Of a DNA stretch of 39,196 bases, positions 1 to 39,196 are shown piece by piece. The translations under genes were made by a program, and so were the position numbers. The notes beneath the pieces are model-generated. The model was given only the letters and a program-made list of their open reading frames with translations, did not search any database and was not told where the DNA came from. Source of the DNA: a virus. The stretch spans positions 1 to 39,196 of the IMG/VR virus record IMGVR_UViG_3300048836_001189; one strand, written 5' to 3'. The stretch's first letter is position 1; each line of letters starts with the position of its first letter.

Positions 1-816
1 CTAGCGGGTGAGTTGCGTGATGATCAGCTCAGCGGCTCGTTGGCCCCCGCCGCCCTGGACGCTGTAGGTTGTCTCGACTTCCTCAAGACTGAATTTGGCG
101 AAAGCCGAGCGGATCTGAGGGCGGTCATTGATCGACAAGACGAAGCGCCCTTTCAAGCGGCCGAGCGCCTCGGCAAGACGGTGAAAGTCGCTGCGCTCGA
201 ATAGGTCTCGCCCATAGTCATGCTCGCCGCCGTAGTAGGGAGGGTCGAGATAGAACAGCGTCTCTGGGCTGTCGTAGCGCGTCAGGAAGGCTTCGAAGTC
301 CAGACGCTCGATGATCACCCCGGCCAAGCGCTCGTGAAGGTCCTCCAGGATCGTCGCCAGCTTCAGCATGTTCATTCGGCCGCCTTGGTGACGGCTGACG
401 CCGAAGTTTCGGCCATCAACCTTGCCGCCGAAAGCCGTCCGCTGGAGGTAGAGAAACCGGGCTGACCGTTCGAGGTCGGTCAGGGTCTCAGGGTCCACTG
501 CCGACAAGCGCTCGAACTCGGCTCGCGTGGTGATCTGAAAGCGCAGCATGTCGAGGAAGGCGGCGTAGTGCCTCTGAAGCACGCGATAGAAGGTCGCCAC
601 ATCGCGGCTCCAGTCGTTGATGACCTCGGCGTCGGGCCGTGATCGGCGGCGTAGGAACACACCGCCCATGCCCACGAAGGGCTCGGCGTAGGTGCGGTGA
701 GGAATCGTCTCGATCAGCGCCACCAGGCGGCGGGCAAGGTTGCGCTTCCCGCCCAGATAGGGCGCGGCCGGGCGGATGGGCTGCACAGGCGTCGAAGGCG
801 GATACGGGTCTTTCAC
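1..816 (-). CDS. D12-class (Dam-like) N6-adenine DNA methyltransferase
   Basis: Transfers a methyl group from SAM to adenine N6 in DNA. Seen: the N-terminal YLGGKR motif (residues 20-25), the SAM-binding FVGMGG segment (47-52) and the catalytic DPPYY motif (191-195), in the order of D12-class enzymes. The length (271 aa) is usual for the family. The start is GTG at 816; the TAG stop occupies bases 1-3. No restriction endonuclease gene adjoins it, so it is probably an orphan protective methylase. It is the last gene of the phage, where Mu carries the mom DNA-modification gene, which suggests late protection of virion DNA against host restriction. The target sequence cannot be read from the gene. 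Confidence 0.93.
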   Translation of the reverse strand: MKDPYPPSTPVQPIRPAAPYLGGKRNLARRLVALIETIPHRTYAEPFVGMGGVFLRRRSRPDAEVINDWSRDVATFYRVLQRHYAAFLDMLRFQITTRAEFERLSAVDPETLTDLERSARFLYLQRTAFGGKVDGRNFGVSRHQGGRMNMLKLATILEDLHERLAGVIIERLDFEAFLTRYDSPETLFYLDPPYYGGEHDYGRDLFERSDFHRLAEALGRLKGRFVLSINDRPQIRSAFAKFSLEEVETTYSVQGGGGQRAAELIITQLTR

Positions 817-948
817 TGTTTGCCACTTCTTATGTCCCGCCGCAGCGCGCGGTGGGGGACTGACCAGGGCCGCGGCCCTGGAAGGTGCGGGTGGCTGCCC
901 GCGGTTCGAGGCGTTGGCGCGCCTCGTCCCCCTCGCGGGGGCTTGGAG
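817..948. other. Short intergenic region with two palindromes
   Basis: This 132-bp gap separates the methyltransferase from the small upstream genes. It holds a perfect 18-bp palindrome at 864-881 (CCAGGGCC/GGCCCTGG around CG) and a hairpin at 928-941 (CCCCC-TCGC-GGGGG). Neither is followed by a T tract on the minus strand, so they are not clear terminators. They could mark transcript processing or a promoter region for the methyltransferase. The late-activator dyad found at 20515 and 28672 is not visible here. Confidence 0.45.
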
Positions 949-1053
949 CTAGAGGGCTCCGAGCAGGTGCAGGACCGCCGCCCCGGCGCAAAGCCAGAAC
1001 AGCGCGGTGATCGCGACGGCCAGACGAAGGCCGAGGAAGCGGTCCCGGGGCAT
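949..1053 (-). CDS. Putative 34-aa single-span membrane peptide
   Basis: A short reading frame starts with ATG at 1053, five bases after the stop of the upstream gene (1058), and ends with TAG at 949. It encodes a basic N-terminus (MPRDRF...R) followed by a hydrophobic stretch of about 22 residues (LAVAITALFWLCAGAAVLHLL, broken only by Cys and His), as expected for one transmembrane helix. Its tight spacing suggests translational coupling. There is no clear Shine-Dalgarno sequence, and the peptide is too short for family recognition. It could be a chance frame. Confidence 0.4.
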   Translation of the reverse strand: MPRDRFLGLRLAVAITALFWLCAGAAVLHLLGAL

Positions 1054-1057
1054 CGCG

Positions 1058-1306
1058 TTACGCGTCCGCCTTGGTCTTACGCTCAGCCGCCCGACGCTGC
1101 TGGCGGTTCGCCGGCGCAGGCGGCGCGGCCGCAGCCGGCGCTGAGGTTGCCGCCTCTGCCCGGGCCTGGCCCAGGCGCACGGCCAGCGGGTTGATCATCA
1201 GGCTGAACTCGATCGAGTTGGTGGCCGCCTTGATCGCCATGTTTATGGCGTCCATCAGCAGGTTGGCGTCGTCGAGCGTCAGCGGCAGGTTGATATCGGT
1301 CTTCAT
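1058..1306 (-). CDS. Hypothetical protein, 82 aa
   Basis: No family recognised. Residues 1-48 look like an amphipathic helical domain (MKTDINLPLTLDDANLLMDA at the start). They are followed by an Ala/Pro-rich linker and a strongly basic C-terminus (RQQRRAAERKTKADA). The basic tail could bind nucleic acid, but this is only a composition argument. It lies between the fibre genes and the terminal methyltransferase, in the accessory end of the late region. The ATG start at 1306 follows the upstream gene by 28 bases. Confidence 0.7.
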   Translation of the reverse strand: MKTDINLPLTLDDANLLMDAINMAIKAATNSIEFSLMINPLAVRLGQARAEAATSAPAAAAPPAPANRQQRRAAERKTKADA

Positions 1307-1334
1307 AGTCGGTCCTCGAGGGGGTGAGCTGGGC

Positions 1335-1598
1335 CTAGCTGTCGGCCAGGATCTCGGCGACGCGGGCCTCGTTGCGGGCCGCGTAGTCGTTAGACGCCCG
1401 GTCGACCATGACCATGGCCACATAGGCCTCGTTGGTCTCGATCAGGGCGGGGTTGGGGATGGTCGCGGGCGAGCCTTCGACCTCCGGGTCGTAGTCGGGG
1501 TTGGCGACCACGGCCGGCTGCTCGGCGTTGAACAGCTCGCGGGCGGCCTGGACGCCGGCCCACTGCCGATCGGTGAAGGTCAGGGTGACGGTATGCAT
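1335..1598 (-). CDS. Hypothetical protein downstream of tail fibre, 87 aa
   Basis: No family recognised with certainty. The protein is acidic and begins MHTVTLTFTDRQWAGVQAAR, with a central segment rich in Asn, Pro and Glu and a helical C-terminus. An AGGAG ribosome-binding site lies upstream of the ATG at 1598. The gene follows the 1138-aa fibre by 12 bases. Small genes here in tailed phages are often fibre-assembly chaperones or fibre-associated proteins, so such a role is possible but not shown by sequence. Confidence 0.72.
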   Translation of the reverse strand: MHTVTLTFTDRQWAGVQAARELFNAEQPAVVANPDYDPEVEGSPATIPNPALIETNEAYVAMVMVDRASNDYAARNEARVAEILADS

Positions 1599-1610
1599 GG
1601 GGCTGGGCTC

Positions 1611-4600
1611 CTATCCGATCAGCCATTGGGTCCCGTCGCTGTAGACGGGCACAGAGTTGGCCCCGCCGCCGGCCACGGGCGAGGCGAAGGTGGTGGAGGT
1701 GGCGTCCGTGACGTGCGCCTTCGCGCCCGCGCCGGCCGTGCTGGCGGCCGGCAGCGCTGCGACCGTGGTCGGGGTCGTGCGGACGTAGGGGGTGATCACC
1801 GAGGTGCCGAAGTAGCCGGTGCGGACGGTGAATGACGTGCTGCCGAGGTCGTAGCTGTTGGTGACGCCGGGGTTCAGCGTGCCGGTCGAGAACACCGCCC
1901 AGCGGTCGGCGTTGCCGGCGCGCAGGTAGAGACCGCCGCCAGTCCCCGCGCCGATGCGCAGGTCGCGGATGCTTCCAGAGCCGGCCGCCTCCGTCAGCAG
2001 GGACCAAACCGTGCCCGCCACCGAGAGCGAGATACGGGCATAGTTCGAGGGGTCGGTGTAGGTCTCGAACCACTGCATGGCCTGCGGGCTCAGCCCGTTA
2101 CGCATGGCCAGGGTGTTCGCGGCGACGCGCCGGATGATGCCATCGCCGCTCAGCGCGATCCGGTCGTGATAGTACCGGTTGCCGATGTTGATCTCGCCGG
2201 TAAGGGTCGAGTTGTCGCAGCTGACGTTGTGGCCGATGGCGATGTTGTAGGAGCCGGCGGTCCTCGCGATGTCCGCGCCGTATCCGATCGCGATGTTCCC
2301 CGCGCCGGTCGTGTTGTTGTAGAGCGCGTCGCGGCCAAGGGCGACATTGTCTCCGCCCGTGGTGGTGAAGTAGAGCGCCCGGAAGCCGACCGCCGTATTG
2401 TTGTGGCCGGTGGTCAGAGCATAGAGGGCGGTGCTGCCGAGGGCCGTGTTTCGAGCTCCGCTCGTTGCGCTGTAGAGCGCCTGGAAGCCGAGGCTGACGC
2501 CATTCTGCGCGGTCGTCGTCGACCACGAAGCCTGAAAGCCGACAGCCGTGTTGCCGCCGGCCACCAGGAAGGTGGCGGGTTGGACCTGGAAGCCTGCGCC
2601 CGAACCGCCGAGCGAAGCCGCCGGCGCCGTCAGGACCGTGGTCGTGTCTCGTGCACCGACGCCGCCGCTGGTCAGCGCTAGCGACGTCACCGCGCCGCCG
2701 CTGACGACGATGTCCGCGCGCGGATAGGTGACCATCGTCGCGCCCGACACATAGGTCAGCTGGACATTCAGGTAGGTCCCGTCGACATAGCCCGCGCCGC
2801 CGGTGATCGCCCCGAAGGTCGCAACCTCGGCTGTCGCCGAACGAAGGGCTTGGTGGCCGACCGCCACCATCGTCGAGCCGGTCGTGTTGTTCGAGAGTGC
2901 GGAAGTGCCGACTGCCACGTTGCTGGCGGCCGTCGTCGCCTGCGACATTGCATAGGCGCCGATGGCCACGCAGGACGTCGCCGACGTGGCCTGGTTAAGC
3001 GCGGCTCCGCCGACGACGGTGTTGTCGTTGCCACTGGTCAGACGGGGCGCCGCGCCGGCGCCGACTGCGGTATTGTAGCCACCCCCTGAAACCAGGGCGT
3101 TCAGAGCATCCTTTCCGACGCCCGTGTTGTTGGACACACCCGCTCCGACGGCAGCGAGAACGCCAACGCCGACCGCCGTGTTGGACGACACCCCATTGTT
3201 CCCGAGGCCCACAGTCAGGCCCTGGATCGAGGCCGCGCCGGTCACCGACAGAGTCCCGCCCGCGCTCACATTCCGAGAGAACCAGCCATCGCGGACGCGG
3301 TTGGCCGGCGAAGCTAGGTCGTAGGCGCTGTCGGCGTTCGGAATGAAGTGCCCCGAAGCGCCCGAGATGAACCAGCGCTCGGTGTTAGCCGTGCCTAGCG
3401 ACAGAGAGCGGTTCGACCCCGTGCCGGCAGCTTGCGACATGATGCGGAAATTGCCGCCGCTGTAGTCGAACGACAGTCGCTCATAGTTCGACGCATCGGC
3501 GTAGGTGTTGTAGACGCGAAGGCCCTGGGCGTTGGCCCCGTTGCGCAACGCCAGGGTGTTGGGGGCGTCGCGGAAGAGCCATAGGTCGGCGGTGCCGACA
3601 GGCGACGCCGTCGAGGACCACGAGAAAGCCCCATCGGATCGCAGCTGAACCTGCGCGCTCGGGCCGATCGCCGCGCGGTCGACGCCGTTGACCCGGAAGT
3701 TCAGGTAGCCCGAGCTGGTGGAGATAAGATCGTTGTCAGTGAAGCGGTAAGAGCGGGCATAGGCGTTGCGCCACCCCACCGCAGCCGTGCCCAGGTCGCG
3801 CAGCCCGTCTGCATCTGCCCGAAGGCCGCCCGAGACGGTGACCAGGCCCGCCGACGCCCGCAGCGCCTCGACGCCGCCAGCGGTGATAGCGACGGTATCA
3901 GCTGCGGGCGAGTAGAGGCCGGTGTCCAAGTCGCCCGCGAAGGCGATGCCCGGCAGCGCAGCCGTGCCCAGGATGAAGGCCAGCACGCCGGCCATGATGT
4001 CGCCGGCCTTGGACACCTTGCCGCCAGTGTCAGCGGCGCGGGCGGCCTCTTCGGTGGACAGGCGCGTGGTGAGCGAAGCGTCGGCGGCAGCTCGGCTGCC
4101 CTCTTCGCCGCTCAGCCGGCTGGTCAGGCTGACGTCACCCGCCGCCCGCGCAACTTCTTCGGTCGACAGGCGGGTCGTGAGCGAGCCGTCCGCGGTCGCC
4201 CGGGACGCCTCCTCCGACGAGATCCGGCTCGTCAGGCTGGCGTCGGCGACGTCGCCGGCGGCCTCTTCGGCCGAAAGGCGCTCGGTCAGCGAGGCGTCGG
4301 CGCTGTTGGCCGCGCTGATCGCGCTCGACCGCGTGGCTTCCTCCGTCGAAAGGCGCGTCGTCAGGGACGTGTCGGCGACAGCCCGGGTGACCTCTTCCGC
4401 TGACAGCCGGGAGGTGAGGCTAGCGTCTGCGACGTCGCCGGCGGCCTCCTCGGCCGACAGGCGCTCGGTCAAGGACGCATCGGCGCTGTGGGCCGCGCTG
4501 ATCGCCGTCGACCGGACGGTCTCCTCGGCCGAAAGGCGGGTCGTCAGGGACGTGTCGGCCAGGGCGCGTGTGACCTCTTCAGCCGACAACCGCTCAGTCA

Positions 4601-5027
4601 TGCTGACGTAGGCTTCGCCCAGGGACCCCATCCCGTCAGAGCTGCGGATCACCCGGGTGCCGTCGGGCTGCCGGTAGACCTTGGTCCCCGCCACGCCGCC
4701 GGCGCCGGTCTCGGAGACCTGGATGGTGAAGCTGACCGCCGCATCGTCCAGGCCGCTCGGCCAGGCGAGCACCAGGTCGGCGAGCCAGCTGCCCTTGGCC
4801 CAGTCGTTTTTGGTCGCCTTGTCGATCGAGATGTCGATCGCGTTGGCGGCGTCGACCGGCTTCTCGAGCCCTGCGCCGACCGTGAGCGTGACCGTGGCGC
4901 CCGTGCTCTGGTGCGTCAGGCGGACCGTCGGCGTCGTCAGGTTGACGGCCTCCGGCGCGCCAGCGGCGTCGTAGAAGGAGATGCGGTGGCGGAAGTCGCC
5001 AAGGCGCGGTGCGTTGAGCGGGGTCAT
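1611..5027 (-). CDS. Large repeat-rich tail fibre / receptor-binding protein, 1138 aa
   Basis: Probable distal tail fibre that contacts the host surface. Seen in order: an N-terminal beta-rich domain of about 140 residues resembling baseplate-upper/fibre attachment domains; a repeat region (residues about 142-335) built on an 18-residue unit SLTxRLSxEExxRAxAD that looks like a trimeric coiled coil; a beta module ending near residue 600; about 15 YadA-head-like repeats of the form NNTAVGxxAL (roughly residues 600-960); then a second copy of the beta module and a C-terminal domain ending PVYSDGTQWLIG. No S74 intramolecular chaperone signature is visible. It overlaps the upstream fibre gene by ATGA. 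Parts of the reading frame are less GC-rich than the structural genes, as expected for exchangeable host-range genes. Confidence 0.88.
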   Translation of the reverse strand: MTPLNAPRLGDFRHRISFYDAAGAPEAVNLTTPTVRLTHQSTGATVTLTVGAGLEKPVDAANAIDISIDKATKNDWAKGSWLADLVLAWPSGLDDAAVSFTIQVSETGAGGVAGTKVYRQPDGTRVIRSSDGMGSLGEAYVSMTERLSAEEVTRALADTSLTTRLSAEETVRSTAISAAHSADASLTERLSAEEAAGDVADASLTSRLSAEEVTRAVADTSLTTRLSTEEATRSSAISAANSADASLTERLSAEEAAGDVADASLTSRISSEEASRATADGSLTTRLSTEEVARAAGDVSLTSRLSGEEGSRAAADASLTTRLSTEEAARAADTGGKVSKAGDIMAGVLAFILGTAALPGIAFAGDLDTGLYSPAADTVAITAGGVEALRASAGLVTVSGGLRADADGLRDLGTAAVGWRNAYARSYRFTDNDLISTSSGYLNFRVNGVDRAAIGPSAQVQLRSDGAFSWSSTASPVGTADLWLFRDAPNTLALRNGANAQGLRVYNTYADASNYERLSFDYSGGNFRIMSQAAGTGSNRSLSLGTANTERWFISGASGHFIPNADSAYDLASPANRVRDGWFSRNVSAGGTLSVTGAASIQGLTVGLGNNGVSSNTAVGVGVLAAVGAGVSNNTGVGKDALNALVSGGGYNTAVGAGAAPRLTSGNDNTVVGGAALNQATSATSCVAIGAYAMSQATTAASNVAVGTSALSNNTTGSTMVAVGHQALRSATAEVATFGAITGGAGYVDGTYLNVQLTYVSGATMVTYPRADIVVSGGAVTSLALTSGGVGARDTTTVLTAPAASLGGSGAGFQVQPATFLVAGGNTAVGFQASWSTTTAQNGVSLGFQALYSATSGARNTALGSTALYALTTGHNNTAVGFRALYFTTTGGDNVALGRDALYNNTTGAGNIAIGYGADIARTAGSYNIAIGHNVSCDNSTLTGEINIGNRYYHDRIALSGDGIIRRVAANTLAMRNGLSPQAMQWFETYTDPSNYARISLSVAGTVWSLLTEAAGSGSIRDLRIGAGTGGGLYLRAGNADRWAVFSTGTLNPGVTNSYDLGSTSFTVRTGYFGTSVITPYVRTTPTTVAALPAASTAGAGAKAHVTDATSTTFASPVAGGGANSVPVYSDGTQWLIG
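2150..3230 (-). repeat. YadA-head-like NTAVG repeats inside the fibre gene
   Basis: The encoded segment repeats a motif of about 14-25 residues with core N-N/T-T-A-V-G-x-x-A-L (seen as NTAVGAGA, NVAVGTSAL, NTALGSTAL, NTAVGFRAL, NVALGRDAL, NIAIGYGA, NIAIGHNV and others). This is the pattern of the left-handed beta-roll of YadA and related trimeric adhesin heads, also known from phage fibres. It probably forms a trimeric beta-roll in the distal fibre. Confidence 0.8.
4025..4605 (-). repeat. Tandem coiled-coil repeats inside the fibre gene
   Basis: Within the 1138-aa fibre this segment encodes successive copies of an 18-residue (54-bp) unit with core SLTxRLSxEE. Some copies carry a 7-residue insertion (SxAISAAxSADA context). 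A higher-order unit of 61 residues (183 bp) is also duplicated: the DNA around 4237-4300 is nearly repeated around 4420-4483. The regular Leu spacing and polar faces suggest a trimeric stalk. Copy-number change by recombination or replication slippage would alter the shaft length. Confidence 0.85.
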
Positions 5028-6853
5028 CGGTTGATCCAGACCTCGATGTCGAGGCTGCTAGCCTCTTCGTAGTTGTTGCCGCCGTTCCGGGTCTGGAACG
5101 TCATGGTCGAGCTGTTCTTGGTCTTCTCGTTGGCGCCGACGTTCAGGCTGCCGCCGGCGTTGCCGGCGAAGATCCGGGCGCCCCAGTCGCTCGGCGAGGC
5201 TGCGGCGGCCGTCAGGGCGATGCTGTAGCGGCCGACGTCCGACCGACCGACCGTGAACAGCTCCGTGCTGAAGCCGGAGAAGAGCGAGCCGCCGCTCAAG
5301 ACCACGTACGTCGTCCGCCGCACCGTCCGGTCGCGGACGGCCGCGAGCTGGAAGAAGCTGCCGTCGTAGTAGAAGCGGTAGATCTGGCCGTCGACGAGAT
5401 CGCCGGGCTCCACATCCGCCCCGCGGAACTTGACGCTCACCGCGCCCAGACCATTGAGGTTCATGGTCACAGCGCCGGTGTTGGTCGCCTGCACCTTGAT
5501 GTCGACGGCCATCCCCTCGACGTAGGCCCCGATCGCCGGCGTCAGGTTGGCCGTGATGGTGTTGGCGTCGGCGCTGCTGTCGGCGGCGTAGCCCATGCTG
5601 TTGGACTGCACAGCCGCCGCCAGACCGGCCGGGTTGACGGCCAGATCGGTCGACGTCCCCGCCTTGGCCTGGGCGGTGCTTGCGAACCCGGCCGGCAGCA
5701 GCTTGCCGCTCACCGGCGCGTAGGCCAGGCACTTCCAGTTGCCGCCGCCCAGGTACTCGAACACGGCCGTGTCGCCCGAGGCGGTGGTGATGTTCGCGCC
5801 GCCCGGCAGGATCAGGCTGGCGGCGTTGTGGGTCAGCGTCAGGACCCCGGAGAACCGCACGCGGTAGATCGGGCGGTCGGTGGTCGCCGAGGCGCCCAGG
5901 CTGGTGATCGTGGTCGTGCCGGTGATCTGGGCGTTCAGCGAGGGTGAGATCGAGCCCAGGTCGGTCGTCGCGGCCGAGGCGATGTCGACCTTCGGGCCGA
6001 AGGCGGTGTTGAACAGCGGCCCGCCCTTGGCCCGGAAGTAGGCCAGGCATCGCCACTTCCCAGCCGCCGTGCACTGGAACAGGGCGTAGTCGCCGGCGGC
6101 GGTCAGGATGTTCTTGCCGTCCGGGAGGATCAGGTCGGTGGCGTGGTGGGTGAGGGTCAGCGCGCCAGCGAACCGGACCATGTAGTGCGGGTTGGTGGTG
6201 ACCGCCGTGGCGCCCAGGCTGGTGATCGTCGTCGTGCCGGTGATCTCGACCATCCGGCTGCCGGCCGCGCCGATGTTGGTGGTGGCGGCCGAGGCGATGG
6301 TCGACTCCGCGCCGAAGGCCGTGTCGTTGCCGGCGGCCGCCGTCGTGAGCTCCTCCCAGGAGCCCCAGGCCGAGCCCGGGCCGCCGTTGCGGAACCGCTT
6401 GTAGAGCTTGCCGTTGGCGATCGAGTGGAAGAGCTGCGAGCCGTTGTTGGCCGTGCCGTCCGAGGTGGCCACGACATAGCCGCCGCTGTTCTCGCCGGCC
6501 GGCCTGCCAGTCGCCGCGCCGGTGGCGAAGAAGTGGCCGGACAGGGCCAGGGTGTCGAGGTTGGTGATCTGGACCCGAGCCGGGAAGCCAAAGGCCGCCA
6601 TGCCGGCGATCACCGGCCCGGCCGCAGCCAGGGTGTCGGTCTTGGCCTGCAGCACGATGGCCTTGTCCGCCGTCACCTGGGCGGCGTTCAGAACGGCTGC
6701 GTTCGTCGCCTGGGCGACCGACGCCATGTCGGCCGTCCAGGGCGTGAGATTGACGCGGTGGCCGCCGCGGCCGAAGCCGCCGGGGTTGGTGACCGCGTCG
6801 TAGGCCAGGGCGTTGTAGTAGCCGGTCGTCAGGCGCTCGAGAGCGGTGGTCAC
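5024..6853 (-). CDS. Tail fibre / tip protein with internal duplication, 609 aa
   Basis: Probable proximal fibre or tail-tip protein. Seen: an alpha-helical N-terminus (1-75); a segment at about 90-170 resembling phage fibre repeats with GYVVATSDGT...W.SWEEL, like the pyocin-knob fold of many phage fibres; two tandem copies of a module of about 105 residues (about 178-282 and 283-387), each with DTAFG/NTAFG, TTTITSLGA, LTLTHxA, LILPxGxNI and W(R/K)CLAY; and a C-terminal beta domain. The start is GTG at 6853, overlapping the upstream stop as GTGA, and the 3' end overlaps the next fibre gene as ATGA. The two fibre proteins are therefore translationally coupled and likely assemble together. Confidence 0.85.
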   Translation of the reverse strand: MTTALERLTTGYYNALAYDAVTNPGGFGRGGHRVNLTPWTADMASVAQATNAAVLNAAQVTADKAIVLQAKTDTLAAAGPVIAGMAAFGFPARVQITNLDTLALSGHFFATGAATGRPAGENSGGYVVATSDGTANNGSQLFHSIANGKLYKRFRNGGPGSAWGSWEELTTAAAGNDTAFGAESTIASAATTNIGAAGSRMVEITGTTTITSLGATAVTTNPHYMVRFAGALTLTHHATDLILPDGKNILTAAGDYALFQCTAAGKWRCLAYFRAKGGPLFNTAFGPKVDIASAATTDLGSISPSLNAQITGTTTITSLGASATTDRPIYRVRFSGVLTLTHNAASLILPGGANITTASGDTAVFEYLGGGNWKCLAYAPVSGKLLPAGFASTAQAKAGTSTDLAVNPAGLAAAVQSNSMGYAADSSADANTITANLTPAIGAYVEGMAVDIKVQATNTGAVTMNLNGLGAVSVKFRGADVEPGDLVDGQIYRFYYDGSFFQLAAVRDRTVRRTTYVVLSGGSLFSGFSTELFTVGRSDVGRYSIALTAAAASPSDWGARIFAGNAGGSLNVGANEKTKNSSTMTFQTRNGGNNYEEASSLDIEVWINR

Positions 6854-7716
6854 GCGATGATCTCCTGGAGAGTCATGCCAGCCTGGCCAAGGCGGGCGTA
6901 GGTGAACCTGGCGGCGGGCGGCGTGGCGTAGGTCGCGGGGAAAGCCTCGCGCAGCAGGCTCTTGGGATCGTCGGCGTCAGGGAGGAACAGCACCGGCTCG
7001 ACCGAGCCGCAGCGGGCGGCCGAGTCGATCCAGCGGTAGACCTCGTCGTCCGTGAGCCGGGTGTAGTCGACGGTGAGCACGCGCCGGCCACGGCGCTTCT
7101 CGGAGAACTCACGCCCGGAGGGCCCCTCATCCTTGACGTCGCGCGACCGGACGCTGAGCCCGCGGCCGCGCTCGAAGTTGTAGGTCGTCGACCAGGTCCG
7201 GCCGACCCACAGCCAGCCGATGTCGAAGTAGCCGGCCGGGTTGGTGGCGTCGTTGATCTCGACCCGAATGGCCGAGGTCGTCGTCAGGGGGAAGGTGATG
7301 AACTTGTGGCCGCGGTAGAGGGCGATGTCGGCTTCGGACAGCTGGCCCGACCACCAGTTGTCGTCCTCGAACTCCATGTCCTCAGGCTCGTAGACGGCCG
7401 GATGGATGGCGATCCAATCCGTCTGGTAGGCGGGGTTGTTGAGGTCGCCATCGGCGCCCGCCACCGTGATGCGGTAGGTCGCGTCGATGCTGAAGGAGTG
7501 GAACAGCAGCGCGATGATGCTGACCGCCCTGGTGCCCGGGAAGGTGATCTTGAACTTCGCCGACGCGAGGTCGGCCGGCGTGAGGCACCGCGCCGGGGCC
7601 GTCACGGGACGGGAGTCGTCCAGCATGTTGGCGAGCGGCAGCGCGGGCGCGTAACCCGAGCCCTCGCTGAGCACCGCCGTCTTGGCGTAGTTGATGTCGG
7701 TCACTCGGCCCAGCAT
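6850..7716 (-). CDS. Tail tip protein, 288 aa
   Basis: Putative structural protein of the distal tail. The ATG at 7716 was chosen because it follows the upstream TAG by two bases and has GGGGAT just upstream. Residues 1-180 are beta-rich, containing ITFPGTRAVSIIALLFHSFS and aromatic acidic segments (DNWWSG), reminiscent of a jelly-roll or discoidin-like fold. The C-terminal half is more basic and ends with a short helix. Its place between a hub-like protein and the fibres fits a connector or tip component. I do not recognise a named family by motif; the function comes from position. Confidence 0.75.
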   Translation of the reverse strand: MLGRVTDINYAKTAVLSEGSGYAPALPLANMLDDSRPVTAPARCLTPADLASAKFKITFPGTRAVSIIALLFHSFSIDATYRITVAGADGDLNNPAYQTDWIAIHPAVYEPEDMEFEDDNWWSGQLSEADIALYRGHKFITFPLTTTSAIRVEINDATNPAGYFDIGWLWVGRTWSTTYNFERGRGLSVRSRDVKDEGPSGREFSEKRRGRRVLTVDYTRLTDDEVYRWIDSAARCGSVEPVLFLPDADDPKSLLREAFPATYATPPAARFTYARLGQAGMTLQEIIA

Positions 7717-7718
7717 GC

Positions 7719-9269
7719 CTATCCCCACAAGGTCCAGATCACCTGGTCGCGACGAGGGCGCATCGGCTCCTCGGCGAGCAGGATGAAGCGGTCGTCGATG
7801 TCGTCGGTCGGGTAGTTGAGCTGGACCGTGGCCCCGAGCTGGACGGCGCGTCGCTCGGCCGTCCATTCCAGCGTCAGTCGCCAGATGGTGCGCGGTTCGC
7901 CGTCAGGGCGCAGGCCAAACAGCGTCTTCAGCTCGGCGGCCAGGGCCTGGGCGTCGGCCTCCAGACGCAGGGCGGTGGTGATCTCCAGCGTGCGCCAGGT
8001 GCGCGGACGCCGCGCCTTGGCCAGCGGGTCTTCCTGCACCGCCCAACGGTACTCGTTGGCCAGCCGCGTCTCTTCGGAGGTGCCGCGGATGACCGGCGCG
8101 ATGTCGGTCCCGGTGAACGTCTGGCCGATGCGCCCCCAGCCCACGCGCACCTCGCCGACAGGCTCGGGAGCGGTCTCGTCGGCCTCGATGTCGATGACGT
8201 CGTCCTCGTCGATCGAGATCTCGGCGACGCCAGCCGGCGGCGCGAACTTCAGCGCCTGCCAGACGCCGTCCCGGCCAGGCAGAAGCGCGGCAGGAGCCGA
8301 GCGCGCCACCCAGGCCAGGGCCTCGCGAGCCGCCACCCCTTGCCCGAACCACGCGCCGATCGGCGCGGTCGAGGCGAGCGCGGCGACCGAGGCCCCGATG
8401 CGCGCGCCAGGCACCCCGGCCTTGGCGAGCATGCGGGCCAGGATAGGGCCAGCGGTCTCGACATAGCCGCCGGCGGCGTCGCCCCGGCAGCCGAAGGTCA
8501 GCGTGCCGGCCGGCGAGCCGTTGATCTTGAGCAGGCCGCGGGTGAGGTCGACGACATAGGACGCGGGGGCGGGCGAGAAGGCGTCGAAGGCCGCGCCGAC
8601 CAGCGCGCCCTGGAAGGCGAAGTCGGCGTCATAGCCGCGGTCGAAGATCTGCACCGAGCCCTGGATCTGGCCGTCGTGAAGCATGTGCGCCTGGACGCCG
8701 GCGTTGACCTGCGGGGCGAGCAGCTGCGCGCCGTCCAGGCGGCCGTAGGCGAGCGGTCGGGGCGTGTTCTTCAGCCCGTCGGCCTCGCCCTCGTAGAGCA
8801 CCGTGGTTCCGTTGTTGCCGCCGGTAAACAGCACCGTCTGCAGCTGGGCCTCGAGCTCGGCCCGGTAGTCGTAGAGCGACACCGACACATAGGCCGGGGC
8901 CTTGCGGGCGTAGGCCGGCGCGGAGGCGAGGCCGACCAGCAGCAGATCCGCGTCGGCGAAGTCCGTGCCTTCGGTCCAGCGCCAGACCCGCACCTCGCCC
9001 CAGCTGTAGGCCTGATAGCCCGAAAGCCCGCGGTCGGTGTTGGCCAGCCGCATGGCGCCGACGCCCAACCCCGGCGACAGGGTCGCCAGGTCGTCGAACA
9101 GCGAGCGCCGGATGGTCGGGGCCTCGACCAGGCGCGGCTCCCAGGCGACGTTCGGCAGATCCGGGTCGGTCGGAGCCATGGGCGGAATCGCCCGGTCGCT
9201 GAAGCGCAGGGTCTCGGCCGCGCCGGCCGGCGAGATCACATCCACCTCGACAAGCACCGCCTCGGTCAT
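7719..9269 (-). CDS. Tail hub/tip protein, 516 aa
   Basis: Encoded directly after the tape measure gene with an ATGA overlap, the usual place of distal-tail or hub proteins in siphoviral tails. The sequence is beta-rich throughout, with an N-terminal segment (about 1-150) followed by a middle domain with repeated aromatic and Gly positions (YDYRAELEAQLQ, FDRGYDADFAFQG). An acidic stretch (about residues 345-365, SIDEDDVIDIEADE) comes before the C-terminal third. No enzymatic motif is visible. It probably caps the tail tube and anchors the fibre proteins encoded downstream; this role is inferred from gene order. Confidence 0.78.
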   Translation of the reverse strand: MTEAVLVEVDVISPAGAAETLRFSDRAIPPMAPTDPDLPNVAWEPRLVEAPTIRRSLFDDLATLSPGLGVGAMRLANTDRGLSGYQAYSWGEVRVWRWTEGTDFADADLLLVGLASAPAYARKAPAYVSVSLYDYRAELEAQLQTVLFTGGNNGTTVLYEGEADGLKNTPRPLAYGRLDGAQLLAPQVNAGVQAHMLHDGQIQGSVQIFDRGYDADFAFQGALVGAAFDAFSPAPASYVVDLTRGLLKINGSPAGTLTFGCRGDAAGGYVETAGPILARMLAKAGVPGARIGASVAALASTAPIGAWFGQGVAAREALAWVARSAPAALLPGRDGVWQALKFAPPAGVAEISIDEDDVIDIEADETAPEPVGEVRVGWGRIGQTFTGTDIAPVIRGTSEETRLANEYRWAVQEDPLAKARRPRTWRTLEITTALRLEADAQALAAELKTLFGLRPDGEPRTIWRLTLEWTAERRAVQLGATVQLNYPTDDIDDRFILLAEEPMRPRRDQVIWTLWG

Positions 9270-12200
9270 GCCCGGGCCGCCGCGATCTTGGCGAGCGCGT
9301 TGCTGGTCCGCTGCTCGGCCGCCATCTCGCTGACAGCCGCCCGGGTGGCGGCCATGGTGTCGGTGAGTTCGCCCAGGCCGGCGCCGGTGGTCTGGTGTAG
9401 CTGCGCGACGGCCGCGGCGAGGGTTCCGGCCAGGCCGTCCAGCTTCTGCGACAGCGTCGCCGTCTGGTCCTCGAGGACCGCGACCACGCCGCCGGGCTCG
9501 GCGATCGAGGCGACCACCGTCTGGGCCGCCTGCAGGGTCACCTGGCTGTTCGAGGTCGTCAGGGCGGCGATCGCGTCCTGGGTGGTGACGGTGGAGGCCG
9601 GAGCGGCCAGCGCCTCGATGTCGCCCATGACCTTGTTCCAGAGCGCCAGCCGTTGCTGTGCGCTGGAGGTTGCGGCGATGTCAGCCGACAGCAGGCGGTC
9701 GGCGTAGCCGGTCAGGCTGCCCAGGGCGTCGGCGTCGCCGGCGCGGGCCTTCTCCAGCTGGCGCTCGTACTGCGCCATGGCCAGCTGGCGCTGCTCGAAC
9801 GGGTTGAGCGGCGCGGCCGCCGACTGCGTCATCCGGTCGATCCACTGGCGGAAGCCGTCGCGGGCGTCGGCCAGGGCCCGTTCGGCGTCGGTCGCGGCGT
9901 CGCCCAGGCGCTCGAGCGCGTCGGCCAGCTCGGCGTCCTCGAGGGCGTCGAGGTTGGCGCGGATCTCCGCCAGCTGGGCGTCGGTGTAGAGGCCCTCCTT
10001 GCCGAAGGCCTCGGCCGCGTCGCGGCGCGCCTTCTGGTCGCGTTCCAGGGCGGCGATGGTGTAGGCCCGCTCGTCGGTGAAGCGCAGCAGCGCCAGGCCG
10101 ATGTCTTCGCGGAAGTCCTGGGCGGCGACGTAGCGGTCCAGCTTGTCGACGATCTGCTCGAACGACCGGTTGGCGGCGATCATCTGGTCGACGAGCGCCT
10201 TCATCTGCGGGTCTTCGTACTGCGCCTTGGCGAGCATGGTCCGTCCGGCCGCCTCGACTAGGGCCTCCATGTCGCCCTTGCGGGTCTTGATCGTGCTGCC
10301 GTCGGCCAGGGTGATCTTCGACGGGTCGCGGGTGCCGACCTGGATCTTGCTGATGATGCCGGTGGCGTCGATGCCGACGCCCTTGAGGCTGTCGACCAGC
10401 CCCGTGATCGATTCCGCCACCCCGCGGGCGGCATCTTCGGTCTGGCGGGTGCGCTTGGCGCCGCCGATGGTGTAGCCGCCGGTCGCGTCGAAGACCGCGT
10501 TGGCCCCGTTGTTCGACGGCTTGCCGAACAGGGCCGGGCCGATGGCGCGGGAGAGGAAGGTAGCGATGGTCGCGCCGATCGGCCCGCCGAGCGCGTTGCC
10601 GACAGCCGCAGCGGCCGTGTCGAGGATCTTCTGGCCGGTCGGGTCCTTCGCCGAGCCCTTGAGCCCGACCATGTCCGCCATCTGGCCGCCGACCTGGGCG
10701 TAGGCGTAGGCCTGCATGCCCTGGCCGAGGACCTTCTGCAGCTGGGCGGGCAGCATGTCGTAGAGCTTCTCGATGCCGCCCGTGATGTCCTTGGCGGCCT
10801 TCTCGAAGGCGCCGCCCTCGCCCCCGTTGGCGGCGGCCATGATCTTCTGGAGCAGCTGCTCCAGGCCCTTGGTGATGACGTTCACCGTGGCGTCGACGAT
10901 GATGTCGATCGGCTTCTTCAGCAGGGCGTTATAGACGGCCTCGCGCAGCCGCCGCTCGGCGTACTCGCCCAGGTCGTCCAGCCCCAGCTCGCCGCCCTCG
11001 ATGAAGGCCCGCCGGATGTCGTCCTTCAGCCGGCCGGCCTCCTGGGCGCGCAGCTTCAGCTCCTGCTCCAGCTTGGCGATGACGCGGGCGCGCTTGTCGG
11101 CCTCGGTCAGCGCCAGGTTCTCGCGCATCAGCTGCTTCTTGATCGCCAGGACGCGGACCTCGAGCTCGCGCTCCTCGGTCGTCATCCGGGCCAGCCGCAG
11201 CTCCTCCTCCATGGCCTTCTTGTCGTCGAGCCCTTCGCTGGCGGCGCGCAGCTCGAACAGGGCGCGGGTCTTGCGCTCGATCTCGGCGATCTGCTCGGCG
11301 GTCAGGGTCTTGCCGGTGCGCTCGACCTCGCGGCGCACCTCCTCGGCGACGGCCAGGTCGATCAGCGCCCGCTCGCCGCCCTTGACCGCCTCGGCATAGG
11401 CCCTCTCGGCGGCGATCTGGCCGTCCAAGTCGCGTAGCGTCTCGGCCACGCGCTCGGCCTTCTCCGTGGCGATGGCCTGGCGCTCGCGGGCCTCGGCCGC
11501 CTCCACCGCCGCCGCCGCCGCGGCGCGCTCCTTGCCGGTCAGCTGGTCCAGTGAGGTGACGCCCAGCTGCATCAGCGCCTGCAGGCGCGCCTCGGCCACG
11601 CGCAGGGTCTCCAGGGCCTCCTCGCCCTTGCCCGCTGCGGCGGCGCGGTCGGCCAGGGCGGCGGTCTCGGCCTTCAGGGCGGCGGCCATCTCGTCGGCCT
11701 GCTCGATCCGGCGCTTGGCCGCCTTCTCGGCGTCGGAGTCGCGGTCGCGGGTCGAACCGCCGCCGCCGCCACCGCTGCCCGGAGGGTCAGCCGGCAGCGG
11801 TGCAACGGCGAGTCGCACAGACATGGCCATCAGACGCGCATTGTCGGCTCTGATAGCGTCAGCCTTGCGCTTGCGATCAGCCGCGAGAATTTCGGCGCCC
11901 GTTGGGCTGGTGCCGGGGTCGTAGGTGTCGCCGCCGCTACCCGCCGACAAGATGAACTCGCCGACCTGGGCTAGGAGGCCCGGCTTCTCGATCTGGTCGA
12001 TCCGCTCATTGTTGCGGATGATCTGGGCTTCGATCCGTTGACGGTTCCGCTCAGCTTCGGCGTTCGCAAGCCGGAAGGTGGCGGCGGCGAGATCATCGGT
12101 ACCTTTAACTGCGCCTGAATTGGCGTCGCCGTAGTCTTTGGCAGCGGTCGCGGCGTTGCGGAGGAAGGTCTCCGCGTCGCTGAGCACCTGGTTGGACTCG

Positions 12201-13414
12201 GCGGTCGCCTCTTCGACGGCCTCAGTCGACCGCTTGGCCTCGCCGAAGGCGTCGACGACCGACCAGACACCCACTCCGACGGCGGCAAGGGTGATGCCTA
12301 AGGGGCCGCCCATGAACGCGGAAAGGCTGCCGAGCACAGTCCTCAAAGCGCCGCCAGCCAGCGCCGTATTGGTGAACCACCCTGCAAGGCCGATCGTGGT
12401 CACCACCTTGGCGCCGTCGGCGACCAGCTCCAGATTGTCGACGAGCAGGCCGAGCGCCTTTGCACCCGCGCCGACGAGCTCACCGAGATCTCGGCCCAGA
12501 TCCTGGACGGCCGCACGCGCTTCCGGGTCAGTCAGCTCGCGATTGAGACCCGCCAGGCCCTCGGTGACGCCCGAGAGGAAGCCCTGGCCGGCAGCGGCCT
12601 CGAGGTCGAACAGGGCGTTCTGGGTCTCGGCGATCTCCCGCCGGGCGCGGCCCAGCGGCGTGTTCATCGCCGCCTCGATCGCCGGCCCGAACTCCTGGCG
12701 CAGCTGGGCGGCGAAGCGCGGCAGGAAGACGTCCGAGGCCAGCTCGCCCTGGGCGACCAGGTCCATGAGCTCACCGGTGGTCATGTTCATCGCCCGGGCG
12801 GCGATCTGCACCGCGCCGGGGATGGCCTCGGCCAGCTGGCCGCGCAGCTCTTCCAGCGAGACCGTGCCCTTGGAAGCGATCTGGGAGACGGCTTCCAGGC
12901 CCCTTTTCTGCTGCTCGGAGGAGCGGTTCAGGGCCGTTCCGGCCTCGACCAGGCTGAGCCAGATCTCGCGCGTCTGCTCGCCGGCCAGGCTGGTGCCGTT
13001 GGTCGCGCCGGCCAGGCTCATGAAGCTGTTGGTCTGGTCGCGGACCAGCAGGCCGAGCCGGGCGCTCTCGGCGCGCAGGAAGGCCATCTCGGCCGCCGCG
13101 CCGCCCGCGCCGCCGGCGACGGCGCCCAGGCCCGTGGCCCAGCCCTGCGTCGCCTGGGCGGCGTTGGTGATGTCGCGGACGATCTCGCGCACGCCCAGAT
13201 AGGCGAGCGCCGAGCCGAGCAGCCGGGCGGCGGCGCCCGCGCCGCGGGTGCTGCGATCCAGGCGGTCGGCGGAGGCGGCGGTGGCGTTGAGGCCGCCGGC
13301 GGCCGAGCGGCCGGCCGAGCTCAGGCCGTCGAGACCGGCCTTGGCCCGGTTGGTCGTATCGACCCAGGCGCGGGCGTCGCCGTCGAGTCGGAGGCGGGCG
13401 GCGAGGTCGCTCAT
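9266..13414 (-). CDS. Tail tape measure protein, 1382 aa
   Basis: Determines tail length and is threaded through the tail tube. Seen: a tape-measure N-terminal domain at about 75-270, with the typical block LVRDQTNSFMSLAGA... and EELRGQLAEAIPGAVQ; hydrophobic, Gly-rich segments near 350-385; a Gly run near 548; long Ala/Glu/Arg-rich coiled coil at about 555-860; a second hydrophobic segment near 930-965; and a helical C-terminus. It is by far the longest gene and is preceded by the frameshifted chaperone pair, the classic arrangement. Residues about 290-540 (roughly 11790-12540) use visibly more A/T at third positions than the flanks, suggesting a recombined internal segment. Confidence 0.96.
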   Translation of the reverse strand: MSDLAARLRLDGDARAWVDTTNRAKAGLDGLSSAGRSAAGGLNATAASADRLDRSTRGAGAAARLLGSALAYLGVREIVRDITNAAQATQGWATGLGAVAGGAGGAAAEMAFLRAESARLGLLVRDQTNSFMSLAGATNGTSLAGEQTREIWLSLVEAGTALNRSSEQQKRGLEAVSQIASKGTVSLEELRGQLAEAIPGAVQIAARAMNMTTGELMDLVAQGELASDVFLPRFAAQLRQEFGPAIEAAMNTPLGRARREIAETQNALFDLEAAAGQGFLSGVTEGLAGLNRELTDPEARAAVQDLGRDLGELVGAGAKALGLLVDNLELVADGAKVVTTIGLAGWFTNTALAGGALRTVLGSLSAFMGGPLGITLAAVGVGVWSVVDAFGEAKRSTEAVEEATAESNQVLSDAETFLRNAATAAKDYGDANSGAVKGTDDLAAATFRLANAEAERNRQRIEAQIIRNNERIDQIEKPGLLAQVGEFILSAGSGGDTYDPGTSPTGAEILAADRKRKADAIRADNARLMAMSVRLAVAPLPADPPGSGGGGGGSTRDRDSDAEKAAKRRIEQADEMAAALKAETAALADRAAAAGKGEEALETLRVAEARLQALMQLGVTSLDQLTGKERAAAAAAVEAAEARERQAIATEKAERVAETLRDLDGQIAAERAYAEAVKGGERALIDLAVAEEVRREVERTGKTLTAEQIAEIERKTRALFELRAASEGLDDKKAMEEELRLARMTTEERELEVRVLAIKKQLMRENLALTEADKRARVIAKLEQELKLRAQEAGRLKDDIRRAFIEGGELGLDDLGEYAERRLREAVYNALLKKPIDIIVDATVNVITKGLEQLLQKIMAAANGGEGGAFEKAAKDITGGIEKLYDMLPAQLQKVLGQGMQAYAYAQVGGQMADMVGLKGSAKDPTGQKILDTAAAAVGNALGGPIGATIATFLSRAIGPALFGKPSNNGANAVFDATGGYTIGGAKRTRQTEDAARGVAESITGLVDSLKGVGIDATGIISKIQVGTRDPSKITLADGSTIKTRKGDMEALVEAAGRTMLAKAQYEDPQMKALVDQMIAANRSFEQIVDKLDRYVAAQDFREDIGLALLRFTDERAYTIAALERDQKARRDAAEAFGKEGLYTDAQLAEIRANLDALEDAELADALERLGDAATDAERALADARDGFRQWIDRMTQSAAAPLNPFEQRQLAMAQYERQLEKARAGDADALGSLTGYADRLLSADIAATSSAQQRLALWNKVMGDIEALAAPASTVTTQDAIAALTTSNSQVTLQAAQTVVASIAEPGGVVAVLEDQTATLSQKLDGLAGTLAAAVAQLHQTTGAGLGELTDTMAATRAAVSEMAAEQRTSNALAKIAAARA

Positions 13415-14156
13415 CGGGTCTCTCGCATCTCGGCCATGGCCTCGATCGCCGCGCCTTCCAGGACGCGCAGCCGGGCGAAGGTGTCAGGGGTCGGCGCGTC
13501 CTGTCCGAGCAGCCGGGCCGTCACCTCGATCGCACCGTAGTCGAGGCCGGTGCGGATGATCAGCGCCCGCTGCATCGTGCCGACGCCCGCCAGCCGCCAC
13601 TGTGTCCCCATCGACAGGAACAGCCGCACGGCGGTCTCGTTGGCCGGATGGATGCGCAGGGCCTCGTCGATCTCGCCCCAGCGCCGGAGGGCCTCCTCGC
13701 GGGCCAGCTCGATCTGGTCCTCGGGCATGCCCGACCAGCGCAGGTCGGCCAGCATGGCCTCGACCTGAGCCATGGTCGGGGCGTCGAGCTCGCGACGGCC
13801 GGTCGCCCAGAGACGCCCGGCCTCGGTCAGTTTTTTGCGGGCGTCCCCGAGACGAACTCGAAGTAGGCGTTGAGCAGGGCGCGGCGAATGTACGGGCGGG
13901 CCAGCATGCTGGCGGCGAGCTCCGGCGAGAAGGCGGCGGCGTCCTCTCCGGCCAAGCCGATCCAGAAGGCCCTGTGAAAGGCGTCCGGGTCCTCGCTCGC
14001 CTTGGCCTCGGCCTCCTGCTCGGAGGAAAGCAGCCGGAAGCGGGCCAGGAACTCCTGCGTCACCACCGTGCCGCCGTCCTGCGGCACCGGCACGCGCACG
14101 GGCCAGGTGGCCTCGAACGGTTGCCCGAGGCTTCCGAAGTCGAATTTCGCGGTCAT
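13411..14156 (-). CDS. Tail assembly chaperone GT fusion made by -1 frameshift
   Basis: The G frame (14156 to 13827) and a downstream T frame are joined by -1 slippage at 13830-13836, giving a 248-residue product. The T part (139 residues, starting LTEAGRLW) has no convincing start of its own and runs to 13411, overlapping the tape measure start as ATGA. In lambda-like tails the GT product binds both the tape measure and the tail tube protein during assembly and is absent from the virion. The fusion is inferred from the slippery heptamer, the overlapping frames and the gene order, all visible here. Confidence 0.88.
13827..14156 (-). CDS. Tail assembly chaperone G, 109 aa
   Basis: Short, unshifted product of the chaperone gene pair. 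It begins MTAKFDFGSLGQPFEATWPV, which resembles the compact beta/alpha chaperones found between major tail protein and tape measure genes. The frame ends ...GTPAKN-stop, with the slippery A AAA AAC directly before the TGA at 13827-13829. Most ribosomes should make this form. It lies 88 bases downstream of the major tail protein gene. Confidence 0.88.
   Translation of the reverse strand: MTAKFDFGSLGQPFEATWPVRVPVPQDGGTVVTQEFLARFRLLSSEQEAEAKASEDPDAFHRAFWIGLAGEDAAAFSPELAASMLARPYIRRALLNAYFEFVSGTPAKN
13830..13836 (-). other. Programmed -1 ribosomal frameshift site (A AAA AAC)
   Basis: Read on the minus strand, the codons are GCA AAA AAC TGA. The heptamer A AAA AAC has the X XXY YYZ form of efficient bacterial -1 slippery sites and is immediately followed by the zero-frame stop. 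After slippage the reading continues AAA AAA CTG ACC GAG into the T frame, which stays open to the tape measure gene. It is the only A6 run noticed in this GC-rich segment. Confidence 0.93.
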
Positions 14157-14213
14157 GGGCCATGGTCTCCCTGTTGGCCGTAGGTCTGAAACGACAGGCG
14201 CGGAGGCTCCCCC

Positions 14214-14244
14214 CCGCGCCCGCTTGGCATGCGCCTGGGCGCGG
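14214..14244 (-). other. Stem-loop after the major tail protein gene
   Basis: An inverted repeat with 8-bp arms (CCGCGCCC / GGGCGCGG) and a 15-base loop lies directly after the major tail protein stop. No T tract follows on the minus strand, so it is more likely a transcript-stabilising or processing hairpin than a strong terminator. It could help raise the amount of tail tube protein relative to downstream genes. Confidence 0.4.
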
Positions 14245-15174
14245 TCAGGTCAGGACGATCGAGAGGTCGTCGTCGAGGTTGTAGGCGGAGGGCTTGAGGT
14301 TCCAGGGCGCGCTGAACACGCGCTCGTTGTTCTCCTCGCCGTACTCCGGCGCGCCCAGCTGGCCCTTCTGGTTGACCGTGACGATCTGGCCGGCCGTGGC
14401 GCCATGGACCACCGAGGCGGTCAGGATGGTGCGGGCCTTCCAGAGCGTGTCCAGGTTCAGGGCCGAGGGCAGCGGCGTCGTCGCCCGGATGCGGCCCGAC
14501 CAGGCCAGGCCGCCGAGCAGCTGGACGTTCTCCTGGTGCGGCAGGTCGTTGAAGACGATGTTGTCGGTCGGGTCGAGCGTCAGCTCGCGCAGCGCCAGGT
14601 TGACCGCGTTGAGGGCGAAGGTGGTGCGGCCCTGGGCGATCGGCTTGGCGTCGCCCCAGCCGGTCCAGGTCGCGTCCGCCTGCACCGGGCGGGCGGCGGT
14701 GGCGACGTCGGTGTGCAGGCCCCGGAAGGTGAACACCAGCATCGGCCGCTTGCCGGCCTGCAGGCGCAGGCCAACCCGGCCGCGCGCGCCGGTCAGCTTG
14801 TGCAGCTCGCGATCGGCCCGGTAGACCAGCGTCAGGCTGTCGGACAGGGCCGGATCGGACCGGCGGGCGTAGGTGACCGACACGCCGGCGGCGATCGTCT
14901 CGGACATGCTGCACGCCTGGATCAGCGGGCCCCACTTGGGCGCCGTGCCGGCCGCGCCCGAGGCGGCCAGCGGCAGCTCGAACGACACCTCGGCGTGCTC
15001 GCCGTAGATCTCGGTCGGGAACGGCGCGACGCCGGGACGCGCCGGATCGCCGCCCTCTTCGCTGCCGAGCAGCTGGTGGCGGACGTTCTCGGCCCAGATG
15101 AAGTTGACGGCGGCGGGCGTGGAGTCGACCCCGTAGGTGACTTCCTTCTTGGCCCAGATCAGGCTCGGAACCAT
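14245..15174 (-). CDS. Major tail (tube) protein, 309 aa
   Basis: Probable tail tube subunit. The ATG at 15174 starts MVPSLIWAKKEVTYGVDSTP, a typical opening for phage tail tube proteins of this length. The rest is beta-rich, with many Thr, Val and Gly residues. It lies after the tail terminator-like gene and before the chaperone/tape measure block, which is the standard position. No tail sheath gene accompanies it, so the tail is predicted to be non-contractile. Confidence 0.85.
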   Translation of the reverse strand: MVPSLIWAKKEVTYGVDSTPAAVNFIWAENVRHQLLGSEEGGDPARPGVAPFPTEIYGEHAEVSFELPLAASGAAGTAPKWGPLIQACSMSETIAAGVSVTYARRSDPALSDSLTLVYRADRELHKLTGARGRVGLRLQAGKRPMLVFTFRGLHTDVATAARPVQADATWTGWGDAKPIAQGRTTFALNAVNLALRELTLDPTDNIVFNDLPHQENVQLLGGLAWSGRIRATTPLPSALNLDTLWKARTILTASVVHGATAGQIVTVNQKGQLGAPEYGEENNERVFSAPWNLKPSAYNLDDDLSIVLT

Positions 15175-15178
15175 CGGC

Positions 15179-15496
15179 TTACTCCTTGTTCCCGGCGACC
15201 TGGTCGGACGCCGGCGGGGTTTGGGGGTCGGTCTGGCCGTCCTCGCCCTCGTCGCCGTCGGCCGGCGGCGGGACGGGCGGGGCGGCGGCCAGCAGGGCGT
15301 CGCGGGCCTCGCGGGCGGCGGCGGTGGCGCGGGGGTCGGCGTCGAGGACGGCCTGGACCGGCGGCGGAACCGGCGCGTTGACGGCCTTGTTGGCGTGCTC
15401 GATCGCCACGGCGGCCGAGAGGTCGACGCCGGGCGCTTCGCGGCCGGGTGGGACGAAAGAGGCGCGCGCGGGCGCGGGCTTAGGCTTCTTGGCCAT
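15179..15496 (-). CDS. Small Pro/Ala-rich protein of the tail cluster, 105 aa
   Basis: Begins MAKKPKPAPARASFVPPGRE, then has a short helical middle and a low-complexity acidic Pro-rich tail (PVPPPADGDEGEDG). Its position between the tail terminator-like gene and the major tail protein matches Mu gp38 (DUF2635), which is similarly small and starts MKKxKP-like. The resemblance is weak and the C-terminus is much longer. It overlaps the upstream gene by 17 bases and precedes the major tail protein start by four. Function unknown. Confidence 0.72.
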   Translation of the reverse strand: MAKKPKPAPARASFVPPGREAPGVDLSAAVAIEHANKAVNAPVPPPVQAVLDADPRATAAAREARDALLAAAPPVPPPADGDEGEDGQTDPQTPPASDQVAGNKE

Positions 15497-15929
15497 GGAG
15501 GAGTCCGTAGGTTTCGAGGATGGAGGTGCGGAAGCGCAGGACGCTCAGCCAACGGCCGCCGTCCTCGCCCAGGGTGTACTCGGTGGTCTGGCCGCCGGCG
15601 TACTCGACCGGCGTGGCCAGCCGGTCTTCCCAGCTCCAGCCGCGCAGGGCGGTCTTGATCTGCGCCCGGGCGGTCGCCCACTGCTCGAAGCCGCCGGGGA
15701 AGACCAGCGCCATGGTGACGCCGAAGGTCCAGACCTCGGACTGGCTGACCACCAGGCCGGCGTTGTTGACCGGCAGCGCCTGGTCCGACAGCGGATGCAC
15801 GAGGGCGGTGACGTCATGCGACAGGGCGAAGGCGTCCATGGCCTTGTCGCTCTGGGCGTGCTCGACGCGCAGCAGGGCCGGGGCGAGCGCCTGCAGGCGC
15901 AGGGCGGCGTCCTCGAAGAAGCCGATCAT
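15480..15929 (-). CDS. Tail terminator-like protein (Mu gp37 position), 149 aa
   Basis: Short alpha/beta protein starting MIGFFEDAALRLQALAP. The N-terminal helix followed by alternating strands (VWTFGVTMALVF, TTEYTLGEDGGRWLSVLRF) and the length fit phage tail terminator proteins, which stop tail tube growth and join tail to head. It starts by an ATGA overlap with the virion morphogenesis gene and precedes the tail tube gene. Assigned mainly by gene order and fold pattern. Confidence 0.68.
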   Translation of the reverse strand: MIGFFEDAALRLQALAPALLRVEHAQSDKAMDAFALSHDVTALVHPLSDQALPVNNAGLVVSQSEVWTFGVTMALVFPGGFEQWATARAQIKTALRGWSWEDRLATPVEYAGGQTTEYTLGEDGGRWLSVLRFRTSILETYGLLHGQEA

Positions 15930-16429
15930 CCCGCGCCTCCGACCGCCCGCCGGAAGTGGTCGCCGACGATGTCCAGGATCTCGGCCTTGTCCTCGGCCGC
16001 CAGGCCCAGGTAGGGCCGCGCCGGCAGGGTGACGCTCTGCACCACCGCCCGCTCGCCGGTGGCCAGCACGAACGACAGGCCGCGGGCCGTCTTGGCGGTG
16101 ATGACGCCGCCGGTCTGGTGGATGGCGGCGTAGACCAGGTTGCTGCCCCACTCGACGGCGCTGTCGCCATCGAGCTGGTAGTTGATGAAGTCGCGCAGGA
16201 AGCCGCCCTGGACCAGCGTCTTGCCACCGACGACCTTGGCCCGCAGCGACGGCTTCCAGGGCGTGCCGTCAGGGGCGAGGTTGGTGTCGAACCGGCGGCG
16301 GGTCGACTCCTCGCCCTCCATGCCGATGTCTTGCATCAGCGGCGTCATGTCCGCGCCGACCGCGCGGATCCGCGCCAGGGCCGCGCCGACGTCGGCGTCG
16401 TCGATGGTCAGGGTGAAGCGGGCGGCCAT
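15926..16429 (-). CDS. Phage virion morphogenesis protein (Mu gpG-like), 167 aa
   Basis: Head-tail or tail completion protein family. Seen: an N-terminal segment with DDADVGAALARIRA, a conserved-looking RRRFDTNLAPDGTPWKPSL block (the F...PDG..W..L signature of the family), the middle GFLRDFINYQ and the C-terminal ARPYLGLAAEDKAEI segment. These features and the length fit the phage virion morphogenesis family to which Mu G belongs. It overlaps the DUF1320 stop by TGATG. Confidence 0.87.
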   Translation of the reverse strand: MAARFTLTIDDADVGAALARIRAVGADMTPLMQDIGMEGEESTRRRFDTNLAPDGTPWKPSLRAKVVGGKTLVQGGFLRDFINYQLDGDSAVEWGSNLVYAAIHQTGGVITAKTARGLSFVLATGERAVVQSVTLPARPYLGLAAEDKAEILDIVGDHFRRAVGGAG

Positions 16430-16866
16430 CAGCAGCCCCCGAGGAAGCCGGCCAGGCCGTCGTCGTCGAAGACGCGGCTGGGGCCGTCGTAGACAGCGCC
16501 GCCGTCGGACGCCGCGCCGGGGACGTCCTCGCCGATCGCGCCGCCGCCCAGGACGGCCACGCCCTTGGCGACGTCGGCCGCCCACTTGCGGGCGCGGGCG
16601 GCGGCCTGCTTGACGAAGTCGCGGCCCTGCCGGTCGAGGATCTCGCGGGCGATCGCGATGGCCGCCTGGGTCGCGGTCAGCGGGACCGGGTCGAGCGGCG
16701 TGGCGTAGCGAGAGGCGAAGTAGGTGTCGAGCTCGGCCGAGGCGGCGTCCAGGGCCTTGGTGATCCGCGCCATGTCGTAGCCGCCGGTCGGCTGGGTCGG
16801 GGCGAGCGCACGCGCTTCAGCCTCGCTGACCTCATCGACGAATTGCTGGACGGTGGCGTAGGCCAT
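16429..16866 (-). CDS. DUF1320 family protein (Mu gp36-like), 145 aa
   Basis: Head-to-tail joining family of Mu-like phages. Seen: MAYATVQQFVDEVSEAEARAL at the start, the central segment with Tyr-Phe-Ala-Ser-Arg-Tyr followed by TPLDPVPLTATQAAIAIARE, and YDGPSRVFDDDGLAGF at the C-terminus. All are characteristic of DUF1320 proteins (cf. Mu gp36). It opens the tail-joining block after a terminator-like hairpin. Confidence 0.88.
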   Translation of the reverse strand: MAYATVQQFVDEVSEAEARALAPTQPTGGYDMARITKALDAASAELDTYFASRYATPLDPVPLTATQAAIAIAREILDRQGRDFVKQAAARARKWAADVAKGVAVLGGGAIGEDVPGAASDGGAVYDGPSRVFDDDGLAGFLGGC

Positions 16867-16900
16867 GGGGCGAAGGGCGCTCGAAGGGGTCGGGAAGAAA

Positions 16901-16922
16901 CCGGCGGGGTCGCCCCCGCCGG
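16901..16922 (-). terminator. Terminator-like hairpin between head and tail blocks
   Basis: On the minus strand a strong GC stem (CCGGCGGGG / CCCCGCCGG region, with a loop of a few bases) is followed by TTTCTTCCC. It lies in the 76-bp gap between the 92-aa gene and DUF1320. It could be a partial terminator lowering tail-gene expression after the capsid genes. The T tract is short, so efficiency is uncertain. Confidence 0.5.
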
Positions 16923-16942
16923 CCGGCCACAGGTGGATGCGG

Positions 16943-17221
16943 TCAGGCCGCCAGGCCGACGCCGTGCTCCAGCCAGTCAGGCTTGAAGCTGCGCGTGCAG
17001 GCCTCGCGGCGCGCCTGGAAGGCCCGCGTCTGCTCGAGGCCGATGACGTGCGGCGGCTCGAGCTGGGTTTCGCGGGGAAGAAGCGGCGGGGCGACCGGGA
17101 AGGCGTCGTCCAGCCAGCGCTCCACGGCGCAGACCACCGAGATGGCGTGTCGCTCGAAGCCGGCGGCCACCGCGTCGAGCACGGCGACCAGAGGCAGGAA
17201 AAGGGAGAAGAACCACTTCAT
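16943..17221 (-). CDS. Hypothetical protein with hydrophobic N-terminus, 92 aa
   Basis: No family recognised. The first 20 residues (MKWFFSLFLPLVAVLDAVAA) form a hydrophobic stretch that could be a signal anchor. The rest is soluble, with one Cys in AVERWLDD-context and another near the C-terminus. It starts two bases after the upstream stop. It lies at the end of the head-gene block, where no role can be assigned. Confidence 0.68.
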   Translation of the reverse strand: MKWFFSLFLPLVAVLDAVAAGFERHAISVVCAVERWLDDAFPVAPPLLPRETQLEPPHVIGLEQTRAFQARREACTRSFKPDWLEHGVGLAA

Positions 17222-17223
17222 GG

Positions 17224-17928
17224 TCAGGCTTTCTTCTTCTTGGAGGTCCCGCCGCCCGTCCGGGCTGCGGGCTTCGGCGCGGCCTCAGCCGGAGCCGGAG
17301 CGGTCTGCCCCCCGTCACCCGCCGCGCCGGTTTGCGCGGGGGCTTGCTCGGCGGTGTGGGCCGGTTCGCCGGCGGCGGGTCGCCCCGCCGCCAGGTCGCC
17401 ACTCACGCCGCCCTCTTCGGGGGGTGAATCACCGTCGACGGCAGGCAGGGGATGGCCGCCTGCCGTCTCCGGAGGCGCGGGATCACCCGCAGCCTCGCCC
17501 CCCGACTGGTCGCCCGCCTCAGCGGGGGAATCCGTGGCGCCGGCCGGAGCCGGATCGGAGGGCTGGGTATCGTTGATGGCCTGCTCGAGCAGCACCGTGA
17601 GCCGCCTGTGAGCCGCCATCGCCGGGCGGGCGGCGGCCGCCTGCATGTGGGCCAGCAGCGCCGCCCGGTCGGCCGCCCCGCCGGCTTCGACCAGGGCGAT
17701 GACCTGTTCGAGCAGCGAGACGGTCACCTGAACAGCCTGCAGGTGCGCGGCGAGCAGCTCGGCGACCTCGGCCGAGGCCGCGCCGCCCACGAGCTCGGCC
17801 GTGCCGGCGGCCTGGCGGGCCTCCAGCAGGGCCGCCGGCACGTCGACGTCGGCCTCGACCTCCTCGCCGACCGCGAACTTGCGGCCGTCGAGCTCGAGGT
17901 CGATCTCGGTGAGACGGAAGCGGCGCAT
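17224..17928 (-). CDS. Hypothetical protein with helical N-half and Pro/Ala/Gly-rich tail, 234 aa
   Basis: Residues 1-125 are folded-looking: MRRFRLTEIDLELDGRKFAV resembles the opening beta segment of small head-completion proteins, followed by Ala/Leu-rich helices. Residues about 125-225 are low-complexity, rich in Ala, Pro, Gly, Glu and Asp, and the protein ends with a Lys cluster (SKKKKA). It follows the capsid gene by three bases. Possible head accessory protein; the disordered tail makes further assignment unsafe. Confidence 0.7.
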   Translation of the reverse strand: MRRFRLTEIDLELDGRKFAVGEEVEADVDVPAALLEARQAAGTAELVGGAASAEVAELLAAHLQAVQVTVSLLEQVIALVEAGGAADRAALLAHMQAAAARPAMAAHRRLTVLLEQAINDTQPSDPAPAGATDSPAEAGDQSGGEAAGDPAPPETAGGHPLPAVDGDSPPEEGGVSGDLAAGRPAAGEPAHTAEQAPAQTGAAGDGGQTAPAPAEAAPKPAARTGGGTSKKKKA

Positions 17929-17931
17929 GGC

Positions 17932-18861
17932 TCAGGCCACCGCGTCCTGGAAGAAGTAGCCGCAGTTGGCGGCCACGATGTGCTCGGAGAGCTGCTCCTC
18001 GACCTGCACCCGCTGCGAACCGCCAATGCCGATCTTCGGCTCGGGGATGATGCGGGTGGCCCGGGCGCCCTTGGGCACGGTCATGCCGAAGGTCATGCCG
18101 CGCTCGTTGTTGGCGAGCGGGTTGAGGTAGAGCATGGCGGCGTGCTTGCCCCAGGTGCGCTGGAGATTGGCCGCCTGGCCCTTGCGGGCGGTGTTCACGC
18201 GGGCCTTGCCGACCAGGATGCGCTCGACCTCGAGCTCCTCGGCGAGATCCTGCAGGCGCGCCTTGCCCCGCGTGGAGGCCGAGCCGTAGAGCTTGCTGAT
18301 CAGCTTCGGATGGGTGGCGATCTTGTTCCAGGTCGCCTGGCCGTAGATGATCGTGTTGGGGCGGATCAGCGGGATGTCGAGGGCGTCCCACTGCGCCTGG
18401 AACGGGTCGGCGTCGGCGTGCGACCACTGGCTCGTGCCGGCCAGCTGAGTCTTGTAGCCGGCCGGGTAGGTGCCCGCCCCGAACAGCAGGTTGGCGACGC
18501 GGACCTCGCGGTCCAGCGACATGATGTCGGCGACGTACTCGGTGGCGTGCGCCATCGGATCGTAGCCGGTCGGCGCGTCGGTGATGTCCTGGTTGGGGAC
18601 CAGGTCGGAGAGCGCGTAGTCGGAGACCTTGCCCGGCACTTCGGTGGCCGTCAGCTCGATCGTGTTGGCTTCCGAGCGCCGGTTCATCCGGGTGTCGGGG
18701 ACCGTCAGGACCTCCTCCACCGGGAACTGGTTGTAGCGGAACTCGCGGCTCGCCACCGGGGTGGCGCGCGGCAGCGCCTGGTCGGCGATCAGCTCCGCGT
18801 TGCGGTAGGCGATGGCGATGCCGGTGTAGGTCGGATGGATCGGAAAGGGCGCGTTGGCCAT
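17932..18861 (-). CDS. Major capsid protein, 309 aa
   Basis: Main head shell subunit. It starts MANAPFPIHPTYTGIAIAYR and carries the segment RMNRRSEANTIEL / PGKVSDYALSD typical of capsid proteins in siphoviral Mu-like phages, rather than Mu gpT itself. A C-terminal beta segment (TRIIPEPKIGIGGSQRVQVEE) ends in a domain typical of the last capsid strand. The length, single copy and position after the protease and decoration genes support the call. An HK97-type fold is inferred, not seen. Confidence 0.9.
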   Translation of the reverse strand: MANAPFPIHPTYTGIAIAYRNAELIADQALPRATPVASREFRYNQFPVEEVLTVPDTRMNRRSEANTIELTATEVPGKVSDYALSDLVPNQDITDAPTGYDPMAHATEYVADIMSLDREVRVANLLFGAGTYPAGYKTQLAGTSQWSHADADPFQAQWDALDIPLIRPNTIIYGQATWNKIATHPKLISKLYGSASTRGKARLQDLAEELEVERILVGKARVNTARKGQAANLQRTWGKHAAMLYLNPLANNERGMTFGMTVPKGARATRIIPEPKIGIGGSQRVQVEEQLSEHIVAANCGYFFQDAVA

Positions 18862-18898
18862 GGGTCTAGGTCCTGAAGTTGAGAGGGAGCGCCGGCGG

Positions 18899-19282
18899 TT
18901 AGGCCGGCGTGGTCAGGCTGCCCGGCGCGAGGCGGAACTCGCCCACATCCCCGGCCACGTAGCTGTTGTTGGCGATGCCGATGACGCGGCAGGCCGCGCC
19001 GGCGGCGGGGGCGGCGGTCACGGCCTTGCCGTTCGCGTCGGCGGTGATCTGGTCGCCGCGGGTAATGTTGCCCCCGACGTCGATCTCGACGGCGTCGCCG
19101 CTCTGGTAGACGGCGACGCGGTCGCCCGCGGCGGCGGCGCCCAGGCTGTCGGACACGCCGATCAGCTTGTCGGTGGCGGCGGCGGCCTGGATGGCCTGGC
19201 CGTCGGCCGCGCCGAACTTCACGATGCGGCGCGGAAGCACGGCGGCGCCGGCGGTGTAGGGGATGGCGGGGTTGGTCCGCAT
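18899..19282 (-). CDS. DUF2190-like capsid decoration protein, 127 aa
   Basis: Small beta-barrel-like protein with repeated Gly/Ala/Asp turns: AADGQAIQAAAATDKLIGVSD, DRVAVYQSGDAVEIDVGG, ITRGDQITADANGKA. This pattern is typical of DUF2190 head-stabilising (cement) proteins. It lies between protease/scaffold and major capsid genes, 37 bases before the capsid start. It probably binds the outside of the expanded head. Confidence 0.85.
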   Translation of the reverse strand: MRTNPAIPYTAGAAVLPRRIVKFGAADGQAIQAAAATDKLIGVSDSLGAAAAGDRVAVYQSGDAVEIDVGGNITRGDQITADANGKAVTAAPAAGAACRVIGIANNSYVAGDVGEFRLAPGSLTTPA

Positions 19283-19305
19283 GGCTGTCTTGCCTTTCGT
19301 GGTGA

Positions 19306-20427
19306 CTAGCGGCTGGCCAGGCGGCCGGCGGCTTCGGAGAAGGAGATCGTCTCGCCGCGCCCGGCGGCCTCTTCGCGGATCCTGGTGATCTCGGCGGCGC
19401 GGGCGGCGGGGTCGTCGCTCAGCGCAAGCCCGTCAGGAGCGGCGAACTCGGCGAAGCGGATGCTGGCGCCCAGGCCGTCGAGCAGGCCGCGCAGCGCGGC
19501 ATGGGCGTCGACGCCCTCGGCGAAGGCCACGCCGCCGGAGTCCCCGCGGGCGTGGGCCAGGCTGGCCAGCACGCCGTCGCGATGCACGGGCGGAAGACGG
19601 CCGTCCTTGACCAGCTGGTCGACGTAGGCGGCGTCGGCGTCGCGGGCGGTCCGCAGCGCGGCCTCGGCGAAGGCGGCGGTCTGGGCGGCGGCCTGCTGCT
19701 CGCGCGCGGCGATCGCCGCCTCGCGGGCCTCCAGGGCGGCCAGCCGCTCGGCGAGCGGATCGGCGGAGTCGGCTCCACCGTCGCCGGCCGGGGCCGGCTC
19801 GGCGAACGCCGGCTTGCCCTCGGCCTCGACCTCGGCGCGGACGGTGACCTGGATGTCGCCCGCCCACTCCTCGTTCCACTGCGGGACGGCCTTGTCGGCC
19901 TCCTCGACGCCGAACTTGCTGATCATCCAGTCGCGCAGGCTGCGCAGCGAGCGGCGGACGATGCCGGCGACCTGGCCGATCTCCGGATCGGCGAACTCGG
20001 CGAAGACGATGGGCTGGGCCTGGTCGTCCTGGGCGAAGGCGGCGGTCAGGCCCTTGATGGCCGGCGGGCGGGCGCCGAGGTAGCCGACATGGCGCGGATA
20101 CCAGGAGCCCGGCTTGGGATTGCCCGGCTCGTCGGGGCCGTAGAGGGCGAGCGAGGTGTAGCGGTAGGCGCCCGACTCCACGCCCTCGGCGAAGGCCGGG
20201 TTGACCTTCTCGAACTCGGGGACCAGCGCACCGCCCTCGCAGGCGAAGCCCTTGACCCAGCCGAAGGCGGGGTCGTCGGTCTTGGGATGGCCCAGCACGA
20301 TCGGGGCGGCGTGCAGCTGCGGATCGTAGGCCGAGGCGATGGCCTGGACGTCAGCCTCGCTGAACTCGTAGGTCTGGCCATTCTCGGCGCGATGGCGGCC
20401 GGCGCGGAAAACTTGGATCTGTCGCAT
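19306..20427 (-). CDS. Phage head protease/scaffold (Mu gpI-like), 373 aa
   Basis: The N-terminal half (about 1-150) matches Mu-type I protease: YEFSEADVQAIASAYDP, HAAPIVLGHPK and the SGAYRYTSLALY segment, where the conserved His and Ser are likely catalytic. The C-terminal half is Ala/Glu-rich and helical (LAERLAALEAREAAIAAREQQ), as expected of a fused scaffold. In Mu the protease removes the scaffold after prohead assembly. It starts with ATG at 20427 after a 392-bp non-coding stretch that carries a dyad shared with the endolysin operon. Confidence 0.9.
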   Translation of the reverse strand: MRQIQVFRAGRHRAENGQTYEFSEADVQAIASAYDPQLHAAPIVLGHPKTDDPAFGWVKGFACEGGALVPEFEKVNPAFAEGVESGAYRYTSLALYGPDEPGNPKPGSWYPRHVGYLGARPPAIKGLTAAFAQDDQAQPIVFAEFADPEIGQVAGIVRRSLRSLRDWMISKFGVEEADKAVPQWNEEWAGDIQVTVRAEVEAEGKPAFAEPAPAGDGGADSADPLAERLAALEAREAAIAAREQQAAAQTAAFAEAALRTARDADAAYVDQLVKDGRLPPVHRDGVLASLAHARGDSGGVAFAEGVDAHAALRGLLDGLGASIRFAEFAAPDGLALSDDPAARAAEITRIREEAAGRGETISFSEAAGRLASR

Positions 20428-20514
20428 CGTTCCGGTGGGCTTGGGCGTTTCAGCGAAGGCGGCGGCTAGACGTCCGCCGTGAGAGCCCGCATCATCGGTT
20501 GCGTCGAATGGGCC

Positions 20515-20536
20515 GTAAGCCCGGACAAATGTCCGG
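20515..20536 (-). promoter_or_regulatory. Late-operator dyad, copy 2 (upstream of protease/capsid genes)
   Basis: On the minus strand it reads CCGGACA-TT-TGTCCGG followed by GCTTAC. The only other copy noticed (28672-28693) differs only at the two central bases. It ends 87 bases upstream of the protease ATG. The position matches Mu PI, a promoter switched on by the C activator, which binds dyad sites. Probable binding site of the phage late activator; a good sigma-70 -10 box is not obvious. Confidence 0.65.
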
Positions 20537-20788
20537 TGCGCCCTGGGCGCCCGCCCGATCCCGACGCCGGTGCGCGTCCGACGCCGAGGCTCCTGTTTCT
20601 GGAAGACGCTAGAAGGCCCTGGAAGGGTGTTGGACGCCCGCGAGGGGCTTGCGGGCTATCAGCGGCGCACCCGCCCGCCGAGGCGGCTCAGCGGCCGGAT
20701 TTTCGGGGGCGTTGCTATTGGCGGCCCGGAGGCGCATTTTGCAGGGGACGGATGCAGACGCGAGGTCGCGGTCCCAAACTTCCGTCAC

Positions 20789-20816
20789 GCGCCCGGAGGA
20801 CCTCCCTCGCGGGCGC
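20789..20816 (+). terminator. Hairpin after the head protein gene, T tract on plus strand
   Basis: Arms GCGCCCG / CGGGCGC plus an inner GAGG/CCTC pair form a strong stem just downstream of the head protein stop. On the plus strand the stem is followed by TTTCTATTT; on the minus strand no T tract follows. As an intrinsic terminator it would therefore stop antisense (plus-strand) transcription better than the operon itself, though it may also protect the minus transcript 3' end. Confidence 0.5.
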
Positions 20817-20819
20817 TTT

Positions 20820-22130
20820 CTATTTGCGGCGATAGACCAGCGCGCCGACCCGGGCGCCGATGTCGGTGCGGCTGAGCTGGCGCGCTGGGTTGTCGGCCTC
20901 GCCAGGCGCGAAGGCCGTGGAGCCGAACCACCAGCCGCCGCGATCCGTGAACGTCAGGAAGAACCACTGGCGCTCTCCGGCGCCCAGATCCCACGCGGCG
21001 ACATAGGAACGGACGAACACGGAGCCGCCGTCCTTCGTGGCCTGGACGGAGTGCCAGATCTCGGCCGGATCGCGCAGCGTGGCCGCCAGGATCTCCGCAT
21101 AGGGCCCGCGCTGGGCGAGGTTGGCCTTGTCGCCCACGAACGCGCCAGCGGCGTCCTTGCGCTGGAAGAGCCCTCGACCGATGACGAGCGGGACCTGGGC
21201 GCGGTCAATGAAGACGTCGCCTTCGCCCTTTCCAAGCACCTTCGAGAAGGCGTCGAAGACGGCCTGTCCGTCGCTCCCGTCCAGGTCAGGGCGCAGCGCC
21301 GCGTCGAACGGCGGCTTGCGGGGCCGTGGCGGGGGCGGCAGCGCCGCCGGCGTGCGCCCGCCGATCACCTGCTCGCGCTGGCGCTCGGTGGCGGGGGGCG
21401 GGACGAAGTTGGCCATGCGCGCCTGGCCGACGTTGTAGTCGAAGCCCGGGTCGATGCCGAACGGGACCTGCATCGTCTCGCCGGTGCGCCTGTTGCGATA
21501 GCCCTGGGTCCGGTAGACGCCCCGCGCTCTAAGCTCGTCCTCGGGCGTCACCCGCTCGGCGCGGCGCAGCGACAGGGTGTAGCACTTGCAATTCCAGCCG
21601 TTGGGCGTCCAGTGCGTCGCCCAGAAGGGATGCGTGACCGGCAGGGTGATGCCGTCCCAGGCCTGGTGCTGCTCGCGCGGGTTGGCCTGGGGCGTGTGCT
21701 TGTAGACCAGGAACGGGCGGTCGGAGGCCGAGCGCATCAGCCGCTCCCAGCGGCCGGCGCTGTGGGCCATGCGCATGTTGACGTCGAAGATGGTCTGCAG
21801 CCGGCGGGGCGAGCCGAGCTGGGCCAGCACGGCCTTGCCGGTCAGCGGGTCGGTCATCCGCTGCTTGCCCCACCATCCCTTCGCCTGCAGCTGCGGCGTC
21901 AGCTCGGCGATGAAGCGGTCGCGGGACCAGCCCTCGTCGAGGGCCTTGAGCAGCCCGCCGTGGATGTCGAGGAGCAGGTCGCGGGTCATCGCCTTGGCCA
22001 CGACGAAGGCGACCAGGTGCTCCTCGCGCCAGACGTCCCGCCAGTTGAACGAGAAACGCCCGCCGACGACCTTGCGGCGCAGGTAGTCGACCGCCTCGGC
22101 CGGCGGCCTGCCCTTGAAGTCGACGGTCAT
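20820..22130 (-). CDS. Mu F-like head morphogenesis protein fused to PBECR2 nuclease-like domain, 436 aa
   Basis: Minor head protein. The N-terminal half (about 1-240) is of the Mu F/SPP1 gp7 type: RLQTIFDVNMRMAHSAGRWE, RPFLVYKHTPQANPREQH, and WATHWTPNGWNCKCY with the paired Cys typical of the family. The C-terminal part (about 290-436) matches the PBECR2 group of predicted RNase-like domains (barnase/EndoU/colicin E5/RelE-like) found on phage head proteins, including FIDRAQVPLVIGRGLF, AATLRDPAEIWHS and RQWFFLTF. The ATG at 22130 overlaps the portal stop as ATGA. The head role is well supported; nuclease activity is a family prediction. Confidence 0.9.
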   Translation of the reverse strand: MTVDFKGRPPAEAVDYLRRKVVGGRFSFNWRDVWREEHLVAFVVAKAMTRDLLLDIHGGLLKALDEGWSRDRFIAELTPQLQAKGWWGKQRMTDPLTGKAVLAQLGSPRRLQTIFDVNMRMAHSAGRWERLMRSASDRPFLVYKHTPQANPREQHQAWDGITLPVTHPFWATHWTPNGWNCKCYTLSLRRAERVTPEDELRARGVYRTQGYRNRRTGETMQVPFGIDPGFDYNVGQARMANFVPPPATERQREQVIGGRTPAALPPPPRPRKPPFDAALRPDLDGSDGQAVFDAFSKVLGKGEGDVFIDRAQVPLVIGRGLFQRKDAAGAFVGDKANLAQRGPYAEILAATLRDPAEIWHSVQATKDGGSVFVRSYVAAWDLGAGERQWFFLTFTDRGGWWFGSTAFAPGEADNPARQLSRTDIGARVGALVYRRK

Positions 22131-23668
22131 TGCAGCGCCTGGGCCTGCTCGCGCTCCTGGGCGGCGCTCAGCATCAGGCCGCCCGCGCCGGCCAGCCGGG
22201 CCTCGAACAGCGCCCGGGCGACCATCTCCTGCAGCTGGCCCGCGCCGTCGCCGGCGAGCAGCGCGCCCAGCTGGTCGGCGGCGGTCTGAAGGTCCGGCTG
22301 GGCCTCGACGAAGGCGACGACCTGGTCGCGCAGGCGCGTCATCACCGGCTCCCAGTCCATGGCGTCGGTGAAGTCGTCGATCGCGTCGGGCTCCTCGCCG
22401 GAGACTTCGGCGAACTGCGGCCCGGCCGGCGGGACCGGCGGTGTTGCGACGGCCGCCGGCGCTTCCGGCGCGGCGGGGGCCTTGACCGGCCGCCAGCCCG
22501 GGCCGGTGATGGCCAGCCGGGTCTCGTCGTCCGGCTCCAGGCCGGCGTCGCGCATCGCCTTCAGGGCGGCGGCCTTCTTGGCCAGCAGCTCGGCCGTGGC
22601 GGCCTCGTCCTCGGGCGACGGGCGCTTGACGATCGGCACGGCCGCGCCCGGGAAATTCCACTCGGTCAGCCAGCGGGCCGGGCCGTTCTGGAAGCTCTCG
22701 CACTGGATCTCGGCGTCGGCGTCGGTGAGCTCCTCGCGCACCTCCATGTGCACCTGGCCCTGGGCGAGGCTGGAGCCGTCGTCGGTGGTCATCGTCTGGC
22801 CGAGGATGATCTTGGCGATCGCCGCCTGCATCTGGCGGTGGAAGGTGGCCTGGTCGACGGTGCCGCGCGTCGCCTCGAGCAGCTCCATGACCATGGTGTC
22901 GGGAATGGCGGCCGCGCCGTCCAGGCGCAGGCGGCGGGCCACCGACAGGGCCTGCTCGGTCACGTCCCGGCCCGAGCCGGCCGGATACTTCACCACGGTC
23001 GAGGGCGCGCCGAACTTCTCCAGGGCGCGGAGCCAGAAGCCCAGGCCCTGCTTCTTGAAGTAGACCGGCCAGTAGAGCTGGTGCGCCAGGCCCAGGCCGT
23101 AGGGGTCGTCGTCGTTGTCCGCGCCCCAGCTCATGACCCAGAACTTGCGGTCGGGCATCAGCTCGCCCTCGGACAGGTTCGACAGGGTCAGCAGCCGCAG
23201 GCGGCCGTCCTTGTCGAACCGGAACCGCCAGGGCGTGCGGACCTTGGGCCGCGCCAGCCAGACCAGGCCGTCGCGCACCTCCCACATGCACTCCGCCACC
23301 GCGTAGCCGTAGAACTGGCCCCAGCTCATCTTGTCGCCGGTGCGGTCGAAGGGGATGGCCTCGAGGTTGCGGCGCAGCTGGTCGGCGGCGGCGATCGAGC
23401 GGGCGTCATCGGCGCCCGGCTCGATGATCAGAGGGCGCGAGGTCAGCGCCAGCCGGCGTTGCTGGAAGGTGGCGTGGACCTGGTCGTCGCGACGGATCTC
23501 GCGGTAGGCCTCGTAGTTGTTGCCGAGCCGCCGCAGGACGGTGTCCTGGACCTCGCGCAGCGCCCCCATGAACGGGACGGTGACGTCTCGCCCGTCGCCG
23601 CTGGCGGCGATCTCCTCGAGGGCGGGCTTGCCCGGGTTGTTCAACTGGGCGGGGATCTCGGGAACCAT
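22127..23668 (-). CDS. Portal protein, DUF935 family (Mu gp29-like), 513 aa
   Basis: Forms the dodecameric DNA channel of the head. Seen: the N-terminal part with LRRLGNNYEAYREIRRDDQVHA and VHATFQQRRLAL; the central MSWGQFYGYAVAECMWE and RFDKDGRLRLLT blocks; LYWPVYFKKQGLGFW; and FGAPSTVVKYPAGSGRD. All are typical of DUF935 portals of Mu-like phages. The C-terminal third is Ala/Pro-rich and variable. It begins one base after the terminase stop and overlaps the head protein gene. Confidence 0.95.
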   Translation of the reverse strand: MVPEIPAQLNNPGKPALEEIAASGDGRDVTVPFMGALREVQDTVLRRLGNNYEAYREIRRDDQVHATFQQRRLALTSRPLIIEPGADDARSIAAADQLRRNLEAIPFDRTGDKMSWGQFYGYAVAECMWEVRDGLVWLARPKVRTPWRFRFDKDGRLRLLTLSNLSEGELMPDRKFWVMSWGADNDDDPYGLGLAHQLYWPVYFKKQGLGFWLRALEKFGAPSTVVKYPAGSGRDVTEQALSVARRLRLDGAAAIPDTMVMELLEATRGTVDQATFHRQMQAAIAKIILGQTMTTDDGSSLAQGQVHMEVREELTDADAEIQCESFQNGPARWLTEWNFPGAAVPIVKRPSPEDEAATAELLAKKAAALKAMRDAGLEPDDETRLAITGPGWRPVKAPAAPEAPAAVATPPVPPAGPQFAEVSGEEPDAIDDFTDAMDWEPVMTRLRDQVVAFVEAQPDLQTAADQLGALLAGDGAGQLQEMVARALFEARLAGAGGLMLSAAQEREQAQALQ

Positions 23669-23669
23669 G

Positions 23670-25283
23670 TCAGTAGCCTGCGATGTCGACGCCGTCGAAG
23701 ATCTCGCCGGCGGTCATGGGGTAGAAGCCGGCCGGCGCGCCCGTGCGGCCGTCGGTGTAGGCGTCGGGCTCGCCAACGCCGCCCTGGCGAAGGGCCGCGG
23801 AGGCGTGGAACAGGGCGACGGCGGAGTCGGCGTGGCGGCGGACCTTGCCGGCCGCCGCCGCGGCGTCCTCGCCCTTGGCCTTGTTGCGCTGGACCGGGAT
23901 GGCCGGCGCGCCGTCGATCACCCGCACCTGGCGCAGGTCGGCGGCGACGTCGGCGTCGCGCGGGATCAGGATGCGGCCGTCCTCGAAACGGCTCTTGAGC
24001 GGCGCGCCCTCATCCCGCCACCAGTCGGCGCGGGCGCGGACGCCCTCGACCCGCGACTGGCCGTAGAGCTGCACCAGGCGCTCGGCCAGGTGTGCGCCCA
24101 GGCCCTGCTCGTCGAGCTTGGCCCGCCAGCGGCGCAGCCGGTTCAGGATATAGCGCCAGACGAAGAGCTGCTCGTGGAACGGGACGTTCCGCATCTCGAC
24201 GACGAAGGGCGTGGTCCAGGAGCGGTCCTGCAGCTCGACCAGCGGCCAGATGACCGACAGGTCGGAGGTGCGGGCGACGTCGCCGCCGACGCCCATGTTT
24301 TCGCCGCCCAGCTGCTCGAGCAGCGGAAGCAGGTGCTGCTCGCACCACTCGCGGACCTCGGCCTCGCGGATATGGTCGGGCTTGAAGGCGAAGGCGTCGT
24401 CGAACTGCAGGCGCAACACCGGGATGCCCGGCTTCTCGGCCCGCTCGATCTGGTCGAAGGCCAGCCATGCGCCGCCCGACCGGGCCGGGACGCAGTCCAG
24501 CTCCTGCTTCGCGCCGGCGCCGTACATGCCGTAGGTGTCGGCGATGAACTTGGCCTTGCCCTCGGGCGTCGGGGTGCGGCGGCCGACCAGGCAGATGCGC
24601 TCGTAAAGGCCGTCCTCCAGCGCCTTGGCGAAGTCGATGGTCATCACCCGGCCCAGGCGCTCGCCGGCGCGGATCTGCTGGATGACCTGGTTGAAGGTGT
24701 TCTCGACGCCGTAGTGGGTCGAGATGACCGTGACGTCGCCGCCCCAGATGGTCAGCGCGATCGCCGCGTCGAGCAGCGCTTCCAGGTCGCCCACGAAGGC
24801 GGCCTCGTCGACGATGACGTCGCCCTGCTTGCCGCGCAGCGAGCGGGGGGCCGACGACAGCGCGCGCACGAAGAAGCCGGAGGCGAAGTCGATCCGGAAG
24901 GCCTTGATGTGCTTGGTCTCGCCGGTGTCGGGGTCCTGGTCCTCGAACAGGTACTCCTCGGGCGCGCTGGCGGCGAAGCCGAAGGCCCGCGCCCACATGG
25001 CGCAGTAGTCGATGTACTCCCGCGTCATGTCGAAGGCATAGGAGATGTAGAGCTGGTTGCGCCCGCCGTCCGCCCGGCTGCGCGCCGCCCGCAGCACGCT
25101 GTAGGCGGCCACGCCCCAGGTGAAGCCGATCCGGCGCGACTTCTCGGCAAAGAGAAGGCCCGGCAGCGACCGGGCTTTGTGGAAGTCCTGCTGGTAGCCG
25201 AGCAGAAGGTCGCCCCGCGGCAGCGCCTCGAGCTCGGCGCTCAGCTCGGCGCCGTCCTGCGGCGGGAACGGCCCCTCACTCAC
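23670..25283 (-). CDS. Large terminase subunit (Mu gp28-like), 537 aa
   Basis: ATP-driven DNA packaging motor and nuclease. Seen: a Walker A-like AEKSRRIGFT (46-55), Walker B VIVDEAAF (157-164 region, with D159 and E160), and a C-terminal nuclease region with GGDVARTSDLSV carrying a likely metal-binding Asp. The length and motif variants fit the Mu gp28/FluMu family. The GTG at 25283 is preceded by GGGGGT and overlaps the DUF3486 stop by eight bases. It should package headful DNA from integrated copies, as in Mu; that mechanism is inferred from the family. Confidence 0.95.
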   Translation of the reverse strand: MSEGPFPPQDGAELSAELEALPRGDLLLGYQQDFHKARSLPGLLFAEKSRRIGFTWGVAAYSVLRAARSRADGGRNQLYISYAFDMTREYIDYCAMWARAFGFAASAPEEYLFEDQDPDTGETKHIKAFRIDFASGFFVRALSSAPRSLRGKQGDVIVDEAAFVGDLEALLDAAIALTIWGGDVTVISTHYGVENTFNQVIQQIRAGERLGRVMTIDFAKALEDGLYERICLVGRRTPTPEGKAKFIADTYGMYGAGAKQELDCVPARSGGAWLAFDQIERAEKPGIPVLRLQFDDAFAFKPDHIREAEVREWCEQHLLPLLEQLGGENMGVGGDVARTSDLSVIWPLVELQDRSWTTPFVVEMRNVPFHEQLFVWRYILNRLRRWRAKLDEQGLGAHLAERLVQLYGQSRVEGVRARADWWRDEGAPLKSRFEDGRILIPRDADVAADLRQVRVIDGAPAIPVQRNKAKGEDAAAAAGKVRRHADSAVALFHASAALRQGGVGEPDAYTDGRTGAPAGFYPMTAGEIFDGVDIAGY

Positions 25284-25842
25284 GGTCGACCCCCAGGATG
25301 GCCTTCTCGATCTGCCGAACCTTGTCCTCGGTCAGGCCCATGGCGCGGGCTTCCTTGGCGCCGGCGGCGGCGGCCTTCTTGCGGGCGGCCTCCTCGACCT
25401 TCAGCTCGCGATCGGCGTTGACCTTGATCGCCGAGGCGGCGTGGTGGATCGCCTTGGCGAAGTCGTGCAGCGACTTCGGATCCAGCGGCTGGTCGTCCTC
25501 GAGCTTGGCCAGCAGGTCGTAGCAGAGGCTCTCGAAGGCCCCGACCAGCACCTTGACGCCCTGGCCGTCGGCGACCTGCGGCCCCATCTCGGCGGCCAGC
25601 ACCTCGCGGAACTGCTGGGCGCGCTTGAGGCGATCGGCGACCTTGGCGAACTTCTGGGCGTAGCGGCCGACCGACGACCGAGACGGGGCGTCGCCCAGGC
25701 CGTTGAAGACCAGCAGCGCCTCGAGGCGGTTCATCACCTCGTCCAGGCTCATGCGGCCGGCGAGGAACTCGGCCAGCCAGGACTCGAGCGACCGGCGCGC
25801 GCCTTCGGGCAGCTTCTCGACCTTCGACCGGGCCATGCTCAC
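25276..25842 (-). CDS. DUF3486 family protein (Mu gp27-like, small terminase role), 188 aa
   Basis: Predicted DNA-recognition partner of the large terminase. It begins (V)SMARSKVEKLPEGARRSLES and continues with a helical DNA-binding-type segment ending SRSSVGRYAQKF, the hallmark of DUF3486, then a coiled-coil C-half. Two starts are possible: GTG at 25842, overlapping the upstream stop as GTGA, or ATG at 25836, directly behind GGGGGTGAG and matching the usual MAR start of the family. Confidence 0.9.
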   Translation of the reverse strand: MSMARSKVEKLPEGARRSLESWLAEFLAGRMSLDEVMNRLEALLVFNGLGDAPSRSSVGRYAQKFAKVADRLKRAQQFREVLAAEMGPQVADGQGVKVLVGAFESLCYDLLAKLEDDQPLDPKSLHDFAKAIHHAASAIKVNADRELKVEEAARKKAAAAGAKEARAMGLTEDKVRQIEKAILGVDRE

Positions 25843-26141
25843 CCCCGCGGCGAGGGGCGCTTGACGCCCGGATAGGTGACGACGCCCAGGCGGACCTCGT
25901 CGCCCTTCGTGGTCAGGGTCGCGACCGCGACGTCGGCGATCGGCCGCTCGATCGTGATCAGCTGGTGACGCTCCAGCCAGGCCAGCTCGGCCGCCAGGAC
26001 GTCGCGCGGCTCATCGAAGCCCATGTCGCGCAGCGCATGGGCCAGGGTGCTCTCGTTCAGCCGGTAGCCGGCCGCCTCGCCCAGCAGGCGCAGGGCGCAC
26101 AGCCGCAGGGATTCGAGGATCCGCTCGCGCAGGGTGCTCAT
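25839..26141 (-). CDS. Small winged-helix-like phage protein (VpaChn25_0724-type), 100 aa
   Basis: An all-helical N-half with ESTLAHALRDMGFDEPRDVLAAELAWLERHQL, followed by two strands (LITIERPIADVAVATLTTKGDEV), gives a winged-helix pattern. Proteins of this type sit between DUF2730 and DUF3486 genes in Mu-like phages and are annotated as VpaChn25_0724 family or ArsR-like. It overlaps the upstream gene by ATGA. It may bind DNA; its role in the phage is not established. Confidence 0.8.
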   Translation of the reverse strand: MSTLRERILESLRLCALRLLGEAAGYRLNESTLAHALRDMGFDEPRDVLAAELAWLERHQLITIERPIADVAVATLTTKGDEVRLGVVTYPGVKRPSPRG

Positions 26142-26536
26142 CGCTTCTCGGACTCCAGGATGTGGTCGCGCACCACCCGGACCATCTCCTGGGTGTTGCT
26201 GACCTTCTCGGCGACGCCGGCGACCTGGACCTCGATCTCGCCGACGCGGTCGGCCAGCTCCTTGACGTCCTGGGCGGTCGGCAGGTGCTCGACCCGCTCC
26301 TCGAGGCGGGTGAGCCGGTTGTTCATGCCGCCCAGCTCGCCGCGCAGATCCTTCTCGAGGCGTTCGATGGTCGCCCGGGCGGTGGCGTCGATGCGCTCGA
26401 TGCGCTGGCCGGTCCGGGACTCGCGCGCCTCCTGGGCGTCGGAGCTGCGCCAGCCGCCGGTGCGCCAGGCGACGAAGATGGCCACCGCCAAGGTGCCGAT
26501 CGGCACGACCAGCTGAATGAACTGCAGCAGACTCAC
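26138..26536 (-). CDS. DUF2730 family membrane-anchored coiled-coil protein, 132 aa
   Basis: One N-terminal transmembrane helix (about residues 5-25, IQLVVPIGTLAVAIFVAW) is followed by a long coiled coil and the segment LPTAQDVKELADRVGEIEVQV, diagnostic of DUF2730 in Mu-like phages (cf. Mu gp25). I chose GTG at 26536 because it overlaps the upstream stop as GTGA and has GAGAGGGG just before it. An in-frame ATG at 26581 would add 15 residues. Confidence 0.87.
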   Translation of the reverse strand: MSLLQFIQLVVPIGTLAVAIFVAWRTGGWRSSDAQEARESRTGQRIERIDATARATIERLEKDLRGELGGMNNRLTRLEERVEHLPTAQDVKELADRVGEIEVQVAGVAEKVSNTQEMVRVVRDHILESEKR

Positions 26537-26751
26537 AGACCCCTCTCCCGGCGCTCTCGCGCCTCCTGACACTCCAGACACCGCAGGGCCGACGGGAGCG
26601 CCGCGCGGCGCTCAGGATCGATGTCGTCCCCGCAGTCCAGGCACCACCGGAACGGGTTGGTCTCCCGCCCGGCGGCCCTCACGATTCCGGCGATCGCGGC
26701 GTCGCGCTCGCCCTCTTCCAGGCGCTGGGCCTGGTCACACACGTCGCTCAT
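26533..26751 (-). CDS. TraR/DksA-type zinc-finger protein, 72 aa
   Basis: Carries the TraR/DksA zinc finger C-L-D-C-G-D-D-I-(16 residues)-C-L-E-C (first pair near residues 37-40, second near 58-61), preceded by a helical segment with DQAQRLEEGERDAAI. TraR-like phage proteins can bind the secondary channel of RNA polymerase and mimic DksA with ppGpp. Such small zinc-finger genes are common in the lysis/packaging region of Mu-like phages. It overlaps its neighbours on both sides. Confidence 0.9.
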   Translation of the reverse strand: MSDVCDQAQRLEEGERDAAIAGIVRAAGRETNPFRWCLDCGDDIDPERRAALPSALRCLECQEARERRERGL

Positions 26752-26885
26752 CGGCCTCGCCGCCAGCGCCGGGGCCGCGCGGACGGGCCGACCATCAGGC
26801 TGCGAAACAGCATGTAGAGCCCCCAGCCGGCGACCACCGGGACGGTGATCACGCCCGCGACATAGGCGCCCAGAACCACGCTCAT
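26748..26885 (-). CDS. Small membrane protein, 45 aa
   Basis: A 45-residue frame with ATG at 26885 overlapping the o-spanin stop as ATGA, and its TGA overlapping the zinc-finger start as ATGA. It has a hydrophobic segment of about 26 residues (VVLGAYVAGVITVPVVAGWG...LYMLF) and then an Arg-rich tail (RPRRWRRGR). This is a single-span membrane protein with a positive C-terminus. Perfect coupling on both sides strongly supports it being real. It may assist lysis, since it adjoins the spanins. Confidence 0.78.
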   Translation of the reverse strand: MSVVLGAYVAGVITVPVVAGWGLYMLFRSLMVGPSARPRRWRRGR

Positions 26886-27214
26886 CGGCCGGCTCCGGCC
26901 CGCTCGCACTCGGCCCTGGCGTCGGTCACCACCTGGACGGCCGCGTCGCCCCGGGCGATGCGCGCATCCAGGTAGGCGTCGCCCTCGTCGTTGGCGCGCA
27001 CGACCGCGCCCGGCGTCGGCTTCGGCTCCGGCGGCAGCTCGGCGTCCAGGGCTGCGGGGCAGACGAACCGCACCGTGGTGCGGCGCTCGATCACGGGGTT
27101 GGGGGCTTCAGGGTCGGGCGTCGCCGGGGCAGCCCCAACGTGCGCACACGCTGCCAGCGTCATAGACGCGAAGGCCGTCCCCATCGCGAGGCGCAGCTTG
27201 GACAGCAGCGTCAC
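26882..27214 (-). CDS. Outer-membrane spanin lipoprotein (Rz1-like), 110 aa
   Basis: N-terminal signal with the lipobox TLAAC (Cys23 predicted to be lipidated), then a Pro-rich segment (APATPDPEAPNPV, PPEPKPTP) typical of Rz1 proteins. Its start lies inside the i-spanin gene in another frame, overlapping it by 107 bases, the common embedded/overlapped Rz/Rz1 architecture. With the i-spanin it should span the periplasm and fuse inner and outer membranes in the last step of lysis. Confidence 0.85.
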   Translation of the reverse strand: MTLLSKLRLAMGTAFASMTLAACAHVGAAPATPDPEAPNPVIERRTTVRFVCPAALDAELPPEPKPTPGAVVRANDEGDAYLDARIARGDAAVQVVTDARAECERAGAGR

Positions 27215-27647
27215 GTCGGGCTTTCCTTTCAGATGCGATCTGGCCGCGTCGTTCGGCGTCGCGAAGGGCCGCGGCCCGTCCCTCGCGTTGTTGCTTGAGC
27301 TCGGCCTGCAGGCCGGTGATCTCGACCCCTGCGCTGGTCAGCTGGGCGTCCAGGCGCTTCACGGGCGTCGAGCAGCTGTGCTGCACCCCGTAGAGGTCGC
27401 CGCGCGCGAGGGCGGCGTCGCAGGCGCGCGCCCGGTCGGCGACGGCGTCGGCCGCGGCGATCTCGCGAGAGCAGACCTCGGCCGCGGGCCTCGCCTTCGG
27501 CTTGCCGGCGACGGCGGCCTCGCAGGCCTCGAAGGCGTCGACCCGCCCTTGCAGGCGATCGGCGCGGCGCTTTTCCAGGGCGAAGGCCCCGATCAGCGAG
27601 GCGGCGCTCAGCGCGCCGACGAGAAGGATCACGAGGCGCGGGTTCAC
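27108..27647 (-). CDS. Inner-membrane spanin (Rz-like), 179 aa
   Basis: One N-terminal transmembrane helix (about residues 4-24, RLVILLVGALSAASLIGAFAL) is followed by a periplasmic coiled coil (LDAQLTSAGVEITGLQAELKQQRE) and a Cys-containing C-terminus. Topology, length and overlap with a lipoprotein gene fit i-spanins. It overlaps the holin-like gene by ATGA. Several Cys residues (near 42, 59, 75 and 91, and in the C-terminal CARWGC) could make disulfides. Confidence 0.85.
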   Translation of the reverse strand: MNPRLVILLVGALSAASLIGAFALEKRRADRLQGRVDAFEACEAAVAGKPKARPAAEVCSREIAAADAVADRARACDAALARGDLYGVQHSCSTPVKRLDAQLTSAGVEITGLQAELKQQREGRAAALRDAERRGQIASERKARRDAAVQAAPRDGDGLRVYDAGSVCARWGCPGDARP

Positions 27648-27964
27648 GACGGGTCTCCCGGGGACTTGCCGGCCTTCACGGCGGCGGCCAGGCGGGCGAG
27701 GTCGGTGACCGTCGCGCCGGCCAGGTAGGTGAGCTGGACGAGGGCGAGCAGGGCGACCAGCGCCAAGCCGATGAACTTCAGCGCGTCGGCGTCGGTCAGG
27801 CGATGAATGATGAAGCCCAGCAGGACGCAGACGACCGCCGTGATGGCGTAGGTGTACCAGCGCCGGAACGTCCAGCGGACCTCGGCCAGGGGCAGCGCGC
27901 CCTCGGCGCGGGCCGCCGCCGCCCGGGCGTCGACCTTGGCGGTGAAGGCGTTGGCGTCACCCAA
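27644..27964 (-). CDS. Holin-like protein with two transmembrane helices, 106 aa
   Basis: The N-terminal 30 residues are soluble. Two hydrophobic spans follow (about 37-55, YAITAVVCVLLGFIIHRL; about 63-83, FIGLALVALLALVQLTYLAG) and a short charged tail. The size, two spans and location between endolysin and spanin genes support a class II-type holin that permeabilises the inner membrane and times lysis. No family-specific motif was recognised. Confidence 0.75.
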   Translation of the reverse strand: MGDANAFTAKVDARAAAARAEGALPLAEVRWTFRRWYTYAITAVVCVLLGFIIHRLTDADALKFIGLALVALLALVQLTYLAGATVTDLARLAAAVKAGKSPGDPS

Positions 27965-28595
27965 GGATCACCCCCTGGGCGCGGTCGTAGAGCGCCTTGC
28001 GGTCGGCCAGGCCGGTGAGGCCGCCGTTGAGGCAGCGCGTCGACGTCTCGACGGGCCGGGCCCCGTCGCAGGCGGCGTTCATGCGCTTCCAGGTCCAGAC
28101 GCCGATCGCCGCCTCCAGGGCGCCCTCGGGCTTGCCCACCTGGTCGGGGTCGCCGACCAGGTCGCGGCCGATGATCTGGCCCACTTCGCGGTAGGCGGCC
28201 TTACCGGTGATCTGCAGCCAGCCGCGACCCCGATAGCGCCAGCCGTCGCCGGGCGTGTCGTTGCCCAGTTCGCGGCGGCCGTCATAGACCTTCTCGGACA
28301 GCAGGCGCGGGTTGTTGACGTAGCGCAGCGCCACGTCCCGCGTCGGAAACCGGCTGGGCCACACCTTCATCAGGCGCTCGGGCTTGCTGTAGGTCAGGTT
28401 TTCGACCAGGCGCACCAGGCCCAGGCTCTCGTGCGCGACATGGGCGAGGAACAGGGCGGCCCGGGTCTTCGTTGTCAGGATGCCGGCCGCCGCCAGCGCC
28501 TCATGGCCGTCGGCCAGCGCCAGCAGCGACTCGGCCGGCGCGTTCGGGAACAGCGCGCGCCGGAGCTGGGGCGATGGGGCGAGGCGGTAGGCCAC
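27957..28595 (-). CDS. GH19 (chitinase-like) endolysin, 212 aa
   Basis: Peptidoglycan-degrading lysis enzyme. Seen: the GH19 signature AHVAHESLGL (Glu56, likely catalytic), ENLTYS, the block RELGNDTPGDGWRYRGRGWLQITGKAAY, and the C-terminal TRCLNGGLTGLADR typical of phage GH19 lysozymes. There is no signal peptide, so export depends on the holin. The GTG at 28595 has GGAG eight bases upstream. It is the first gene of the late transcript, as lys is in Mu. Confidence 0.95.
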   Translation of the reverse strand: MAYRLAPSPQLRRALFPNAPAESLLALADGHEALAAAGILTTKTRAALFLAHVAHESLGLVRLVENLTYSKPERLMKVWPSRFPTRDVALRYVNNPRLLSEKVYDGRRELGNDTPGDGWRYRGRGWLQITGKAAYREVGQIIGRDLVGDPDQVGKPEGALEAAIGVWTWKRMNAACDGARPVETSTRCLNGGLTGLADRKALYDRAQGVILG

Positions 28596-28615
28596 CGGGC
28601 GACTCCTGCGGAAAT

Positions 28616-28633
28616 GCCCGGCGAACGCCGGGC
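28616..28633 (-). other. Leader hairpin before the endolysin gene
   Basis: A perfect inverted repeat (GCCCGGCG / CGCCGGGC, two-base centre) lies 20 bases upstream of the endolysin GTG, just before its GGAG ribosome-binding site. On the minus strand it is followed by ATTTCC. It could be a weak terminator for early transcripts or an mRNA leader structure affecting endolysin translation. Confidence 0.5.
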
Positions 28634-28655
28634 GGGAACAGGGTCACAGGGTCGC

Positions 28656-28693
28656 GTATCAGGAGAGCCGGGTAAGCCCGGACAGTTGTCCGG
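28656..28693 (-). promoter_or_regulatory. Putative late (Plys-like) promoter with activator dyad, copy 1
   Basis: On the minus strand the dyad CCGGACA-AC-TGTCCGG (28672-28693, extended by GCTTAC) is followed, 17 bases after its TGTCCG, by TGATAC (28661-28656), a possible -10 box. The dyad touches the stop codon of the Mor-like gene and lies 77 bases upstream of the endolysin start. The dyad overlapping the -35 region is how Mor/C activators act in Mu. Activator identity is inferred. Confidence 0.62.
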
Positions 28694-28694
28694 G

Positions 28695-29060
28695 TCAGTC
28701 GTCGAAGAGCGGCAGCGAGCCGGTCCTGACCTTGGCCCGGATGCGCCGGGCGGTGCGGGCGTGGATGTCGCACGCCAGCGCAGTCTGCGTCTCCGTCGCG
28801 CCTTCCGCAAGCATCCTGGCGGCGTTGGCGCGCCGGGCGCGGGCGCCGCGGGCGGTGGCCATGGGGATGGTCGCCTTGCCCGTCCCCAGGGCCTTCACGA
28901 TCCTGCGCGCCGCGTGCAGGCCGACCAGGTCGACGAAGGCGCTGCCCGGCTTGTCGGAGATCTGCACCTCGGTGCCGCCGCGCTCGCGCGCCAGCTTCAG
29001 CGCCACCGCCTCGCCGGCGGCGTCGGAGATGTCGCCGAGGATGCCGGGCAGGCCGCTCAT
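28695..29060 (-). CDS. Mor/C-like transcription activator, 121 aa
   Basis: Probable switch from early to late transcription. The N-terminal half is helical (ISDAAGEAVALKLARERGG). Then come GTGKATIPMA, resembling the G-x-x-x-IP strand of Mor, and a C-terminal helix-turn-helix: AARMLAEGATETQTALACDI, then ARTARRIRAKV. It is the last gene of the early operon, exactly where Mu has mor, and its stop codon abuts a dyad that recurs before the capsid operon. Only one such activator is visible, so it may do the work of both Mor and C. Confidence 0.68.
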   Translation of the reverse strand: MSGLPGILGDISDAAGEAVALKLARERGGTEVQISDKPGSAFVDLVGLHAARRIVKALGTGKATIPMATARGARARRANAARMLAEGATETQTALACDIHARTARRIRAKVRTGSLPLFDD

Positions 29061-29305
29061 GACGCCGCCCTCGCCGCTTCCAGCGCTGCGGCCGCCTCGA
29101 GGGCGGCGCGGGTGCAGCGTTGCAGGTGCTTCCAGCGGATCTCGCGATTGCGGGGCTTGGCCGTCCGCATCCAGTAGACGGCCCGGCGGTAGGCCTCGTC
29201 GGCCTCGTCGACGCGCGCCTGCGCCGCCGCGATCAGCGCAGCCGTCGCCGGGGCCGGGTCGGCCTCGTCGAAGCTGTCGTCGCGGTATGGCAGGCGCGGG
29301 TGCAT
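29057..29305 (-). CDS. Hypothetical early protein, 82 aa
   Basis: No family recognised. A short acidic N-terminus (MHPRLPYRDDSFDEADPAPA) is followed by a long Ala/Arg-rich helix (TAALIAAAQARVDEADEAYR...). It overlaps GemA upstream by TGATG and the Mor-like gene downstream by ATGA, so it is clearly part of the coupled early operon. Confidence 0.75.
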   Translation of the reverse strand: MHPRLPYRDDSFDEADPAPATAALIAAAQARVDEADEAYRRAVYWMRTAKPRNREIRWKHLQRCTRAALEAAAALEAARAAS

Positions 29306-29847
29306 CAGAGGCCGCGCTCCTCGAGGAGCTGCTCGAGCCGCCGCTGCAGCAGCTGGCCGGCCTCCTCGCCTTCGAGGTCGCCGACGTCCTGCGACCAGCC
29401 GGCGCGCTCGGCCATGGCCTTCAGCGCCTCGATCAGGCGATAGCCCTTGCCCTGGTCGGCCCACTGCAGGCGGTCGACCTTCAGCTGGCGCTTGGCGAAG
29501 GCTTCAAGGGCCCTTTCGGAAGGGTTCGAGACGACGCCGAGACGGTGCAGCGAGATCCACAGCGCCCGAGCCTTGCGGGCGACGGGGTGGTCGGCGGCCT
29601 GACGGCGGACAGGCTCACCCTCGGTGCGCGGCGGACGCCCGCCCCGGATGACCGAGGGCGTCCAGCCCCGGCGCTTGTACTCGTCCAGGATCGCGCCCAG
29701 CTGGCGGTCGGTGCAGTCGGCGGCCGAGCGGTGGCCGGCGACGCGCTCCATCAGGGCGCGCCGCGTCTCCTCGTCGAGGCCCAGCTGCTTCGCGCCCAGG
29801 TGAACCTTCGCGATCATCGACCGGCGGGCGGGGGAGACGGCGGTCAT
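29305..29847 (-). CDS. gemA: GemA-like regulatory protein (Mu gp16, DUF1018), 180 aa
   Basis: Matches the Mu gp16/GemA family: the N-terminal RSMIAKVHLGAKQLGLDEETRRALM (I-H-AK-LG..DE..R), the TDRQLGAILDEYKRRGW block, and the later RKARALWISLHRLGVV...ALEAFAKRQLKVDRLQW segment. In Mu, GemA alters host gene expression and DNA topology, with effects on replication and cell division genes. It overlaps its upstream neighbour by ATGA. Good family match; the host effect is known only from Mu. Confidence 0.92.
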   Translation of the reverse strand: MTAVSPARRSMIAKVHLGAKQLGLDEETRRALMERVAGHRSAADCTDRQLGAILDEYKRRGWTPSVIRGGRPPRTEGEPVRRQAADHPVARKARALWISLHRLGVVSNPSERALEAFAKRQLKVDRLQWADQGKGYRLIEALKAMAERAGWSQDVGDLEGEEAGQLLQRRLEQLLEERGL

Positions 29848-30101
29848 GCGATCACCGGCCTTCCCGTCACCGGGTCGCGGGGCATGTCGGGGAACAGCGG
29901 GCCGGGCGCCGGCGTCTTGGGATCGAACTTCGCCAGGTAGGCGCGCCGCGCCTTCAGCCAGGCCTTATAGGGCCAGTAGGCGCGGGCACCGAACGGATAC
30001 GCGGCGTCGATGAACTGTTTGCGCGCCTTGAAGTCAGTCTCTTCGGGGATGGTGAGCGCGACGCGCTCGATGGTCGCTCGGGCGATGTCGGACCAGTTCA
30101 T
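29844..30101 (-). CDS. Hypothetical early protein, 85 aa
   Basis: The ATG at 30101 overlaps the ASCH gene stop as ATGA. The protein starts MNWSDIARATIERVALTIPE and has an aromatic and basic centre (YPFGARAYWPYKAWLKARRAYLAKF). The Lys/Arg/Tyr-rich block resembles small phage DNA-binding or zinc-free nuclease-associated proteins, but no family is recognised. It precedes GemA in the coupled operon. Confidence 0.75.
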   Translation of the reverse strand: MNWSDIARATIERVALTIPEETDFKARKQFIDAAYPFGARAYWPYKAWLKARRAYLAKFDPKTPAPGPLFPDMPRDPVTGRPVIA

Positions 30102-30508
30102 CGCAGCGCCTCCCAGCGGATCAGGACGCCGTTGAAGACGTCGAGGCCGGGGTGCACGTGTGCCCACCAGAGGCGCATGAACCGCCAGGGCTCACGGTGC
30201 AGGAGGCGGTTGGGATCGAAGGTGAACCCGTCACGCTCGGCAAACTCGTTGAGGTCGGCCGGAGCGGTCAGGGTCAGGACGTCGTCGATCGTCACGCTGC
30301 CCGCCTCGAAGTCGAGGCGGACGTCGTGGACGCCCGTGCAGGTCGCGCGACCGATCAGCTCGCAGTGCTTGGTCCGCATACCGGTGAACAGCTGCAGCTC
30401 CTCGCCCGGCCGGGCGTGGCGCTTGCGCGGAAGGCGGATCGTCTGGCGCTTGGTGCCGGCGCGGATCGGAGCAGCGAAGCCCTTGTTGAAGCTGTAAGCG
30501 ACCATCAC
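30098..30508 (-). CDS. ASCH-domain protein, 136 aa
   Basis: The N-terminus carries the ASCH pattern: SFNKGFAAPIRAGTKRQTIRLPRKR (K-G-K-R-QTIR, with a following PGEELQLFTGMRT strand) and then a beta-barrel. ASCH domains are PUA-like and bind RNA or modified bases; some are amidohydrolases acting on modified nucleosides. Start by GTG at 30508 (GTGA overlap) or ATG at 30505. It lies one gene (87 codons) downstream of the MT-A70 methyltransferase, so a link to nucleic-acid modification is plausible but unproven. Confidence 0.82.
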   Translation of the reverse strand: MMVAYSFNKGFAAPIRAGTKRQTIRLPRKRHARPGEELQLFTGMRTKHCELIGRATCTGVHDVRLDFEAGSVTIDDVLTLTAPADLNEFAERDGFTFDPNRLLHREPWRFMRLWWAHVHPGLDVFNGVLIRWEALR

Positions 30509-30765
30509 TTCGCTCCCTTCGCTTTGGCGTGAGCCCGGGCCGCCAGAAGAGCGGCGTGGATGCCCACGCGGGTGACGTTGGCGTCGGCGGGATGGGCGTG
30601 CTTCCAGCTGGCCGGAATGCCCATCAGCTCGCGCCAGGCGGTGAAGGCGGCCTCGGCCATGGCCTCGACCAGCGCGCCGTCCGCCCCGGCGCGGATCTGG
30701 CCCGCCCGGGCGCTGGCCTGGTCGATCGAGCCGGCCGGGATGTGGCTGGGCAGGCGATCGCTCAT
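30505..30765 (-). CDS. Hypothetical early protein, 86 aa
   Basis: Begins MSDRLPSHIPAGSIDQASAR. It contains EAMAEAAFTAWRELMGIPASW and a C-terminal Ala/His/Lys-rich helix. The WRELMGIPASWKHA motif is distinctive but not assigned to a family I know. It is tightly coupled between the methyltransferase (ATGA) and the ASCH gene (GTGA), so it may act with them. Confidence 0.75.
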   Translation of the reverse strand: MSDRLPSHIPAGSIDQASARAGQIRAGADGALVEAMAEAAFTAWRELMGIPASWKHAHPADANVTRVGIHAALLAARAHAKAKGAK

Positions 30766-31334
30766 CCAGCCCTCGCTACCGGCTGCTCGGCGAACCTGTC
30801 GGTCTGGTTGCCCCACACGGTCCATCCGGCGCGGGGCGCGCGGGCGAACAGCTCGAGGTAGGGGCCGTCGAACAGGGTCTCGCAGAGCTCGTGCACGGCG
30901 TCGGGCTTGCGGCTGTGCTCGCGGACGGGCGCGACGACCAAGTTGCGGATCGAGCGGGAGCGGAGGGCCGGCTGGCCCCGCATCCCGACCAGGATGAACT
31001 CGGCCGCCGACCGGAAGATGTAGCCGGTGCCGAAGGCCCATTTGGCCCCGGTGCGGCTTTGCTTCGCCCACGCTCCGGCGGTCTTGTAGGCGAAGCCCCA
31101 GGCTCGCAGCGTCTCGATCGCCTCCGGCAGCATGGGCGCCGTCGCCCACATGACCAGGACGCAGTCGGCCGCGCCGACGAAGTCCATGGGCAGGGCCTTG
31201 ATGTCGGCCAGCGACATGCAGTCGTAGTGCTGGTCCGGGTTCTTGGCGTGACCGGCCTCGGAGTAGCCCGAGAACTGCCAGGGCGGGTCGGCGAGGATGC
31301 AGCCGAATTGGCCGATGGGCGGGGCGGCGCTCAT
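30762..31334 (-). CDS. MT-A70 family adenine N6-methyltransferase, 190 aa
   Basis: Seen: ILADPPWQF (DPPW catalytic motif, residues 16-19), the following HYDCMSLADIKALP, LVMWATAPMLPEAIETLRAWGF (cofactor-fold strand), FGTGYIFRSAAEFILVG and, near the end, VREHSRKPDAVHELCE. This is the standard MT-A70 arrangement in phages. It methylates adenine in DNA, probably as part of anti-restriction. It belongs to the early operon, so modification could start before packaging. It is a different family from the D12 enzyme at the other end of the genome. Confidence 0.93.
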   Translation of the reverse strand: MSAAPPIGQFGCILADPPWQFSGYSEAGHAKNPDQHYDCMSLADIKALPMDFVGAADCVLVMWATAPMLPEAIETLRAWGFAYKTAGAWAKQSRTGAKWAFGTGYIFRSAAEFILVGMRGQPALRSRSIRNLVVAPVREHSRKPDAVHELCETLFDGPYLELFARAPRAGWTVWGNQTDRFAEQPVARAG

Positions 31335-31609
31335 TCGGGGTCTCCCAGCGGCAGGACGGTGACCACCCGGCGCTGGTCGATGATCAGCCGGGCGCCGACG
31401 TCGTGGAGCTTGAGAGAGGTCGCCCCGAGGGCGAGGGCCTGCAGCACGGCCGGGCGGGTCAGGATGGCCGCGCGCATGCGTTCCATCGGCATGCCCTCGA
31501 CGCGCTCGAGCCAGCGCACCAGGGCGTGGTCGGTCACCCGCGAGGTGCGCAGGATCTCCGCCTGGTCAAAGGCGCTCCCGTCGAACAGCTGCAGGTGCCG
31601 GCGGCTCAT
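31331..31609 (-). CDS. Small early protein, DUF4258-like pattern, 92 aa
   Basis: The core VTDHALVRWLERVEGMPMERMRAAI followed by ALALGATSLKLHDVGARLIIDQRRVVTVLP gives the helix-then-strands layout of small DUF4258/RelE-like proteins (H-A-x-x-R-W-x-E-R start and a final VVTVLP strand). The match is by pattern only. No antitoxin partner is evident. It overlaps both neighbours. Confidence 0.7.
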   Translation of the reverse strand: MSRRHLQLFDGSAFDQAEILRTSRVTDHALVRWLERVEGMPMERMRAAILTRPAVLQALALGATSLKLHDVGARLIIDQRRVVTVLPLGDPE

Positions 31610-32052
31610 GACGGGTCGGCCTCATCGAGGGCGGCCAGCTGCTGCTCGACGGCGGCCAGCTGCCGGGCGAGGATGTTGCGGCGCGCTTCCAGGGAGCGGC
31701 GGCGCTCGACGCCGTCCCGCTGCCGCTTCAGCGTCAGCGCCGCCAGGTCCAGATCTTCGGGAAGGCCCAGGGCCTTGAGCGTCGCGCGGATCGCCGCGCG
31801 CTCCTGCTCGTCGCCTTCGGCCAGGCGCGCCGCCACCCCGCGCTCGTGGTGCAGAACGGTGGTGTGGTTGCGGCCGTCGAAGGCGCGGGCGATCGCCGGA
31901 TAGGACAGGTCGGGGCGCAGGGTGCGGGCGAGGTACATCGCCCGGGCGCGCGGGCGGGCGATGTGCCGGTAGTTGGCCCGGTCCAGCAGGTCGCGCGGCT
32001 GGAGCCGGGCCGTCGCGGCCGAGGCCTCGATGATGTCGCGCACCCGGATCAC
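31606..32052 (-). CDS. Stand-alone DnaA domain IV (DnaA-box-binding) protein, 148 aa
   Basis: Residues 1-80 follow the C-terminal DNA-binding domain of DnaA: the basic helix ARPRARAMYLARTL (cf. VRPRQMAMALAKEL of E. coli), then LSYPAIARAFDGRNHTTVLH with the diagnostic GR(D/N)HTTVLH signature at 60-68. There is no AAA+ domain. Residues about 85-148 form a charged coiled coil. The GTG at 32052 overlaps the upstream TGA as GTGA, and longer frames upstream cover other genes. It could bind DnaA boxes in host or phage DNA, competing with or recruiting host DnaA; this is inference. Confidence 0.88.
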   Translation of the reverse strand: MIRVRDIIEASAATARLQPRDLLDRANYRHIARPRARAMYLARTLRPDLSYPAIARAFDGRNHTTVLHHERGVAARLAEGDEQERAAIRATLKALGLPEDLDLAALTLKRQRDGVERRRSLEARRNILARQLAAVEQQLAALDEADPS

Positions 32053-32279
32053 GCCTGGCCCTCCGGCTCCAGCTCGGCGAGCCCGGGAGCGGCGTTCAGG
32101 GCGCGGGCGTGCTCGACCGACAATCCGCGCTGCTTGGCCAGCATCAGGATCAGGTCGCTGACCGCCGCGTAGTCGAGCAGCAGCCACTCCGCGCCCAGCT
32201 GGACGCGCACGGTGGCGGTGTAGACGCCGTCGGCGGTCTTCAGGGCCACCGGGGCCAGCTCGAGGCGACGGGCGCTCAT
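32049..32279 (-). CDS. Hypothetical early protein, 76 aa
   Basis: Begins MSARRLELAPVALKTADGVY; two beta strands (VYTATVRVQLGAEWLLLDYA) and a helix (VSDLILMLAKQRGLSVEHARAL) follow. No family recognised. It is coupled to the upstream gene (ATGA) and to the DnaA-domain gene (GTGA). Confidence 0.72.
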   Translation of the reverse strand: MSARRLELAPVALKTADGVYTATVRVQLGAEWLLLDYAAVSDLILMLAKQRGLSVEHARALNAAPGLAELEPEGQA

Positions 32280-32512
32280 GCCGGCCCCCGCGAGCGGTCG
32301 GCGCAGAAGGCGGCGCGCATGGCCGCGATCGCGTCCTCGATGACCGCCCATTCCGCGACGGTCACGGCGCACCAGCGCCCGAAGGTGCGGAAGCGCAGCG
32401 CCACCTCGCGCACCAGCTCGGCCTCGAAGTCGGACAGGACGTCCCGCGCCGCCGCCGCCAGGACGACAGCGCGGGTGATGGTCACCACCTGCAGGTTGGT
32501 CAGGGCGCCCAT
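32276..32512 (-). CDS. Hypothetical early protein, 78 aa
   Basis: Mostly helical: MGALTNLQVVTITRAVVLAA, then SDFEAELVREVALRFRTFGRW and VAEWAVIEDAIAAMRAAF. The two amphipathic helices with a WC between them do not match a family I know. It overlaps the previous stop by one base and the next gene by ATGA. Confidence 0.72.
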   Translation of the reverse strand: MGALTNLQVVTITRAVVLAAAARDVLSDFEAELVREVALRFRTFGRWCAVTVAEWAVIEDAIAAMRAAFCADRSRGPA

Positions 32513-32766
32513 CACTGGACGTCCTCGGCCGGCCAGGTGGCCAGCTCCTGCACCGCGTTGAGCCGCTGCTCGCGCAGCTTGCGGGCCAGCCGAAACGCGG
32601 CCCAGCTTCGCAGGCCGGCGTGAAGCACGACGTCGGTCCCGGCATTGTAGCGCGAAGCCGGGATGGCATGGACGTCGGCGGGAACCAGACCGCCGATCTG
32701 GGCCTCGATCACCATCCAGTCCCGGGGGCCGAGAAGCCTGTCCAGAAGCCGCGAAAGGGCGGTCAT
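32512..32766 (-). CDS. Hypothetical early protein, 84 aa
   Basis: A short basic N-terminus (MTALSRLLDRLLGPRDWMVI) is followed by a beta-rich segment and a C-terminal helix (AFRLARKLREQRLNAVQELA). It overlaps DUF3164 by TGATG. No family recognised. Confidence 0.72.
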   Translation of the reverse strand: MTALSRLLDRLLGPRDWMVIEAQIGGLVPADVHAIPASRYNAGTDVVLHAGLRSWAAFRLARKLREQRLNAVQELATWPAEDVQ

Positions 32767-33446
32767 CAAGCCGACGCCACGTCGATCGACACGGCCTCCC
32801 ATCTGTCGGTGATCCTGGCGCGGCGGTAGAAGCGCACATACCGCTTGGAGCCGACGACCTGGATGCTGTCGTCCAGGGCGCGCATCGCCTCGATCCAACG
32901 CTCGTCGCGGATGTCGAGACGGCGCAGGCCCAGCAGCCGCGTGCGGCTCAGGTTGCCTTCCTTGTCGGTGTCGAAGGCCTGCTGGACGATGGCGCGGATC
33001 TCGGGGCGCGCGCCTTCCGACCACTCCGACAGGCAGTCGTCGACCAGGTTGCGGCAATTCTGCAGCTCGGGGCCGAAGTGGATGGTCTCGCCGACCGCGA
33101 CCTGCACCTTCAGCAGGCCGTCGTAGCTGGTCAGGGTGACGTTGCCTTTCACGCCGCCGCGGCTGTCCTTGTACTCCTGCGCCAGCACGCCCAGCAGGCC
33201 GTCGACGTCGTCGAAGGTGTGCTGCTTGAAGCGGCCGATCTGGGCGGACAGCTCCTCGGCGTAGCCGAACACCTTGCGGACGGTTTCGTCCTCGAGCTTG
33301 TGCTGGGCCTTCACCAGCTCGGCCGGGATCAGCGCGCCTTTGCTGTCGCGATAGTGCAGCTGGCCGTCGACCATGCGGGTGCCGGGGGCCTCCGGCTTGG
33401 CGGTGGCGAGCTCGAGGCCTTTCATGAGGTCGGCATCGACGTTCAT
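32766..33446 (-). CDS. DUF3164 family protein, 226 aa
   Basis: Typical of Mu-like early operons. Seen: the N-terminal RMVDGQLHYRDSKGALIPAE, ELSAQIGRFKQHTFDDVDGL, the central YGG-like block GGVKGNVTLTSYDGLLKVQVAV, the FGPELQ segment, and GNLSRTRLLGLRRLDIRDERW. These are the conserved elements of DUF3164, which sits a few genes after the transposition genes in such phages. Molecular role unknown; a DNA-related function is likely from its context. Confidence 0.92.
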   Translation of the reverse strand: MNVDADLMKGLELATAKPEAPGTRMVDGQLHYRDSKGALIPAELVKAQHKLEDETVRKVFGYAEELSAQIGRFKQHTFDDVDGLLGVLAQEYKDSRGGVKGNVTLTSYDGLLKVQVAVGETIHFGPELQNCRNLVDDCLSEWSEGARPEIRAIVQQAFDTDKEGNLSRTRLLGLRRLDIRDERWIEAMRALDDSIQVVGSKRYVRFYRRARITDRWEAVSIDVASA

Positions 33447-33700
33447 TGGGTCTTCTCCGTGGGGGACTTGGACTTCTTTGGGTGCTTGGTCAGGCCGGCC
33501 GCCTTGCGCAGGTCGGCGACCTGGGGCTTGAGGCGGCGCAGCTCGGCGATCGCGGCGTCGATCTCGGCCGGCATGGCTTCCAGGCGGGCGACGGTGGTGA
33601 ACCGCAGCAGCGAGCCGTGGACGCCGGCGGCCTTGTTGACCGCCGCCAGGGCGGTCGACGTCAGCTGGCCGGGGACGGCGATGGTCGGGGCGAGGCTCAT
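33443..33700 (-). CDS. Hypothetical early protein, 85 aa
   Basis: Begins MSLAPTIAVPGQLTSTALAA; a helical segment (EIDAAIAELRRLKPQVADLRKAAG) follows and then a Lys/Ser-rich basic tail (KHPKKSKSPTEKTQ) that may bind nucleic acid. It overlaps both neighbours by ATGA. No family recognised. Confidence 0.72.
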   Translation of the reverse strand: MSLAPTIAVPGQLTSTALAAVNKAAGVHGSLLRFTTVARLEAMPAEIDAAIAELRRLKPQVADLRKAAGLTKHPKKSKSPTEKTQ

Positions 33701-33918
33701 GACCGGTCGCCCCGGATGACCGTGAACGGGCCGGGCTGGGGCGCGGCCGGCGGCGGCGGAGCGCCGAGCACCTCGTCGAAGGCGGCCTGCATGCGCTTGA
33801 TCCAGCGCTTGGCGTCGTCCTCGGTCAGGGCCCGGGTCTCGATAGCCCGCGCCAGATGGGCGAGCGAGCTGCGGCCGACGCGGACCTTGCCGAGGTCAGG
33901 GGTTTGATGGGCGTGCAT
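33697..33918 (-). CDS. Hypothetical early protein, 73 aa
   Basis: The ATG at 33918 follows the MuB-like gene by 14 bases. A helical segment (SSLAHLARAIETRALTEDDAKRWIKRMQAAFDEVL) carries a Pro-rich linker and a short C-terminal strand. This could be a small transposition accessory protein by position, but no motif shows it. Its stop overlaps the next start. Confidence 0.72.
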   Translation of the reverse strand: MHAHQTPDLGKVRVGRSSLAHLARAIETRALTEDDAKRWIKRMQAAFDEVLGAPPPPAAPQPGPFTVIRGDRS

Positions 33919-33932
33919 CGTCAGGTCTCCTT

Positions 33933-34931
33933 TCAGACCGTGCGGAGGTCGGTGATCGAGCTGTAGGCGGCGCGCAGGTGGCGGAGCTCGAGCGGCTCGC
34001 CGAGGCCGATGGCCGTGAGCAGGGCGTCCTGGAACACCATCCGGACGTTGCGCAGGCCGCCCGGGCGCATGGCGATCTCGACCAGGAAGTCGAGCTCGGC
34101 GCGGCCCAGCACCTCGTCGTTCGCGGCGGCCCAGGCGTTGGCCAGCTGGACGACGTCCTCGCGGCGCGGGGCGTCGATGTACTTGCGTGAGGCGACGCGG
34201 CTGGAGACCTGCGCGAACACCGGCTTGATGCCGGTCGGGCCGATCTTGGCGTTGGCCTCCTCGTTGCCCAGCAGGGCGATGCCCAGGCCGCGCCCGCGCT
34301 GCTCGGTCTTGTCGTTGATCGACCGCAGCTGCTCGATGGCCTGCTCGGAGAGGTGCTGGGCCTCGTCGATGATCAGCAGCGACTCGGCTTCCATCGCCTT
34401 GGCCACCACCCGCTGCGACAGCTGCATCGGCGTGCCGCGCACGTCGGTGATGCCCATCGCCTCGAGGATGGCCAGCAGCATGGTCGGCACGCCGCGCGTG
34501 GCCGGGTCCATGGTCGCCAGGTAGGTGCGGGGATGGTCCAGCGCGTACTGCTGGGCGGTGGCCGTCTTGCCCGCGCCCGGCACGCCGGTGACCATCACGA
34601 TCTGGCCGGTGAGACGGGCGAAGTCGAGCCGGCCGGCGATCATCCGCGAGACGCCGAGCGACTGGAAGCTGGGCTTGGTCGGCAGGCGGCGGCGCAGGCC
34701 TTCCGCCTCGCGGCGGCTCTGCACCCAGCGGTTCAGCTTGGCTGCCACCGGGTCGTTCTTGCCCGTGTACTTGGCCCGCAGGTAGCTGTTCACCACCGAC
34801 GCCGAGAGGTCCGCCTGGCGGCACAGCTCGGCCTCGGAGATCCGCTCGGCCTGCTGGATGCGCTTGACGGTCTCCCGCAGCTCGGCGTGCTCGGCGTCCG
34901 AGAACTCGGTCTTGTTCGGGATCAGGTTCAT
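33933..34931 (-). CDS. MuB-like AAA+ ATPase transposition target-capture protein, 332 aa
   Basis: Partner of the transposase: binds DNA in an ATP-dependent filament, selects target sites and activates strand transfer. Seen: an N-terminal helix-turn-helix region (about 28-65, RISEAELCRQADLSASVVNSYL), Walker A GVPGAGKT (116-123), Walker B LLIIDEAQ (185-192) and a sensor-like region IALLGNEEAN. These match MuB/TniB-type ATPases. It lies directly after the transposase gene, separated by a strong hairpin. Confidence 0.94.
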   Translation of the reverse strand: MNLIPNKTEFSDAEHAELRETVKRIQQAERISEAELCRQADLSASVVNSYLRAKYTGKNDPVAAKLNRWVQSRREAEGLRRRLPTKPSFQSLGVSRMIAGRLDFARLTGQIVMVTGVPGAGKTATAQQYALDHPRTYLATMDPATRGVPTMLLAILEAMGITDVRGTPMQLSQRVVAKAMEAESLLIIDEAQHLSEQAIEQLRSINDKTEQRGRGLGIALLGNEEANAKIGPTGIKPVFAQVSSRVASRKYIDAPRREDVVQLANAWAAANDEVLGRAELDFLVEIAMRPGGLRNVRMVFQDALLTAIGLGEPLELRHLRAAYSSITDLRTV

Positions 34932-34968
34932 GGTAGGTGTGGTCTCCTTGTTGCTGCTTTGTTTTCAG

Positions 34969-34996
34969 GCCCGCCGGGGGTGCCACCCCGGCGGGC
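34969..34996 (+). terminator. Strong hairpin between transposase and MuB-like genes, T tract on plus strand
   Basis: Arms GCCCGCCGGGG / CCCCGGCGGGC with a short loop; TTTC follows on the plus strand, while on the minus strand it is followed by CTGAAAAC. As a terminator it points against the operon. On the sense transcript it may slow degradation or lower MuB relative to MuA. It occupies most of the 74-bp gap between the two genes. Confidence 0.5.
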
Positions 34997-35005
34997 TTTC
35001 TCGTG

Positions 35006-36970
35006 TCAGCCGCCTCCGCTGGCGGCCTTCAGTCCTGCGATGAGCGCTTCGTCATGGGCGTCGGCGGCGGCCCGGGCCGCGGCCTGTTCGGCCGTCCGAG
35101 CCACCCCGAAGGCCAGGCGCACGACCTTCGGATCGACCGGCGCCGGCGCGGGAAGCTCGTCGGGCAGGCCGGCGTAGGTCGCGGCGGCCAGGCGCTTGTT
35201 CGCGCGGCGCAGCAGCTCGCCGGATTCCTTGTCCTTCTTGAGCGACTGGCGCTTGAGGCGGGCGTGTTCCTTCGCGCTGGCCTGGTCGATGAAGGCCCCG
35301 GCCGCCGTGCGCGGGGCTTCGCACAGGAAGCGTCCGTCCAGGCTGTAGACGTAGACCGGCGCGGCCAGGTTGTCGGGGTCGTAGCGGGCGATGACCTTCT
35401 GGCGCTTCACGGCCGCCAGCTCCTGCGACCAGTAGCGGTGGCCCATGATCGTGATCGCGCCGGTCTGGCGGTGCATGGTGACGGCGTTGGACGCCAGCAG
35501 CGCCAGCCGCAGCTGTTCGGGCGTGGCCCGGCGCGGCGGCCGGCGCTCGGCCAGCTCGGCGTAGGCCTGGTCGAACGACCGGCCGGCCAGGTGGTCGGCG
35601 GTGCGGCCCGGCCGGGCGTTGTAGGCCACCATCCAGCGGCGCAGCAGCGCCTCGAACTCGGCGATCGGCATGGCCCGAGAGCCGTAGTTTTCCGGCTTCG
35701 AGACCGTATCCTTGCCCGTGTAGGTGCCTTCCAGCTGGGGCAGCTTGGAGAACTCGCCGGCCACGTCGCGGAAGGCGCGCTCGATCGGCTTGGCCTGGCC
35801 GTGGCGGGGCGTCGCGTAGAGCGGCGTGATGTTCAGCATGGCCAGCAGGCCCTTGGCCTCGCTGTCCTGGTGCTTGACGCGCATCCGCTCGAAGGTGCCG
35901 GAGATCTCGGCGGCGAGGTTCTCGCGGCCGTTGTCCATCAGCAGGATCTCGGGGATGCCGTAGTCGCGGAACACGTCGGCCAGGGCCAGCCGGACCAGCG
36001 TCGCGTTCAGCTCGCGGCCGAGGCGCACCGCCAGCAGCTTGCTCGAGCCGACGCACTGGACGAACACGCCCTGTGGGCGCTGCGGTTTGCCGCCGTCCCC
36101 CCAGTCGACCAGGTTGTCGAACTTGTGGCCGTCGAGGTTGCAGACCTCCAGCGCGCCATAGGCGCGGCGGTCGCGGTCCATGTGCGGATAGCTGGCGGCC
36201 AGCGCCTTGGGGCCTTCCCGCCAGAGCACCTGAACCGGATGCGGGATCATGGCGTCCAGGCGGCGCTTGATGGTCTTCTGCGAGGGAAGCGCCCAGCCCC
36301 GCTTGGCCGCCTCCTCCGACACCCGCCGATAGACCGCCTCATGGGTCGGCTTCGACTGGCGGAAGTAGTCGTCGATGTAGAGGTCCAGGGCCTCAGGGCT
36401 GATCTCGCAGCTCTCCGCCCGGCCCGTGTAGGCCGGCAGCAGGTAGGCGGCGCGGTCGCAGGACTCCACACCCCGGATCAGCGAAAACCAGCTGTGCACC
36501 GTGCGCACGCTGAACGGCGCGTCCTGGCCGGCCGCCCGCGCCTCGCGCCGCGCCTGGCCGACCACGAACTCGATGGAGCGCTCCTTGCTGGCCCCCGCCC
36601 GCATCAGCTTCTCGACATCCTGGATGACGCCCAGCCGGCGGGTGGCCTCGGCCTTCACGCCCTCGGGGGCGCGGTCGAAGCGCAGCCACATGCTCTCCCG
36701 GTCAGGGCGCTCGGTCTTGGCCGACCGGGCCTCCCGGGCGGCGAGGCTCAGCTGCGCCTGCTCGGGCAGCAGGCTGCGGTGATACTCCATGCCGCCGCCG
36801 CGACCCTTGCGTCGGCGGGCCATCGGCTGGCCGTCGCCGTCCCGGCGTTCGGCCCAGCCCTCGGTCTTCGCGCGCAGCTGGACGCCGCGCTCGGTCGTCG
36901 GCAGGCCGGGCAGCGCCAGCTCGGCCAGCTCGGCGGCCGAGAACCACTCCTGGGGGGCGATCTGCACCAT
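35006..36970 (-). CDS. MuA-type DDE transposase, 654 aa
   Basis: Catalyses replicative transposition and integration. Seen: an N-terminal winged-helix Mu-type DNA-binding domain (about 5-55, PQEWFSAAELAELALPGLP); end-binding helical domains with RTVHSWFSLIRGV and SQKTIKRRL; the catalytic core with Asp280 (CNLDGHKF), Asp346 (ILLMDNGREN) and Glu397 (AKPIERAF), spaced close to the D269-D336-E392 of MuA; and a C-terminal beta-barrel and basic tail. The ATG at 36970 shares a base with the upstream stop (TGATG). A longer upstream frame runs through the previous gene and is rejected. Confidence 0.97.
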   Translation of the reverse strand: MVQIAPQEWFSAAELAELALPGLPTTERGVQLRAKTEGWAERRDGDGQPMARRRKGRGGGMEYHRSLLPEQAQLSLAAREARSAKTERPDRESMWLRFDRAPEGVKAEATRRLGVIQDVEKLMRAGASKERSIEFVVGQARREARAAGQDAPFSVRTVHSWFSLIRGVESCDRAAYLLPAYTGRAESCEISPEALDLYIDDYFRQSKPTHEAVYRRVSEEAAKRGWALPSQKTIKRRLDAMIPHPVQVLWREGPKALAASYPHMDRDRRAYGALEVCNLDGHKFDNLVDWGDGGKPQRPQGVFVQCVGSSKLLAVRLGRELNATLVRLALADVFRDYGIPEILLMDNGRENLAAEISGTFERMRVKHQDSEAKGLLAMLNITPLYATPRHGQAKPIERAFRDVAGEFSKLPQLEGTYTGKDTVSKPENYGSRAMPIAEFEALLRRWMVAYNARPGRTADHLAGRSFDQAYAELAERRPPRRATPEQLRLALLASNAVTMHRQTGAITIMGHRYWSQELAAVKRQKVIARYDPDNLAAPVYVYSLDGRFLCEAPRTAAGAFIDQASAKEHARLKRQSLKKDKESGELLRRANKRLAAATYAGLPDELPAPAPVDPKVVRLAFGVARTAEQAAARAAADAHDEALIAGLKAASGGG

Positions 36971-37452
36971 CAGCGGCGCCTCCGATGAACCTGGACGGGC
37001 GCGGCGGCGCGCAGGCGCTTGGCCTGCTCGAGGAGCTCGCGGCCCTGCTTCTCGGCGACGCTCGCCTGGGCATGCAGCGCTTCCTCGCCCTGCAGCAGCG
37101 TCAGCCCTTCGCCGTCGAGGGCGATCTCCCACAGCCAGAGGCAGCCGGTGGCCCGGACGAACGCCTTGAAGCGCACCAGGCTGATGGTGTGGGTGTCGCG
37201 GCTGGCGGCCGTGTAGGCATACAGCTGGGCGCCGGTGATCCGGCGGTTGTCGTCGTAGCCCAGCAGCTCGGTCATCCGGGCCGCGACCTGGTCGTTGGTC
37301 AGGCCGCTCTCGCGGATGGCCTGGCGCATGGCGCAGGCCAGCCCGACGTTGAAGTCCATGGCCCGCATCAGCTCTTGCGGAACCTCGACCGGGAACATCT
37401 GGCTGACGTCGAACAGGTCGAGCGTCTGGGTGTCGCCGCGCGCTTTAGTCAT
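36970..37452 (-). CDS. Early protein upstream of transposase, 160 aa
   Basis: Found just before the transposase in siphoviral Mu-like phages; no named family is assigned. It starts MTKARGDTQTLDLFDVSQMF at ATG 37452, chosen because GGGAG lies eight bases upstream; the frame remains open further upstream but lacks this signal. The middle resembles an HTH/XRE-like regulator: ACAMRQAIRESGLTNDQVAARMTELLG followed by RITGAQLYAYTAASRDTHTISLVRFKAFV. The C-terminus is a charged helix. It probably binds DNA or the transposase. Confidence 0.85.
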   Translation of the reverse strand: MTKARGDTQTLDLFDVSQMFPVEVPQELMRAMDFNVGLACAMRQAIRESGLTNDQVAARMTELLGYDDNRRITGAQLYAYTAASRDTHTISLVRFKAFVRATGCLWLWEIALDGEGLTLLQGEEALHAQASVAEKQGRELLEQAKRLRAAAPVQVHRRRR

Positions 37453-37479
37453 CGGCGCGACTCCCGGTAGAAGGGTCGC

Positions 37480-37839
37480 ATGGATGACCAGCTTCAGATG
37501 CAGCTCGACGAGATGCGCGACGCGATCCTTGCGGCGTCGATGGCGAACACGAAGTTCTGGGCTCGCATTCTTGCCCAGCTGGTAGCTCGGGGCGTTCTTC
37601 GACCGGCGGAAATTCTGGCGGCGATGGAAGAGCAGCGTCTGGCGACGGATGTCTTCCGCCATGTCCGCTGGACGCAGCCCCGGATAGAAGCGCTCGCGCT
37701 AATGCATCTCGGCCTTGCTCTCTCTCAGGCTGTAGAAGGTATCGGCTACTCAAATCCAGGTACGCGATCATGGCGCGCAGACCCGGATGATCCTCAGTTT
37801 CCTGAGCCGTATTGGCGGATGCGGCCGGAGTCGGACTAG
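37480..37839 (+). CDS. Antisense-oriented hypothetical protein, 119 aa
   Basis: The only plus-strand gene I accept. The ATG at 37480 has AGAAGGG about five bases upstream. The protein (MDDQLQMQLDEMRDAILAAS...) looks genuinely globular and helical, with LAQLVARGVLRPAEILAAMEE and PRIEALALMHLGLAL and no low-complexity bias. Its codon usage has more A/T in third positions than neighbouring phage genes. It lies between the ParB-like gene and the early protein, so it interrupts the operon. No family recognised. A competing minus frame exists (see rejected items). Confidence 0.58.
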   Translation: MDDQLQMQLDEMRDAILAASMANTKFWARILAQLVARGVLRPAEILAAMEEQRLATDVFRHVRWTQPRIEALALMHLGLALSQAVEGIGYSNPGTRSWRADPDDPQFPEPYWRMRPESD

Positions 37840-37925
37840 CTGCGGCAGCGGCAATCCGGGCGCGCATGATGGGGATGGCCACCGCCATGAGGCGTCGGTG
37901 ACTGTCGGCCCAGAGCTTCGCCCAA

Positions 37926-38903
37926 TCAGTCACGCTCGACCCTCCACCCGGCCGGCAGGCTCTGGCCCGCCAGGAAGTCCAGCATCTGGTCGCGCACGGT
38001 CGCGGGCGCGCCCTTCCACAGCTTCTCGAAGGCCCTCAGAACCTCGTCCGAAGGCGCGCTCGGCTTGATCGGCTCGCGGCCGGCGGCATAGGCGCGGGCC
38101 TCGGCGACGCTCTTGGTCCGCCCCGCCACCAGCTGCTTGACCACCGCCGCCTGCTCCTCGGCGTCGGCGACCGCCGTCAGCTGGCGCAGCACGCCCTCGT
38201 TGCGGGCGATCCAGGTGTTGGCGATGGCCGCCCGGGTCTCGGCGGTCAGCCCGCGGGCGACCTGCAGGGCCTTCTCGACCGTGCTCTTGGAGAGGCCGAT
38301 CTCGGCTGCCGTCTCATCGGCGAAGCCCATGGTCGGAAATTCCGTAAACTTTACGGAATTCTTCGGCCGCCCTCTCTTGGGCTGCTGATCCGGCGCCACC
38401 CGCTCGGGGAAGCGCTCCGCCCAGGCGCGCAGCCGCGCCTCGACGAACACGGCCCGGTCCAGCGGGTTCAGGTCCGGCCCGAGCAGGTTCTCGTCGATCT
38501 CGACCAGCCGCTCCTCGGCGTCGGTCATCTCGCGCACCATGCAGTCGACCGGCACGCCCAGCGCTTCGCAGGCGCGCAGCCGGTGTAGGCCGGCGACCAG
38601 CCGCACGATCGGAAGGCCGTCGTCGTCGATGCCGATCAGCCGGCACAGGATCGGCGGCAGCTCGCCGGTCTCCTCGCGGGAGACCATCAGCGCCTTGACC
38701 TTCTCGGGGTTCAGCTCGCGCAGGCGCGGCCCGACGATCACCTGCTCGGGGCGCAGCCGGTGGCGCGCGGCGGGAAGGGAGGTGCGCGCGGGGCCTCCGG
38801 TCGGGGGGGCGCTGTCAGCCCCGCGCGCCTCCGCCCCGGCCGTGGCGGCGGCCTTGGGCGAAGTTTCGGTGTTGTGGTCGGTCGGACGCCCCCGGGAAGC
38901 CAT
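37926..38903 (-). CDS. ParB-domain protein, 325 aa
   Basis: The N-terminal disordered Ala/Pro-rich stretch (1-45) is followed by a ParB/Srx-like domain (about 50-150) with LVAGLHRLRACEALGVPVDC, where G-x-H-R is the CTP-binding-type motif, and EIDENLLGPDLNPLDRAVFVEA. A helix-turn-helix region follows (about 195-225, FADETAAEIGLSKSTVEKAL). It may bind a specific DNA site, perhaps controlling early transcription or partition. It begins two bases after the Ner stop and contains a perfect AT-rich inverted repeat inside its own coding sequence. Confidence 0.9.
   Translation of the reverse strand: MASRGRPTDHNTETSPKAAATAGAEARGADSAPPTGGPARTSLPAARHRLRPEQVIVGPRLRELNPEKVKALMVSREETGELPPILCRLIGIDDDGLPIVRLVAGLHRLRACEALGVPVDCMVREMTDAEERLVEIDENLLGPDLNPLDRAVFVEARLRAWAERFPERVAPDQQPKRGRPKNSVKFTEFPTMGFADETAAEIGLSKSTVEKALQVARGLTAETRAAIANTWIARNEGVLRQLTAVADAEEQAAVVKQLVAGRTKSVAEARAYAAGREPIKPSAPSDEVLRAFEKLWKGAPATVRDQMLDFLAGQSLPAGWRVERD
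38338..38360. repeat. Perfect 11-bp inverted repeat inside the ParB-like gene
   Basis: AATTCCGTAAA, one base, then TTTACGGAATT: 23 bases with both arms identical. It is unusually AT-rich for this genome and sits in the coding region between the ParB and helix-turn-helix parts, encoding NSVKFTEF. It has the form of an operator or parS-like binding site. A half-site TTTACGG occurs at about 38924-38930, close to the start of the same gene. Confidence 0.8.
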
Positions 38904-38905
38904 GT

Positions 38906-39196
38906 CTAACGGCCCCCCGCGATTTTACGGTGCGCGTCCCGTTTCCCGGACGTATCATCCACCTTTGTGGACTGAATCGACGCCATGGCGTCGTACCGGC
39001 GAGGAAAGAGCCGATGCAACGGCATGTTGAGGTCATCGGAGATGGCGTGTTCGGTCTGGCTGACCGCGCGCCCGCGCAGGACGTCCTTCACCGAACCCTT
39101 GGGCAGTTTCCGCTTGGCCTCGAACGCGACGAGAGTCCCGTGGCGCTTTCGGAGCGCCGCTTTGATGTCTTCGCGATGAAGTTTGGGCTCAGGCAT
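38906..39196 (-). CDS. ner: Ner-like (Nlp family) DNA-binding protein, 96 aa
   Basis: First gene of the early operon. The core (about 6-68) matches Mu Ner: HREDIKAALRKRHGTLVAF, a helix-turn-helix with LPKGSVKDVLRG, and the ending DLNMPLHRLFPRRYD (cf. the Ner end xxxWPSRY). Ner represses the early and repressor promoters to permit lytic growth. It has an added basic tail of about 28 residues. The ATG is exactly at the window edge, so the promoter and operators are not visible. Confidence 0.9.
   Translation of the reverse strand: MPEPKLHREDIKAALRKRHGTLVAFEAKRKLPKGSVKDVLRGRAVSQTEHAISDDLNMPLHRLFPRRYDAMASIQSTKVDDTSGKRDAHRKIAGGR

Follow-up and report, generated by a model that had tools for sequence, protein, structure and literature searches.

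The closest described systems are the promoters of bacteriophage Mu that are controlled by the Mor and C activators. In the middle promoter, Pm, the 16-bp Mor dyad is centered at -43.5, and a -10 element is present with no -35 element (PMC4287176, PMC4390567). The C-activated promoters Plys and PI likewise lack a -35 consensus, with a dyad positioned upstream of the lysis operon that follows the activator gene and another upstream of the protease/capsid operon. According to our own reading of Plys, the sequence TAGACT is placed at +34 to +39 from the center of TTAT-N11-ATAA. Mu C is a dimer of the Mor family, and Mu contains four C promoters, whereas two candidate promoters are found in the DNA described here, namely the 39,196 bp of the IMG/VR virus record IMGVR_UViG_3300048836_001189 (71% G+C), hereafter referred to as the window. 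A preliminary description of the window had matched these two sites to Plys and PI. The likeness holds for the architecture, but not for the spelling of the dyad, which is unrelated to that of either the Mu C or the Mor sites, nor for the relay of Mor followed by C, given that a single Mor/C-like protein is present in the window. Late regulons of the Mor/C type are a known kind; the variant proposed here, which is strongly supported by the comparisons that follow, has a GC-rich, lineage-specific dyad served by a single activator.

Also compared were transposable phages of the B3-like and alphaproteobacterial groups (B3, TJ1, vB_ThpS-P1, vB_RhkS_P1, and StopSmel). The alphaproteobacterial transposable phages display the same gene order as the window, that is mor, lysis, head genes, a gap, protease, and capsid. 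In TJ1, ThpS-P1, and RhkS_P1 there is, as in the window, one element common to both late gaps, but it is spelled differently. No description of such shared elements in these phages was found in the literature.

The main phage genes of the window are read from the minus strand, and the presence of a Mu A-like DDE transposase, GemA, Mor, and the Mu/B3 head genes identifies the virus as a Mu-type transposable phage. The genes and promoter elements of the window given below lie on the minus strand. The lysis operon begins with a GH19-type endolysin (27,957 to 28,595; phrog_181), which initiates with GTG at 28,595. The capsid operon begins with the head maturation protease (19,306 to 20,427; phrog_976; ATG at 20,427) and continues with a scaffold/cement protein (18,899 to 19,282) and the major head protein (17,932 to 18,861). 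The putative late activator is the Mor/C-like protein encoded by 28,695 to 29,060 (phrog_836, 1.7e-17), the stop codon of which occupies 28,695 to 28,697. These matches bear out the gene assignments of the preliminary description. The lysis gap of 99 bp (28,596 to 28,694) is bounded by this stop codon and the endolysin GTG, and the capsid gap of 392 bp (20,428 to 20,819) by a MuF-like gene and the protease ATG.

Each gap contains one copy of a 16-bp dyad, CCGGACAACTGTCCGG at 28,678 to 28,693, which is the proposed activator site of a Plys-like lysis promoter, and CCGGACATTTGTCCGG at 20,521 to 20,536, which is the proposed activator site of a PI-like protease/capsid promoter. The pattern CCGGACANNTGTCCGG is matched exactly at both positions. 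With the flanking GCTTAC that is common to both copies (28,672 to 28,677 and 20,515 to 20,520), the two 22-mers at 28,672 to 28,693 and 20,515 to 20,536 differ solely in their two central bases, exactly as first described. The lysis dyad begins directly after the Mor-like stop codon. The dyads lie 82 and 93 bp from the start codons of the endolysin and the protease, respectively, or 76 and 87 bp when measured from the 22-mers, in good agreement with the 77 to 87 bases given previously. It had been argued that many further copies inside genes would speak against a regulatory role. No third copy is present in the 39,196 bp with up to two mismatches allowed; the nearest other match to the core, at 7336, contains one mismatch and is located inside a gene.

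In all, 15 perfect 7-2-7 dyads were counted in the window, as compared to 8.1 expected from Markov simulations, and the pair under study is the only one among them with identical arms. A pair of dyads with identical arms, located anywhere, arose in two of 60 simulated genomes, a figure that takes account of neither the placement in the two late-operon gaps nor the six additional matching bases. The exact 22-mer had no match in the viral contigs because the GCTTAC segment is not conserved. Indeed, apart from a related GGGGCTA/GGGGCGAA, the relatives do not carry it.

Searches with the Mor-like protein of the window as a single query revealed no relatives in either viral contigs or phage records, and those with its major head protein revealed none in either viral or genome contigs. 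Alignments were therefore needed, and searches with head-protein and Mor alignments yielded more than 100 related loci from IMG/VR and GTDB; an alignment of eight head sequences proved too diverse for the scan. Exactly two copies of a phage's own dyad, separated by ~7.5 to 9.5 kb, were observed in 12 phages, specifically the window and 11 relatives (G001, G029, G031, G032, L226, L231, L236, L237, L240, L241, and L253), each count referring to the stretch read in that phage. The dyads of the derivation set were picked visually, and counts are raised by the inclusion of near relatives. Wherever both flanks could be read, one copy was positioned immediately past the 3' end of the Mor-like gene and the other before the protease gene. 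A lysis dyad is found at the equivalent place in G001, G029, G031, G032, L226, L231, and L232. The exact window motif lies 70 to 126 bp before the protease gene in L041, L075, L077, and L171, the head proteins of which are only 42 to 67% identical to their queries.

The arms of the dyads are identical within a phage, differ between phages, and are symmetric in every case. Spellings include CCGGACA in the window, CCTGACA, CCCGACA (as in G031 and G032), TGCGGAC, and CCCTGAAC. The arm in G001 and G029 is CTGACA, that in G027 is CCCTGAAC (with the site reading CCCTGAACGCGTTCAGGG), and the spelling in G025 is GGAGACCGA/TCGGTCTCC. A Roseomonas group displays TGCGGAC/GTCCGCA, and TJ1 displays TGGTGAA/TTCACCA. 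Such concerted spelling is the pattern to be expected if a protein particular to each phage acted in trans on more than one site. In G025 there is a third copy before another small gene, which may be a tail gene, recalling Mu PP. Mor homologues are present in StopSmel, G008, G022, and G026, and the gaps examined in these contain no shared dyad. Phage KS10 was of no use as a paired test since its two gaps are one and the same.

When 28 sites from the closer group were aligned on the dyad center, the two strongest columns downstream were +34, with an A in 27 of the sites (p ~1e-20), and +38, with a T in 26 (p ~1e-18); these p values assume independent sites, and the sites are partly related. When 21 sites from a wider range of phages had been aligned before, the same two columns were the sole ones below 1e-4. 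They are four bases apart, which is the interval between -11A and -7T in a -10 hexamer, and they were read as a -10 element. The proposed hexamers of the window, GACCCT for lysis (28,648 to 28,653) and GATGAT for capsid (20,491 to 20,496), both span +33 to +38 from the dyad center. The lysis hexamer, with A at its second position and T at its sixth, agrees with TATAAT at these two key bases only. No sigma-70 promoter pair was found between 20,000 and 29,500, and a consensus -35 is absent. On the basis of the Mu Pm layout (PMC4287176) and the dyad alignment, the lysis transcript is predicted to start at 28,641 to 28,642, and the capsid transcript near 20,484. With starts so predicted, the dyads are centered near -43.5 with a -10 element present, as in Mor/C-dependent promoters. 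The spacing between dyad and -10 is within 1 bp of that in Mu Pm, the dyad center in the window being ~1 bp further away. In several relatives the ATG occurs at +45 to +47 from the dyad center. The predicted transcript start coincides with the start codon in L075, L077, L236, and the Roseomonas loci, and due to this position the late mRNAs of these relatives may be leaderless.

The Mor-like protein of the window is related to the Mu activators, with the Mor-family profile matching Mu Mor (1rr7) at 1.8e-7 and Mu C (9l0x) at 5.5e-6. Of the 22 homologues that were aligned, 19 match the Pfam Mor model, PF08765; the window protein itself does not. The C-terminal region contains a helix-turn-helix motif (HTH_23, 2.4e-6), with helices predicted for residues 90 to 97 and 101 to 113, such that Arg 105 falls in the predicted recognition helix. 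A monomer model had a pLDDT of 83.9, and a Foldseek search with it gave no significant match, 1rr7 appearing only with an E value of 2.9; the Mor fold is that of a swapped dimer. Only one phrog_836 protein was found in the record, which may be incomplete, and the Mor-then-C relay of Mu thus seems to be reduced to one step in this phage.

Across every column of Mor in 20 non-redundant phages, residue 105 was the best predictor of the variable base in the half-site, with a z score of 5.97 as compared to 4.06 for the next column. In 23 of 23 pairs of phages with the same residue at this position, the base was also the same. An arginine is found with G, a glutamate with C, and an aromatic residue, histidine, or serine with T. 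The residue/base label underwent at least seven concordant changes on a Mor tree built with residue 105 masked. The derivation dyads had been chosen with the rule in sight, and for that reason the rule was fixed in writing before a new search of 385 alphaproteobacterial genomes, which provided eight new prophages that combined a predicted residue with a qualifying dyad. The rule was correct for seven of the eight (p ~0.007; with two near copies taken as one, 0.015), the exception being L254, in which an arginine is paired with T. The -10 bases were located within one position in all nine qualifying new dyads. The Roseomonas group, with glycine and G, falls outside of the rule. In L249 and L253, residue 106 of Mor is a tyrosine rather than an arginine and the half-site core is changed from GAC to GCA, so a second specificity contact at residue 106 is possible.

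The sites, their positions, their identity within each phage, the -10 spacing, and the covariation of residue and base were all computed here, and they support the regulon that had been proposed and the proposed binding motif for the Mor-like protein. From them we infer, with a probability of about 0.9, that the two dyads are the sites of the phage's own Mor/C-type activator dimer, from which both late operons are started. It is thus very probable that the lysis and capsid genes are switched on through this dyad. In the proposed mechanism, the activator, encoded by the gene that closes the early block, would bind as a dimer to the dyad at about -44 and so replace the missing -35 element. Residue 105 would contact the variable base, which is located six positions away from the center (in the window, arginine reading G). 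Host RNA polymerase would then be recruited to the poor -10 elements, GACCCT or GATGAT, and both late operons would start from these promoters. Mu Pm drives gene C, whereas the Mor-like protein of the window appears to act directly on the late operons.

An alternative is that the dyads serve as operators for another phage regulator, the c repressor or Ner, by which the late operons would be silenced in the prophage. Palindromes near promoters are typical of repressor sites, and there are two copies only. This is nonetheless improbable, for the dyad lies upstream of the -10 element at an activator's distance without a -35, the half-site base covaries with the recognition helix of Mor, and the site adjoins the mor gene. 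That the dyads are RNA hairpins or terminators ending the upstream transcripts is even less probable. While a GC-rich dyad directly after the mor stop codon invites this view, as does a separate terminator-like hairpin at 28,616 to 28,633, no run of T residues follows either dyad, neither was flagged in a terminator scan, and the fixed register of the -10 relative to the dyad center, in both gaps and in all relatives, would be left unexplained. Finally, chance or a recent duplication of a spacer segment, to which the shared stretch of just 22 bp might point, is refuted by the comparison, in that both places are conserved in many diverged phages with concerted changes in spelling.

Downstream of the activator site, the lysis leader is predicted to fold into a structure spanning 28,601 to 28,645 (-26.4 kcal/mol, z of -4.0). 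An inner hairpin, GCCCGGCGTTCGCCGGGC (28,616 to 28,633), is enclosed by an outer helix in which 28,638 to 28,645 pair with 28,601 to 28,609, and which holds the Shine-Dalgarno sequence GCAGGAG. The GC-rich hairpin follows the predicted late start by ~10 nucleotides and is observed before the lysis gene only. The ribosome site of the T4 lysis gene e can pair with sequence upstream of its late start (PMC3014915), and the leader of the window is predicted to have the same capacity, although T4, unlike the window, employs its own late promoter system. A T4-like role, in which the Shine-Dalgarno sequence would be hidden in early read-through mRNA and exposed for translation in a late mRNA begun inside the left strand, is a tentative and somewhat doubtful suggestion from the folding models. 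In its favor, the same nested hairpin is common to nine lysis leaders, those of the window and eight relatives (G001, G029, G031, L226, L231, L232, L234, and L237), despite their different sequences; the outer strand varies with the pairing kept, and most relatives have GCAA as the inner loop, as compared to a UUCG-like loop in the window. Moreover, since the late-start RNA would lose part of the left strand, its start region is predicted to be more open, the mean unpaired probability for ten leaders being 0.32 for read-through RNA and 0.54 for RNA begun at the late start, and that for the window 0.21 and 0.36. The opening is modest, however, with little or none in G001, L226, and L234, and the z scores are weak for G001 and L232. 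In addition, the inner hairpin, which has a short U run, resembles a terminator, and termination of the early transcript would be the simpler explanation. A helix like that of the lysis leader, GGGGCTCA...TGAGCCCC, occurs in the protease leaders of L041, L170, L171, L174, and L226, where the left strand falls on the predicted start and the right strand precedes the ATG.

For an entire class of transposable phages, we consider it nearly an even chance that evolution of the late switch follows a recognition code of one residue, at position 105, with concerted spelling insulating co-resident prophages from one another and a lysis leader hiding the ribosome site from early read-through mRNA. The activator sites and predicted starts make the late regulon testable across a sizeable group of Mu-like phages that are uncultured, and the code can be checked by a one-residue swap. 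It would allow late promoters to be found in any phage with a Mor-like gene. The natural series of activator/site pairs bears on how the specificity of a transcription factor shifts in concert across the targets of its regulon.

Two additional features of the region before the protease deserve mention. At its C terminus, the MuF-like head protein (20,820 to 22,130, minus strand) has a PBECR2 nuclease-like domain (Pfam, 9.8e-14), possibly an injected or toxin-type domain. The 392-bp capsid gap, roughly midway along the record, is the counterpart of the gap in Mu that contains the central strong gyrase site, the cut site being annotated in Mu between G and I.
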